Origin: Ramlibacter algicola
GTDB lineage: Bacteria; Pseudomonadota; Gammaproteobacteria; Burkholderiales; Burkholderiaceae_C
NCBI RefSeq assembly: GCF_016641735.1
Contig: NZ_JAEDAO010000001.1
Span: 620,001-684,000 of the forward strand
Direction: 5' to 3'
DNA length: 64,000 nt
Shown here: in pieces, positions 1 to 64,000 of the stretch
Layout of the letters: the number at the start of each line of letters is the position of its first letter
Numbering within the stretch: the stretch's first letter is position 1
Notes under the pieces: generated by a model
What the model was told of the DNA's origin: nothing
Database searches by the model: none
What the model saw: only the letters and a program-made list of their open reading frames with translations
Program-made: the position numbers and the translations under genes

Positions 1-896
1 GAATCGATCGAGCCGATGCGCGTCACGCGCGTGTTCGTTGCCTTCGCTGCGGTCGCCACCGCATCGCGGTGCGAAGGAAGCGCCGTGAACGCGAGCTCGT
101 AATCGTCGCCGCCGGCGAGCACGCACTGCAGCAGCAGCGACTCGTCCACGCCCGCAGCGCGTGCTGCTTGCAGGTTGTCGAGCAGCGGCAGCGCCGCAAG
201 GGTGTCGACCGTCGCGCCGACGTTCGATTGCTTCAGCACATGGCCGAGGTCACCCAGCAAGCCGTCGCTGACGTCGATCGCCGCCGTCGCCACGCCCGCG
301 AGCGCCTGCCCGAGCGCGAGCCGCGGCTGCGGCGTGTCGAGCCGCTGCCGTGCGCTTGCCAGCAGCCCAGGCGGCAGCTCGATGCGTCCTTGCAGCGCCT
401 CGAGCGCCAGGCGCGCATCGCCCAGCGAGCCGCTCACGTAGAGGTCGTCGCCGGCGCGTGCGCCCGAGCGCAGCAACGCCTTGCCGGGTTCGACTTCGCC
501 GAACACCGTGATGCCGATCGCCAGCGGACCGCGCGTCGTGTCGCCGCCGACGAGCGCGCAGCCGCTCGCGTCGGCCAGCGCAAGCAGGCCTTGCGACAAG
601 CCGGCCAGCCAGGTTTCGTCGACCGCGGGCAGCGCCAGCGCGAGCGTGAACGCCAGCGGCCGGGCGCCGCAGGCAGCCAGGTCGCTCAGGTTGACGGCGA
701 GGGCCTTGTGGCCCAGGGCGCGTGGGTCCGCGCCGGGGAAGAAGTGCCGCCCCTCCAGCAGCAGGTCGGTCGAGACGGCGAGCTGGCGGCCCGGCGTGGG
801 CTGCAGCAGTGCGCAGTCGTCGCCGACGCCCAGCGCGACCTGCGGCGAAGCCGCGGTGCGCCGGAAGTAGCGGTCGATCAGCTCGAATTCACCCAT
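1..896 (-). CDS. thiL: Thiamine-monophosphate kinase ThiL (C-terminus outside window)
   Basis: ATP-dependent phosphorylation of thiamine monophosphate to thiamine diphosphate, the last step of cofactor synthesis in the cytosol. The reverse strand reads MGEFELIDRYF from an ATG at 896 and stays open to base 1 (298 codons seen; the family is about 320-330, so only the C-terminal tail is missing). Visible family motifs: GDDCALL with the metal-binding GDD at residues 25-27, STDLLLEGRHF, GGDTTRGP, IDVSDGLLGDLGH, and GGDDYELAFT near the edge. No Shine-Dalgarno sequence precedes the ATG. A TATGCT hexamer (906-911) ends 9 nt before it, so the mRNA may have almost no leader. Confidence 0.95.
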   Translation of the reverse strand, partial: MGEFELIDRYFRRTAASPQVALGVGDDCALLQPTPGRQLAVSTDLLLEGRHFFPGADPRALGHKALAVNLSDLAACGARPLAFTLALALPAVDETWLAGLSQGLLALADASGCALVGGDTTRGPLAIGITVFGEVEPGKALLRSGARAGDDLYVSGSLGDARLALEALQGRIELPPGLLASARQRLDTPQPRLALGQALAGVATAAIDVSDGLLGDLGHVLKQSNVGATVDTLAALPLLDNLQAARAAGVDESLLLQCVLAGGDDYELAFTALPSHRDAVATAAKATNTRVTRIGSID

Positions 897-932
897 GCGG
901 CCGCGAGCATAGCCCGCGGCCGCCGGGCGCGA

Positions 933-1190
933 TCACAGGCGGCGCGAGCGGCCGGCCACCAGGCCATAGATCACCAGCAGCACGATGGCGCCGATGACGG
1001 AGGCGATCCAGCCGGCGGGTTCGCCTGCCGTGTACCAGCCCATGGCCTGGCCCGCGTAGCGCGCGATGAACGCGCCGGCGATGCCCAGCAGGGTGGTCAT
1101 GATGAGGCCCATGCGGTCGTTGCCCGGCTTCAGGGCACGCGCGATGAGGCCGACGATGAAGCCGACGACGATGGTTCCGATGATGGACAC
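933..1190 (-). CDS. GlsB/YeaQ/YmgE family small membrane protein
   Basis: 85-residue integral membrane protein of the transglycosylase-associated/GlsB family, small stress-linked inner-membrane proteins of unknown biochemistry. Three hydrophobic stretches are visible (IIGTIVVGFIVGLIAR; a glycine-rich LIMTTLLGIAGAFIARYAG; a C-terminal VIGAIVLLVIYGLVAG), with the family's basic loop KPGNDRMG between the first two. The start is a GTG at 1190 preceded by AGGAGA. A longer frame back to 1256 exists but adds a charged, non-family extension without ribosome site. A GTCCTAC element sits 69 bases upstream on the coding strand (see findings). Confidence 0.85.
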   Translation of the reverse strand: MSIIGTIVVGFIVGLIARALKPGNDRMGLIMTTLLGIAGAFIARYAGQAMGWYTAGEPAGWIASVIGAIVLLVIYGLVAGRSRRL

Positions 1191-1292
1191 GTGAGAGTCT
1201 CCTGGCACCGTCAAGTGGTGCGGTCGGACCATTCTTCGAAAGCGGGGCCGTTCCACCTGTAGGACGGTGGCGCCACGCCGCGCCGGAACCAG

Positions 1293-2471
1293 TCAAGCCG
1301 CCTGCTGGAACCGCAGCGAGGCCTGGCGGACGACTTCGGCGAGCAGGCGCTCGGCGCCCTGCTTCTGCCTCAACCAGCGCGCATCGTTGACGCCGGCGCG
1401 CGTCGCCTCGGCGAGCTGCTCGATGGCTTCGGACGCGCCGACGTCGCGCGCATGCGGCGCCACCACGGCGAGCGTTTGCAGGATGTGCTCGCGCAAGGGC
1501 TGGTGCCGGCCGCTGACCGGGTCGACGTACACCGCCTCCAGCCCGAAGCGGCAGGCCTGGAAGCGGTTGTACGTGTAGACCATGTAGTCCTCCTCGCGCG
1601 GAACGAACGGCTGCTCGTGCAGCAGCCAGGCCGCCAGCGCCTGCACGAAGCCCGCCAGCGCCGCGGCGCGCGACGCGGTCAGCGGCGTGTCGAACACGCG
1701 GATCTCGATCGTCCCGTACTCCGGCTTGGGGCGGATGTCCCAGTAGAAGTCCTTCATGCTGCGCACGACGCCGGTGCGCGTGCTGCGGGAGAAGAAGTCC
1801 CGGAAGCCGTCCCAGGACAGCGTGAACGGGGCGCGGCCCGACATCGGGAAGGCGGCGACGGAGTTGAGGCGCGCCGAGTCGAACTGCGTGTCCTGTCCCT
1901 GCACGAAGGGCGACGACGCCGACAGCGCGACGAAGTGCGGGATGTAGCGCGACATGCGGTGCAGCATCAGCAGCGCGGCGTCGGCGTCGTGGCAGCCGAC
2001 GTGCACGTGCTGGCCGAACACGGTGAACTGCTTGGACAGGTAGCCGTACAGCTCGGACAGCTCGCGAAAGCGTGGCTTGTCGTAGATGCGCTGCCGGTGC
2101 CACTGCTGGAACGGGTGCGTGCCGCCACCGACGACGGCGATGTTCAACCGGTCCGCGCTGCGCACGAGCGCGGAGCGCAACTGCTCGAGCTCCTCGCGCA
2201 CCTGCGCATGCGAGCGGCACACGCCGGTGGACACCTCGATCATGCTGGAAGTCATTTCGGGCACGACCGCGCCCGGCAGGTCGATGCGGCTCATCAGCCG
2301 CAGCATCTCGTCCGAGAAGGGCGCGAGGTCGTAGTCGTGCGTGTTGACCAGCTGCAGCTCGAGCTCGACGCCGATCGTCAGTGGCTCCGAGGCCCGGAAC
2401 GGCTCGAGCACCGGCAGCGCGTTCGGGTCGTCGCCGGCGGGCGTGACGTCGGGCGGCGCGGGCTCAGGCAT
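1293..2471 (-). CDS. YbdK-family carboxylate-amine ligase (GCS2-like)
   Basis: 392-residue member of the glutamate-cysteine ligase type 2 (YbdK) family, ATP-dependent enzymes joining a carboxylate to an amine. Seen: the family start [13 protein letters not shown] with metal-binding glutamates near residue 30, the [11 protein letters not shown] segment, [18 protein letters not shown], and the C-terminal [11 protein letters not shown]. The family shows weak gamma-glutamylcysteine ligase activity in E. coli, but the true substrate is usually unknown. The ATG at 2471 overlaps the 3' end of the upstream antiporter gene by 8 bases, so the two are probably translated together; linkage to potassium/proton transport is suggestive only. 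Confidence 0.88.
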
Positions 2472-3699
2472 GGATGCCCCCGGTGACGGTGCCCTCGGAA
2501 CTCTCTCGCGCGCGGTGCAGCACGTACGTGGCGAAGATCGCGCCGACCCCCTCGAGCACGAGGATGGCCGGCAGGCCGATGGCGGCGATCTGCGGGCCCG
2601 TGAAGATCGCGGCCGCCGAGAGTTGCGACACCAGCAGCAGCCCCAGCGACGCCATCGGCGACAGCGCCACGCCGGTGAGCAGCGCCTGCCGCCAGCTGGT
2701 CCCGCTGCCCGGGTTGCCGAGCAGCACGCCACCGACCTTGGCGACGCCGCGCGCGCCGAGCAGCGCCAGCACCGTGGTCGAGAGCATGGGGTCCCAGGGC
2801 TGCTGCGCGGCCACCAGGGCGACGACGACGAAGCCGAGCATGACCAGCAGCGAAGCGGCGGTGCCGAACTGGCGCGGCCACGACCACGGCCGCGGGTGGA
2901 ACTGCTTGAGCAGCAGGCCGGCGAGCAACGCCGACAACGGTGCCGATCCACCGAGCGGCGAGGCGAGCGCGGTGCCCGCCGCGATGGTGGCCAGCAGCAG
3001 GATCGAGGTGTTCTCGCTGGCCGGATTCATGAAGCGCAGCGCGAGCCGCAGCACGACGGCGATGCCCGCGCCCGCCAGCACGGACACGCCGAGCACCACG
3101 CCGACCGGTTGCAGCAGCTGCAACCAGTGCGTGTCCTCCCGCTGCAGCATGCCGACGCGCGCCGCGACGAGAGCGATGGCGTAGAACGCGCCGAGCGTGG
3201 TGAGCACGAGCGCGCGCTCGGTGACCGGGCCGGCCGCGCGCACGTCCGCAACGACCCGGCTGAGGACCGCCGGCGACGACGCCATCGCGACCAGCGCGAG
3301 CGCGTCGGCGACCGAGGGGCGCACCTCGAACCAGCGCAAGGCGGCGTAGACCGCCGCGTAGGTGAGGGCGGCTTCGAGCACGCTTTGCAGCAGCACCATC
3401 GGGTTGTGACGGAACCAGCGCAACGCGATGCGCCCACCGGTCTCGAACAGCACGATGGACACGCACAGTTCGACGAAGAAGAGGACCGGCCCTTGCAGCG
3501 GCCAGGCGACGCCGCTGAACCCGGCCAGCCCGGCCATCGCACCGATCGCGCTGTAGCCCACGATCTTGGGCAGCGCCATGTACCGGTGCACCAGGTGGCC
3601 TGCCGCGGCGGCGAGCGCCAGCAGCAGCGACCACTGGACCGTCGGCAGCCCGGCCGAAGGCGTGAGCCAGGCGGCCCAGGTGGCGGTCAGGTCGGTCAT
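2464..3699 (-). CDS. Cation:proton antiporter (Kef/NhaP-type, CPA2)
   Basis: 411-residue polytopic inner-membrane protein with about 12 hydrophobic segments, ending without a TrkA-N domain, so it is the transport unit only. Family features: an early [20 protein letters not shown] segment, [16 protein letters not shown] around residues 85-100, and a mid-protein SSPAVLSRV. It probably exchanges K+ or Na+ for H+; the ion cannot be told from sequence. I chose the ATG at 3699; a GTG at 3720 in frame would add seven residues and neither start has a good ribosome site. First gene of a two-gene unit with the YbdK-type ligase. A GTCCTAC element lies 48 bases upstream. Confidence 0.88.
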
Positions 3700-3796
3700 G
3701 GCTGAGGACTCGCGGCGCACTCTAGACGGCGGCCCTGCCTCATCCTGTAGGACAACGCGCTGAACAGCCGATGTGCGCCCGCTGCGCAGGCCACGC

Positions 3797-4177
3797 TCAG
3801 TGCAGGACCCGGTGCGAGCCGTCGTCCAGCAGGAAAGGCGCGATCTCCACCTCGAAGCGCTCGCCGTCCTCGGCGACGCAGAAGTAGCTGCCGTGCATCG
3901 TGCCGGTGGGCGTGCGCAGCCGCGCGCCGCTGGAATACTGGAACGACTGCCCGGGCTGCAGCAGCGGCTGGTGTCCGACCACGCCCAGGCCCTTGACCTC
4001 TTCCTGCTCGCCGTTGGCGTCGCTGATGATCCAGTGGCGCGAGATCAGCTGCGCGGCGACCTCGCCGGTGTTGGTGATCGTGATCTCGTACGCGAAGGTC
4101 CAGATCCCGGCGGCCGGGTCCGACTGATCGGGAAGGTGCTGCGGTTGCACCTCGACGCGGAACTGGTACTTGGCCAT
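3797..4177 (-). CDS. apaG: ApaG protein
   Basis: 126-residue ApaG, a single immunoglobulin-like/FN3 fold domain of uncertain function, historically linked to Co2+ resistance and Mg2+ efflux. Diagnostic segments: an N-terminal [55 protein letters not shown] and GTMHGSYFC. Length is normal for the family (about 125). The start at 4177 has no Shine-Dalgarno; a TACCAT hexamer (4184-4189) ends exactly 6 nt before the ATG, the leaderless pattern described in findings. Divergent from rpe with 41 bases between the two start codons. Confidence 0.95.
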
Positions 4178-4218
4178 CGGCGGATGGTACCGAATGCGCC
4201 ATTTGCGAGAATGCGGGC

Positions 4219-4899
4219 ATGAGCGCACGGCCCCTGATCGCACCGTCCATCCTCTCGGCGGACTTCGCCCGGCTCGGCGAGGAGGTCCGCAACGTGCTGG
4301 CCGCCGGCGCCGACTGGATCCACTTCGACGTGATGGACAACCACTACGTGCCGAACCTGACGTTCGGGCCGATGGTGTGTTCCGCGCTCAAGCCGCACGC
4401 GAAGAAGCCGGACGGGACCGCAGCGCCGATCGACGTCCACCTGATGGTGCAGCCGGTCGATGCGATCGCGCAGGCGTTCGCCGAAGCCGGTGCCGACTAC
4501 ATCAGCTTCCACCCCGACGCGTCCGCGCATGCGCACCGCAGCGTGCAGGCCATCAAGGCCCGCGGCGTGAAGGCCGGCCTGGTGTTCAATCCGGCGACGC
4601 CGCTCGACGTGCTCGACTGGTTGATCGACGACATCGACCTGGTGCTCATCATGAGCGTCAACCCGGGGTTCGGCGGCCAAGGCTTCATCGACTCGGCGCT
4701 GCGCAAGGTGGAACAGGCCCGCAAGCGCATCGATGCGTGCGGCAAGGACATCCGGCTCGAAGTCGACGGCGGCATCAAGGCGGACAACATCGCGCGTGTC
4801 GCCGCCGCCGGCGCCGACACGTTCGTGGCGGGCAGCGCGATCTTCGGCAAGCCCGACTACAAGGGCGTGATCGACGCCATGCGCGCCGCGCTGCGCTGA
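4219..4899 (+). CDS. rpe: Ribulose-phosphate 3-epimerase
   Basis: 226-residue TIM-barrel enzyme interconverting ribulose 5-phosphate and xylulose 5-phosphate (pentose phosphate and Calvin pathways). Motifs in order: [28 protein letters not shown] with metal-binding His and Asp, [25 protein letters not shown] (phosphate-binding loop) and EVDGGI near residue 177. No ribosome-binding sequence precedes the ATG; GAGAAT (4207-4212) lies exactly 6 nt before it, so a leaderless transcript is likely. In many Burkholderiales rpe is followed by gph and trpE; here a small convergent gene and the catalase region intervene. Confidence 0.97.
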
Positions 4900-4906
4900 A
4901 GCGGCC

Positions 4907-5218
4907 TCAGGGCCGGAATTTCTTCTGCCCGTCGGGCAGGTCCTCGCGCAGCTTGTCGTAGGTGGCGTCGAGCTCGGCGCCCTTGGTCGTGTCGGCGACG
5001 CCGCGATCCGCATCCTTCTTCGCCGCGCGCCCGATGCGGTCCTGCGACGGCTCCGCACTTGCCTGGCTGTCCGCCGAGCTGTCGCGCTCGTGCGGCATGC
5101 GCGGCACGCCATGCTGGGTTTCGCCTTGGGCCATCTGGGTGTCGCCACCCTGGCCCGGATCCGGGTGGTCGCCGCCCAGGCCGGTGTCGGGCGGGTTGCC
5201 CATGCGTTCACGTGTCAT
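4907..5218 (-). CDS. Small polar hypothetical protein
   Basis: 103-residue very hydrophilic protein, rich in Asp, Gly, Gln and Lys, without membrane segment or cysteine. Its composition (DTGLGGDHPDPGQGGD, AKKDADRGVAD) suggests a disordered stress-type protein; I do not recognise a family. The ATG at 5218 has a clear AGGAG nine bases upstream, and the reading continues to a stop 8 bases from the end of rpe (convergent). An upstream extension to 5278 is possible but crosses the GTCCTAC element at 5270-5276. Confidence 0.6.
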   Translation of the reverse strand: MTRERMGNPPDTGLGGDHPDPGQGGDTQMAQGETQHGVPRMPHERDSSADSQASAEPSQDRIGRAAKKDADRGVADTTKGAELDATYDKLREDLPDGQKKFRP

Positions 5219-5434
5219 GCGGTGCTCCTGCTGTTGGGGCCATGGTCGTGCCGCGCAGCCTCGGCATGGGTAGGACACAGGCGGCGCTTGCAGACCGTGG
5301 AGCCTGTCGGCCGCGTCCTACGCGGTGCGCCTGCAGCGTCGGACACCGCGCCCCGCTGCCGGGCTACGGTCGTGTCCCCATGAGCTAGGTACGCTGGCTG
5401 CTCCATCGAGGTCTGCTTCAGAAAAGGTGCTGCC

Positions 5435-5554
5435 ATGGACGTGATCACCGCGCTTCCCGAATGGCTGGTGTGGTGCGCCGCGTTCGCCGCTGCCGCCGTC
5501 GCGCTCAAGCTGGTCGCCAACACGATCGAAGCCGCCCTCGACCTGGACGCCTGA
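5435..5554 (+). CDS. 39-residue single-pass membrane peptide
   Basis: Short frame beginning MDVITALPEWLVW and continuing with an alanine-rich hydrophobic helix (AAFAAAAVALKLVANTI) before an acidic tail. It has an AAAAGG ribosome site 8 bases before the ATG and ends 44 bases before the catalase homologue on the same strand, so co-transcription is plausible. Composition predicts one transmembrane helix with the charged tail on the cytoplasmic side. No family recognised; support is the ribosome site, the hydrophobic helix and the position only. Confidence 0.45.
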   Translation: MDVITALPEWLVWCAAFAAAAVALKLVANTIEAALDLDA

Positions 5555-5598
5555 CGACGAGAACCGCGCTGCCACGAGGCGCGGCACCAGGAGCCTCC

Positions 5599-7755
5599 AT
5601 GCCCCAGTCCAAGACGGACGCGCAGCGCAAGACCAAGGCCGGCGATGGCGCGGCCGCCAAGCAGAAACAGCTCGAGGGCTTCACCCAGCAGGCCGAACCG
5701 GTGCTCACCACCGGCGAGGGCCTCGTCGTCAACGACAACCACAACTCGCTGCGCGCCGGCGCGCGCGGGCCGACGGTGCTGTCGGACTTCCTGCTGCTGG
5801 AGAAGCTCGCACGTTTCGACCACGAACGCATCCCGGAGCGCGTCGTCAACGCGCGCGGCGCGGGCGCGCACGGCTACTTCGAGCTGTCGAAGTCGCTGGG
5901 CCAGTCCACCAGTGCCGATTTCCTGCAGGAGCCCGGCCTGCGCACGCCCGTGTTCGTGCGCTTTTCCAATTTCGCGGGCGAGCGCGGGTCGGCCGACACC
6001 GTGCGCGACCTGCGCGGCTTCGCCGTCAAGTTCTACACGCGCGAGGGCAACTTCGACCTCGTCGGCGCGAGCTTCCCCATCTTCTTCATCCAGGACGCGA
6101 TGAAGTTCCCGGACCTGGTGCACGCGCTCAAGCCCGAGCCGCACCACGGCATGCCGCAGGCGTCGAGCGCGCACGACACGTTCTGGGACTTCGTCTCGCT
6201 GATGCCCGAGACGACGCATGCGCTGCTGTGGCTGATGTCCGATCGTGCGCTGCCGCGCAGCCTGCGCATGATGGACGGCTTCGGCGTGCACACCTACCGC
6301 CTTGTCAACGCGCACGGCACGGTGCACTACGCCAAGTTCCACTGGAAGCCCAAGCTGGGACGCCACGCGCTGTGCGCGGAGGAAGCGCGCCGGATCGCGG
6401 GCCAGGACCCGGACTTCCTGCGCCGCGACCTGTGGGAAGCGATCGGGCGCAACCAATTCCCCGAGTGGGAGCTGGGCGTGCAGCTGGTGGAGGAGTCGCG
6501 CGCGCAGTCGCTCGGCTTCGACCTGCTGGATCCCACCAAGCTCATCCCCGAGGAGCTGGTGCCGGTGCAGCCGGTGGGCAAGCTGGTGCTGAACCGCAAC
6601 CCGGACAACTTCTTCGCCGAGACCGAGCAGGTGGCCTTTCACCCCGGCCACGTGGTGCCCGGCATCGACATCACGCCCGACCCGTTGCTGCAGGGACGCC
6701 TGTTCGCGTACGGCGACGCGCAGATCGGGCGCCTGGGCGGCCCGAACCACCAGGAACTGCCGATCAACCGGCCGCTGTGTGCCGTGCACAACCTGCATCG
6801 CGACGGCCGCCACCGCTTCACCGTGCCGCGCGGCGCGGTGAACTACGAGCCGAGCACGCTGGCCACCGGCGCCGAGTTCCGTGTCGACGGCGGGCAGCAG
6901 GGCTTCCAGGGCCAGGCCGACGCACTGCAGGGCGAAACGGTGCGGCGCCGCAGCGAGAGCTTCGACGACCACTTCTCGCAGGCGACCCTGTTCTGGAACA
7001 GCCAGAGCGCGGCGGAGAAGGAGCACATCGTCTGCGCCTTCCAGCACGAGCTGGCGAAGGTGGAATCGAAGGCCGTGCGCCAGCGCGTGGTCGACAACCT
7101 GGCGCACGTCGACGCCAAGCTGGCCCGCAAGGTGGGCGAGCCGCTGGCGATCGAGGCGCCCGATGCCAAGGCCGCGGCCGGGCGCGCCGGCTTTCGCGCC
7201 GCGCGCGGCAAGCTGCCGATGGAGGCATCGCCGTCGCTCAGCATCGATGCGCCGCAGGGCCATGCGATCACGTCGCGGCGCGTCGCCGTGCTCGCGGCGC
7301 CGGGCGTGGAGATCGGCGCGCTGAAGATCATCCAGCAGGCCTTGCACGACGCCGGCGCGGTCACGAAGGTGGTGGCCTCGGCCCTGGGCGTGGTGAGCAC
7401 GTCGTCGGGCCAGCAGCTGCCGGTGGACTGCTGCTTCGCGACGACGTCGTCGGTGCTGTTCGACGCCGTGCTGGTGCCCGGCGGCGCGGCGCACGTTCAG
7501 GCGCTGCTCAAGAGCGGCAGCGCGGTGCACTTCATCCTGGAGGCGTACCGGCACTGCAAGCCGATCTGCCTGATCGGCCCGGCCGCCGACCTGCTGCGGC
7601 CCGTCGGCCTGGACTTGGCCAGCACCCCGCCGTCGGGCGTGCTGGTCGGATCCGGGGACCCCGCGACCCGGGTGCCGATGGCGCAGGAGTTCATCGCGGC
7701 GATCGCGCGGCACCGCCACTGGGTGCGGCCGCAGTGGGAGGCGGTGCCGGCCTAG
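5599..7755 (+). CDS. katE: HPII-type large-subunit catalase homologue with altered distal haem pocket
   Basis: 718-residue clade-2 (KatE/HPII-like) protein: an N-terminal arm, the catalase barrel with wrapping domain (about residues 60-510) and a C-terminal flavodoxin/DJ-1-like domain (about 560-718). The proximal haem ligands are intact: Tyr371 and Arg367 in GRLFAYGDAQ, and His348 in FHPGH (HPII Tyr415, Arg411, His392; a constant offset of 44). On the distal side the essential HPII His128 is Asn84 (RVVNARG) and the essential Asn201 is Ala157 (LVGASFPIFF); Val169 is Phe125; Ser123 is kept. By family knowledge such a protein should lack normal catalase turnover. Start chosen at the ATG with CAGGAG; longer upstream frames lack family similarity. 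Confidence 0.93.
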   Translation: MPQSKTDAQRKTKAGDGAAAKQKQLEGFTQQAEPVLTTGEGLVVNDNHNSLRAGARGPTVLSDFLLLEKLARFDHERIPERVVNARGAGAHGYFELSKSLGQSTSADFLQEPGLRTPVFVRFSNFAGERGSADTVRDLRGFAVKFYTREGNFDLVGASFPIFFIQDAMKFPDLVHALKPEPHHGMPQASSAHDTFWDFVSLMPETTHALLWLMSDRALPRSLRMMDGFGVHTYRLVNAHGTVHYAKFHWKPKLGRHALCAEEARRIAGQDPDFLRRDLWEAIGRNQFPEWELGVQLVEESRAQSLGFDLLDPTKLIPEELVPVQPVGKLVLNRNPDNFFAETEQVAFHPGHVVPGIDITPDPLLQGRLFAYGDAQIGRLGGPNHQELPINRPLCAVHNLHRDGRHRFTVPRGAVNYEPSTLATGAEFRVDGGQQGFQGQADALQGETVRRRSESFDDHFSQATLFWNSQSAAEKEHIVCAFQHELAKVESKAVRQRVVDNLAHVDAKLARKVGEPLAIEAPDAKAAAGRAGFRAARGKLPMEASPSLSIDAPQGHAITSRRVAVLAAPGVEIGALKIIQQALHDAGAVTKVVASALGVVSTSSGQQLPVDCCFATTSSVLFDAVLVPGGAAHVQALLKSGSAVHFILEAYRHCKPICLIGPAADLLRPVGLDLASTPPSGVLVGSGDPATRVPMAQEFIAAIARHRHWVRPQWEAVPA

Positions 7756-7765
7756 CCGGCTGCGA

Positions 7766-8344
7766 TCAGGCCGGCTTGCCCAGCAGGGCTTCCTTCAGCT
7801 TCCAGTCGGCGGGGGCGTGGCCCAGCCAGATGCGCAGGATGGCGTTGAAGAACTCGGGTTCCTTGAACGGCTCGCCCTGCTGGACGCCCTTGACGCTGAC
7901 GACGGCACCGGTGCCCGGGATCCAGTCGAGCGTGAAGCCCTCGCCGGCCTTGAGGCCCTTGATGTCGCTGAACAGCTGGCTCATGCGCATGACGCCGGGC
8001 ACGAGCTTGGAGAACTGCGCCCTCTCCATGTTGTCCTCCATGCCGCGGGCGAACAGCTTGCCTAGTTCGCTGGAGTCGATGTCGCGCAGCATCACCACGC
8101 GCATGCTCTTGGCGCCGGGCATGGACAGCACTTCCTCGGGCGTGCCGGCCTTCTTCGGCAGGTACAGGCCGGCCGTGTAGACCTTGAAGATGGCCTTGAA
8201 GCGGATGCCGGCGCCATTGAGCACCAGCTTGTTGCCCTTGAGGTCGAGCGCCTCGTCGTACTTCACGCCGGACAAGACCACTTCGGCATGCGCCGCGACC
8301 ATGGCGAGCAGCAGCGCGCAGGCTGCCAAGCCTTTCTTCCACAT
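7766..8344 (-). CDS. Periplasmic chalcone-isomerase-like protein
   Basis: 192 residues with a cleavable signal peptide (MWKKGLAACALLLAMVAAHA, cut before Glu21) and a chalcone-isomerase-like domain: GAGIRFKAIFKVYTAGLYL, then ARGMEDNM and a C-terminal FNAILRIWLGHAPADWKLKEALLG. Bacterial members are not expected to isomerise chalcones; the fold probably binds a fatty acid or other hydrophobic ligand, but the function is unknown. Ribosome site AGGAG lies 11 bases before the ATG. Convergent with the catalase homologue, 10 bases apart, with no obvious terminator between them. Confidence 0.85.
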   Translation of the reverse strand: MWKKGLAACALLLAMVAAHAEVVLSGVKYDEALDLKGNKLVLNGAGIRFKAIFKVYTAGLYLPKKAGTPEEVLSMPGAKSMRVVMLRDIDSSELGKLFARGMEDNMERAQFSKLVPGVMRMSQLFSDIKGLKAGEGFTLDWIPGTGAVVSVKGVQQGEPFKEPEFFNAILRIWLGHAPADWKLKEALLGKPA

Positions 8345-8420
8345 CACACGTCTCCTGTCGCCGGCGAGGCCGGCATGTATCGAATTGTTGCAGAGTCCAG
8401 CCGACGCCTGGCCTTCGGGT

Positions 8421-8451
8421 TTGCGAGCGTCCGTAGGCCGTTTGCTACACT
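8421..8451 (+). promoter_or_regulatory. Candidate trp operon promoter
   Basis: An extended -10 element (TGC then TACACT, 8446-8451) follows a weak -35 (TTGCGA, 8421-8426) with a long 19-base spacer. Transcription from it would begin within a few bases of the trpL start codon at 8460. The -10 is convincing, the -35 is not. Confidence 0.45.
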
Positions 8452-8459
8452 GGCCGCCG

Positions 8460-8543
8460 ATGTTCATCCACCGCACCACCATCACAGGTTGCTCGGACCG
8501 GGGAGCCTGGCCCTGGCGACAGCCTGCGCGCGTGCGTTCCTGA
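8460..8543 (+). CDS. trpL: trp operon leader peptide
   Basis: 27-codon reading frame MFIHRTTITGCSDRGAWPWRQP followed by ARVRS and TGA. It contains two Trp codons, at positions 17 and 19 (WPW; 8508-8510 and 8514-8516), followed immediately by two GC-rich hairpins and then trpE. This is the layout of a ribosome-mediated attenuator, in which stalling at Trp codons controls the downstream hairpins. There is no Shine-Dalgarno; the -10 hexamer TACACT ends 8 nt before the ATG, so the leader may be translated from a leaderless mRNA. Confidence 0.7.
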   Translation: MFIHRTTITGCSDRGAWPWRQPARVRS

Positions 8544-8545
8544 CT

Positions 8546-8590
8546 GCACGGGGCAGCCCGTGCCCCGCGTCCCCGCCGGGGACATTCCTT
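8546..8590 (+). terminator. trp attenuator hairpins
   Basis: Hairpin one pairs GCACGGG (8546-8552) with CCCGTGC (8557-8563). Hairpin two pairs GTCCCC (8569-8574) with GGGGAC (8578-8583) and is followed by ATTCCTT, a weak U-tract. An alternative stem GGGGCA (8550-8555) with TGCCCC (8561-8566) is mutually exclusive with hairpin one. Read with the Trp-containing leader just upstream, this is a transcription attenuator; the poor U-tract makes the termination strength uncertain. Confidence 0.55.
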
Positions 8591-8633
8591 GAGGACCGCG
8601 GCCTGTGCCGCACGAGCTTGTGGAGGCTCACCC

Positions 8634-10133
8634 TTGATCACCGAACTCGAATTCCGCAGCCTCGCGCTGCAGGGCTTCAACCGCATCCCCCTGATCGCGG
8701 AGGCCTTCGCCGACCTCGAAACCCCGCTGTCGCTGTACCTGAAGCTTGCGCATGGCAAGGGCACCGGCCGCCACAGCTTCCTCCTTGAATCGGTCGTGGG
8801 CGGCGAGCGCTTCGGCCGCTACAGCTTCATCGGCTTGCCTGCCCGCACGCTGCTGCGCGCCACCGGCTTCGGCGCCGATGCAGTGACCGAGGTGGTCACC
8901 GAGGGCGAGGTCGTCGAGCGCGCGCAGGGCAATCCGCTGGACTTCGTGCACGCGTACCAGCAGCGCTTCAAGGTCGCCCTGCGGCCCGGCCTGCCGCGGT
9001 TCTGCGGCGGCCTGGCCGGCTACTTCGGCTACGACGTGGTGCGCCACATCGAGAAGAAGCTGCAGGCCAGCTGCCCGCCCGACACGCTGGGCTGCCCCGA
9101 CATCCTGCTGCTGCAATGCGAGGAGCTCGCGGTCATCGACAACCTGTCCGGCAAGCTGTACCTGATCGTCTATGCCGATCCCGGCAAGCAGGAGGCCTAT
9201 GCCAACGGCAAGCGCCGCCTGCGCGAGCTGAAGGAGCAACTGCGCTACTCGGTCAGCGCGCCGCAGGTGCGCCAGACGCAGTCATTCCCGGCAGAGCGCG
9301 AGTTCGCCAAGGCCGACTACCTGAAGGCGGTCGAGCGGGCCAAGGAGCTGATTGCCGCCGGCGACTTCATGCAGGTGCAGGTGGGCCAGCGGATCAAGAA
9401 GCGCTACACGGAATCGCCGCTGTCGCTGTACCGCGCGCTGCGCTCGCTGAACCCGAGCCCCTACATGTACTACTACGACTTCGGCGACTTCCACGTCGTC
9501 GGCGCGTCGCCGGAGATCCTGGTGCGCCAGGAGCAGGTGCCCGAAGGCCAGAAGATCACCATTCGCCCGCTGGCCGGCACGCGCCCGCGCGGCGCCACGC
9601 CGGAGCAGGACAAGGCGGTGGAGCAGGAGCTGGTGAACGACCCGAAGGAGCGCGCCGAGCACGTCATGCTGATCGACCTGGCCCGCAACGACATCGGCCG
9701 CATCGCCAAGGTCGGCAGCGTGAAGGTGACCGAAGCCTTTGCCGTCGAGCGGTACAGCCACGTGATGCACATCGTGAGCAACGTCGAAGGCACCCTGCAG
9801 GACGGCATGAGCAACATGGACGTCCTGCGCGCGACCTTCCCGGCCGGCACGTTGACCGGCGCGCCGAAGGTGCATGCGATGGAACTGATCGACCAGCTGG
9901 AGCCGAGCAAGCGCGGCCTGTACGGCGGTGCGTGCGGCTATCTCTCGTACGCCGGGGACATGGACGTCGCGATCGCGATCCGGACCGGCATCGTGAAAGA
10001 CCAGACGTTGTACGTGCAGGCCGCGGCGGGCGTCGTCGCCGATTCCGTCCCGGAGCTGGAATGGAAGGAAACCGAAGCCAAGGCGCGCGCGTTGTTGCGC
10101 GCGTCGGAGCTGGTGGAAGAGGGGCTGGAATGA
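8634..10133 (+). CDS. trpE: Anthranilate synthase component I
   Basis: 499-residue TrpE, which with TrpG converts chorismate and glutamine to anthranilate, the first committed step of tryptophan synthesis. Motifs: an N-terminal Trp-feedback region ([18 protein letters not shown]), [41 protein letters not shown] and [18 protein letters not shown] in the chorismate-binding domain. Start chosen at TTG 8634, which follows GTGGAGG and gives the usual [20 protein letters not shown]-terminus; the longer frame from 8589 runs through the attenuator. The stop overlaps the next ATG (ATGA). Confidence 0.96.
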
Positions 10134-10552
10134 ACCCCGGAGCACCCGACGCACCAAGGGCGCGCACCGCCGGCGACGGCTCGCGGGATTTCAGCCACGA
10201 GATCATCGGCGCCGCCGTCGAGGTGCAGCGCGAACTGGGGACCGGCCTTCTCGACAGCGTCTACGCATCCGCCCTGGCCGTGGAATTGCGGGCCCGTGGC
10301 CTGCAGTTCGCGCGCGACGTGCCGATCGCCGCGTCCTACAAGGGCCAGGACGTCGGGGTCGCGTTCCGCGCCGACTTCGTCGTCGAGGATGCCGTCATCC
10401 TCGAGCTGAAGTCCTCGTCGTTGCCGGTCGAGGCGCGCCGCGGCCAGCTGCAGTCGCACGTGCGGCTGGCCGGCATGAACCTGGGCCTGGTGATCGACTT
10501 CAACGAGATGCCCTTGACCAAGGCCGTCCTGCGGGTGGTGAACAAGCTATGA
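10130..10552 (+). CDS. GxxExxY family protein (PD-(D/E)XK-like) inside the trp operon
   Basis: 140-residue protein of the GxxExxY family, small proteins with a PD-(D/E)XK-nuclease-like core and no proven role. Seen: [17 protein letters not shown], then the signature as G39-L-L-D42-S-V-Y45 (Asp in place of the usual Glu), followed by [17 protein letters not shown], which supplies the D...ELK catalytic-type residues. It overlaps trpE by 4 bases (ATGA) and trpG by 4 bases (ATGA), so it is translationally coupled on both sides. That tight embedding argues for stable co-expression rather than a stray insertion. Confidence 0.9.
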
Positions 10553-11121
10553 AGCTCCTGATGGTCGACAACTACGACAGCTTCACCTACAACCTGGTGC
10601 AGTACTTCGGCGAGCTGGGGGCGCAGGTGGAGGTATTCCGCAACGACGAGATCGGCATCGCCGGCATCGAGCAGCGCGCCCCGGATCGCCTGGTGATCTC
10701 GCCGGGGCCGTGTTCGCCGGCGGAAGCCGGCATCTCGGTCGAGGCCATCCGTCACTTCGCCGGCAAGCTGCCGATCCTGGGCGTGTGCCTGGGCCACCAG
10801 AGCATCGGCGCGGCCTTCGGCGGCAAGATCGCGCGGGCGGCGCAGTTGATGCACGGCAAGACCAGCGAGATCACGACGACACGCCAAGGCGTGTTCGCCG
10901 GCCTGCCCGAACGCTTCACGGTCAACCGCTACCACTCGCTCGCGATCGAGCGCGAGGCCTGCCCGCCGGAGCTGGATCGCACGGCCTGGACCGACGACGG
11001 CGAGATCATGGGCGTGCGGCACAAGGAGTTGCCGATCCAGGGCGTGCAGTTCCACCCGGAATCGATCCTCACCGAGCATGGGCACGCGATGCTCAAAAAC
11101 TTTCTCGATCAAAAGCCATGA
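10549..11121 (+). CDS. trpG: Anthranilate synthase component II (glutamine amidotransferase)
   Basis: 190-residue class I glutamine amidotransferase subunit that feeds ammonia to TrpE; in some bacteria the same protein serves para-aminobenzoate synthesis. Motifs: [16 protein letters not shown], the oxyanion loop ISPGPCSP, the nucleophile Cys80 in GVCLGHQ, and the His-Glu pair in [13 protein letters not shown]. Length is typical. Start overlaps the GxxExxY gene and its stop overlaps ltaE (ATGA), showing a tightly packed operon. Confidence 0.97.
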
Positions 11122-12164
11122 CTCCAGTCGTCGACCTGCGCAGCGACACCGTCACGCGCCCGACCGCCGCGATGCGCGACGCGATGCTGTCGGCGCCGCT
11201 GGGCGACGACGTGTTCGGCGACGACCCGACGGTCAACGCCTTGCAGGACAGGCTCGCGGGCCTGCTCGGGTTCGAGGCGGCGCTGTTCGTGCCCACCGGC
11301 ACGCAATCGAACCTGTGCGCGCTGCTGGCGCACTGCCAGCGCGGCGACGAGTACATCGTCGGCCAGATGCAGCACTGCTACCGCTGGGAAGGCGGCGGCG
11401 GCGCGGTGTTCGGCAGCATCCAGCCGCAGCCGCTGGACCATGCGCCGGACGGCACCTTGCCGCTGGCCGCGATCGAAGCCGCGATCAAGCCTGACGATCC
11501 GCACTTCGCGCGCACGCGGCTGCTGGCGCTCGAGGACACGCTGGGCGGCCAGGTGATGCCGATGGCGTGGATGGAACAGGCGACGCAGTTGGCCAAGGCG
11601 CGTGGCCTGGGCCGCCACCTCGATGGCGCGCGGCTGTTCAATGCCGCGGTGGCGCAATCCGCGGCGAACGGTTCCACGCCGTTGGCCGAGGCACGCCGTA
11701 TCGCCGCCCTGTTCGACTCGGTCTCGGTGTGCTTCAGCAAGGGGCTGGGCACGCCGGCGGGATCGGTGCTGTGCGGATCCGACGAGTTGATCGCGCGGGC
11801 GCGGCGGGTGCGCAAGATGGCCGGCGGTGCGATGCGGCAGGCCGGCGTGCTGGCCGCCGCGGCGCTGCATGCGCTGGACCGCCACGTCGATCGCCTGGCG
11901 CAGGACCATGCGCGCGCGCGGCGCCTGGCCGAGGGGCTGGCCGGCATCGAAGGACTGCAGGTGCAAGCGCCGGACACCAACATCCTGTTCGTGGACCTCA
12001 CCGGCGCCGCACGCGAACGCTCGGCCGAACTGCTCGCGCACCTCCAGCGCGAAGGCGTGCTTGCGACCGGGCTGTACCGCCTGCGCTTCGTCACGCACCT
12101 CGACGTCGACGACGCGGGCGTCGAGCGCGCCATCACCGCCATCCGCGGCTTCTTCCGGGCCTGA
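11118..12164 (+). CDS. ltaE: Low-specificity L-threonine aldolase
   Basis: 348-residue PLP-dependent fold-type I enzyme cleaving L-threonine/allo-threonine to glycine and acetaldehyde. Motifs: [12 protein letters not shown] at the N-terminus, [21 protein letters not shown], the His-Asp pair in [12 protein letters not shown], and the PLP lysine in [11 protein letters not shown]. The usual alanine-rich threonine-aldolase C-terminal domain follows. It overlaps trpG by 4 bases and is followed 2 bases later by a LysE-type exporter. Its presence between trpG and trpD is not explained by tryptophan synthesis and suggests a link to glycine/threonine balance. Confidence 0.94.
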
Positions 12165-12166
12165 GC

Positions 12167-12814
12167 ATGCCGGACGCGCAGCACCTGCTCCTGTTCATCG
12201 CCGCCGGCTGGCTGCTGAACCTCACGCCGGGGCCGGACGTGCTCTACATCGTGACGAACTCGCTGCGGGCGGGTGCGCGCGCCGGCGTCGTCGCGGGGCT
12301 GGGCATCACCGCCGGCTGCTTCGTGCACGTGACGGCGGCCGCGATCGGCGTCAGTGCGCTGCTCGCCACGTCGGCGCTGGCTTTCGGCGCACTGAAGTGG
12401 GCCGGCGCAGCCTACCTGGCGTGGGTCGGCATCAAGCTGCTGCGCGCCAAGCCGCAGGGCACGCAGGATCTCGCCGCTGTCGCGCGCACGGCGGCACGCA
12501 AGACGCTGGGGCAGGTGTTCGTCGGCGGCTTCTGGACCAACGTGCTCAACCCGAAGGTGGCGATCTTCTTCCTCGCCTTCGTGCCGCAGTTCATCACGCC
12601 GGGCAGCGGCAACGAAGCGGTCACCTTCCTGCTGCTGGGGGCGCTGTTCAACGCCAACAGCATTCCCGTCAATGCTGGCTGGGCGATCGCCGCGGCCTGG
12701 ATGGCGCGCCACGGCGCCGTGCAGCGCGGCATGCACTGGCTCGATCGCGCCGCCGGCGCCCTGTTCATCGCGTTCGGCCTGCGGCTGGCGCTCACCGACA
12801 CCCCATCCCGCTGA
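12167..12814 (+). CDS. LysE/RhtB family amino-acid exporter
   Basis: 215-residue inner-membrane protein with about six hydrophobic segments and the LysE-family N-terminal signature [17 protein letters not shown]; the mid-region carries [21 protein letters not shown], also typical. The family exports amino acids or related metabolites; the substrate is not predictable. Two bases after ltaE and 14 bases before trpD, in the same transcript, so export of threonine, homoserine-like compounds or a tryptophan-pathway intermediate would fit. Confidence 0.92.
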
Positions 12815-12828
12815 CCGAGGAGATCGCC

Positions 12829-13860
12829 ATGTCCATCAGCCCCCAGGAAGCGCTGCAGCGCACGATCGAGCACCGCGAGATCTTCCACGACGAGATGCTC
12901 AAGATCGTGCGGCTGATCATGAGCGGCGAGCTGTCGCCCGTCATGACCGCCGCGCTGATCACCGGGCTGCGCGTGAAGAAGGAAACCATCGGCGAGATCA
13001 CCGCCGCCGCGGAGGTGATGCGCGAGTTCTCCACCAAGGTGCAGGTCGCCGACCGCCGCCACCTGGTCGACATCGTCGGCACCGGTGGCGACGGCTCGCA
13101 CACGTTCAACATCTCGACCTGCTCGATGTTCGTCGCGGCGGCCGCGGGCGCGAAGGTGAGCAAGCACGGCGGGCGCAGCGTCAGCAGCAAGTCCGGCAGC
13201 GCCGACGTGCTGGAAAGCCTGGGCGCGGACATCAACCTCAAGCCCGACGCCATCGCGCGCTGCATCGACGAGACGGGCATCGGCTTCATGTTCGCGCCGA
13301 ACCACCACCCGGCGATGAAGAACGTCGCGCCGGTGCGCAAGGAACTCGGCGTGCGCACCATCTTCAACATCCTCGGGCCGCTGACCAATCCGGCGTCGGC
13401 ACCGAACATCCTGATGGGCGTGTTCCATCCCGACCTGGTCGGCATCCAGGTGCGCGCGCTGCAGCGCCTCGGCGCCGAGCACGCCATCGTGGTCTACGGC
13501 CGCGACGGCATGGACGAGGTGAGCCTGGGCGCCGCCACGCTGGTGGGCGAGCTGAAGGACGGCCAGGTGACCGAGTACGAGCTGCATCCCGAGGACTTCG
13601 CGCTGCCGATGGCGAGCAACCGCGCGCTCAAGGTCGAGAGCGTCGAGCAGTCGCGCGCCATGCTGCTGGGCGTGCTGCAAGGCGAGAAGGGCGCGGCACG
13701 CGACATCGTGGTGTTCAACGCAGGCGTGGCGCTGTATGCGGCGAACGTCGCGCCCGACATCGCCGCCGGCATTGCGCGGGCGCGCGAGGCGTTGGACAGC
13801 GGCGCCGCGAAGGCGCGCCTGGACCAGTTCGTGGCCGCCACCAAGCGGCTGGCGGGGTGA
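12829..13860 (+). CDS. trpD: Anthranilate phosphoribosyltransferase
   Basis: 343-residue homodimeric enzyme transferring phosphoribose from PRPP to anthranilate. Motifs: [19 protein letters not shown] (PRPP-binding glycine-rich loop), [39 protein letters not shown] (anthranilate pocket) and [10 protein letters not shown], followed by GRDGMDE. The ribosome site GAGGAGA lies 7 bases before the ATG. Member of the trp operon; 2 bases separate it from trpC. Confidence 0.97.
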
Positions 13861-13862
13861 CG

Positions 13863-14654
13863 ATGGCGGCCGACATCCTGGACAAGATCGTCGCCGTCAA
13901 GCGCGAGGAGATCGCGGCGGCGAAGAAGAAGGTCTCGCTCGAGGCGATCCGCTTCGACGCGGAAAGCCGCGTGCTGACGCGCGACTTCGCCGGCGCGCTG
14001 CGGGACAAGATCGCCGCGGGCCGCAGTGCCGTGATCGCCGAGATCAAGAAGGCCAGCCCCAGCAAGGGCGTGCTGCGCGAGGACTTCATCCCGGCCGACA
14101 TCGCGCAGAGCTATGCCGAGCATGGTGCGGCGTGCCTGTCGGTGCTCACGGACCGGCAGTTCTTCCAGGGCCAGCCCGACTTCCTGAAGATGGCCCGCGC
14201 CTCGTGCGACCTGCCGGTGCTGCGCAAGGACTTCATCGTCGATGCGTACCAGGTCTACGAGTCACGCGCGATGGGTGCCGACTGCATCCTGCTGATCGCC
14301 GCCTGCCTCGACGACGCGCAGATGGCCGAGCTGGAATCGATTGCACGCAGCCTCGACATGGCGGTGCTGGTCGAGGTGCACGACGGCGAGGAACTGCAGC
14401 GGGCGCTCCAGCTCAGGACGCCGCTGGTGGGTGTCAACAACCGGAACCTGCGCACCTTCGAGGTGTCGCTGGACACCACGCTCGGGCTGCTGAAGGACGT
14501 GCCGGCCGATCGGCTGCTGGTCACGGAGTCGGGAATCCTGCAACCGGCCGACGTGCGCCGGATGCGCGAAGTCGGCGTGCACGCGTTCCTCGTCGGCGAA
14601 GCGTTCATGCGCGCCGACGATCCGGGCGCGGCGCTCGCAGCCCTGTTCGGCTGA
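13863..14654 (+). CDS. trpC: Indole-3-glycerol-phosphate synthase
   Basis: 263-residue TIM-barrel enzyme cyclising CdRP to indole-3-glycerol phosphate. Motifs: [17 protein letters not shown] at the N-terminus, [13 protein letters not shown] (catalytic Lys), [42 protein letters not shown] and the phosphate-binding VTESGI...FLVGEAFMR. It is not fused to TrpF. Downstream trpF/trpB/trpA are absent from this window, so the pathway is split over at least two loci. Confidence 0.97.
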
Positions 14655-14656
14655 GC

Positions 14657-15418
14657 GTGGCGCAAGCTTCGCTGCTCGACGACGCCGGACCGCCGCGCCT
14701 GCGCGAGTGGGACACCGAAGCGCTGCAACTGGCAGCCGGTTGGGAGCCTGTCGTGCGCGGTTTCTTCGCCAGCCCGGCTGGGCGTGACCTGAGCGCGTTC
14801 CTGCGGTCGCGCATCGAGGCCGGCGCCGTGATCTTCCCGCCGCGGCCGCTGCGGGCGCTGGAGACGACGCCGCTCGACGCCGTGCATGCGGTCATCCTCG
14901 GCCAGGACCCGTACCACGGCGCCGGACAGGCCGAGGGCCTGGCGTTCTCGGTGCCGCAGGGCGTCAAGGTCCCGCCCTCGCTGCGCAACATCTTCAAGGA
15001 ACTGCTGTGCGACGCGCCGGGGCCGCTGCCGGGCAGTGGTTCGCTGATGTCCTGGGCCCAGCGCGGCGTGCTGATGCTCAACGCGGTGCTGACGGTCGAG
15101 GAAGCGTCGCCCGCCAGCCATGCCCGCAAGGGCTGGGAACAGCTGACCGACGCCTTGCTGGCCCAAGTGGCGGCGCGGGTGTCGCCGTGCGTTTACCTGC
15201 TGTGGGGCGCGCATGCGCAGGCCAAGGCCGGGCTGGTCGAAGCGACGGCTGCGGCGCACGGCCGCGAGGCGCTGCTGCTGCAGGCCAACCACCCGTCGCC
15301 GCTGTCGGCAGCGCGGCCGCCCGTGCCGTTCCTGGGCTGCGGCCACTTCGGGCGTGCGCGGCAGTGGCTGGCCGAGCGCGGGCACCCCGGCTTCTTCGAC
15401 CCACCGCGCCCGGACTGA
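14657..15418 (+). CDS. ung: Uracil-DNA glycosylase
   Basis: 253-residue family-1 uracil-DNA glycosylase that excises uracil to start base-excision repair. Motifs: VILGQDPYHG with the catalytic Asp, LAFSVPQGVKVPPSLRNIFKEL, GVLMLNAVLTVE, LLWGAHAQAK and the C-terminal HPSPLS carrying the DNA-intercalation loop His. The start is a GTG two bases after the trpC stop (TGAGCGTG), so it belongs to the end of the trp transcript. A tRNA-Tyr gene follows after 65 bases. Confidence 0.95.
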   Translation: MAQASLLDDAGPPRLREWDTEALQLAAGWEPVVRGFFASPAGRDLSAFLRSRIEAGAVIFPPRPLRALETTPLDAVHAVILGQDPYHGAGQAEGLAFSVPQGVKVPPSLRNIFKELLCDAPGPLPGSGSLMSWAQRGVLMLNAVLTVEEASPASHARKGWEQLTDALLAQVAARVSPCVYLLWGAHAQAKAGLVEATAAAHGREALLLQANHPSPLSAARPPVPFLGCGHFGRARQWLAERGHPGFFDPPRPD

Positions 15419-15483
15419 TGGGCGCGCGGCGCGCCGGCGGCTGGTCTTTTTCGCTGGGAACGTGGTATAGTCCCGGGTTCGCC

Positions 15484-15569
15484 GGAGGGGTGCCCGAGTG
15501 GCTAAAGGGGGCAGACTGTAAATCTGTTGGCTTACGCCTACGCTGGTTCGAATCCAGCCTCCTCCACCA
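15484..15569 (+). tRNA. tRNA-Tyr (GTA)
   Basis: 86-nt tRNA with a long variable arm and encoded CCA. The acceptor stem GGAGGGG pairs with CTCCTCC (one G-U). The anticodon loop reads CTGTAAA, giving GTA. The T arm holds GGTTCGAATCC. A TATAGT hexamer (15466-15471) lies 12 bases upstream as a probable -10 for the tRNA-Tyr/Gly/Thr-tuf unit. Confidence 0.97.
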
Positions 15570-15680
15570 GGCCTCGCAAGAGGTCGGCGGCGAGCAAGTG
15601 ACGATCGAGTGGTAGCTGAAGGGAAGACCGTGGGGCCGGTGGCCGCCGGTTCCGCCAGGGGCTCGTGGATTGCGCCCGAT

Positions 15681-15754
15681 GCGGGAGTAGTTCAATGGCA
15701 GAACCTTAGCCTTCCAAGCTAATGACGCGGGTTCGATTCCCGTCTCCCGCTCCA
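15681..15754 (+). tRNA. tRNA-Gly (TCC)
   Basis: 74 nt with encoded CCA. Acceptor GCGGGAG pairs with CTCCCGC; the anticodon arm TAGCCTTCCAAGCTA gives TCC; the T arm holds GGGTTCGATTCCC. Second of three tRNAs ahead of tuf, the standard betaproteobacterial order. Confidence 0.97.
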
Positions 15755-15807
15755 ACCGGTCGTCCGGCACAGGAATATTGAAGGCTCCTTCGGGGGCCGC
15801 GGTTTTC

Positions 15808-15882
<75 letters not shown>

Positions 15883-15923
15883 GGCATCGTTGAAGTCATC
15901 TTTCTTTTTCGGAAGGCGAAGAA

Positions 15924-17114
<1,191 letters not shown>

Positions 17115-17130
17115 GGCCGCAAGGCCGCGG

Positions 17131-17206
17131 AGGGGTATAGCTCAATTGGCAGAGCGTCGGTCTCCAAAACCGAAGGTTGGGGGTTCGATTCCCTCTGCCC
17201 CTGCCA
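17131..17206 (+). tRNA. tRNA-Trp (CCA)
   Basis: 76 nt with encoded CCA end. Acceptor AGGGGTA pairs with TGCCCCT; the anticodon loop TCTCCAAAA gives CCA; the T arm holds GGGGGTTCGATTCCCTC. Placed between tuf and secE, 16 bases after the tuf stop. Confidence 0.97.
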
Positions 17207-17234
17207 CCACGGTGGCACCCGAAGCGAAAGAACC

Positions 17235-17257
17235 AAGCCCGTCCGCGTGACGGGCTT
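17235..17257 (+). other. Hairpin between tRNA-Trp and secE
   Basis: Perfect 9-bp stem AAGCCCGTC/GACGGGCTT with a 5-base loop. No U-tract follows, so it is more likely a processing or protective hairpin between the tRNA and the secE message than a terminator. Confidence 0.4.
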
Positions 17258-17304
17258 CACCGTCTGTAGGCGGTGGCAAAAGACAAGCAGGAACACGCCT
17301 TTTC

Positions 17305-17688
17305 ATGGCCACTACGCAAGTTGAAACCGTCAGCACGGGCGCCGACAAGGCCAAGCTCGGCGTCGCGATCGCCCTGGTGATCGGCGCGCTGGCGGCGTTC
17401 TACCTCCTGGGCCGCCAGGGCGCGGTCGCGCAATGGGGCGCGCTGGTGCTCGGCCTGGCCGCGGCGTTCGTCGTGTTCATGACCGCCGAGGCGGGCAAGG
17501 AACTGGCCGCCTTCGGCCGCGACGCCTGGAAGGAAGTCAAGAAGGTCGTCTGGCCGACCCGCAAGGAGTCGCTGCAGATGACTCTGTACGTGTTCGGATT
17601 CGTGGTGGTCATGGCGCTGTTCCTGTTCGCCACCGACAAGACCCTGGAGTGGGTGCTGTACGACCTGGTCCTGGGCTGGAAGCATTGA
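17305..17688 (+). CDS. secE: Preprotein translocase subunit SecE
   Basis: 127-residue membrane subunit of the SecYEG channel. Three hydrophobic segments are visible (VAIALVIGALAAFYLLG; WGALVLGLAAAFVVFMT; MTLYVFGFVVVMALFLFAT), as in the long proteobacterial form, with the conserved amphipathic segment DAWKEVKKVVWPTRKESLQM before the last one. Its stop directly abuts the nusG ATG, so the two are co-translated. Confidence 0.96.
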   Translation: MATTQVETVSTGADKAKLGVAIALVIGALAAFYLLGRQGAVAQWGALVLGLAAAFVVFMTAEAGKELAAFGRDAWKEVKKVVWPTRKESLQMTLYVFGFVVVMALFLFATDKTLEWVLYDLVLGWKH

Positions 17689-18282
17689 ATGAGCGACACC
17701 GACACCACCGACACCGGCGCCCCTGAGACGCCCGCCAAGCCGGTCAACCCCGACCTGCGCTGGTACGTCGTGCACGCGTACTCGGGCATGGAAAAGGCCG
17801 TCGAGCGCAACATCCGCGAGCGCATCGTGCGCTCGGGCATGGAAGACAAGTTCGGCGAGATCATGGTCCCGACCGAGGAAGTGGTCGAGATCAAGAACGG
17901 CCAGAAGAAGACGTCGCAGCGCCGCTTCTACCCCGGCTACGTGCTGGTGCAGATGGTGATGGACGACGACACCTGGCACCTGGTCAAGCACACCAACAAG
18001 GTGACCGGCTTCGTCGGCGGCGCCAAGAACCGCCCGGCTCCGATCTCCGAGGACGAGGTCGCCAAGATCCTCGGCCAGATGGAAGAGGGCGTCGAGAAGC
18101 CGCGCCACAAGGTCGAATTCGTGGTGGGCGAGTACGTGCGAGTCAAGGACGGCCCGTTCACCGACTTCAACGGCACGGTCGAGGAAGTCAACTACGAAAA
18201 GAGCAAGGTCCGCGTGTCGGTGACCATCTTCGGTCGCGCGACGCCGGTCGAGCTCGAGTTCTCGCAAGTCGAGAAGACTTGA
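17689..18282 (+). CDS. nusG: Transcription termination/antitermination factor NusG
   Basis: 197 residues: a short acidic Thr/Asp-rich N-terminal tail, the NGN domain starting [18 protein letters not shown] with the RNA-polymerase-binding hydrophobic pocket, [17 protein letters not shown] segment, and a C-terminal KOW domain ([25 protein letters not shown]). It increases elongation rate, links RNA polymerase to S10, and recruits Rho. Begins at the base after the secE stop. Confidence 0.97.
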
Positions 18283-18398
18283 GCGGAAGGATGGTTCGCG
18301 CTCGCCGGCTCGGCGCGGATCGGATTCAGCAGAGCCGTTAACCCCGGGGAGCCGAGGTCGCGAGACCAAGGCGCTATCACCCGCAAGGAAGACTAGAC

Positions 18399-18830
18399 AT
18401 GGCAAAGAAGATCGTCGGCTTCGTCAAGCTGCAAGTGCCAGCTGGCAAGGCCAACCCGTCGCCCCCCATCGGTCCCGCGCTGGGCCAGCGCGGCCTCAAC
18501 ATCATGGAGTTCTGCAAGGCGTTCAACGCGCAGACCCAGGGTGTCGAGCCGGGCCTGCCGCTGCCCGTCGTGATCACCGCGTACGCGGACAAGAGCTTCA
18601 CCTTCATCATCAAGACGCCGCCCGCGACCGTCCTGATCAAGAAGGCCGTGAAGATCGACAAGGGCTCGTCCAAGCCGCACAGCGACAAGGTCGGCAAGAT
18701 CACCCGCGCGCAGCTGGAAGAGATCGCCAAGACCAAGCTGAAGGACATGAACGCCGCCGACGTCGACGCCGCCATCAAGACGCTGGCCGGCTCGGCTCGT
18801 TCGATGGGCATCACCGTGGAGGGCGTGTAA
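18399..18830 (+). CDS. rplK: 50S ribosomal protein L11
   Basis: 143-residue L11 of the GTPase-associated centre, with the proline-rich [31 protein letters not shown]-terminal domain split as [14 protein letters not shown] then IGPALGQRG, and the RNA-binding C-terminal domain ending [11 protein letters not shown]. Ribosome site AAGGAAG upstream of the ATG. The 116-base gap after nusG probably carries a separate promoter or L1-regulated leader; I could not define either. It joins rplA with no intervening base. Confidence 0.98.
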
Positions 18831-19532
18831 ATGACCAAGCTGACCAAGAAGCAGAAAGCCCTCGAGGGCAAGGTCGACAGCAACAAGCTGTACCCGCTGA
18901 CCGACGCGATCACGATCGTCAAGGAAGCGGCCACCGCCAAGTTCGATGAATCCATCGACGTGGCCGTGCAGCTGGGCATCGACGCCAAGAAGTCCGACCA
19001 GGTCGTCCGCGGCGCCGTCGTGCTGCCCAACGGCACCGGCAAGACCAAGCGCGTCGCCGTGTTCGCCCAGGGCGCCAAGGCCGAGGAAGCCAAGGCCGCC
19101 GGTGCCGACATCGTCGGCATGGACGACCTGGCCGCCCGCGTGAAGGCCGGCGACATGCCGTTCGACGTGGTGATCGCCGCCCCCGACGCGATGCGCGTGG
19201 TCGGCACGCTGGGCCAGATCCTCGGCCCGCGCGGCCTGATGCCGAACCCGAAGGTCGGCACGGTGACCCCGGACGTCGCCACGGCGGTGAAGAACGCCAA
19301 GGCCGGCCAGGTGCAGTTCCGCGTCGACAAGGCGGGCATCGTGCACGCCACCATCGGCCGCCGCTCGTTCGACGCCGACAAGCTGCAGGGCAACCTGGCG
19401 GCACTGATCGACGCGCTGAACAAGTCCAAGCCGGCGTCGAGCAAGGGCGTGTACCTGCGCAAGGTCGCGGTCTCGTCGACCATGGGCCTGGGCGTCCGCG
19501 TGGACATCCAGTCGCTGACGGCGCAGGCCTGA
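18831..19532 (+). CDS. rplA: 50S ribosomal protein L1
   Basis: 233-residue L1 of the ribosomal stalk, which in E. coli represses the L11-L1 operon by binding its leader. Family segments: [45 protein letters not shown], the conserved [20 protein letters not shown] and a C-terminal [15 protein letters not shown]. Starts directly after the rplK stop. Confidence 0.98.
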
Positions 19533-19776
19533 GGCAAGGAATTCCGGTCCGCCCGCGAGGGTGGGCCGGTGTGGTGGGCTGCGGCCGCGCAAGCGGCGGC
19601 AGGCCATCCAGGACCGCTGGGGCGGGCAACCGCTCAATCGACGGCCGCAAGGCCGGCACCCAGCGCAGATGGCGATCCCGCCGAGATGGAATGCGTTGCG
19701 TTTCCTCGAGGTTGGTCGCTGATAGCAGGCGCGGTCCCAGGAGAGATCCCGGTGCCGCATATGGAAGGAGTCAACC
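19533..19776 (+). promoter_or_regulatory. rplJL leader region (L10-type)
   Basis: 244 non-coding bases between rplA and rplJ, rich in self-complementary GC blocks, ending with GGAAGGAG before the TTG start of rplJ. In most bacteria this leader binds L10(L12)4 for translational feedback. The position and structure-rich character fit, but I did not match the kink-turn explicitly. A promoter for rplJL-rpoBC may also lie here. Confidence 0.5.
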
Positions 19777-20277
19777 TTGAGTCTGAATCGCAGTGAGAAG
19801 CAAGCGGTGATCGATGAGGTCACCGGCCTCGCCGCAAAAGCTCAAACGCTGGTGATGGCGGAATACCGCGGCATCACGGTGGCTGACATGACCAAACTGC
19901 GCTCCGAAGCGCGCAGCAAGGGCGTGAACCTGAGTGTTCTGAAGAACACCCTGGCCCGCCGTGCTGTCGCCGGGAGCCAGTTCGACGTCGTCAGCGACCA
20001 AATGTCCGGCCCGCTGATCTACGGGTTTTCCGTGGACGCCGTGGCCGCCGCGAAAGTGGTGGCCGATTTCGCGAAGACCAACGACAAGCTGGTCATTCGC
20101 GGTGGTGCGTTCGCGGGCAAGGCCCTGGACGTCAACGGCGTCAAGCAACTGGCCAGCATCCCGTCGAAGGAAGTGCTGCTGGCCCAGCTTTGCGGGCTGC
20201 TGATGTCGCCGATGTCGCGTACGGCCGTGGTGCTGGGCGCGCTGGCGAAGAAGAAGGAAGAGGCGGCGGCTGCCTGA
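19777..20277 (+). CDS. rplJ: 50S ribosomal protein L10
   Basis: 166-residue L10 that anchors the L7/L12 stalk to 23S rRNA. Seen: [57 protein letters not shown] and the alanine/lysine-rich C-terminal helix for L12 dimers. Start is TTG with the strong GGAAGGAG seven bases upstream; no ATG alternative exists in frame near the conserved N-terminus. A weak start codon would suit feedback control of translation. Confidence 0.96.
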
Positions 20278-20319
20278 GGCAGCGCCCCCGTTCGCAACCA
20301 TTTCATCTAGGAAATCAAC

Positions 20320-20700
<381 letters not shown>

Positions 20701-20717
20701 TTCGCCCCTGGACCGGA

Positions 20718-20749
20718 GGCTGGAGAGCCCGAAAGGGCCTCCAGCCTTT
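20718..20749 (+). terminator. Partial terminator/attenuator after rplL
   Basis: Stem GGCTGGAG-A-GCCC with GGGC-CTCCAGCC and a GAAA loop, then only TTT. A strong stem with a short U-tract before rpoB fits the partial attenuator found between rplL and rpoB in many bacteria, lowering RNA polymerase relative to L7/L12. The 235 bases from here to rpoB show no other gene. Confidence 0.65.
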
Positions 20750-20983
20750 GGTGCTTCTAAACGGGTTGCGTGAACGCACCCGAAAGCGCTGGGACAATAC
20801 GCGGTTCCCCAGTGTTTTCGAGTGTCTTCTGTCCCGACTGCAGGAGACGCCTTGGTTCGGGCCGCGTGCAATGCGCGGCCGTCCGCCATGGTTGGTAGTG
20901 GCCAACCCACCAAGCCCGTCGTGCCCCATGCCCGGGGGCACCGACGCGACAGTTGCGCAAGAGCTCAATTGCCCGGAGATCTC

Positions 20984-25096
<4,113 letters not shown>

Positions 25097-25115
25097 TTAG
25101 GGGCAAGGAAGACAC

Positions 25116-29336
<4,221 letters not shown>

Positions 29337-29373
29337 TCGCCGGGGCGCGAGCGATCGCGCTTCGCTAGACTCG

Positions 29374-29408
29374 GGCGCCCCATTCCTCGCGGAGTGGGGC
29401 GCCTTTTT
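29374..29408 (+). terminator. Rho-independent terminator after rpoC
   Basis: GGCGCCCCATTCC then TCGC then GGAGTGGGGCGCC followed by TTTTT; nearly continuous 13-bp stem. It closes the rpoBC transcript. The LemA-like start codon is only 9 bases further on, so that gene must use a promoter overlapping the terminator or read-through. Confidence 0.9.
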
Positions 29409-29416
29409 CATTGCCC

Positions 29417-29989
29417 ATGCCGATCTCCGTCACCTGGATCGTCGCCGCCGTGCTCGTGTTCTGGGCCGTCGGCGCCTACAACCGCCTCGTGCGCCTGCGC
29501 GGCGAGGCGAACACGTCGTTCGCCGAACTGGACGCGCAGCTGCAGCGGCAGGCCGAACTGGTCGAGGCCGTCGTGGGCGAGGAGCCCGAGAGCATCTTCG
29601 ACGGCGCACAGGCCTCGTTCTGGGGCGGGCTGCAAGGCGCCGCCGGCCAGCTGCGCGCCACGCTCGCGCTGGCGCGCCAGCGGCCGCTCGATCCCGATCG
29701 CATCGAAGCGCTCGGCGCGGCGCAGTCCGTCCTCGCGGTCGCGTGGGAACGCGCCGAGCGTGACGACGCGCACGACCTGGCCGGCCCCCGCCTGCCCGAC
29801 ACGCTGGTGTCGCGACGCGGCCAGATCACCCTGCAATGCATCGCCGCCGCCGAGCGCTTCGGCCGCGCGGTCGAGCAGTACAACGCCGCCATCGCCCAGT
29901 TCCCGGCCGCGTTGCTCGCGTGGCTGTTCGGCTTCCGGGCCGGCGTGCCGCTGCCGCCGATGCCGGCGCCCAAAGGTCCCCTCGTTTGA
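29417..29989 (+). CDS. LemA-like membrane protein
   Basis: 190 residues: an N-terminal transmembrane anchor (ISVTWIVAAVLVFWAVGAYNRLVRLRGEAN) followed by a helical domain as in LemA proteins (a family of unknown role). The conserved YNRLVRLR...A..FAELDAQLQRQAELV pattern is present; the C-terminus is shorter than the usual LemA ending and rich in Pro (PLPPMPAPKGP). A TTG at 29411 is an alternative start. No ribosome site is obvious. Confidence 0.75.
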   Translation: MPISVTWIVAAVLVFWAVGAYNRLVRLRGEANTSFAELDAQLQRQAELVEAVVGEEPESIFDGAQASFWGGLQGAAGQLRATLALARQRPLDPDRIEALGAAQSVLAVAWERAERDDAHDLAGPRLPDTLVSRRGQITLQCIAAAERFGRAVEQYNAAIAQFPAALLAWLFGFRAGVPLPPMPAPKGPLV

Positions 29990-30049
29990 CGGGGGCTTGG
30001 GCGCCGCCGCATCATCCTCACCCCGGCCTTTCACCAGCAGGAGAAGCAC

Positions 30050-30706
30050 ATGCTCCGGATCAACGACATCGCGCCGAACTTCACGGCCAACACGACGCAC
30101 GGCAAGATCGATTTCCACCAGTGGATCGGCGACCAGTACGCGATCCTGTTCTCGCACCCGAAGGACTTCACCCCGGTGTGCACCACCGAGCTGGGCTACA
30201 TGGCGCGCATCGAGGACCAGTTCGCCAAGCGCAACGCGAAGCTGATCGCGCTGTCGGTCGACCCGGTGGACGACCACACGAAGTGGATCGGCGACATCGA
30301 GGAGACCCAGTCGTGCAAGGTCAACTACCCGATCATCGGCGACACCGACCTGCAGGTCTCCAAGCTGTACAACATGCTGCCGGCGGAGGAAGTCGCGTCG
30401 GACGGCCGCACGGCGACCACCAACCAGACGGTGCGCGCGGTGTTCGTCATCGGGCCGGACAAGAAGATCAAGCTGATGCTGGTCTACCCGATGACCACCG
30501 GCCGCAACTTCGACGAGATCCTGCGGGCGCTCGACTCGATCCAGATGACCGCCAAGCATCGCGTCGCGACGCCGGCCAACTGGAAGCAGGGCGACGACGT
30601 CATCATCGCGGGCTCGGTGTCGGACGAGGAAGCGAAGAAGCTGTTCCCGCAAGGCTGGAAGGCGCCGCGCCCGTACCTGCGCGTGACCAAGCAGCCCGGC
30701 ACCTGA
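30050..30706 (+). CDS. 1-Cys peroxiredoxin (AhpC/TSA, Prx6 type)
   Basis: 218-residue thiol peroxidase reducing H2O2 and organic peroxides. The peroxidatic Cys44 lies in DFTPVCTTELGYM, with SHPKDFTPV preceding it; the C-terminal 1-Cys Prx domain (ATPANWKQGDDVIIAGSVSDEEA, ending KAPRPYLRVTKQ) is present and no resolving Cys-containing tail is seen. Ribosome site CAGGAGAAG upstream. Followed by rsmB after 7 bases. Confidence 0.94.
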   Translation: MLRINDIAPNFTANTTHGKIDFHQWIGDQYAILFSHPKDFTPVCTTELGYMARIEDQFAKRNAKLIALSVDPVDDHTKWIGDIEETQSCKVNYPIIGDTDLQVSKLYNMLPAEEVASDGRTATTNQTVRAVFVIGPDKKIKLMLVYPMTTGRNFDEILRALDSIQMTAKHRVATPANWKQGDDVIIAGSVSDEEAKKLFPQGWKAPRPYLRVTKQPGT

Positions 30707-30713
30707 CCGCGCG

Positions 30714-32036
30714 TTGACTGCAGTCCCCCTCTGGCGGCAGCTTCAGGCTGCCGCTTCCGTTCTGGCGGCCGTGCGCGCGGGCGAGTCCGCGACGCCGGCC
30801 ATCGCGCGCATCGACCGCGAAGTGCGCCCGGGCGCGCAGGCGCTTGCGTTCGCCGCGTTGCGCGAACTCGGTCGCGCCGAGGCGCTGCGCCGCCAGCTCG
30901 CGCGCCGCGCGCCGCCGCCGCTGGCCGATGCGCTGCTGTGCACCGCGCTGGCGCTGTGTTGGCGCGAGGCCGACGCGCCGTACACGCCCTTCACGCTGGT
31001 CGACCAGGCCGTGGAAGCGGCCAAGCGCGGCGAAGGCACGCGCGCGCAGTCTTCGTTCGTCAACGCGTGCCTGCGCCGCTTCCTTCGCGAGCGCGATGCG
31101 CTCGTGGCGGCCACGGACAAGGACCCGGTGGCGCTCTGGAACCACCCGCGCTGGTGGATCGACCAGGTGCGGCGCGACCATCGGCAGCACTGGGAGCAGG
31201 TGCTGGCCGCCAACAACCGGCCACCGCCGATGACGCTGCGCGTGAACGTGCGGCGGGCCAGCCGCGAGGAAGTGCTCGCCGACCTGCAGGCGCAGGGCCT
31301 CTCGGCCACGCGGGTCGGCAATGCCGGCTTGCAACTGGGACAACCTCGCCCGGTCGAGCAACTGCCCGGGTTCGCCGAGGGCCGGCTCTCGGTGCAGGAC
31401 GCCGCCGCGCAGGAGGCCACGCCCTTGCTGCTCGACGGACTCGAGCCCGCGGGACCCCGCCTGCGCCTGCTCGATGCCTGTGCGGCGCCGGGTGGCAAGA
31501 CGGCGCACCTGCTGGAATCTGCCGATGCGGACGTCACGGCCCTCGAGATCGATCCCGTGCGCGCGCGCAGGATCGGCGAGACGCTGGAGCGGCTGGGGCT
31601 GCGAGCCGACGTGATCACGGCCGATGCCAACGACGTGAAGGCGTGGTGGGACGGCCGGCCCTTCGACGGCGTGCTGCTGGACGCGCCCTGCACGGCCTCG
31701 GGCATCGTGCGGCGCCACCCCGACGTGCGCTGGCTTCGGCGGGCCACCGACCTGCCGCAACTGGCCGCCCAGCAGCAGCGGCTGTTGCAGGCGCTGTGGC
31801 CGCTCGTGCGGCCCGGCGGGCGGCTGCTGTACTGCACTTGCTCGGTGTTCCGCGCCGAAGGCGACGCCCAGGCGCGAGCGTTTGTTGCAAACAACAGCGC
31901 GGCGCGATTGCGGCCCGCGCCTGGCCATTTGCTTCCCGGAAGCCCCGGAAAGGACGGGCCGGTCCCGGACAATCGACTCGGTGACCACGACGGGTTCTAT
32001 TACGCGCTGCTCGACAAGGCGCGGGACGGGGTTTGA
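30714..32036 (+). CDS. rsmB: 16S rRNA (cytosine-967 C5)-methyltransferase RsmB
   Basis: 440-residue rRNA methyltransferase: an N-terminal NusB-like RNA-binding domain (about 1-140) and a SAM-dependent catalytic domain with LLDACAAPGGKTAHL (SAM), DAPCTASGIVRRHPD and the catalytic Cys in LLYCTCSVFRAEG. The start is taken as TTG 30714, the only in-frame initiator before the NusB-like region; there is no good ribosome site. First gene of the conserved rsmB-DUF4390-ntrY-ntrX block. Confidence 0.92.
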   Translation: MTAVPLWRQLQAAASVLAAVRAGESATPAIARIDREVRPGAQALAFAALRELGRAEALRRQLARRAPPPLADALLCTALALCWREADAPYTPFTLVDQAVEAAKRGEGTRAQSSFVNACLRRFLRERDALVAATDKDPVALWNHPRWWIDQVRRDHRQHWEQVLAANNRPPPMTLRVNVRRASREEVLADLQAQGLSATRVGNAGLQLGQPRPVEQLPGFAEGRLSVQDAAAQEATPLLLDGLEPAGPRLRLLDACAAPGGKTAHLLESADADVTALEIDPVRARRIGETLERLGLRADVITADANDVKAWWDGRPFDGVLLDAPCTASGIVRRHPDVRWLRRATDLPQLAAQQQRLLQALWPLVRPGGRLLYCTCSVFRAEGDAQARAFVANNSAARLRPAPGHLLPGSPGKDGPVPDNRLGDHDGFYYALLDKARDGV

Positions 32037-32616
32037 GGCGGCCTTCCGGGCCGTTCTCGTGCTGGTGCTGGCGCTCGTGCTCGGCCTGGCCCGGGCCGAC
32101 ACTGGCGAAGTCACCCAACTGCGGCTGGAGCGCGCGGACGAGGGCGTGCTGTTGAGCGCCAGCGTGCGCTTCGACATGCCCGCGGTGATCGATGACGCCC
32201 TGCACAAGGGCATCCCGATGTTCTTCGTGGCCGAAGCCACCCTGCTGCGCGACCGGTGGTACTGGTACGACAAGCAGGTGGCGAGCGCGCAGCGCCACAT
32301 GCGCCTGTCGTTCCAGCCGCTCACGCGTCGTTGGCGCCTGCAGGTGTCGTCGCAACCCATCGGCGCCACGGGGCTGGCGCTCGGCCAGTCCTTCGAGACG
32401 CAGGAGGAAGCGATCGAGGCGATCAAGCACATCGCCCGCTGGAAGATCGCCGACCTGGGCGAGCTCGAGACCGACGCGAAGTACAGCGTCGACTTCCGGT
32501 ACCGGCTGGACGTGTCGCAGTTGCCGCGGCCGTTCCAGATCGGCGCGGTCGGGCATGCCGACTGGAGCATCAGCGCCGCGCGCACCCAGCGGCTGGCAGT
32601 CGAGACGGCGAGGTGA
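31981..32616 (+). CDS. DUF4390 secreted/anchored protein
   Basis: 211 residues of the DUF4390 family, function unknown, almost always found between rsmB and ntrY in betaproteobacteria. N-terminal hydrophobic signal (AVLVLVLALVLGLARA, probably cut before Asp), then the domain with LLRDRWYWYDKQVASAQRHMRLS and FQIGAVGHADWSIS. The start is uncertain: GTG 31981 overlaps rsmB by 56 bases; later GTG codons fall inside the hydrophobic stretch. Overlaps ntrY by 4 bases (GTGA). Probably an envelope partner or sensor for the kinase; this is inference from gene order. Confidence 0.8.
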   Translation: MTTTGSITRCSTRRGTGFEAAFRAVLVLVLALVLGLARADTGEVTQLRLERADEGVLLSASVRFDMPAVIDDALHKGIPMFFVAEATLLRDRWYWYDKQVASAQRHMRLSFQPLTRRWRLQVSSQPIGATGLALGQSFETQEEAIEAIKHIARWKIADLGELETDAKYSVDFRYRLDVSQLPRPFQIGAVGHADWSISAARTQRLAVETAR

Positions 32617-34901
32617 GCACGCCGGCCGCCCCGCTGCCGCCGCCGAAGAAGCCCAACTTCGGCAGCACGCGCGCGGTCCGCTGGGCGCTGCTCGTGGGCG
32701 CAGCCGTCATGGTCGCGATCGCGATCGTGCTGATGTTCCTGCTCACGCAGGCGACCGGCAACCGCGAGCTGTACGAGCGCAACTACGGCCGCCTGTTCGC
32801 GGTGAACGTGGTGGTGGCCGGCATGCTGCTGCTGGTGATCGCCTGGGTCGCGGTGCGGCTCACGTCGCGCGTGCGGCGCGGCAAGTTCGGCAGCCGGTTG
32901 CTGGTGAAGCTGGCGATGATCTTCGCGCTGGTCGGCTTCATGCCGGGCCTGCTGATCTACATCGTGTCGTACCAGTTCGTGTCGCGATCGATCGAGAGCT
33001 GGTTCGACGTGAAGGTCGAAGGCGCCCTCGACGCCGGCTTGAACCTCGGCCGTTCCACGCTCGACACGCTGGCCAACGACCTCGCGAACAAGACGCGCGC
33101 TTCGGCGGCGCTGCTCGCCGAGACACCCGATTCGTCGGCCCCCCTGGCGCTGGAGCGCCTGCGCGAACCGCTGTCGGCCAACGACGTGATCCTGTGGAGC
33201 GGCGCCAACCAGCTGATCGCCAGCGCTGGGCAGTCGCGGTTCCAGCTCAACCCCGAGCGTCCCACGGCGCAGCAGGTGCGCATGGTGCGCAGTCAGCGGT
33301 CGATCGCGATCATCGAGGGACTCGAAGAGCCCAACGCGATGACGACGGGCAACGCGCGCATCAAGGCGATGGCCGTGGTGCCCGGCGCAGGCCTGACCCT
33401 CACTTCGGAGCCGCGCATCCTGCAGGTCACGCAAAGCCTGCCGCCAACGCTGGTGGGGAACGCGATCGCCGTGCAGGAAGCTTATCGCGAGTACCAGGAG
33501 CGAGCGCTCGCGCGGCAAGGCCTGCGCCGCATGTACATCGGCACGCTCACCCTGAGCCTCTTCCTGTCGGTCTTCGGTGCCATCCTGCTGGCGGTGCTGC
33601 TGGGCAACCAGCTCGCGCGGCCCTTGCTTCTGTTGGCTGCGGGCGTGCGCGAGGTGGCCGCCGGCGACCTGTCGCCCAAGCCGGTGTTGCAGGGCAAGGA
33701 CGAACTCGGCGGCCTCACGCGGTCGTTCGCCGAGATGACGCAGCAGCTCGCCGATGCGCGCGGCGCGGTCGAACAGAGCATGGCGCAGGTGAACGCGGCG
33801 CGCGCGCACCTGCAGACCATCCTGGACAACCTCACGGCCGGCGTCATCGTGCTCGACGACCAGGGACGCATCGAGACCGCCAACCCGGGCGCGACGCGCA
33901 TCCTGCGTGTTCCGCTCGCGGCGCACGAGGGCAAGCTGCTGACGGACGTCGAGGGGCTGGAATCGTTCGGCGCCGCGGTGCAGGCGCAGTTCGAGGATTT
34001 CATCAACGAACGCCGCCAGCACGGCCTGGACCACTGGCAGCAATCGTTCGAGCTCAATGCGTCCGCGCCTGGCCTGCCGACGGGCAACAACGCCATCACG
34101 CTTGTCGCGCGCGGCGCCGAGATGCCCTCGGACGTGCCCGGCCGGTCCGCCCGCCTGCTCGTGTTCGACGACATCTCCGAGGTCGTGTCGGCCCAGCGCG
34201 TGCAGGCCTGGGGCGAGGTGGCGCGACGCCTGGCGCACGAGATCAAGAACCCGCTGACGCCGATCCAGCTGTCGGCCGAGCGGCTTGCGTACAAGCTGGG
34301 CGGCAAGGTGGCCGATCCCGAGCGCGCCATCCTCAACAAGTCGGTGCAGACCATCGTCGACCAGGTCGACGCCATGAAGCGGCTGGTCAACGAGTTCCGC
34401 GACTATGCGCGCCTGCCGGCGGCCGAACTCAAGCCGATCGACCTGAACGCGCTCGTGACGGACGTGCTGAACCTCTACGCGCGCGAAGGCGAAGCAGGCA
34501 CTGGCACGGTGCCCGTGCATGCCGAGCTCGATCCCCATTGCCCCCACATCCTGGGCGACGCGCACCAGCTCCGGCAGGTGATCCACAACCTGCTGCAGAA
34601 CGCGCAGGACGCCTCGGAAGGGCGCGAAGGACGCGAGGTGGTGATCCGCACGCAATGGAACGAGACGAACCGCCGCGTGCGCCTGGCCGTGCTGGACAGC
34701 GGCACCGGCTTCCCCGAGCACATCCTCAAGCGGGCCTTCGAACCCTACGTCACGACGAAGGAGAAGGGGACCGGGCTGGGACTGGCGGTCGTCAAGAAGA
34801 TCGCCGATGAGCATGGTGCCCGCGTGGACGTCAAGAACCGGGTGGACGACGGCACCATCGTTGGCGCCCAAGTGTCGCTATCATTCGCAGTTGCGGCATA
34901 G
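32613..34901 (+). CDS. ntrY: NtrY-like membrane sensor histidine kinase
   Basis: 762 residues: two N-terminal transmembrane helices (about 25-45 and 63-83), a third near 101-118, a periplasmic region, a fourth helix near 310-330, HAMP (LARPLLLLAAGVREVAAGDLS), a PAS domain (ILDNLTAGVIVLDDQGRIETAN), HisKA with phospho-acceptor His542 in RRLAHEIKNPLTP, and a HATPase domain (VIHNLLQNAQDAS; VLDSGTGFP; GTGLGLAVVKKI). Start is GTG overlapping the DUF4390 stop. The NtrY/NtrX pair is linked to nitrogen and redox control in other bacteria; the signal here is unknown. Confidence 0.93.
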   Translation: MSTPAAPLPPPKKPNFGSTRAVRWALLVGAAVMVAIAIVLMFLLTQATGNRELYERNYGRLFAVNVVVAGMLLLVIAWVAVRLTSRVRRGKFGSRLLVKLAMIFALVGFMPGLLIYIVSYQFVSRSIESWFDVKVEGALDAGLNLGRSTLDTLANDLANKTRASAALLAETPDSSAPLALERLREPLSANDVILWSGANQLIASAGQSRFQLNPERPTAQQVRMVRSQRSIAIIEGLEEPNAMTTGNARIKAMAVVPGAGLTLTSEPRILQVTQSLPPTLVGNAIAVQEAYREYQERALARQGLRRMYIGTLTLSLFLSVFGAILLAVLLGNQLARPLLLLAAGVREVAAGDLSPKPVLQGKDELGGLTRSFAEMTQQLADARGAVEQSMAQVNAARAHLQTILDNLTAGVIVLDDQGRIETANPGATRILRVPLAAHEGKLLTDVEGLESFGAAVQAQFEDFINERRQHGLDHWQQSFELNASAPGLPTGNNAITLVARGAEMPSDVPGRSARLLVFDDISEVVSAQRVQAWGEVARRLAHEIKNPLTPIQLSAERLAYKLGGKVADPERAILNKSVQTIVDQVDAMKRLVNEFRDYARLPAAELKPIDLNALVTDVLNLYAREGEAGTGTVPVHAELDPHCPHILGDAHQLRQVIHNLLQNAQDASEGREGREVVIRTQWNETNRRVRLAVLDSGTGFPEHILKRAFEPYVTTKEKGTGLGLAVVKKIADEHGARVDVKNRVDDGTIVGAQVSLSFAVAA

Positions 34902-34931
34902 CAACACTGCGTCCGCCCAACCGAAGAACAC

Positions 34932-35636
34932 ATGGCAAACATCCTGGTCGTCGACGACGAACTCGGCATCCGCGACCTGCTGTCGGAAATCCTGAATGAC
35001 GAGGGCCACAACGTCGAGTTGGCCAACAACGCCGCGCAGGCGCGAGCCGCGCGCGCGAAGTCGCGCCCCGACCTCGTGCTGCTGGACATCTGGATGCCCG
35101 ACACGGACGGCGTGACGCTGCTCAAGGAATGGTCCAGCACCGGGATGCTCACGATGCCGGTGATCATGATGAGTGGCCACGCCACCATCGAGACCGCGGT
35201 GGAAGCAACCAAGATCGGCGCGCAGTCCTTCCTCGAGAAGCCGATCACGATGCAGAAGCTGCTCAAGGCCGTCGAGGCCGCGCTGCATCGCGACCAGGCC
35301 CCGCAGGGCGTGCGCAAGCCGGGTCCCGGCTACGTCACGTCGCCGCCGGTGCCGGTGCAGGAACTCACCGTCGAAGCCGCCATGACCGGCGGCCAGCAGA
35401 TCCCGCCGCCGATGGACATCGGCCCGCAGGCGCGCCAGACTTTCGAGCTGGACAAGCCGCTGCGCGACGCGCGCGACGAATTCGAGAAGAGCTACTTCGA
35501 ATTCCACCTCGCCAAGGAAGGCGGCTCGATGACGCGCGTGGCCGAGAAGACCGGCCTGGAACGCACGCACCTGTATCGCAAGCTCAAGCAACTCGGCGTC
35601 GACCTGTCGCGCGGCAAGCGATCTGCCGGCGGTTGA
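34932..35636 (+). CDS. ntrX: NtrX-like response regulator lacking the AAA+ domain
   Basis: 234 residues: a receiver domain with acidic pocket D8/D9, phospho-acceptor Asp52 in LVLLDIWMPD, Ser81 and Lys103 (LEKPIT); a Pro-rich linker (about 125-170); and a C-terminal Fis-type helix-turn-helix (GSMTRVAEKTGLERTHLYRKLK). The sigma-54-activating AAA+ domain that separates these parts in classical NtrX (about 450 residues) is absent, so it should regulate by binding, not by sigma-54 remodelling. The join is clean, without frameshift. Transcribed with ntrY, 30 bases apart. Confidence 0.93.
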   Translation: MANILVVDDELGIRDLLSEILNDEGHNVELANNAAQARAARAKSRPDLVLLDIWMPDTDGVTLLKEWSSTGMLTMPVIMMSGHATIETAVEATKIGAQSFLEKPITMQKLLKAVEAALHRDQAPQGVRKPGPGYVTSPPVPVQELTVEAAMTGGQQIPPPMDIGPQARQTFELDKPLRDARDEFEKSYFEFHLAKEGGSMTRVAEKTGLERTHLYRKLKQLGVDLSRGKRSAGG

Positions 35637-35677
35637 GGCGGGAGGCCCGAGGGCCTACGCTATAATTGCCGGCTCAC

Positions 35678-35753
35678 GGCCCGGTAGCTCAGTTGGTAGA
35701 GCAGCGGATTGAAAATCCGCGTGTCGGTGGTTCGATTCCGCCCCAGGCCACCA
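35678..35753 (+). tRNA. tRNA-Phe (GAA)
   Basis: 76 nt with encoded CCA; the anticodon arm GCGGATTGAAAATCCGC gives GAA. The acceptor stem GGCCCGG faces CCAGGCC, leaving a C5:A68 mismatch; all other pairs are sound. A TATAAT hexamer at 35661-35666 lies 11 bases upstream as -10. Confidence 0.95.
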
Positions 35754-35763
35754 GATTCAAGGG

Positions 35764-35795
35764 AAGCCCTTGATCGCAAGATCCGGGGCTTTTTC
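35764..35795 (+). terminator. Terminator between tRNA-Phe and tRNA-Gly
   Basis: AAGCCC-TT-GATC-GCAA-GATC-CG-GGGCTT followed by TTTC. The interrupted stem with a U-rich tail 10 bases after tRNA-Phe suggests the two tRNAs are separate transcripts or partially coupled. Confidence 0.6.
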
Positions 35796-35806
35796 TTCGG
35801 GACTCC

Positions 35807-35882
35807 GCGGGAATAGCTCAGTTGGTAGAGCGCAACCTTGCCAAGGTTGAGGTCGAGAGTTCGAGACTCTTTTCCCGCTCCA
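35807..35882 (+). tRNA. tRNA-Gly (GCC)
   Basis: 76 nt with encoded CCA. Acceptor GCGGGAA pairs with TTCCCGC; the anticodon arm CAACCTTGCCAAGGTTG gives GCC; the T arm holds GAGAGTTCGAGACTCTT. Confidence 0.97.
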
Positions 35883-35954
35883 GTGATTCGATGCCACGAC
35901 GCCTTTGCGCCACGCACTGCGCGCACTAGGCTTGCACGATCGCCGGAGTCCACC

Positions 35955-36347
35955 ATGCCAATCACCGTTGACGACCTGCAGGCATTCGCCGAGGCCTGGA
36001 ACCGCCATGACGCCGATGCCCTCATGGAGTTCATGGCGCCGGACTGCGTGTTCGAAGCGTCAGCCGGGCCGGACGTTTGCGGGACCGCGGCCATCGGGCG
36101 AGAAGCCGTCCGGGCGGCCTTCTGCGCGGTCTGGGCAACCTTCCCTGATGCGCAATGGCGGTCGCCACGCCACTTCGTCTGCGGCGACCGCGGGGTGTCG
36201 GAGTGGACGTTCACCGGCACCCAGGCGGACGGCAGTTGGGTGGAGGTCAAGGGATGCGACGTGTTCACCTTCCGTGACGGCAAGATCGCGGTGAAGAACT
36301 CGTACCGGAAGAACCGCCCGCCGCTGCCTCCGCGCGCAGGCGCGTAG
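35955..36347 (+). CDS. NTF2-like (SnoaL-type) protein
   Basis: 130-residue cone-shaped NTF2/SnoaL-fold protein: LQAFAEAWNRHDADALMEFMAPDCVFEAS, GREAVRAAFCAVWATFPDAQW and WTFTGTQADGSWVEVKGCDVFTFRDGKI are the usual elements. Members include isomerases, hydratases and ligand-binding proteins; no specific activity can be assigned. Start at ATG 35955 after CCGGAGTCCACC. Ends before a bidirectional hairpin terminator shared with the convergent beta-barrel gene. Confidence 0.8.
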   Translation: MPITVDDLQAFAEAWNRHDADALMEFMAPDCVFEASAGPDVCGTAAIGREAVRAAFCAVWATFPDAQWRSPRHFVCGDRGVSEWTFTGTQADGSWVEVKGCDVFTFRDGKIAVKNSYRKNRPPLPPRAGA

Positions 36348-36380
36348 CGCCTTCCGTGAGGCCACCCACGCCAAAAGAAA

Positions 36381-36403
36381 AGCCCGCCGATGGCGGGCTT
36401 TTT
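36381..36403. terminator. Bidirectional terminator
   Basis: AGCCCGCC-GAT-GGCGGGCT with TTTT on the plus side and an A-rich flank (CCAAAAGAAA) that gives a U-tract on the minus strand. It ends both the NTF2-like gene and the convergent outer-membrane gene. Confidence 0.85.
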
Positions 36404-36423
36404 CATGCGTGACGCGCTGCTGC

Positions 36424-37017
36424 TTAGAAGCGGAAGCCGACGCCGACCGTGAAGCCTTCGGCCTTCACGCCGTCCTTCTTGTAGTAGTGCATGTAATCGA
36501 CGCCGACGTACGCGTTGGGCGTGAACTTCCAGTTCGCGCCGAGGCCGTACGAGAAGCCGCCGTCGCTGTCGGTGGCGCTGTCCGAGCTGAACAGGGCGCC
36601 GTTCACGGTGATGACTTCGCTGCCCTTGACGCGGGCGTGCGTGTAGCCCAGGCGGCCGAACAGTTCCACAGCGCCGAGGTCGGCCTTCGGCTTCAGGTAC
36701 ACGCCGTAGGCGTTCTGCACCTTCAGGTTGACCGTGCCCGTGGCCGTGGTGCCGCCGGCAGACTCGGTGAACGTCTGGCTGTCGTCGCCGGCGCCGAAGG
36801 CCAGCATGCCTTCCACGGCGAAATTCGGGTGGAAGTCGTAGCCCACGATGCCGCGAATCATGTTCGGCTTGACGCTCAGGCCCTCGCCGCTGAGCTTGAG
36901 CTGGGTGTAGCCGAGTTCACCGTACAGCGGGCTGGCAGCGGTGCGAGCCTGCGCTTGCGCGCCGCCGGCGATCAGGAGGGCGGCCGCTGCGGCCGCGAAG
37001 GCGATGCATTTCTTCAT
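36424..37017 (-). CDS. Small outer-membrane beta-barrel protein, copy 1
   Basis: 197 residues: signal peptide MKKCIAFAAAAAALLIAGGAQAQA, then an 8-strand-type barrel with alternating hydrophobic residues (SPLYGELGYTQLKLSGEG, RGIVGYDFHPNFAVEGMLAF, AYGVYLKPKADLGAVELFGRLGYT split over strands, WKFTPNAYVGVDYMHYY) and a C-terminal GFTVGVGFRF ending in the Phe used for BAM recognition. OmpA-like/OmpW-like small porin family; role unknown. Start at the second ATG (37017), giving a proper signal peptide. Promoter TTGCTT (37096-37101), 18 bases, TAGACT (37072-37077). Confidence 0.85.
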   Translation of the reverse strand: MKKCIAFAAAAAALLIAGGAQAQARTAASPLYGELGYTQLKLSGEGLSVKPNMIRGIVGYDFHPNFAVEGMLAFGAGDDSQTFTESAGGTTATGTVNLKVQNAYGVYLKPKADLGAVELFGRLGYTHARVKGSEVITVNGALFSSDSATDSDGGFSYGLGANWKFTPNAYVGVDYMHYYKKDGVKAEGFTVGVGFRF

Positions 37018-37071
37018 GTCTTTAATCCCCATCCAAAGTGTGTGAGAGCGACTCCTCTTGAGCCGCTGTCG

Positions 37072-37101
37072 AGTCTAGGGAGACGCACGGTAGCGAAGCA
37101 A
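37072..37101 (-). promoter_or_regulatory. Promoter of barrel gene copy 1
   Basis: Minus strand: -35 TTGCTT (37096-37101), 18-base spacer, -10 TAGACT (37072-37077), about 55 bases before the start codon. Same -10 sequence and spacer as in the neighbouring paralogue. Confidence 0.55.
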
Positions 37102-37198
37102 GCGCTTCAGCCGGCGTTGGCGCAAATCCGTGTGGTCGGCGCGACGGTCCACGACCAATGGGTGAGGGGCGCGCCGAAATTTGGATGCCACCAAAGCA

Positions 37199-37229
37199 AA
37201 CGCCCCAGCACCTCGCAGCCTGGGGCGTT
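37199..37229. terminator. Hairpin downstream of barrel gene copy 2
   Basis: AACGCCCCAG (37199-37208) pairs with CTGGGGCGTT (37220-37229). It lies 61 bases past the stop of the second barrel gene and just upstream of the promoter region of the first. U-tracts are short on both sides, so termination strength is uncertain. Confidence 0.5.
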
Positions 37230-37289
37230 GCCTTTTGGGCTATGCCATCAAAGAAGGCCAGCGGCGGGGGCCTTCGGACGTGGCGGAGA

Positions 37290-37832
37290 TCAGAAGCGGT
37301 AGCCGACGCTGAGGGTCGGGCCCTCGGACGTCACGCCGTCCTTCTTCGTGTAGCGCATCCAGTCGGCGCCTGCATACCAGCGCGGGGCGAATGCGAAGTT
37401 CGCGCCGAGGCCGTACGAGAAGTCGTTGTCCTTGCCCGACTCCGTGCCGGTGGCGTCGGAGGCGCGGATGCGCACCTGCGTCCAGCCCAGCCGGCCGTAC
37501 ACCTCGAAGTTGCCGAAATTGGCCTTGGGCTTCAGGTAAATGCCGATGGCACTGCGTGGGTCGACGGTCGTGCCGAATTGAGTGTCCTTCTGCGTGCCGC
37601 CCGCAACCATCAGCTCACCTGCGAAACCCGGGTGAAAGTCGTAGCCGATGATGCCGCGCACGAAGCCGGTATCGAAATCCGGGCCGCCGTCAACCTTGAA
37701 CTTCATCCAGGTGTAGCCGAGTTCGCCGTACAGCGGGCTGGTGCCGCTCGGGGCTCGAAAGCCGGTCTGCGCTTGGGCGGCGCCAGCGAGCAATAGGACA
37801 GCGGAGGCGATTAGGGCGATTGTCTTGGTCAT
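37290..37832 (-). CDS. Small outer-membrane beta-barrel protein, copy 2
   Basis: 180 residues, paralogue of the downstream barrel gene: signal peptide MTKTIALIASAVLLLAGAAQAQ, then TSPLYGELGYTWMKF, RGIIGYDFHPGFAGELMVAGG, GIYLKPKANFGNFEVYGRLGW, DFSYGLGANFAFAPRWYAGADWM and a C-terminal GPTLSVGYRF. The strand order and loop positions match copy 1. Ribosome site AAGGGACAC before the ATG. Its loops differ most in the acidic GTESGKDND region. Confidence 0.85.
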   Translation of the reverse strand: MTKTIALIASAVLLLAGAAQAQTGFRAPSGTSPLYGELGYTWMKFKVDGGPDFDTGFVRGIIGYDFHPGFAGELMVAGGTQKDTQFGTTVDPRSAIGIYLKPKANFGNFEVYGRLGWTQVRIRASDATGTESGKDNDFSYGLGANFAFAPRWYAGADWMRYTKKDGVTSEGPTLSVGYRF

Positions 37833-37893
37833 CTGTGTCCCTTTGGGGTGAGAGAGTTCGACGGACGTTCGAATCGACTGACGGGTCGAGCTC

Positions 37894-37923
37894 AGTCTAG
37901 ACAGCGGTTCGGCGCAGGGGCAA
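37894..37923 (-). promoter_or_regulatory. Promoter of barrel gene copy 2
   Basis: Minus strand: -35 TTGCCC (37918-37923), 18-base spacer, -10 TAGACT (37894-37899), 61 bases before the start codon. It shares the TAGACT element and spacing with the promoter of copy 1. Confidence 0.5.
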
Positions 37924-38005
37924 GCAACTTCACAAGTCGTTTACGAGACCGTCGGCTGCATGCGACTCGACCGGCAGCTGAAGCGCGTGCGCCTAAACTG
38001 CGCCG

Positions 38006-38707
38006 ATGCTCGAGCCCACGCCCCAGGTCCTCGCGTTCGATGTCTTCGGCACCGTCGTCGACTGGCACGGGAGCATCGTGCGTGAAGTGCGCGCCGCGTA
38101 TCCACAGGTGGACGCGGACGGCTTCGCGCTCGCCTGGCGTGAAGGCTATCGGCCCGCGATGGCGCGCGTGGCGCGAGGCGAACTCGGGTGGACGCGCATC
38201 GACGACCTGCATCGTTTGATCCTCGATGACATCGCGCCGCGCTTCGGCTTGGGCGACCTGGGCGAAGACGAGCGCGCGCACCTCAATCGCGTGTGGCATC
38301 GGCTGGATCCCTGGCCGGACGTCGTCGCCGCGCTGCACCGGCTGCGCACGCGCTTCACGCTGTGCACCCTGTCGAACGGCAACATCGGGCTGCTCGCCGA
38401 CATGGCCAAGCGCGCAGGCTTGCCATGGGACTGCATCCTGTCGGCCGAAGTGTTCCGCGCGTACAAGCCCGACCCAGCCACCTATCTCGGCGTCGCTTCG
38501 ACGTTCGACCTGCAGCCGTCGCGGGTGATGCTCGTGGCCGCCCACCACGACGACCTCGAGGGCGCGCGTGCGTGCGGCTTGCGCACGGCCTACATCGAGC
38601 GGCCGCTGGAGTTCGGCGCGGCGCGACCCAAGGATGTGTCGCCGCGTGCCGGCAACGACCTGCACTGCCGCGACTTCGCCGAGCTGGCGGACAAGCTCGG
38701 CGCCTGA
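38006..38707 (+). CDS. Haloacid dehalogenase type II (HAD superfamily)
   Basis: 233-residue HAD hydrolase of the L-2-haloacid dehalogenase type: nucleophile Asp12 in LAFDVFGTVVDW, LCTLSNGN (motif II), KPDPATYLG (motif III Lys) and LVAAHHDDLEGARACGL (motif IV). Real dehalogenases usually read SSNGFD in motif IV; here it is AHHDD, so haloacid hydrolysis is possible but not certain. No Shine-Dalgarno; TAAACT (37994-37999) lies exactly 6 nt before the ATG (leaderless pattern). Confidence 0.88.
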   Translation: MLEPTPQVLAFDVFGTVVDWHGSIVREVRAAYPQVDADGFALAWREGYRPAMARVARGELGWTRIDDLHRLILDDIAPRFGLGDLGEDERAHLNRVWHRLDPWPDVVAALHRLRTRFTLCTLSNGNIGLLADMAKRAGLPWDCILSAEVFRAYKPDPATYLGVASTFDLQPSRVMLVAAHHDDLEGARACGLRTAYIERPLEFGAARPKDVSPRAGNDLHCRDFAELADKLGA

Positions 38708-38788
38708 GCTGCAGTGTCGGCGTGCACCGACAGGCAACCCCGCCGATCGCCGAACGCCGCGACCGGCACGCCATCGCAGGATGCCTGC

Positions 38789-38992
38789 ATGTCTTCCCCT
38801 GAACCGATGTGGACGCCGGGCGACGCGGTGAAAGCGCACGACGTGCCGGCGCCCGAGTCGGTGCCGCCCGGCACGAACCCGGACCCGCAGCCCGGCGACG
38901 ACAAGCCGAAGGCACCGCCTTCGGAAGGTGGCCGCACGCCGCCGCCCGTCGAGTTGCCGGGCCGGCCGCACGAGCCGGAGCGGGTGCGCTAG
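38789..38992 (+). CDS. Proline-rich small hypothetical protein
   Basis: 67 residues, very rich in Pro (about a quarter), Gly, Asp and Glu, without cysteine or hydrophobic segment after the start; probably disordered. Start [12 protein letters not shown] at 38789 with AGGA upstream. Its TAG overlaps the gspE stop on the other strand by 3 bases. No family recognised. The coding potential is only moderately supported. Confidence 0.45.
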
Positions 38993-40377
38993 TCGCGCGT
39001 GACGCGCAACAGTTCCTCGCGCGAGGTGATGCCCTCGCGCACGAGGCGTTCGCCGTCGTCCCGCATCAGCGTCATGCCCGCGCGTTGCGCGGCTTCGCGC
39101 ACCTCGGCTTCGGAGGCGCGGTTGTGGATCATGGCGCGGATCTCGTCGTTGACGACCATCAGCTCGAAGATGCCGGTGCGGCCCTGGTAGCCGGTGTGGC
39201 CGCACTCCTCGCAGCCCGGGCCGTGGCAGTGCGAGCACAGCTTGCGCACGAGCCGCTGTGCCTGCACGCCCAGCAGCGATGAGCTGAGCAGGAACGGCTC
39301 GACGCCCATGTCGGTCAGGCGCGTGACGGCACTGGCGGCGTCGTTGGTGTGCAGGGTCGCGAGCACCAGGTGGCCGGTGAGCGAGGCCTGGATCGCGATC
39401 TGCGCCGTTTCCTGGTCGCGGATCTCGCCGATCATGATGATGTCGGGGTCCTGCCGCAGGATGGCGCGCAGCGCCTTGGCGAAGTCCAGCTCGATGCGCT
39501 CGTTCACCTGCGTCTGCCCGATGCCCGGCAGCTCGTACTCGATCGGGTTCTCCACCGTCATGATGTTGCTGCTGCCCGCGTCCATGCGCGACAGCGCGGC
39601 ATACAGCGTGGTGGTCTTGCCGGAACCGGTGGGGCCGGTCACGAGGATGATCCCGTGCGGCTGCGTGATCAGGCTCAGGAAGCGCTGCAGCGTGTCGCCG
39701 GTCATGCCCACCGACTCGAGGCTGAGCTTGTTCTCGCTCTTGTCCAGCAGGCGCAGCACGGCGCGCTCGCCATGCGCGCTCGGCAGCGTCGACACGCGCA
39801 CGTCCACCGCCCGCGTGCCGATGCGCAGCGAGATGCGGCCGTCCTGCGGCAGGCGCTTCTCCGCGATATCCAGGTCAGCCATGATCTTCAAGCGCGAGAT
39901 CAGTGCCGCGTGCAGGGCGCGATTGGGCTGCACCACTTCGCGCAGCCGCCCGTCGACCCGGAAGCGCACGGACGAATGCCGCTCATAGGGCTCGATGTGG
40001 ATGTCGCTGGCGCCGTCGCGCGCGGCCTGCGTGAGCAGCGCGTTGAGCATGCGGATGATCGGCGCGTCGTCGCTGGTCTCCAGCAGGTCTTCCACCGCCG
40101 GCAGCTCCTGCATGATGCGCGACAGGTCGGCGTCGTTCTGCACTTCGCTCACGACGGTGGCGGCGTTGGACTCGCCTTGCGCATAGGCGGCGCTGATGCG
40201 CTGCGCGAGGGCCGGCGGGTCCAGCTGCTGCACGCTGCGAACCTGGAACTTGCGCAGCACTTCGCTCCACGCCGATGGCGCGGGCGCACCCGCATGCCAG
40301 AGCGTCACCGCCTCGCCGTCGTCCTCCAGCAGCAGCTGGTGCGTGCGGGCGTAGCCGTACGGAAGGGGATAGCGCAT
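38989..40377 (-). CDS. gspE: Type II secretion ATPase GspE
   Basis: 462-residue hexameric ATPase powering pseudopilus assembly. Seen: a short N-terminal domain, [20 protein letters not shown], Walker [10 protein letters not shown] (about 244-252), Asp box [18 protein letters not shown], His box [15 protein letters not shown], and the zinc tetracysteine [12 protein letters not shown] (about 380-392). Shorter than most GspE (about 490-560) because the N1 region is reduced. Follows gspD with 4 bases between stop and start. No gspF follows it. Confidence 0.96.
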
Positions 40378-40381
40378 CGCG

Positions 40382-42538
40382 TCAGCGTCCCGGGGGCGAA
40401 AATTCCTGCGACGTCGGCGGCGCCTGCACCGGCGCCGGCGTCGTCGGCTGGGTGTGGACCGGCGCCACCGGCGCGGAGTTGATCGGCGTCAGGATGCTGG
40501 GCACGGGCTGCGCGCCTTCCTGCTTGAGCCGCATCAGGTCGTAGCGATCCAGCGAGAGCTCGTCGGCCTGGGCCGCATCGCGCAGCACCACCGGCCGCAG
40601 GAACACCATCAGGTTGCTCTTGTTGCGGCTGCGGGTCTCGGCCTTGAACAGGTTGCCGAGCAAGGGGACGTCGCCCAGGCCGGGCACCTTCTGCTGGTTG
40701 CCGGCGTACTCGTCCTGCAGCAGGCCACCGAGCATGATGATCGCGCCGTCGTCCACCAGCACGTTCGACTCGATCGACCGCTTGTTGGTGATCAGGCCCG
40801 TCGCCGAATTGACCGAGGTCTGGTCGACGTTGGACACCTCCTGGAAGATCTGCATCTTCACGGTGCCGTTCTCGCTGATCTGCGGGCGCACGCGCAGCGT
40901 GATGCCGACGTCGCGCCGCTCGATGGTCTGGAACGGGTTCACTGCGCCGTTGGTCGCGCCGGTGTTGGTGAACTGGCCGGTGACGAAGGGCACGTTCTGG
41001 CCGATGACGATGCGCGCTTCCTCGTTGTCCAGCGTCAGCAGGTTGGGCGTCGACAGCACGTTGCCGTCGGCGTTGGACTCCAGGAACCGGGCCAGCGCGC
41101 CGAGCACGTAGTTGCTCCCGATCTTGCGCACCTGGCCGATGTTGATGCCGGGCGAGGGCAGCGTCGGCGACGTGGCGCCGCCGGGCTGCGTGGCGAGCGA
41201 GATGATGTTCTGGCCGCCGATGGTGAAGTTGGTGCCCAGCACGCCGACGCGGCTGCTGTTGGTGTCGCCCAGGATCGTCTGCCACTGCACGCCGAACTCG
41301 GCGGCCTTGTTCGCGTTCACTTCGACGATCAAGCTTTCGACGAACACCTGCGCGCGGCGCTGGTCCAGCCGGTCGATGACGGCGCGCAGCTGGCGGTACT
41401 GCGGCTCGGGCGCAGTGATGATCAGCGAGTTGGTCGCCGGGTCGGCCTGGATTTGGCCGCCGGTCTGCACCTGCGCCGCCGGTTGCGCAGCCGCCGCGGC
41501 GAGGTTGGACATGCCGCCCGTGCCCGACGTCCCGCCCGCCGCGACGGGGACCGTGTTCTGCGCCGCCGTCTGGAAGCCGCCACCCGCCACGTTCGCGCCC
41601 GGCCCGACGTTCGAACCGGTCTGCGGAATTGCCGCGAGAGCGGCGCGCAGCGTGGTCGCCAGGCGCGTCGCCTCCGCGTGCTTCAGGTAGACCACGTAGA
41701 TGTTGCCGGCCGCGTTCTGCGACGTGGGCTGGTCGATGCGCTCGACGAGCGTGCGCACGAGGTTCAGGCGGGCGGGGTTCGCCGCGCGCACGATCAGGCT
41801 GTTGCTGCGCGGTTCCGCGACCACCGTCGTGCGGAACGACGTGTCCGCCTGTCCCTGGCCTGCAACCGGCGTGACGGGGCCACCGCCGGTGTCGACCAGC
41901 CGTTGCACGACGGGCGCGATGTCCGACGCCAGCGCGTTCTTCAGCGGGATCATCTCGACGTCCGTGGCGTTGGACGTGTCGAGCGCGGAGATGATGCGGC
42001 CGATGCGCTGCAGGTTGTCCGCGTAGTCGGTGATCACGAGCGAGTTGGTGCCCGGGTTCACGTTGATCGTGTTGTTCGGCGAGATCAGCGGCCGCAGGAT
42101 CGGCACCAGGTTGTTCGCGGTCTCGTAGTTGAGGCGGAAGATCTGCGTCACCAGCTGCGAGCCCGAAGGCGGCGAGCCGATCGACACCACGCCGCCCTGC
42201 AGCTTGGCGTCGGCTTCCGGCACCACCTTGAGCAGGCCGCCCGCGTCGACGACGGTGAAGCCGGACAGGCGAAGCGTCGCGACGAACTGGTCGAACGCGC
42301 GCTGCGGCGGCACCGGCCGCTCCGTGTTCAGCGTCATGGTGCCCTTCACCCGCGGGTCGACGACGATGTTGCGGCCGGTGATCGCCGCCATCGTGCGCGC
42401 GACAGCCTCGATCTCGGCGTTGGCGAAGTTCAGGGTCACCGGCGCGCGGGAGGCACGCTGGGCCTGCGCCTGCGCGGCTCCGGCCGCGCCGAGGGCGGCG
42501 GCGGCCAGCAGGGACAACAAGGCAGGTCGGAAGTTCAT
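40382..42538 (-). CDS. gspD: Type II secretion secretin GspD
   Basis: 718-residue outer-membrane secretin. Signal peptide ([20 protein letters not shown]), N0 domain ([22 protein letters not shown]), N1-N3 repeats with the Ala/Gly-rich insert near residues 310-360, and the C-terminal secretin domain ([26 protein letters not shown] as two segments; [15 protein letters not shown]). A proline-rich S-domain-like tail ([19 protein letters not shown]) ends the protein, presumably for pilotin contact. Six bases from gspN. Confidence 0.96.
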
Positions 42539-42543
42539 GTCGT

Positions 42544-43341
42544 TCAGCCTATCGTGATGATGGAGCGCGCGCCCTGGCGGCGGCCGATGATGTTCAGCAG
42601 GTTCCCGAGCGCCGCCTCGCGGTCCGGCGCCGCGCTGGCTTCACCGGCGAAGCGCAGGCGGCCGCCCACCCACTGGCCCGAACCGCGCAATTGCAGCGGG
42701 CCATCGAGCGTGGTCAGTTGCAGGCCGGGCGCGGCGCCGCCGGCGAGAGAGACGCGATAGCTGCCCATCGGGCGCACCGTGGCCAGCCGCGATGCGACGT
42801 CGGCGGCGGTCAGTTCGGCCTGGCCGTCCACCGACAGCCGGCCCGCGATCCATTCCAGCGCCAGGCCGCGCGTCTGCAGGGCCAGGTCGCCTTCGATCTG
42901 CATCGTGTTCCAGGGTGTGCCCAGTCCCGTGAGCAAGGCGGCAGGCCAGGTGCTGTGGCCGTCGGCCACCTGCACCCGCGTGCGGTTCCAGCCCCAGGTG
43001 ACGCGCCCCTGCAGCGGCTGCGGCGTGCAGCACGGGGCAGCGAAGCGAACGTTGACACCGGCCCAGGCCGGTGCCAGATGCCATTCCACGCGACCCGGGA
43101 GCGACACCGCGTCACTGCTGCCCGCACCGCCCGTCAACACGAGTTGCGCCGTTCCATTCCAGACCGTGCCGCGCGGCTCGACGAGCTGCACCTGCCCCTG
43201 CGTCGACGCTTGCACGCGCGATGCGAGCCAGCGTGCGGGTGCGAACACCACCGTGGCCAGAACGACGCCACACGCGAGGCCTGCCGCTGCCCAGCGCCAG
43301 GGCGCGCGCGGAATCGACAGGGGACGCTGCAGGCGTGCCAC
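42544..43341 (-). CDS. gspN: Type II secretion protein GspN
   Basis: 265-residue bitopic inner-membrane protein of the GspN family: an N-terminal TM helix (WRWAAAGLACGVVLATVVFA) and a periplasmic domain with VEWHLAPAWAGVNVRF and LDGPLQLRGSGQWVGGRLRF. GspN is optional in T2SS and of uncertain role. The start is GTG 43341 preceded by GAAGAAGAG, 16 bases after the gspM stop. Confidence 0.85.
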   Translation of the reverse strand: MARLQRPLSIPRAPWRWAAAGLACGVVLATVVFAPARWLASRVQASTQGQVQLVEPRGTVWNGTAQLVLTGGAGSSDAVSLPGRVEWHLAPAWAGVNVRFAAPCCTPQPLQGRVTWGWNRTRVQVADGHSTWPAALLTGLGTPWNTMQIEGDLALQTRGLALEWIAGRLSVDGQAELTAADVASRLATVRPMGSYRVSLAGGAAPGLQLTTLDGPLQLRGSGQWVGGRLRFAGEASAAPDREAALGNLLNIIGRRQGARSIITIG

Positions 43342-43357
43342 GGTGCTCTTCTTCGCC

Positions 43358-43840
43358 TCAGCGCGCCGGCAGCGCCAGCACGAGGGTGCCGTCCCAGCCG
43401 CCCGAGGCGCCACGGGTCAGGCGCACGTCGGTCGGCAGCACGCGAGCGTTGACGCGGGCCTGGCCGAGCCAGCCCGCCAGCGCGTCCGGCGGAGTGCCGG
43501 TGAGCGTGATCGTCACCCGCTCGCCGGCGACGCTGATGCGCGCGCTGGTGCCCAGTCGCTGGCGCACCGATTCCTCGATCGCACGCAAGGCTTCGTCGGG
43601 GCCGAGCTTGGGTTGCGACTGCAGCGTTCGCACCTGCTGCTGCAGCCCGCGCATGCGGCCCAGTTGTTCGTCCAGCGCGCGGTGTTGCGGCTCGGCCGAA
43701 CGCAGCACCGCGAGCGCCGGCGCCACTGCCAGCCACCAGAGAAGGGCGAGGACGACGAGTGCGACGGCGCCAGTGACGAGCGTGCGTTCGCGCGCGGCCA
43801 TGCCTTGCCAGCGTGCGCGAAGGGTGGACATGGCGCTCAT
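43358..43840 (-). CDS. gspM: Type II secretion protein GspM
   Basis: 160-residue inner-membrane platform protein: a cytoplasmic N-terminus (MAARERTLVTG), one TM helix (AVALVVLALLWWLAVAPAL), a coiled-coil (residues about 45-75) and a ferredoxin-like periplasmic domain (ISVAGERVTITLTGTPPDALAGWL). It partners with GspL. Overlaps gspL by 4 bases (ATGA). Confidence 0.92.
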   Translation of the reverse strand: MSAMSTLRARWQGMAARERTLVTGAVALVVLALLWWLAVAPALAVLRSAEPQHRALDEQLGRMRGLQQQVRTLQSQPKLGPDEALRAIEESVRQRLGTSARISVAGERVTITLTGTPPDALAGWLGQARVNARVLPTDVRLTRGASGGWDGTLVLALPAR

Positions 43841-45039
43841 GGCTGGCCCTCCGGGCGCACGGTCAAGGCGTCGCCCTGCACGGTGGCGACGTAGCCCTGG
43901 CGCCGCAAGGCCTGGATGACCGGCTGCGCCTCCGCGTCACCCTTCACGAGGCCACGCACGCGCAGCTCGCCTGCGCTGTATTCGAGGCCTGCCGGTGACT
44001 TGCCGGCCGGCACGGCGCCCGCGAGCGCGCCGAGCATCGCTTCGAGGTCGCGGCCGGACAGCCCGCCGGCCGACTGGCGCAGCTGCGCGAGGTTGCGCTC
44101 CATCTGCAGCGGCGCGTTCTCGGTGTACGTGATCTGCGGGAACGACTGCTTGAGGATCGTGCGCTGCTCTTCCTGCTTGCCGGCAAGCGCGCTGCGCTCC
44201 TTCCACGCCCAGGCGTTGAGGCCCACCAGCTGCACGAGGACCAGGGCAACCGCGCCCCAGCGAGCGGGCCGCCACTGCGGCGAGCGCAGCAGGTCGGCCC
44301 AGCCGACGGACAACTTCTTCAGCGTGCGTGCGCGGCCCGTGGTCGCGAATTCGAGTTGGGCGAGGTCCCATTTCGTGCGCGTCGCGGCGCGCAGGCGGTC
44401 CGATTGCGGCAGCAGCTGCGGCTGGTGCTGCAGCACCTGTTCGGCCGCGCTGGCCACCGCGGGTTCTGCCAGCACTTGCGTGTCCTCGGGCAGCGTGGGC
44501 AGCAAGGGCAGCGAGGCCGCCGCGAGCGGCAGGACCAACACGCCGTCGAAGCTGGTGCACACCAGCTGCGGATCCTCCGGCGTGCCGACGGCATAGAGCG
44601 CCGGCGTGCCTTCGGGCGTGAATTCCGGAACGATGCGGTTGGCGGGCCGGCCGGCCGCCTCGAGGACCTGCAGCGCGTCGCGCAACCACGCACGCTCGCA
44701 GGCGGCGACCCAGCTCTTGCCCTCCGCGGCGGCGCCGGGTGCAAGCGCGAGGTGCAGGTCGGCGGGATCGTCCAGCAGGCGATCTTCCAGCAGCCCCTCG
44801 AGGATGGCGCGCAGGCGCGGCGTTCGCGGGCCGGTGCCGCGAGGCAGGTCGACCAGATGCCACGACAGCTTCGAGGCGGGCACGACGGCGATCACCTCGC
44901 TGCCGGTGCCGCTGGGCGCCGGCAGCAGCGAAGCCTGCACGGGTTGCGCAAACGCACCCCGGCCGTCGGCGAGCAACGCGTGGAATTCGGTGCTCGACGT
45001 GGCGTTCGAGCGCGGCAAAAGGACGATGAGCGAACTCAT
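43837..45039 (-). CDS. gspL: Type II secretion protein GspL
   Basis: 400-residue inner-membrane platform protein: a cytoplasmic actin-like domain (about 1-240) that binds GspE, one TM helix (ARWGAVALVLVQLVGLNAWAW), and a periplasmic ferredoxin-like domain (LEYSAGELRVRGLVKGDAEAQPVIQALR as strands). I took the ATG at 45039 (MSSLIVLLP), the family-like start; an ATG 12 bases earlier (MPDS) is possible but lies in a TACAAT hexamer (45050-45055) that could be an internal -10. Confidence 0.9.
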   Translation of the reverse strand: MSSLIVLLPRSNATSSTEFHALLADGRGAFAQPVQASLLPAPSGTGSEVIAVVPASKLSWHLVDLPRGTGPRTPRLRAILEGLLEDRLLDDPADLHLALAPGAAAEGKSWVAACERAWLRDALQVLEAAGRPANRIVPEFTPEGTPALYAVGTPEDPQLVCTSFDGVLVLPLAAASLPLLPTLPEDTQVLAEPAVASAAEQVLQHQPQLLPQSDRLRAATRTKWDLAQLEFATTGRARTLKKLSVGWADLLRSPQWRPARWGAVALVLVQLVGLNAWAWKERSALAGKQEEQRTILKQSFPQITYTENAPLQMERNLAQLRQSAGGLSGRDLEAMLGALAGAVPAGKSPAGLEYSAGELRVRGLVKGDAEAQPVIQALRRQGYVATVQGDALTVRPEGQP

Positions 45040-45079
45040 GGAATCGGGCATTGTAGGAAGCGCGAAACCCAACCGTGGG

Positions 45080-46039
45080 TCATCGGCTCGTCGCCGGAGT
45101 CGCCGTGCCGAGCTGCGGAAGCGTCCGTTCGCGCCAGAGCGTGCGCACCTGGCGGGGACCGTCGCGCTGCACCAGCGAGCGCTCCTCGACCACGAGCTGG
45201 TCCAGCCGCAGCCGGCCGCGCACCTCGAAGAACTGCGAGTTGACGCCCAGCAGGGCACCGCTCGGCAGCTTGGGGATCTTTCGCAGGATGTCGGTCCCGG
45301 TACGGAACGGGGTGGCCGAGCGCATGGCCACCAGCTCCTGCGCGTCGGCGAGCGTGAATGAGTCGATCACCGCATACAACACCTCGGGCGGGGCCGTGTT
45401 GATGTTGACCTGCGTGGTGCGTGGCAAGAGCGTCACGTAGGGTTGCAGCGCGCTGACCGTCGCTTGGGAGATGCCGAGCCACGTGAGCTGGTCGACCTTG
45501 CGCGGCGCGAGCGGCGCCTGCGGCGCCGACTGGTTGTCGGTCGCGATGTCGCTGGCGAAGCGCAGGTTCTCGGCGAGCCGGTTCAGGTCCGACTGCGGCA
45601 GGCCGAGCAGCGAGAACAGGCGCTGGAAGCTGCGCATCCCCGCCTCGTTGACGCTGCCCCCGACGACCAGATTGCCAAGGTTGAGCAAGGCCTGCTGGTC
45701 GCTGATGGTCCCCGAGAGGAACACGTTTTCGGCGTCGGTGCCCGTGATGTCGCCGCCCGACCGGTCGGCGGCCAGGAACGTGGACAGGCGTGCCTCCTCG
45801 AGCGGAACTGCCCAGGGCTCGGAGAGGTGGTCGATGGTGGTGCTGTCCTCGCCCAGGATCAGGCGCGCCCAGTCCAGCGCACCGGTCAGCACCCAGCCGG
45901 CCTGGATGCGGGTGCGCTCGGCGTCCTCGACCTCCGCGTTGCGCCACTGCTGCCACATGGCGGTCGCGGCGAACGTGGCGACCAGCGTCACCGTGAGCAT
46001 CGCCACGAGCAGCGCGGCCCCGCGTTGGTTGCGTTTCAT
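45080..46039 (-). CDS. gspK: Type II secretion minor pseudopilin GspK
   Basis: 319-residue tip pseudopilin. Prepilin signal with cleavage QRG|AALLVAMLTVTLVATFAATAMW; it lacks Glu at mature position 5 (Val), as is usual for GspK. The large helical insertion with SGGDITGTDAENVFLSGTISDQQALLNLG and the C-terminal FFEVRGRLRLDQLVVEERSLV follow. Overlaps gspJ by 4 bases. Confidence 0.94.
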   Translation of the reverse strand: MKRNQRGAALLVAMLTVTLVATFAATAMWQQWRNAEVEDAERTRIQAGWVLTGALDWARLILGEDSTTIDHLSEPWAVPLEEARLSTFLAADRSGGDITGTDAENVFLSGTISDQQALLNLGNLVVGGSVNEAGMRSFQRLFSLLGLPQSDLNRLAENLRFASDIATDNQSAPQAPLAPRKVDQLTWLGISQATVSALQPYVTLLPRTTQVNINTAPPEVLYAVIDSFTLADAQELVAMRSATPFRTGTDILRKIPKLPSGALLGVNSQFFEVRGRLRLDQLVVEERSLVQRDGPRQVRTLWRERTLPQLGTATPATSR

Positions 46040-46737
46040 GACCTGCCTCCGCCACGCGTCGGGTTGACCCAGTCCCGCGTGAGGTCGCCGGTGATGGCTT
46101 GCTGCGAGGCCAGCGTGAGCACGATGCGAACGCCGTCCGGGATTGCGCCCTTCTTCAATCCGGCCTCGACGGGCGGGGTGGGGCCGGATCCCGGAGTGGC
46201 CGGGGGCGTGACCTGCGTCGCATCGCTCGATTGCGGGTTGGTCCACGCATCGCGCCGGAAGAAGAAGACCTGCCAGTCCGCGAGACCGGCGACGGCCACT
46301 TCACTCGCCGTCCCGGCCACGGAATTGCCGGCCGCCCAGTCGTCGGCGCGGCGCCAGGCCGCGTCGAGGTCGCCACGCGTGGTCACCGGGGGGGACGCCC
46401 ACCGCGTCCAGCGTGAACCCTCCGGGCCCACGCGCCGCGCCCACCCGACCACGACGACGCCCGCGGTGCCCCCGCCCGGCGACGCACGGGTCAGGCGCAG
46501 CACGCGGCCGTTCCAGTCGATCGCGGTGGACTGCGGCAACTCCACCATCGCATCGAGGTCGGCGTTCCACTGGTCCATGCCGACCTGGAGCGCCTGCACC
46601 TGGTCCTGCCGCTGCTGCATGCCTTCGTGCGCGCGCACCATGCCGTCGAGCCCGCGCCAGCTGAGGACGGCGACAAGCGCCATCACGAACAGCGCCACGA
46701 GCAGTTCGACCAGCGTGAAGCCGCGAATGCGCCGCAT
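46036..46737 (-). CDS. gspJ: Type II secretion minor pseudopilin GspJ
   Basis: 233-residue minor pseudopilin: cleavage site IRG|FTLVELLVALFVMALVAVLSW with Glu at mature position 5, then LDGMVRAHE and a beta-rich C-terminal domain including VRIVLTLASQQAITGDLTRDWV. Forms the tip complex with GspI and GspK. Starts one base inside the gspI stop (TGATG). Confidence 0.93.
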   Translation of the reverse strand: MRRIRGFTLVELLVALFVMALVAVLSWRGLDGMVRAHEGMQQRQDQVQALQVGMDQWNADLDAMVELPQSTAIDWNGRVLRLTRASPGGGTAGVVVVGWARRVGPEGSRWTRWASPPVTTRGDLDAAWRRADDWAAGNSVAGTASEVAVAGLADWQVFFFRRDAWTNPQSSDATQVTPPATPGSGPTPPVEAGLKKGAIPDGVRIVLTLASQQAITGDLTRDWVNPTRGGGRS

Positions 46738-47093
46738 CAGTACCGCCCCACGATGGTGGACACGCGCAGCACCGGGTTGGCGGCGTCGAAGACCTGGGCG
46801 TCGACGCGGCGGAAGTTCGGGTTCGGCGTCGGTGCGACGGTGAGCGCCACCACGAAGTCCTGCTGGCCCTGGCGGCAACCCAGGCGCTGCTCGCCCACCG
46901 GCGGCATCTGGCGCGCGAGCCGCACGCGCACGAGTTCGTTCTCGGCGCACAACTGCGCCAGCAGCACGTCGGACTGCCGTTGTGCGTTGTTCGCCAGCGA
47001 TTGCGTAGCCTGCATGCCGGCCGCGAGCGCGATCGCGACGATCGCCAGCGCGACGAGGACCTCGATCAGCGTGAAGCCGCGGGCGCGCGTCAT
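46737..47093 (-). CDS. gspI: Type II secretion minor pseudopilin GspI
   Basis: 118-residue minor pseudopilin: cleavage site ARG|FTLIEVLVALAIVAIALAAGM, followed by ATQSLANNAQRQSDVLLAQLCAENE (the GspI helix) and a short beta domain with VDAQVFDAANPVLRVSTIVGRY-type ending. Overlaps gspH by 4 bases. Confidence 0.94.
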   Translation of the reverse strand: MTRARGFTLIEVLVALAIVAIALAAGMQATQSLANNAQRQSDVLLAQLCAENELVRVRLARQMPPVGEQRLGCRQGQQDFVVALTVAPTPNPNFRRVDAQVFDAANPVLRVSTIVGRY

Positions 47094-47524
47094 GGCTGTC
47101 CGTCGCTCGCGACCGCGAACGGCCGCAGGCCGTCGGTCTCCACGCGCAGCGTGCGCTCCGGTGCGGTCGTGGAGCCGAGCACGACGGCTTGCCGCGGGAT
47201 CACCGGCTCGGGCCCGAGCAGGACCGGGCCGCCCTGGACCAGCACCGTCGTGTCGCTCAACCACTGCTCCGGCAAGGTGCCGGCGCGCGCACCCTGGAAG
47301 CGGAAGCCGCCTTCGGCCGGTTGCCAGATGATGGCCACGCCGGCCGTGCGCGACTGCGCGCGCGCCGACTCGAACAGCGCGGACAGGCGCTGCGCCTCGC
47401 GTTCGAGTTGCGATGCCGCCGTGTCGCGCAGCGCGAAGCTCACGCCGGCGGTGGCGAAGGCGATGATCGCCACCACCACCAGCAACTCGATCAGGGTGAA
47501 GCCGCGCTGTAGCGGCAGGCGCAT
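47090..47524 (-). CDS. gspH: Type II secretion minor pseudopilin GspH
   Basis: 144-residue minor pseudopilin with cleavage site QRG|FTLIELLVVVAIIAFATAGV, Glu at mature position 5, REAQRLSALFESARAQSRTAG helix and a C-terminal beta domain ending LRPFAVASDG. It links the tip to the GspG shaft. Sixteen bases separate it from gspG. Confidence 0.93.
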   Translation of the reverse strand: MRLPLQRGFTLIELLVVVAIIAFATAGVSFALRDTAASQLEREAQRLSALFESARAQSRTAGVAIIWQPAEGGFRFQGARAGTLPEQWLSDTTVLVQGGPVLLGPEPVIPRQAVVLGSTTAPERTLRVETDGLRPFAVASDGQP

Positions 47525-47540
47525 CACGACGCGGGGATGC

Positions 47541-47990
47541 CTATTGCCAGGACCCGATATCGGCATTGCGGCCCTCGCCGCCCTGCTGGCCGTCGGCGCC
47601 GAGCGACATCACGTCGACCTCGCCCTTCACGCCGGGGCTGAGGTATTGGTACGGCCGGCCCCACGGGTCGTTCGGCAGCTTCTCGAGGTACGGCTTCCAG
47701 TTCGGCGGCACGGGCGCCGCGGCGGGGCGGGTGACGAGCGCCTGCAGTCCCTGTTCGGCCGTCGGATAGCGCTGGTTGTCCAACTTGTAGTACTTCAGCG
47801 CCGTCATGATGTTGTTGACGTCGGTGCGCGCCGCGGTCACGCGCGCATCGTCGGCGCGGTCCAGGACGTTGGGCACGATCAGCGCGGCCAGCACGCCGAT
47901 GATCACCAGCACCACCATCAGTTCGATGAGCGTGAAGCCGCGTTGCATGCGCCGGCGTGTGGAATTGAAGAGTTGCATTGGGTGATTCAT
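47541..47990 (-). CDS. gspG: Type II secretion major pseudopilin GspG
   Basis: 149-residue major pseudopilin: cleavage site QRG|FTLIELMVVLVIIGVLAALIVP with Glu at mature position 5, then DNNIM-type helix (TDVNNIMTALKYYKLDNQRYPT), GLQALV, and the C-terminal calcium-binding region (LPNDPWGRPYQYLSPGVKGEVDVMSLGADGQ in two segments). The start is uncertain: ATG 47990, 47978 or 47948 all precede the leader peptide. First gene of the minus-strand gsp operon. Confidence 0.95.
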   Translation of the reverse strand: MNHPMQLFNSTRRRMQRGFTLIELMVVLVIIGVLAALIVPNVLDRADDARVTAARTDVNNIMTALKYYKLDNQRYPTAEQGLQALVTRPAAAPVPPNWKPYLEKLPNDPWGRPYQYLSPGVKGEVDVMSLGADGQQGGEGRNADIGSWQ

Positions 47991-48017
47991 GCGAAATCGA
48001 TCAATGATAATGGCCGC

Positions 48018-48473
48018 ATGGCAACGACGAGGGACGCGAACTGGACCGTGCGAGCGGCGACGTTCGTGCTGTGGGCTGCGGCCGCCGCCAGCGCGGTGTA
48101 CTGGGGCTTGAAAGTGGGTGGCAGTTCGCGCGCCTCTGCGGCCCCGCCCGTGGCGGTCCGGCAGCCGGCGCCCGACGCCGCGGCGATCGCGCGCTTGCTC
48201 GGCCAGGGCGCCGGAGGGGCGACGTCGGTTGCGGCGGCGCCTGCTGCGTCCCGCTACCAGCTGGTGGGCGTCGTGTCGGACGCCAGCCGCCACGGCGCAG
48301 CGCTCATCATCGTCGAAGGACGTCCCGCCAAGCCGTACCGCGTCGGCGCGGTGGTCGACGAAGGCATCGTGCTGCAGTCGGTGGCGCCGCGTCGTGCGGT
48401 GCTGGCCAAAGCGGATGGGGGCGCCGAAGTCGCGACGCTCGAGATGCCGGCGCCCGGCGCCGCGCAACGCTGA
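48018..48473 (+). CDS. gspC: Type II secretion protein GspC
   Basis: 151-residue inner-membrane protein bridging the platform to the secretin: a TM helix (ATFVLWAAAAASAVYWGLKV), an Ala/Pro linker and the HR domain (YQLVGVVSDASRHGAALIIVEGRPAKPYRVG). No PDZ domain, the short form. Divergent from gspG with 27 bases between starts. No ribosome site; GATAAT (48006-48011) lies exactly 6 nt before the ATG, so a leaderless transcript is likely. Confidence 0.9.
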   Translation: MATTRDANWTVRAATFVLWAAAAASAVYWGLKVGGSSRASAAPPVAVRQPAPDAAAIARLLGQGAGGATSVAAAPAASRYQLVGVVSDASRHGAALIIVEGRPAKPYRVGAVVDEGIVLQSVAPRRAVLAKADGGAEVATLEMPAPGAAQR

Positions 48474-48477
48474 GCGC

Positions 48478-50022
48478 TCAGCTGCGCAGGAACAACCGGT
48501 ACACGGGGTTGTTCGTCTCTTCCACGTACGGATAGCCGAGGGTGTCCAGGAACGACCGGAATGCCGCGTCGTCGGCGTGCGGCACCTGCATGCCCACCAG
48601 GATGCGCCCATAGTCCGCGCCCTGGTTGCGGTAGTGGAACAGCGAGATGTTCCAGCTGGGCCGCATGTGCGAGAGGAAGCGCAGCAACGCGCCCGGCCGC
48701 TCGGGAAACACGATGCGCAGCAGGCGCTCGTCGTGCGCCAGTGGCGAGTGGCCGCCGACCATGTGCCGTACGTGTTCCTTGGCCAGTTCGTCGTGCGTGA
48801 GGTCCAGGGCCTCGAAGCCGTGGCGGGTGAACGTCGATGCGATGCGTGACGACTCGCCCTTGCCGTGCGTCGTCAGGCCGACGAACACGTGCGCCTGCCT
48901 GGCGTCGCTGATGCGGTAGTTGAATTCGGTGACGTTGCGCGCCCCGCCGGGCAGGGTGCCCACCAGTTCGCAGAAGCGACGGAAGCTGCCGCGCTCCTCG
49001 GGGATGGTGACGGCGAACAGCGCCTCGCGTTCCTCGCCGACCTCGGCCCGTTCCGCGACGAAGCGCAGGCGGTCGAAGTTCATGTTCGCGCCGCACAGGA
49101 TGGCGGCGTAGGTCTCGCCACGTGTCTTGTGCTGTGCGACGTACTGCTTGATCGCCGCCACGGCGAGCGCGCCCGCGGGTTCGACGATGCTGCGCGTGTC
49201 GGCGAAGACGTCCTTGATGGCCGCGCACACGGCGTCGGTGTCCACGGTGATGAAGTCGTCGACGAGCTCGCGTGCGACGCGGAACGTCTCCTCGCCGACC
49301 AGCTTGACCGCCGTGCCGTCCGAGAACAGGCCGACGTCGGCCAGCTGCACGCGCTTCTTCGCCCGCACCGATTGCAGCATCGCGTCGGAATCGGCCATCT
49401 GCACGCCGATCACCTTCACGTCGGGCCGCACGGCCTTGATGTAGTTGGCCACGCCCGAGATCAGGCCGCCGCCGCCGACGGCGACGAACACCGCATGCAG
49501 CGGCCCTTGCTGCTGCCGCAGGATCTCCATCGCGATGGTCCCCTGGCCTGCAATCACTTCGGGGTCGTCGAATGGATGGATGAACGTCAGTCCGGCCTGG
49601 TCGCGCAGTTCGACGGCGTGCGTGTACGCGTCCGAGTAGCTGTCGCCATGCAGGACGACCTCGCCGCCGAGCGCGCGAACCGCGTCGACCTTCACGTGCG
49701 GCGTGGTGACGGGCATCACGATGGTGGCGTGCGAGCCCAGCCGGTGGGCCGCCATCGCGACGCCCTGCGCGTGGTTGCCCGCGGACGCGCAGATCACGCC
49801 GCGCTGCAGCTCGTCGGCGGACAGGTGCGCCATCTTGTTGTAGGCGCCGCGCAATTTGAAGCTGAAGACGGGCTGCTGGTCCTCGCGCTTGAGCAGCACC
49901 TTGTTGTGCAGCCGGCGGCTGAGCGCCTTGGCGGGCTCCAGCGGCGACTCGATGGCGACGTCGTAGACCTTGGCCGTCAGGATCTTCTTGAGGTAATCGG
50001 CGGGCTTCAGCGACTTCGTCAT
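48478..50022 (-). CDS. ilvA: Threonine ammonia-lyase, biosynthetic
   Basis: 514-residue PLP enzyme deaminating threonine to 2-oxobutanoate, the first step of isoleucine synthesis. PLP-lysine Lys56 in PVFSFKLRGAYNKM, SAGNHAQGVA, GGGGLISGVANYIK, and two C-terminal ACT-like regulatory domains (ALFAVTIPEERGSFRRFCELV; LLRIVFPERPGALLRFL), which mark the allosteric biosynthetic form. ATG 50022 has no ribosome site; TATGAT (50032-50037) ends 9 nt before it. Convergent with gspC (4-base gap). Confidence 0.97.
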   Translation of the reverse strand: MTKSLKPADYLKKILTAKVYDVAIESPLEPAKALSRRLHNKVLLKREDQQPVFSFKLRGAYNKMAHLSADELQRGVICASAGNHAQGVAMAAHRLGSHATIVMPVTTPHVKVDAVRALGGEVVLHGDSYSDAYTHAVELRDQAGLTFIHPFDDPEVIAGQGTIAMEILRQQQGPLHAVFVAVGGGGLISGVANYIKAVRPDVKVIGVQMADSDAMLQSVRAKKRVQLADVGLFSDGTAVKLVGEETFRVARELVDDFITVDTDAVCAAIKDVFADTRSIVEPAGALAVAAIKQYVAQHKTRGETYAAILCGANMNFDRLRFVAERAEVGEEREALFAVTIPEERGSFRRFCELVGTLPGGARNVTEFNYRISDARQAHVFVGLTTHGKGESSRIASTFTRHGFEALDLTHDELAKEHVRHMVGGHSPLAHDERLLRIVFPERPGALLRFLSHMRPSWNISLFHYRNQGADYGRILVGMQVPHADDAAFRSFLDTLGYPYVEETNNPVYRLFLRS

Positions 50023-50074
50023 CGTCGGGAAATCATAGGCGGCGCTCGCCGCACGGTCGCGCTCGCGCAGATGG

Positions 50075-50165
50075 AAAAAGGCCCCCGGTCCTTGCGGGCC
50101 GGAGGCCGAATCCACCAAACGAGAGGTGGAGGAGACAAGCGGGGCACAGCGTCGTCGCTATGCTT
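50075..50165 (-). ncRNA. Candidate small RNA with anti-Shine-Dalgarno motif
   Basis: Minus-strand unit of about 90 nt without convincing coding content. A -10 TATACT (50172-50177) predicts a start near 50165. The RNA then reads CTTGTCTCCTCC (complement of GGAGGAGA), a CCACC/GGTGG hairpin and a strong intrinsic terminator: GGCCTCCGGCCC (50107-50096) with GGACCGGGGGCC and TTTTT at 50079-50075. ilvA has its own -10 downstream, so this is not needed as its leader. The single-stranded C/U-rich motif resembles regulatory RNAs that pair with ribosome sites, but no named family is claimed. An alternative is an ilvA attenuator (see rejected list). Confidence 0.55.
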
Positions 50166-50171
50166 GCCGCC

Positions 50172-50179
50172 AGTATAAC
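50172..50179. promoter_or_regulatory. Shared -10 region for candidate sRNA (minus) and osmC-like gene (plus)
   Basis: The octamer AGTATAAC reads TATACT on the minus strand and TATAAC on the plus strand, so either direction has a reasonable -10. No clear -35 could be fixed for either direction. Confidence 0.4.
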
Positions 50180-50180
50180 G

Positions 50181-50207
50181 CCTGCTTGTTGCAATGCAGC
50201 AAGCAGG
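50181..50207. repeat. 27-bp near-perfect palindrome (operator or 5'-UTR hairpin)
   Basis: CCTGCTTGTTGCA, central A, TGCAGCAAGCAGG: 12 of 13 pairs match. It begins 2 bases from the shared -10 octamer, covers the -35/spacer region of the minus-strand promoter and lies 18 bases before the osmC-like ATG. As plus-strand RNA the odd pair becomes G-U, so it could also fold in the 5' leader. No U-tract follows. Confidence 0.6.
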
Positions 50208-50225
50208 ACAGGAAAGGACCTTGCG

Positions 50226-50675
50226 ATGGAATGCACCGTCAGCTGGACCGGCGCCGCCGGGACCCGCTCCGCCATGGGATTCGTGGCCGAAACGGGAAGT
50301 GGGCATGTGCTCACAATGGACGGCGCGGTGGACGAGGCGCGCCCCGAGAACGGCGGGCGCAACCAGGCGCCGCGGCCCATGGAAACGGTTCTCGCCGGCA
50401 CCGGCGGCTGCACCGCCTACGACGTCGTGCTGATCCTCAAGCGCGGACGACACGCGGTCACCGGTTGCACCGTCAAGCTGGAAGCCGACCGGGCCGGCGA
50501 GGACCCGAAGGTCTTCACGAAGATCCACATGCACTTCACCGTGACCGGGAAGGGCGTTCCCGCGCCGGCGGTGGAGCGGGCCGTGGCGATGAGCCATGAA
50601 AAGTACTGCTCGGCCACGGCGATGCTGGCGCGCACGGCCGAGATCACGACCAGTTTCGAGGTGCGCGAAGCCTGA
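50226..50675 (+). CDS. OsmC family protein
   Basis: 149-residue OsmC/Ohr-fold protein: an N-terminal strand pair (VSWTGAAGTRSAMGFVAETGSG), the central helix with GRNQAPRPMETVLAGTGGCTAYDVVLIL (first Cys of the family pair as two segments), and the C-terminal HEKYCSATAMLARTAEI with the second Cys. The pair of cysteines supports thiol-dependent peroxidase chemistry on organic hydroperoxides; the sub-class is YhfA-like. Ribosome site GGAAAGGACC. Ends 1 base from the convergent coq7 stop. Confidence 0.93.
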   Translation: MECTVSWTGAAGTRSAMGFVAETGSGHVLTMDGAVDEARPENGGRNQAPRPMETVLAGTGGCTAYDVVLILKRGRHAVTGCTVKLEADRAGEDPKVFTKIHMHFTVTGKGVPAPAVERAVAMSHEKYCSATAMLARTAEITTSFEVREA

Positions 50676-50676
50676 A

Positions 50677-51294
50677 TCAGACGTAGTGCGCGGTCGTCGT
50701 CATCACCTTGGCGGCGGCGCGCATCAGCGACTTCACCACGCCGGGCAACTCAGCGCCTCCGCGAGCCAACGCGGCAGCTGCGTGCGACGCCTCGTCCGCC
50801 TTCATCTGGATGACGATCGCGCGCGACGTGCCGTCCGCTGCGGGCAGCCGCTCGAGGTGCCCATCCAGGTGGGCTTCCACCTGGCGTTCCGTCTCGACGA
50901 CGAACCCCAGGCTGACCCGGTCTCCGAGCCGTCCGGCCACCAGCCCGAGCGCGAACGCGCCCGCGTACCAGACGGGATTGAGCAGCGAAGGGCGCGACTG
51001 CAGGTCGTCGAGCCGAACCCGTGTCCAGGCCAGGTGATCCGTCTCCTCGCGAGCGGCGTGTTCGAAGTGGCGGCGCAGCGCTTCGTCACGGGTCGCGGCG
51101 GCCTGCGCCGTGTATAGCGCCTGCGCGCAGATTTCGCCCACATGGTTGACGCGCATCAGGGCAGCCGATTCGCGGCGCTCCACGGGAGTGAGCACTTTCT
51201 CTGGCCCGGATGCCGCGGGCGCCGGGCGGGTGGCGCGGGCCGGTGCGAAAAGGGTGCGAAGCGCGCTGTCGGCGGCGCCGAGAAGACGGTCCAT
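50677..51294 (-). CDS. coq7: 2-polyprenyl-3-methyl-6-methoxy-1,4-benzoquinol monooxygenase Coq7
   Basis: 205-residue di-iron hydroxylase of ubiquinone synthesis (C6 hydroxylation step before the last methylation). Ferritin-like iron ligands are visible as [38 protein letters not shown] and [11 protein letters not shown]. The form without N-terminal extension is typical of Burkholderiales. No ribosome site; TACACT (51301-51306) lies exactly 6 nt before the ATG, a strong leaderless candidate. Upstream, 285 bases to the porin start hold no other gene. Confidence 0.95.
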
Positions 51295-51579
51295 GCGTGG
51301 AGTGTAGGGAGCCGTCCTTCGATCGTGGGTCGGGGGCCGTCGCCATCGAAAAATGGCCTGTTGCGCAGGTTCCACTCATCCATTGGGCCATGTTGCCCTT
51401 GTGCAACGAATCGCTGCCTGCGCGCCTAAATACTTTGCGTCGCGGGCGGCCCCTCTGGTGCAATAGCAACAACTTCCCAAAAGGAGGTTGGCCCGGGGAT
51501 CTGGCGGGAGCACATGAGTGCCTGCATGACGTGAGCCCATCGCACCGGAGCCCTCTGTTTAACCTTGGAGAAACTCGCA

Positions 51580-52782
51580 ATGAAGAAGACTCTGATTGCT
51601 CTGGCTGTGCTGGCCGCTGCCGGCGCCGCCTCTGCTCAGTCCTCCGTCACCATCTTCGGTGTCGTCGACGCCACGATCCAGCGCATCGACAACGGCACTG
51701 GCGGCGCGGTGACCCGCCTGCACAACTCCGGTGAGAGCAGCTCCCGCCTGGGCTTCCGCGGCGTGGAAGACCTGGGTGGTGGCATGTCCGCCCAGTTCTG
51801 GCTCGAAGCCGGCGTCAACAACGACGACGGCACCGGCCAAGCTGGCAGCGCCAACAACCAGTTCCTGGCTCCCGTCGCCCTCGACCCGACCTCCACGACG
51901 GCTCGCACCGTTGCCGCGTCCGGCGTGCGTCCTGGCCAGCAAGGCCTGATGTTCAACCGTCGTTCGACGGTGTCGCTGGCTGGTGGTTTCGGTGAGATCC
52001 GCCTCGGCCGTGACTACACCCCGCAGTTCTACAACCTGAACGTGTTCGACCCGTACGGCACCGTGGGTGTCGGCGCGCAGCTGCTGCTGAGCTCGGTGTC
52101 CCTGAACCCGACCTCGGTCCGCGCTTCGAACTCCATCGGCTACCTGCTGCCCAGCAACCTGGGTGGCATCTACGGCCAGGCGCAGTACTACCGTGGCGAG
52201 AACGTGTCGACGGCTGCGAACAGCGGCGACGGCAACGGCTGGGGCCTGCGCCTCGGTTACGCCGCTGGCCCGTTCAACGTGGCGATCGCGACGTCGCGCA
52301 CGACGTACGGCACCGTGCCGGTCGCTGCTGCGACGGCATCGGCGCTCGCCACGCCGGCCACCGGCCAGGTCCTGGGCAACATCCGCCAGACCAACCTGGG
52401 TGGTTCGTTCGACTTCGGCGTCGCCAAGCTGATGGGCGTCGTGTCGCGCGACAGCATGAACTCCGCCGTCGGTTCCTTCGAAGGCCGTGGCTACATGATC
52501 GGTGCGACGATGCCGGTGGGCGCTGGCCTGATCAAGGCTTCCGTGGCGCAGTACACCACGGACATCCCGACCAGCGGCACCGACCCGCGCGCTCGCAAGT
52601 ACGCCCTGGGCTACGTGCACAACCTGTCCAAGCGCACGGCGATCTACACGACGTACGCTCGCGTGAGCAACAGCAACGGCGTGGCCGGCTTCGCTTCCCA
52701 GCCGGTCACCGGCGGCGCCGGCTCCCCGGTGCTGAACGGTTCGTCCACGGGTTACGACCTGGGCATCCGCCACAGCTTCTGA
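51580..52782 (+). CDS. General porin (Gram-negative OmpC type, betaproteobacterial)
   Basis: 400-residue outer-membrane trimeric porin: signal peptide MKKTLIALAVLAAAGAASAQ, then SSVTIFGVVDATIQRIDNG (strand 1), SRLGFRGVEDLGGGMSAQFWLEAG, RSTVSLAGGFGEIRLGRDYTPQFYN (loop 3/eyelet region) and C-terminal YDLGIRHSF with terminal Phe. Codon choice differs slightly from neighbours (more GGT, GCT, CGT), as in highly expressed genes. The leader contains AAGGAGGTTGG and CTTGGAG sites; the latter is nearest the ATG. An intrinsic terminator follows. Confidence 0.97.
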   Translation: MKKTLIALAVLAAAGAASAQSSVTIFGVVDATIQRIDNGTGGAVTRLHNSGESSSRLGFRGVEDLGGGMSAQFWLEAGVNNDDGTGQAGSANNQFLAPVALDPTSTTARTVAASGVRPGQQGLMFNRRSTVSLAGGFGEIRLGRDYTPQFYNLNVFDPYGTVGVGAQLLLSSVSLNPTSVRASNSIGYLLPSNLGGIYGQAQYYRGENVSTAANSGDGNGWGLRLGYAAGPFNVAIATSRTTYGTVPVAAATASALATPATGQVLGNIRQTNLGGSFDFGVAKLMGVVSRDSMNSAVGSFEGRGYMIGATMPVGAGLIKASVAQYTTDIPTSGTDPRARKYALGYVHNLSKRTAIYTTYARVSNSNGVAGFASQPVTGGAGSPVLNGSSTGYDLGIRHSF

Positions 52783-52826
52783 TGACAGCGGCCGGGCAAC
52801 CGGCCTGCCAACAAAAGAAACTTGAA

Positions 52827-52850
52827 AGCCGCCTTCGGGCGGCTTTTTTT
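52827..52850 (+). terminator. Rho-independent terminator after porin
   Basis: AGCCGCC-TTCG-GGCGGCT followed by an uninterrupted T-run to 52850: a textbook strong terminator 44 bases after the porin stop. Confidence 0.95.
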
Positions 52851-52867
52851 ATGGAACCCGAAGTTCG

Positions 52868-53644
52868 ATGACGCTGTTGCCCGCCCGCTTTCGCCTTCCT
52901 CTGCCTGCCGCGTTGATCGCGCTGTTGGTGGCCGGGTGCGCCACGACCCCGCGGGAGCCGAGCTCCTGGACGGAATCGGCATGGGGGCAGGCATCACGAC
53001 TGGGTTCAGGTGCCGAAGCCGAACCCGATGCGCAATGGGTGCACCAGCGGCTGCCAGGCAAGGCGGCGGTGCTCTTTGCACCCGGCCGCGAGGACGGCCG
53101 CGAGGCGCTCCTGGCGAAGTCCGACTCCGCGGCAAGCGTGCTGCGCCATCGCGTGCGCATCGACCCGGCGGATCTCGATCGCCTCCGCTTTTCCTGGAAG
53201 GTGCCGCAACTGATCGCGGACGCGGACGTCGGTCGCAAGGATTCGGACGACTCGCCGGTGCGCGTGATCCTCGCGTTCGAGGGCGACCGGTCCAGGTTTT
53301 CCGCGCGCGACGCCATGCTCTCCGAATTGATGCGCGCCGTCACCGGCGAGGAGATGCCGTACGCGACCCTCATGTACGTGTGGTGCAACAAGCGTCCGCC
53401 GGGCACGGTGGTGACCAGCCCGCGCACCGATCGCATCCGCAAGATGGTGCTCGAGTCCGGACCGGGACGGCTGAACCAGTGGCTCGATTACGAGCGCGAC
53501 ATCCGTGCGGACTTCGAACGAGCCTTCGGCGAAGCGCCCGGTGCTCTCGTCGGCATCGCGATCATGACGGACAGCGACAACACGCGGTCCGCCACGAAGG
53601 CGTGGTACGGGCCGGTGCGCGTGACCACGAGCGCCCCGCGCTGA
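52868..53644 (+). CDS. DUF3047 lipoprotein
   Basis: 258 residues; signal peptide with lipobox (ALIALLVAGC), so probably lipid-anchored. The DUF3047 domain is recognised by LRFSWKVPQLIADADVGRKDSDDSPVR, VILAFEGD, YATLMYVWCNKRPPGTVVTSPRTDRIRKMVLESG (in segments) and GIAIMTDSDNTRSATKAWYGPV. Function unknown; the fold is probably a jelly-roll/carbohydrate-binding type. It sits alone between the porin terminator and the ABC importer operon. Confidence 0.88.
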   Translation: MTLLPARFRLPLPAALIALLVAGCATTPREPSSWTESAWGQASRLGSGAEAEPDAQWVHQRLPGKAAVLFAPGREDGREALLAKSDSAASVLRHRVRIDPADLDRLRFSWKVPQLIADADVGRKDSDDSPVRVILAFEGDRSRFSARDAMLSELMRAVTGEEMPYATLMYVWCNKRPPGTVVTSPRTDRIRKMVLESGPGRLNQWLDYERDIRADFERAFGEAPGALVGIAIMTDSDNTRSATKAWYGPVRVTTSAPR

Positions 53645-53719
53645 GCCTCGGTCCTCCGTTGTTTCCCCGGGGGTGGCCCGTGGCTTGCTCTGCTAGCATG
53701 GCCCGAGTTCACCGCCGCG

Positions 53720-54700
53720 ATGCTCGCCTTCATCCTTCGACGCCTGCTGCAGGCCGTGATCGTCATGGTCGCGGTGGCGTTCATCGCGTTCCTGCTGTTC
53801 CAGTACGTCGGTGATCCCGTCGTGTTCCTGCTGGGCCAGGACGCGCGTCCCGACCAGATCCGCCAGTTGCGCGCGGACCTCGGGCTCGACCAACCCTTCT
53901 TCGTGCAGTTCGGGCACTTCCTCGTGAATGCCGTGCAGGGTGAATTCGGCCTGAGCCTGCGCCAGGGCGCCAAGGTGTCCCGCCTGCTCGCGGAACGGTT
54001 CCCGGCGACGTTCGAACTGGCGCTCGTCGCCGCGGTGCTGGCCCTGGCGATCGGCATCCCGATGGGTGTCTATGCGGCCCTGCGCCGCGGCACCTTCCTC
54101 AGCCAGGCGTTCATGATGCTGTCGCTGCTCGGCGTCTCGCTGCCGACCTTCCTGATCGGCATCCTGCTGATCCTGGTGTTTGCCGTGATGCTCGGCTGGT
54201 TCCCGAGTTTCGGCCGCGGCGAGACGATGCAGCTCGGCTGGTGGACCACCGGCTTCCTCACGCGCGATGGCTGGATGCACCTGGTGCTCCCCGCGCTCAC
54301 GCTGGCGATCTTCCAGTTGACGCTTGTGATGCGGCTGGTCCGTTCGGAGATGCTGGAAGTGCTGCGCACCGACTACATCAAGTTCGCGCGCGCGCGCGGG
54401 CTGTCCGACCGCGCCATCCACTTCGGCCACGCGCTGAAGAACACGCTGGTGCCGGTGATGACGATCACCGGCCTGCAGCTGGGCGGCCTGATCGCCTTCG
54501 CCATCATCACCGAGCAGGTGTTCCAGTGGCCGGGCATGGGGCTGCTGTTCATCGATGCGGTGAAGTTCGCGGACATCCCGATCATGGCCGCGTACCTGTG
54601 CCTCATTTCGCTGATCTTCGTCGTCATCAACCTCGTGGTCGACCTGCTGTACCTGGCGGTCGATCCGCGCCTGCGCCTGTCCGGCGCCCGGGGGCACTGA
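53720..54700 (+). CDS. Dipeptide/oligopeptide ABC transporter permease (DppB/OppB type)
   Basis: 326-residue inner-membrane permease: N-terminal FILRRLLQAVIVMVAVAFIAFLLF with the family DxxxxxQ-like loop, six predicted helices, and the EAA loop near residues 220-240 (RSEMLEVLRTDYIKFARARGLSDRAIHFGHALKNTLVPV in segments). First gene of the importer operon. A TAGCAT hexamer at 53694-53699 may be its -10, leaving a very short leader without ribosome site. Confidence 0.95.
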   Translation: MLAFILRRLLQAVIVMVAVAFIAFLLFQYVGDPVVFLLGQDARPDQIRQLRADLGLDQPFFVQFGHFLVNAVQGEFGLSLRQGAKVSRLLAERFPATFELALVAAVLALAIGIPMGVYAALRRGTFLSQAFMMLSLLGVSLPTFLIGILLILVFAVMLGWFPSFGRGETMQLGWWTTGFLTRDGWMHLVLPALTLAIFQLTLVMRLVRSEMLEVLRTDYIKFARARGLSDRAIHFGHALKNTLVPVMTITGLQLGGLIAFAIITEQVFQWPGMGLLFIDAVKFADIPIMAAYLCLISLIFVVINLVVDLLYLAVDPRLRLSGARGH

Positions 54701-55926
54701 TGCTCGCCGCCGTCGGCAACGGCCGCCTGAAGGCCAACGGACGCCCCTTCGCGCACATCGCGCGCTTCCATCCGGAGCTCACGGCGTTCCGCCGCGACCT
54801 GCACGCGCATCCGGAGATCGGATTCGAGGAGGTCTACACGGCCCGTCGCGTGACCGAGGCGCTGAAGGCGTGTGGCGTCGACGAGATCCATGCCGCGATC
54901 GGCAAGACGGGCGTGGTTGGCGTCATCAAGGGCCGCAGCACCGCGAGCGGGCGCATGGTGGGGCTGCGCGCGGACATGGACGCGCTCACGATGTCGGAGA
55001 CCAACGAGTTCGCGTGGCGCTCCGCCAAACCCGGACTGATGCACGGATGCGGGCACGACGGCCACACCGCCATGCTGGTGGGTGCCGCGCGCTACCTGGC
55101 CGAAACGCGCAACTTCGACGGCACCGCGGTGCTGATCTTCCAGCCGGGCGAAGAGGGCTTCGCCGGCGCGAAGGCCATGATCGAGGACGGCCTGTTCGAC
55201 CGCTTCCCGGTCGAGGCCGTGTACGCGATGCACAACTGGCCCGGACTGAAGCCGGGCACCATTGGCCTCAACCCCGGGCCGATGATGGCGGCGGCCGACA
55301 AGGTCACCATCGAGGTCACCGGCAAAGGCGGCCACGGCGCGCACCCGTACCTCGCCGTCGACCCGGTGCTCGTGGCGGCGCACATCATCACGGCCTCGCA
55401 GTCCATCGTGTCGCGCAACGTGCGTCCCGTCGACGGCGCAGTCGTGAGCCTGTGCGCGATGCAGGCCGGCGACGTGCACGCGATGAGCGTCATTCCGGGC
55501 AAGGCGGTCTTGGTGGGCACCGTTCGCACGTTCACGTCCGACGTGCAGGAGCTGGTCGAGACGCGTCTCACCGAGCTGTGCACCGCCGTCGCCCTCGGCT
55601 TTGGCGCCACGGCCACCGTGAAGTACGAACGCGTCTACCCCGCCACCCGCAACAGCGCCAACGAGGCTGCGTTCGCCGCCGATGTCGCCGAATCGCTGGT
55701 GGGTCCCGACCACGTCGTGCGCGACCTCGAACCGAGCATGGGGGCGGAAGACTTCTCGTTCATGCTGCAGGTCAAGCCGGGCGCGTACCTGCGCATCGGG
55801 CAGGGTGGCGAGGGCAGCTGCATGCTGCACAACAGCCGCTACGACTTCAACGATGACATCCTCCCTCTCGGCTCCGCGCTGCACGCGGGCCTCATCGAGC
55901 AAGCCATGCCGCTCGCGGCGGCGTGA
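54700..55926 (+). CDS. M20 family metallo-aminoacylase/amidohydrolase
   Basis: 408-residue zinc amidohydrolase of the M20D (hippurate hydrolase/aminoacylase-like) type: HAHPEIGFEE, LRADMDALTMSETN, the metal motif HGCGHDGHTAML, GEEGFAGAKAMIEDG, and AMHNWPGLKPGTIG, then the lid domain and a C-terminal catalytic GAEDFSFML. Cleaves N-acyl amino acids or dipeptide-like amides; no signal peptide, so cytosolic. Its ATG shares one base with the permease stop, so it is coupled to the importer; it probably hydrolyses the imported substrate. Confidence 0.95.
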   Translation: MLAAVGNGRLKANGRPFAHIARFHPELTAFRRDLHAHPEIGFEEVYTARRVTEALKACGVDEIHAAIGKTGVVGVIKGRSTASGRMVGLRADMDALTMSETNEFAWRSAKPGLMHGCGHDGHTAMLVGAARYLAETRNFDGTAVLIFQPGEEGFAGAKAMIEDGLFDRFPVEAVYAMHNWPGLKPGTIGLNPGPMMAAADKVTIEVTGKGGHGAHPYLAVDPVLVAAHIITASQSIVSRNVRPVDGAVVSLCAMQAGDVHAMSVIPGKAVLVGTVRTFTSDVQELVETRLTELCTAVALGFGATATVKYERVYPATRNSANEAAFAADVAESLVGPDHVVRDLEPSMGAEDFSFMLQVKPGAYLRIGQGGEGSCMLHNSRYDFNDDILPLGSALHAGLIEQAMPLAAA

Positions 55927-55954
55927 CCCGCGACCCTTCCACTCTGGAGCGACC

Positions 55955-57532
55955 ATGACGACTTACAAGAAGAGCCTGATCCAAGCCGCCATCCTGCTGG
56001 CGTTCACCGCCGGCGCCGGTGCGCAGACGGTGCGCATCGCCAACCAGGGTGACGCGCTGTCGATGGATCCCCATTCGCTGAACGAAACCGTGCAGCTGAG
56101 CGTCACCAGCAACGTGTACGAAGGGCTCGTGGGCCGCAACAAGGACCTGACGCTGGCGCCGGCGCTCGCGACGTCGTGGAAGCAGGTCTCGCCGACGGTG
56201 TGGCGCTTCGAGCTGCGCAAGAACGTGCAGTTCCACGACGGCAAGCCGTTCACGGCGGACGACGTGCTGTTCTCGCTGGCGCGCACGCAGGTCGACGGGT
56301 CGGACATGAAGTCCAACACCAACGACATCAAGGAAGTGCGCAAGGTCAACGACTTCGTCATCGACATCGAGACGAAGGCGCCGTTCCCGATCCTGCCCGA
56401 GCAGCTCACCAGCACCTACATCATGAGCAAGAAGTGGTGCGAGGAGAACCAGGCCACCAAGCCCGTGGACCGCCGCAAGGGCATCGAGAACGCCGCCTCG
56501 TTCCGCGCCAACGGCACCGGCCCGTACCGCCTGCGCGAGCGCCAGCCGAACGTGCGCACGACATTCGTGCGCAACGGCAACTACTGGGGGAAGATCGAAG
56601 GCAACGTGCAGGAAGTCGTGTTCACGCCGATCGGCAATGACGCGACCCGCGTCGCCGCCTTGCTGTCGGGCGAGATCGACGTCATGGAGCCGGTGCCGGT
56701 GCAGGACATCGACCGCGTGAATGCCTCGGCCGGTGCCAAGGCGCTGGTGGCCCCGGAACTGCGCACGATCTTCCTGGGCATGGACCAGAAGCGCGACGAG
56801 CTGCTGTACTCCAGCGTCAAGGGCAAGAACCCGTTCAAGGACAAGCGCGTGCGCCAGGCCTTCTACCAGGCCATCGACATCGAAGGCATCAAGAAGACCG
56901 TGATGCGCAACGCGTCGCTGCCCACCGCCCTCATGGTGGGCCCCGGCGTCAACGGCTTCGCCCAGGACCAGAACAAGCGGCTGCCGTACGACCCGGATGC
57001 AGCCAAGAAGCTGATGGCCGACGCCGGCTATCCGCAAGGCTTCGAGGTCACGATGAACTGCCCGAACGACCGCTACGTCAACGACGCGCGCATCTGCCAG
57101 GCGGTGGCGCAGAACCTGTCGCGCATCGGCGTGAAGATCAACCTGGCCGCGGAGACCAAGGGCACGTACTTCCCGAAGATCCTGCGCCGCGACACCAGCT
57201 TCTACCTGCTGGGCTGGACCCCCACCACCTACGACGCGCACAACACGATGAACGCCATCATGGCGTGCCCCGACGACAAGGGCGCGGGGCAGTTCAACCT
57301 GGGCACGTACTGCAACCAGGAGTTCGACAAGATCACCCGCGCGGTGCAGTCCGAGACGGACAAGGCCAAGCGCACGGCGATGATCCGCCAGGCGTTCCAG
57401 ATCCACCAGGACGACATCGGGCACATCCCGCTGCACCAGCAGTCGCTGGCCTGGGGCGTGAACAAGAAGGTCACCGTTGTCCAGCGCGGCGACAACTACC
57501 TCGACTACAAGTGGATCACCGTCAAGAAGTAA
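55955..57532 (+). CDS. Peptide ABC transporter substrate-binding protein (DppA/OppA type)
   Basis: 525-residue periplasmic binding protein (SBP family 5): signal peptide (KKSLIQAAILLAFTAGAGA) cut before Gln, ANQGDALSMDPHSLNETVQLSVTSNVYEGLVGRN in segments, KNVQFHDGKPFTADDVLFSL, GTGPYRLRERQP and AGYPQGFEVTM. Ligand unknown; coupling to the M20 enzyme suggests N-acyl or peptide-like amino-acid derivatives. Ribosome site TCTGGAGCGACC. Confidence 0.96.
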   Translation: MTTYKKSLIQAAILLAFTAGAGAQTVRIANQGDALSMDPHSLNETVQLSVTSNVYEGLVGRNKDLTLAPALATSWKQVSPTVWRFELRKNVQFHDGKPFTADDVLFSLARTQVDGSDMKSNTNDIKEVRKVNDFVIDIETKAPFPILPEQLTSTYIMSKKWCEENQATKPVDRRKGIENAASFRANGTGPYRLRERQPNVRTTFVRNGNYWGKIEGNVQEVVFTPIGNDATRVAALLSGEIDVMEPVPVQDIDRVNASAGAKALVAPELRTIFLGMDQKRDELLYSSVKGKNPFKDKRVRQAFYQAIDIEGIKKTVMRNASLPTALMVGPGVNGFAQDQNKRLPYDPDAAKKLMADAGYPQGFEVTMNCPNDRYVNDARICQAVAQNLSRIGVKINLAAETKGTYFPKILRRDTSFYLLGWTPTTYDAHNTMNAIMACPDDKGAGQFNLGTYCNQEFDKITRAVQSETDKAKRTAMIRQAFQIHQDDIGHIPLHQQSLAWGVNKKVTVVQRGDNYLDYKWITVKK

Positions 57533-57585
57533 GCCGCTGATCCCGCCGCGCGGGGCTCCGGCCCCCGCGGCGCTTCACCCTCCTG

Positions 57586-58497
57586 ATGAAACGCACGCTC
57601 GCTCGCTGGTTCGACAGCGACATCGGCTACAGCTTCCGCACTTCCCCCGTCGCCATGGTCGCGGCGGTGATCGCGTTCGGGTGCGTGTTCTGCGCCACCT
57701 TCGCCAACTGGGTCGCGCCGCACAACCCGTTCGATCTGACGACGCTGGTGCTGTCGGACGCCCGGCTGCCGCCCGCCTGGTCGCCGGAAGGCTCCGCCAG
57801 GTACTTGCTGGGAACCGACGACCAGGGCCGCGACATCCTCTCGGTGCTCATGTTCGGCGCGCGCATCTCGCTGGCCGTCGGCCTCGTGTCCGTGCTGCTG
57901 TCGATGGTCGTCGGCGTCGCGGTCGGACTGCTGGCCGGCTTCGTCGGCGGCTGGGTCGATGGCTTTCTCATGCGCCTGTGCGACGTCATGCTCAGCTTCC
58001 CGGCGATCCTGGTGGCGCTGCTGATCGCAGGCGTCGGCCGCGCGCTCTTTCCCAACGCGCCGAACACGGTGGCCTTCGGCGTGCTGATCCTCTCGATCTC
58101 GATGACGGGCTGGGTGCAGTACGCCCGCACGGTCCGCGGCTCGACCATGGTCGAACGCGGCAAGGAATACGTGCAGGCCGCCCGCGTCACCGGCGTCGCC
58201 CCGATGCGTATCATGTGGCGGCACGTGCTGCCCAACGTCACGGGCCCCGTCCTCGTGCTGGCCACCATCCAGGTGGCCACGGCCATCATTACCGAGGCGA
58301 CGCTGTCCTTCCTCGGCGTCGGCGTGCCGCCCACGCAGCCGTCGCTCGGCACCTTGATCCGGGTCGGCAGCGACTACCTCGGCTCCGGCGAGTGGTGGAT
58401 CTTCTTCTTCCCCGGCCTCATGCTCGTGCTGGTCGCCATGTCCGTGAACCTGCTCGGCGACTGGTTGCGCGACGCACTCAACCCGAGGCTGCAATGA
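57586..58497 (+). CDS. Dipeptide/oligopeptide ABC transporter permease (DppC/OppC type)
   Basis: 303-residue permease: N-terminal cytoplasmic segment, TM1 (VAMVAAVIAFGCVFCATFANWVAP), the DppC-type periplasmic loop with LLGTDDQGRDILSVLMFGARIS, and a permease core with EAA-like KEYVQAARVTGVAPMRIMWRHVLPNV. Pairs with the DppB-type subunit. Overlaps the next ATPase by 4 bases (ATGA). Confidence 0.96.
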   Translation: MKRTLARWFDSDIGYSFRTSPVAMVAAVIAFGCVFCATFANWVAPHNPFDLTTLVLSDARLPPAWSPEGSARYLLGTDDQGRDILSVLMFGARISLAVGLVSVLLSMVVGVAVGLLAGFVGGWVDGFLMRLCDVMLSFPAILVALLIAGVGRALFPNAPNTVAFGVLILSISMTGWVQYARTVRGSTMVERGKEYVQAARVTGVAPMRIMWRHVLPNVTGPVLVLATIQVATAIITEATLSFLGVGVPPTQPSLGTLIRVGSDYLGSGEWWIFFFPGLMLVLVAMSVNLLGDWLRDALNPRLQ

Positions 58498-59480
58498 CGG
58501 GTGCACCCCTCCTCGAAGTGCGCGACCTGGTGGTCGAATTTCCCGGGCGGCGTGGCACCGTGCGCGCGCTCGACCAGGTGTCCTTCTCGATCGCGCCGGG
58601 CGAGATCCTGGGCGTCGTGGGCGAGTCGGGTGCGGGCAAGAGCCTGACCGGCGCATCGATCATCGGCCTGCTGGAACCGCCGGGGCGCATTGCCAGTGGA
58701 CAAGTCCTGCTGGAAGGCCAGCGCATCGACGACCTGCCGCCCGCACGCATGCGGCATGTCCGCGGCCGCAAGATCGGCGCCATCTTCCAGGACCCGCTCA
58801 CCTCGCTGAATCCGCTGTACAGCATCGGGCGGCAGCTGGTCGAGACGATCCAGGCGCATCTGCCAGTGAATGCGGCCGAAGCGCGGCGCCGCGCCATCCA
58901 GCTGCTCGAGGACACCGGCATCCCCGCCGCGGCGCAACGCATCGACCACTTCCCGCACCAGTTCTCCGGCGGCATGCGCCAGCGCGTCGTCATCGCCCTG
59001 GCACTGGCGGCCGAGCCGAAGCTGATCGTCGCCGACGAACCGACGACGGCGCTCGACGTGTCGATCCAGGCGCAGATCATCCAGCTGCTGCAGCGCGTGT
59101 GCCGTGATCGCGGGGCGGCGGTCATGCTGATCACGCACGACATGGGCGTCATCGCCGAGACGTGCGACCGCGTCGCCGTCATGTATGCGGGCCGCATTGC
59201 CGAGATCGGTCCGGTGCACGAAGTGATCCACCAGCCGGCGCATCCGTACACGATGGGCCTGATGGCATCGATTCCCGACATGGACAGCGATCGCGAGCGG
59301 CTGGCGCAGATCGACGGCGCGATGCCGCGACTGACCGCCATCCCGCCGGGTTGCGCCTACCACCCGCGCTGCCCGCGCGCGTTCGACCGGTGCCACCGCG
59401 AACGGCCCGAGCTCCTGCAGGCCGGCGCGACTCGCGCCGCGTGCTGGCTGCACGACGCGCACGGCGGGGCATCCGCATGA
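58494..59480 (+). CDS. Peptide ABC transporter ATP-binding protein (DppD/OppD type)
   Basis: 328-residue ATPase: Walker [10 protein letters not shown]-loop [11 protein letters not shown], signature FSGGMRQR, Walker [15 protein letters not shown]-loop THD, then the C-terminal oligopeptide-transporter extension with [14 protein letters not shown] as iron-sulphur-type cysteines. Pairs with the DppF-type subunit, which it overlaps by 4 bases. Confidence 0.97.
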
Positions 59481-60475
59481 GTGACACCGTGCCGCTGCTG
59501 CAGGTGCGCGACCTGGCGAAGACGTTCGACGTCTCTCCGCCCTGGCTCAACCGCGTCCTCGAGCGCAAGCCGCGCCAGTTGCTGCACGCGGTGGACGGCG
59601 TGAGCTTCGACATCGAGCGCGGCCAGACACTGGCGCTGGTGGGGGAGTCGGGCTGCGGCAAGAGCACGGTCGCCCGCCTGCTGGTCGGCCTGTACGAGCC
59701 GAGCCGCGGCGATGCGCAGTTCGACGGCATGCCGCTGCATGCCGCGTACCGCGGGCGCGAGTCGCGGCAGCTGCGCCGGCGCATCCAGATGATCTTCCAG
59801 GACCCGTACGCGAGCCTCAACCCGCGCTGGAAGGTGGAGGACATCGTCGCCGAGCCGCTGCGCGAACACGGCCTCGCGTCTGGCGATGCGTTGCGCGAGC
59901 GCGTCGGCCAGCTGCTGCAGGACGTTGGACTGTCGCCCGCGGACATGGCCAAGTACGCGCACCAGTTCTCCGGTGGCCAGCGGCAGCGCATCTCGATCGC
60001 GCGCGCGCTGGCCACGCACCCGGAGTTCCTGGTCGCCGACGAACCCACGAGCGCACTGGACGTGAGCGTGCAGGCGCAGGTGCTGAACATCATGAAGGAC
60101 CTGCAGCGCCGGCAGGGCCTCACCTACCTGTTCATCTCGCACAACCTGGCCGTCGTGCGGCATGTGAGCGACCAGGTCGGCGTGATGTACCTGGGCCGCA
60201 TCGTCGAACTCGCCGGCAAGCACCAGCTGTTCGGCGACCCGCGGCATCCGTACACGCGCATGCTGCTCGACGCGATCCCGAAGATGCACCAGACGGGCCG
60301 CGCGCGCACGCCGGTGCAAGGTGAGGTGCCCAATCCGCTGAACCCGCCGGCCGGCTGCGCGTTCAACCCGCGCTGCCCGCACGCCAACGATCGCTGCCGC
60401 GTCGAGCGGCCGGCCCTGCTGTCCATCGGCGGCGTCCGCGTCGCTTGCCACGCGGTCGAAGAAGGCCGGATCTAG
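59477..60475 (+). CDS. Peptide ABC transporter ATP-binding protein (DppF/OppF type)
   Basis: 332-residue ATPase: Walker [10 protein letters not shown]-loop [11 protein letters not shown], signature FSGGQRQR, Walker [15 protein letters not shown]-loop SHN, and a C-terminal extension with [14 protein letters not shown]. Last gene of the importer operon; its stop is 10 bases from that of the convergent zwf and no clear terminator is present. Confidence 0.97.
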
Positions 60476-60485
60476 CGCGCCCGCG

Positions 60486-61940
60486 CTACTGCTCTTCGCT
60501 CCAGTAGAAGCCGTCGCGCGCGATCATGGCGCTGGACGCGCTGGGCCCCCAACTGCCGGCGGCGTAGGTGCGCAGGTCCGCATCGTTGCCCTGCCAGGCA
60601 TCCAGCAACGGCTCCACCCACCGCCAGGCCGCTTCCTGTTCGTCGGCGCGCACGAAGAGGTTCAGGCGGCCGTCGAGCACGTCGAGCAGCAGGCGCTCGT
60701 ACGCGCCGACACGCTCGGACCCGAAGCGGCGATCGAAGTCCAGGTCCAGGTGCACGGGCGCCAGCGACTGCGCGCCGCGCCGCGTCTCCTGTCCCTGCGC
60801 CAGCAGGTGCAGCTGCAGGCCGTCGCGCGGCTGCAGGCTGATCACGAGGCGGTTGGCCGCGCCCAATGGCGTGCGGAAGATCGCGTGCGGCGCGGCGCGG
60901 AAGTTGACGACGATGTGCGCGTCGCGCGCCGCGAGCCGCTTGCCGGTGCGGATGTAGAACGGCACGCCGGCCCAGCGCCAGTTGGCGATCACGGCGCGCA
61001 GGGCGACGAAGGTCTCGGTGGTGCTTTCGGGCGAGACGCCGGGTTCCTGGCGGTAGCCGGGCACTTGCTCGCCACCGACGGTGCCGGGCCCGTACTGGCC
61101 GCGGACGGCGAACTGGTTGATGGCTTCCGGCGTCCAGGGACGCAGCGAACGCAGCACCTTCAGCTTCTCGTCGCGGATCGCGTCAGCGTCGGCGCTGATC
61201 GGCGGCTCCATCGCCATCGCACAAAGGAGCTGCAGGGCGTGGTTCTGCACCATGTCGCGCAACGCGCCGGTGCTGTCGTAGAACGAGCCGCGCTTCTCGA
61301 CGCCCAGGTCCTCGCCGATGCTGATCTGGATGTTGGCGATGTTTTCCCGCCGCCACAGCGGCTCGAACAGCGCATTGCCGAAGCGCAGCGCGAACAGGTT
61401 CTGCACCGCCGGCTTGCCCAGGTAATGGTCGATGCGGAAGATCTGCGTCTCGTCGAAGCCGCGCCGCACCGTCTCGTTGATCGAACGATTCGATTGCAGG
61501 TCGTGCCCGAGCGGCTTCTCCAGCACGATGCGCGTGGCCGGCGTGTTCAGGCCGGCCGCTGCGAGCTGCTCGCACACCGTGGTGAACAGGTTCGGCGCGG
61601 TGGCGAGGTACATCACGACGACGTCCGCGCTGCGCTCTCCCAGCCGCTTCTTGAGTTGCTCGTAGTCACCGGGCTTGGACAGGTCCAGGCGCTGGAACTG
61701 CAGCAGCTGCGCGAAGCGGTCGAACTCCTCCGGGCTCGGGCGCTTGGCGAGGTCCACCTGCTCGAATCGCTGGTGGATCAGCTGGCGGAACGCGTCGTCG
61801 GACAAGTTGTCGCGCGCGATGCCGAGGATGCGGCCCTCGGCCGGCAGGGTGCCGTGGCGGAAGGCCTGGAACAGGGCCGGCATCAGCTTGCGCCAGGCCA
61901 GGTCGCCGGTGCCGCCGAAGAGGACGAGGTCGAAACTCAT
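60486..61940 (-). CDS. zwf: Glucose-6-phosphate 1-dehydrogenase
   Basis: 484-residue NADP-dependent enzyme at the entry of the oxidative pentose phosphate and Entner-Doudoroff routes. NADP fold motif LFGGTGDLAWRKL (the usual family site reads GASGDLA), catalytic RIDHYLGKPAVQNL and the C-terminal domain (FYIRTGKRLAARDAHIVV). ATG 61940 follows AAGGCACCC. Divergent from tal with 95 bases between starts. Confidence 0.97.
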   Translation of the reverse strand: MSFDLVLFGGTGDLAWRKLMPALFQAFRHGTLPAEGRILGIARDNLSDDAFRQLIHQRFEQVDLAKRPSPEEFDRFAQLLQFQRLDLSKPGDYEQLKKRLGERSADVVVMYLATAPNLFTTVCEQLAAAGLNTPATRIVLEKPLGHDLQSNRSINETVRRGFDETQIFRIDHYLGKPAVQNLFALRFGNALFEPLWRRENIANIQISIGEDLGVEKRGSFYDSTGALRDMVQNHALQLLCAMAMEPPISADADAIRDEKLKVLRSLRPWTPEAINQFAVRGQYGPGTVGGEQVPGYRQEPGVSPESTTETFVALRAVIANWRWAGVPFYIRTGKRLAARDAHIVVNFRAAPHAIFRTPLGAANRLVISLQPRDGLQLHLLAQGQETRRGAQSLAPVHLDLDFDRRFGSERVGAYERLLLDVLDGRLNLFVRADEQEAAWRWVEPLLDAWQGNDADLRTYAAGSWGPSASSAMIARDGFYWSEEQ

Positions 61941-62035
61941 GGGTGCCTTGCGGGAAGGACCGCGTACTTTAGCGGCGCCCGGATGGCCCTGTCGGCCCAC
62001 TGCGGATGAGCAGGTGCGCCGCCCATAATTGCCGC

Positions 62036-62983
62036 ATGAACCAACTCGAGGCGCTCAAGCGCCACACGACGGTGGTGGCGGACACGGGGGACTTCCGCCA
62101 GCTCGCGCAATTCCAGCCGCAGGACGCGACCACCAATCCCTCGCTCATCCTCAAGGCGGTGCAGAAGCCCGACTACGCACCCTTGCTCAAGGAGGTGATG
62201 GCGCAGTGCCGCGGCAAGCCGATCGACGAAGCGATGGACCGGCTGCTGGTGCGCTTCGGGACCGAGATCCTGTCGATCATCCCGGGCCGCGTGTCGACCG
62301 AAGTCGACGCCCGGCTGAGCTTCGACACCAACGCCAGCGTCACGCGAGCCGAACGCATCGTCGAGATGTACCAAGGCGCCGGCGTGCCCGTCGATCGCGT
62401 GCTGATCAAGGTGGCGGCGACGTGGGAAGGCATCCAGGCCGCCGAGCAGCTGGAGCGCCGGGGCATCCACACCAACCTCACGCTGCTGTTCTCGTTCTGC
62501 CAGGCGATCGCCTGCGGGCAGGCGAAGGTGCAGCTGATCTCGCCGTTCGTGGGCCGCATCTACGACTGGTACAAGAAGTCGGCCGGTTCCTCGTGGGACG
62601 AAGCGGCGAACGCCGGCCCCAACGATCCCGGCGTGAAGTCGGTGCGGCAGATCTACCGCTACTACAAGCACTTCGGCATCCAGACCGAGGTGATGGGCGC
62701 GAGCTTCCGCAACACGGGGCAGGTGCTGGCGCTTGCCGGCTGCGACCTGCTCACCATCAGCCCCGAGCTGCTGGCGCAACTGGCCACGAGCGATGCGGGG
62801 GTGGAGCGTGCGCTCGATCCGCAGGAAGCGAAGGCCGCGACCATCGAGCCGGTGAATTACGACGAGGCCGGCTTCCGCTTCGCGCTCAACGAGGATGCGA
62901 TGGCGACCGAGAAGCTCGCGGAAGGCATCCGCGCGTTCGTCGCCGACGCCGTCAAGCTCGAGAAGCTGATGAAGGAGGCGTGA
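62036..62983 (+). CDS. tal: Transaldolase
   Basis: 315-residue class I aldolase of the pentose phosphate pathway. Schiff-base Lys125 in [35 protein letters not shown] and [12 protein letters not shown] are present; length is normal for TalB. No ribosome site; CATAAT (62024-62029) lies exactly 6 nt before the ATG, so a leaderless transcript is likely. Followed by pgi 2 bases on. Confidence 0.97.
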
Positions 62984-62985
62984 GC

Positions 62986-64000
62986 ATGGCCAGCACTCCG
63001 CGTCGTTGCGACGCCACTCCTGCCTGGCAATCCTTGCGGCAAGCCTTCGAGGCGCACGGTTCGTCGTTCGACGTCCGCGCTGCGCTGCGTGACGATCCGT
63101 CGCGCGTGGAGCGCTTCACGCTCGACGCCGGGGGCGTGCATGCCGACCTCTCGAAGAATCTCGTCGATGCGCAGGTCGAAGACCTGCTGCTGCAACTCGC
63201 GCGCGACTGCGGCCTGGAAGCGCAGCGCGACGCGATGTTCGCGGGCGAGAAGGTCAATGCGACCGAGGGCCGCTCCGTGCTGCACGTGCTGCTGCGTGCC
63301 CCGCGCGGCGCGAAGGGACCCGCGGCCGAGCTCGCGCAGGTGCACGGGACGCTTGATGCCATGCTGGCCTACGCAGACTCGGTGCGCAACGACGCGGCGA
63401 TCACCGACGTCGTCAACATCGGCATCGGTGGCTCCGACCTCGGACCGCAGATGGCGACCATCGCGCTCGACGAATTCGCCGTTCCCGGCAAGCGGTTCCA
63501 CTTCGTCTCCAACATCGACGGCCACGAACTTGCCGCCGTGCTGCGCCACCTGGAGCCGCAGAACACGCTGTTCCTGGTCGCGTCGAAGACGTTCACCACG
63601 CTCGAGACGATGACCAACGCCCGTTCGGCGCGACAGTGGTTCACCGCCAATGGCGGCAAGGACGTCGCGCGCCACTTCGCCGCCCTCACGACCAACGTCG
63701 CCGCCGCGAAGGAATTCGGCATCGACCGCACGTTCGGGTTCTGGGACTGGGTCGGGGGCCGCTATTCGATGTGGTCCGCCATCGGGCTGCCGATCGCGAT
63801 CGCGATCGGTGCCGATCGCTTTCGCGACCTGCTCGCCGGCGCGCACGCGATGGACGAGCACTTCCGCATGGCGCCCTTGGAGCGCAACCTGCCGGTGCGG
63901 CTCGCGTTGCTCGACATCTGGTACCGGGACTTCCACCGCTTCACCAGCCGCAGCGTCGCGCCGTACCACAGTGCCTTGCGGCGCCTGCCTGCGTACCTGC
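62986..64000 (+). CDS. pgi: Glucose-6-phosphate isomerase (C-terminus outside window)
   Basis: 338 codons of the usual about 520-550 are inside the window. Starts ATGGCCAGC two bases after the tal stop with GAAGGAGG inside the tal end as ribosome site. Motifs: NIGIGGSDLGPQM, VASKTFTTLETMTNA, FWDWVGGRYSMWSAIGLP (all catalytic/phosphate-binding). Interconverts glucose and fructose 6-phosphate; with zwf and tal it makes a sugar-phosphate cluster. Confidence 0.96.
   Translation, partial: MASTPRRCDATPAWQSLRQAFEAHGSSFDVRAALRDDPSRVERFTLDAGGVHADLSKNLVDAQVEDLLLQLARDCGLEAQRDAMFAGEKVNATEGRSVLHVLLRAPRGAKGPAAELAQVHGTLDAMLAYADSVRNDAAITDVVNIGIGGSDLGPQMATIALDEFAVPGKRFHFVSNIDGHELAAVLRHLEPQNTLFLVASKTFTTLETMTNARSARQWFTANGGKDVARHFAALTTNVAAAKEFGIDRTFGFWDWVGGRYSMWSAIGLPIAIAIGADRFRDLLAGAHAMDEHFRMAPLERNLPVRLALLDIWYRDFHRFTSRSVAPYHSALRRLPAYL

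Follow-up and report, generated by a model that had tools for sequence, protein, structure and literature searches.

The distal histidine of catalases is treated as untouchable in textbooks. The window analyzed here, a stretch of 64,000 nucleotides from Ramlibacter algicola, contains a gene for a KatE/HPII-type catalase homologue (kat) in which both distal catalytic residues, this histidine and an asparagine, are replaced and in which the haem-holding residues and the domains are retained. What does such a protein do, and why has it been kept? The initial annotation had read the product as a full-length catalase-fold haem protein with another function. In this study, the gene was compared with its orthologues and paralogues in Ramlibacter and in other genera, and the distribution of the changes and the selection acting on the gene were analyzed. 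The features of the locus are listed in Table 1.

Table 1. Features of the kat locus, numbered from the first nucleotide of the window.
Feature	Position	Strand	Description	Basis
rpe	4219..4899	+	Marker of the syntenic locus	ORF list, conserved neighbourhood
h123	4907..5218	-	Hydrophilic 103-aa ORF, divergent from p39-kat	Conserved in most Ramlibacter loci
p39	5435..5554	+	39-aa hydrophobic peptide directly 5' of kat, probably one membrane helix	Conserved in relatives
kat	5599..7755	+	718-aa homologue of large-subunit catalases (KatE/HPII type); distal His and Asn replaced	ORF, Pfam, HPII alignment
Asn84	5848..5850	+	HPII His128 (distal catalytic His); codon AAC	
Ser123, Asn124, Phe125	5965..5973	+	Ser123 (TCC, 5965-5967) kept, HPII Ser167; Asn124, HPII Thr168; Phe125 (TTC, 5971-5973), HPII Val169	
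Ala157	6067..6069	+	HPII Asn201 (distal Asn); codon GCG	
Ser158	6070..6072	+	HPII Asn202	
His348	6640-6642	+	Kept, HPII His392; codon CAC	
Arg367, Ala370, Tyr371	6697..6711	+	Arg367 (CGC, 6697-6699) kept, HPII Arg411; Ala370, HPII Ser414; Tyr371 (TAC, 6709-6711) kept, HPII Tyr415, proximal iron ligand	
Ala374	6718..6720	+	HPII Thr418	
C-terminal domain	7276..7728	+	DJ-1/PfpI-like, residues 560-710, retained in altered members	

The Pfam domains PF00199 (Catalase), PF06628 (Catalase-rel), PF18011 (Catalase_C), and PF01965 (DJ-1_PfpI) all scored above their curated cut-offs in the window protein, and residues 7-718 were aligned with the E. coli HPII chains using phmmer, which confirmed a catalase-fold protein over its full length. 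The offset of 44 residues from HPII, described earlier as constant, was indeed constant through the active-site landmarks. The codons agreed with the replacement of His128 by Asn84, Asn201 by Ala157, and Val169 by Phe125, and with the retention of Ser123 and of the proximal Tyr371, Arg367, and His348; the equivalents of HPII R125, R165, R411, and Y415 are present. The pocket changes named in the initial annotation were thus all found, but its list was incomplete. Compared with other KatE, the window protein also carries T168N, N202S, S414A, T418A, F428H, F527H, R111L, W304A, and G329N (HPII numbering), and it differs at 12 of 146 positions that are near-invariant in other KatE. PMC9687031 gives the main-channel gate of KatE/HPII as P-Q-A/G-Q/A-S/T-A-H. 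The gate of the window protein, PQASSAH (residues 186-192), matches this pattern except for Ser at the Q/A position. The score against the NCBIfam catalase HPII equivalog NF008422 was 952.5 bits, below the cut-off of 1102, a value that says little without the score of the paralogue beside it.

An early structure model from a 28-row alignment was poor (pLDDT 53). The model predicted from a 66-row alignment had a pLDDT of 79.6 and a pTM of 0.82, and its best PDB matches were KatE/HPII structures (TM approximately 0.8; rmsd approximately 13-14 over the whole chain). This model supports a catalase fold for the predicted protein and carries no information on the pocket. A promoter scan returned 0 sites, and such a scan is uninformative at this GC content.

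A base error at 5848 or 6067-6072 had been named as a possible source of the two replacements. The same Asn/Ala pair recurs in Ramlibacter G012 (75% identical) and G014 (73% identical), and a sequencing error is therefore very unlikely.

Sixty Ramlibacter genomes were searched, and 52 comparable orthologues were obtained. G001, G034, and G083 yielded only fragments or a frameshifted copy, and no copy was found in G007, G016, G023, G031, and G036. Across the genus, the locus has a conserved order: apaG and rpe, then h123 and p39, then kat. Since they share one conserved locus, the Ramlibacter copies are vertical orthologues, and horizontal transfer as the origin of an odd copy is not favoured. 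By vertical descent, the window gene is orthologous to a second Comamonadaceae KatE, called clade A here, which is usually preceded by p39. Judging from its sequence, the rpe ORF would encode ribulose-phosphate 3-epimerase.

A member was called altered when position 84 was not H or position 157 was not N. Among the 52 orthologues, position 84 is occupied by H (24), Y (9), N (8), F (7), G (3), or W (1), and position 157 by N (26), A (16), S (9), or G (1). An Asn/Ala pair conserved across the clade as a new site, which the initial annotation had suggested looking for, was not found. Its counter-case, a clade in which His and Asn simply vary at full activity, was found as far as the variation goes: 28 of 52 orthologues have no distal His and 26 of 52 no distal Asn. 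Thirty-three members are altered, 21 of them at both positions; five of the 33 (G006, G024, G026, G028, and G080) retain His and have lost Asn alone. R125, R165, F391, R411, and Y415 (HPII numbers) are unchanged in all 52. The gate is of the PQAxxAH type in 32 of the 33 altered members and PQASCGH in one. No altered ORF has an internal stop codon (0/33), and 32 of 33 could be aligned to residue 711 or beyond. Two damaged copies stand outside this altered set: the copy of G078 (L151), which has H/N and is intact apart from one in-frame TAG, and that of G083 (L190), a genome in which both KatE genes are frameshifted, probably owing to assembly quality.

Outside Ramlibacter, both H and N were present in 73/73 KatE of other organisms, 7/7 further Comamonadaceae KatE, and 4/4 named clade A outgroups. 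A search of 399 genomes of the family gave matches in at least 182, and among the matches listed, 40 places were fetched, of which 33 were clade A genes and seven were other KatE. Among these 33 clade A genes of other Comamonadaceae genera, drawn from the matches listed, 28 have H/N with the proximal Tyr, and four have no distal His (two N/N, one Y/N, and one Y/S). The remaining one of the 33 (G099, L265) keeps H/N and has no stops, but its proximal Tyr is replaced by Ser and the neighbouring residue by Leu; judging from these replacements, the protein may hold haem abnormally.

The peptide reported just upstream of kat was also found, and it has no Pfam match. In an HMM search whose counts are partly circular, because the model was seeded with the same peptides that it recovered, a hydrophobic peptide of 30-50 residues preceded the gene at 48 of the 56 Ramlibacter loci, among them 30 of the 33 altered ones, and in 46 of the 52 comparable orthologues; L179, L187, and L189, among the eight loci missed, have no upstream sequence. 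The same partly circular search gave 4/4 outgroups, 27/33 loci of other genera, 0/40 normal paralogues (200 bp flank), and 1/74 other loci, the single one being L047, itself a clade outgroup. With the window peptide alone as the tblastn query, p39 was found in 42/52 Ramlibacter loci, 7/33 loci of other genera, and 0/4 outgroups. It also accompanies the gene at loci elsewhere, for example at L254. p39 is probably a partner of kat and may act as a membrane tether. The divergent ORF h123 matched no Pfam family and no known family. In several relatives (for example L166, L170, L174, L146, L180, and L159), a phosphoglycolate phosphatase-like (gph-like) ORF lies between kat and a chalcone-isomerase-like gene; it was sought systematically in five of the 15 relatives viewed. 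No such ORF lies at 7756-7766 of the window, and two gph-type matches above the cut-off occur elsewhere in the genome. No pathway gene adjoins kat at the locus.

The distal residues have been lost repeatedly. Gene trees built without the pocket columns required at least eight His/not-His changes at position 84 (56-row tree) or 12 (94-row tree), which rules out a single ancestral loss of His; both were quick trees with SH-aLRT support only and long branches, and the two differ in the placement of a group of 15 rows, many of them intact, so the exact number of losses is soft. Ten independent His contrasts stand on well-supported branches, and clear cases of His loss are G069 beside G033, G025 beside G022, and G002 beside G074 and G018. 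Thus, the distal His and/or Asn have been lost repeatedly in Ramlibacter and in a few other genera. Among the positions listed, changes of V169 accompany His loss in the independent contrasts (on average 5.7 contrasts for and 0.0 against; median p 0.031, sign test). No significant association with His loss was found for N201 (2.5 for and 0.0 against; median p 0.5). The mildest altered members already have no His: G021 is changed at two of the 146 positions (H128N and V169T), G025 and G069 at three each, and G002 at four, His included. Catalytic-residue loss was therefore early. The members that keep His and have lost Asn may represent, on these trees, a regain or a different order of loss.

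The 146 positions near-invariant in 124 distinct reference KatE were used to locate the other changes. Intact Ramlibacter members differ at 0-2 of them (18 counted, L151 left out), and altered members at 2-25. Of 378 changes, 298 land on only 16 positions, H128 and N201 being among them by definition, and 93 positions never change. The 16 are D118, H128, T168, V169, N201, N202, F206, I208, F214, W304, T386, S414, D417, T418, F428, and F527. They presumably lie mainly in the distal pocket and channel, an assignment based in part on PMC9687031 and in part on other work on HPII. Several of them (F428, F527, W304, D118, I208, and T386) are not known to have a role. The same positions were hit more often than expected in five sequences of other genera (p 6.6e-8, 6.6e-8, 0.0022, 0.0011, and 6.6e-7), of which the first two (L255 and L256) represent one lineage; the Tyr-less, His-keeping sequence is included among the five.

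Concentrated changes could reflect a pocket released from constraint or a pocket remade for a new purpose. We consider it probable, judging from the retained and replaced residues, that Kat is a haem-loaded catalase fold without normal turnover, a pseudo-catalase whose retained function would at no time have required the distal His. The principal alternative, which we regard as distinctly less likely, is new haem chemistry of a peroxygenase- or peroxidase-like kind, or small-ligand binding (NO, CO, O2, or an organic hydroperoxide) that serves sensing or storage, in an enlarged or greased Tyr-haem pocket. Haem sensing and haem storage, both proposed in the initial annotation, would be further possible roles. 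The alternative would be in keeping with the haem-holding residues unchanged in 52/52, with replacements restricted to small residues at 157 (A, S, G) and uncharged ones at 84, with the coupling of V169 to His loss, and with the recurrence of the same positions in other genera. However, six letters are seen at position 84, four at 157, and seven at 125, and there is no conserved new pocket residue, so conservation gives no pointer to a particular new chemistry or ligand site. Position 84 also had the most inferred changes (15 in the 33 altered sequences) among the 342 positions invariant in 23 intact members, a maximum inflated by the definition of 'altered', which itself rests partly on position 84. 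A pocket that varies without converging on one site speaks against a single shared new chemistry, as do the lack of a significant tie between N201 changes and His loss and the lack of an adjoining pathway gene. A pocket freed from catalytic constraint, in a haem-loaded protein retained for another purpose, would fit the pattern better than a specific new site. The data do not separate a pseudo-catalase role from new chemistry.

The genome of the window (4.20 Mb, 99.95% complete) holds one other KatE, at C1:2771955-2774000, so the second, normal catalase suggested for a search does exist. It keeps His and Asn and is 52-54% identical to the window protein; no match to KatG or Mn-catalase was found in the genome. 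The normal paralogue (L002) has the same domain plan, but a Cys replaces the His cross-linked to the proximal Tyr, and there is no p39 within 1.5 kb. Normal KatE was found in 41 Ramlibacter species, and all 40 copies fetched (that of G002 was left out) have both distal H and N. It is present in 27/33 altered genomes versus 12/19 genomes with an intact copy. None was found in six of the 33 altered genomes, including G017 (L181; 100% complete), whose sole KatE is strongly altered (25 of 146 positions changed) and which gave no match to p39, KatG, or Mn-catalase. A catalase role of some kind would be most missed in G017, which counts against the pseudo-catalase reading, as do the altered members that keep His and the loss of the proximal Tyr in G099.

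It is improbable that altered proteins are still catalases working at a low or altered rate via water or other pocket residues, even though the whole domain plan, the proximal side, and, in nearly all members, a PQAxxAH-type channel gate are kept and five of the 33 retain His. HPII H128N is described as inactive in PMC9687031, and H and N are universal among the 124 reference KatE. R. albus is reported to be catalase-negative, a phenotype not assignable to one genome of the set, and R. cellulosilyticus catalase-positive. Species with an altered copy can be catalase-positive, but those concerned (R. cellulosilyticus and R. montanisoli) also carry the normal KatE, and the phenotypes therefore do not decide on the activity of the altered copy. 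A soil metaproteome containing Ramlibacter catalase does not separate the two KatE.

Selection on the window-type gene was estimated as omega for three groups: 0.079 for intact members (19), 0.089 for His-altered members with Asn kept (7), and 0.124 for Asn-altered members (26). The normal paralogue in the same three species groups gave 0.075, 0.083, and 0.087. At residues 34-300, omega was 0.052 in intact and 0.096 in Asn-altered members (paralogue 0.060 and 0.054); at residues 301-520, it was 0.059 and 0.117 (paralogue 0.055 and 0.042). The catalase core is relaxed about 1.7-fold relative to the paralogue (0.096 vs 0.060) and still strongly constrained. In the C-terminal domain, omega was 0.106 in intact and 0.144 in Asn-altered members, and 0.141 and 0.125 in the paralogue, 0.141 being the value for the Asn-altered species' own paralogues, so that this domain is constrained to the same degree as its counterpart in the working paralogue. 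The tail F698-R710 is equally conserved in altered and intact members. The altered genes have kept their full length, and purifying selection acts on them.

These values bear on whether the gene is in slow decay and has simply met no stop codon yet. Altered members have longer branches and higher omega, and, with the core relaxed, slow decay could account for some of the pattern. As the whole explanation, it is very improbable: omega is far below 1 over 26 and seven lineages, 33/33 altered ORFs are without stops, and the changes fall on few positions rather than being spread. Pseudogene status was rejected, as omega values of 0.089-0.124 are far from 1 and all altered ORFs are open. Least probable of all is a regulatory or structural partner subunit assembling with normal KatE, because, even with the higher share of altered genomes that carry normal KatE and a second match of normal-KatE strength in 5/5 altered or Tyr-less genomes of other genera, six of 33 altered genomes gave no such KatE and the paralogue is only about 52-54% identical.

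For the pseudo-catalase, loss of normal turnover is proposed by analogy with HPII H128N. Since all checked haem-holding residues are kept and H128N is inactive, a haem-loaded protein without turnover would be the likeliest state. The distal His and/or Asn were lost first, and a recurrent set of some 16 positions that hardly vary elsewhere, chiefly in the distal pocket and channel, then changed, while the iron ligand, the checked haem-holding residues, the fold, and the C-terminal domain stayed under purifying selection. The protein would fold and carry haem but show no catalase-like turnover of peroxide, whose removal would fall to the normal KatE in genomes that carry one. The chaperone-like C-terminal domain could give the protein a function outside catalysis for which the distal His is dispensable. 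We tentatively propose, at somewhat less than even confidence, that Kat is a haem-loaded tetramer of high stability, displaying its Hsp31/DJ-1-like chaperone domain under stress and possibly held at the membrane by p39. The constraint on the C-terminal domain is no higher than in the paralogue, so a chaperone role is not singled out. A more speculative and rather doubtful extension is that the p39-KatE module is a membrane-tethered Tyr-haem protein with dispensable catalase activity, which in Ramlibacter would have become a pseudo-catalase family with a freely evolving pocket and new haem chemistry or ligand sensing.

The repeated losses amount to a natural mutational scan, which would sort the invariant residues of catalases into those needed for turnover only (about 16) and those needed for fold and haem. 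Repeated loss of His in one bacterial family, from a gene that stays full length and keeps its haem-holding residues, would imply selection on large catalases for some function other than peroxide turnover. Comparison of close orthologues with and without His makes this moonlighting question (chaperone, haem, or membrane partner) testable. The annotation 'catalase HPII' can, moreover, be wrong.

Among known systems, E. coli HPII shares with the window protein a full-length alignment, the same domains, and the equivalents of Tyr415, Arg411, and His392. Coral allene oxide synthase and its relatives are catalase-fold enzymes with other chemistry. They resemble the window protein in using the catalase fold otherwise and differ in that the distal His is kept there, whereas the window protein has Asn84. 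In the literature, which was partly covered and is weak evidence of absence, no description was found of a natural KatE without the distal His or of an association with p39. Chaperone activity of such C-terminal domains is demonstrated for the Neurospora catalases CAT-1 and CAT-3 in PMC9137513. The window protein likewise has a DJ-1/Hsp31-like C-terminal domain and a charged tail; in CAT-1/CAT-3, the catalase core is active, whereas the chaperone activity of the Ramlibacter domain is putative. Finally, the two substitutions of the window protein were made singly in HPII in the laboratory, and the H128N and N201A variants exist as crystal structures (1gg9 and 1ggj), so the fold tolerates each of them. 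In contrast to those variants, the window protein has both substitutions together naturally, with at least 10 more changes at near-invariant positions.
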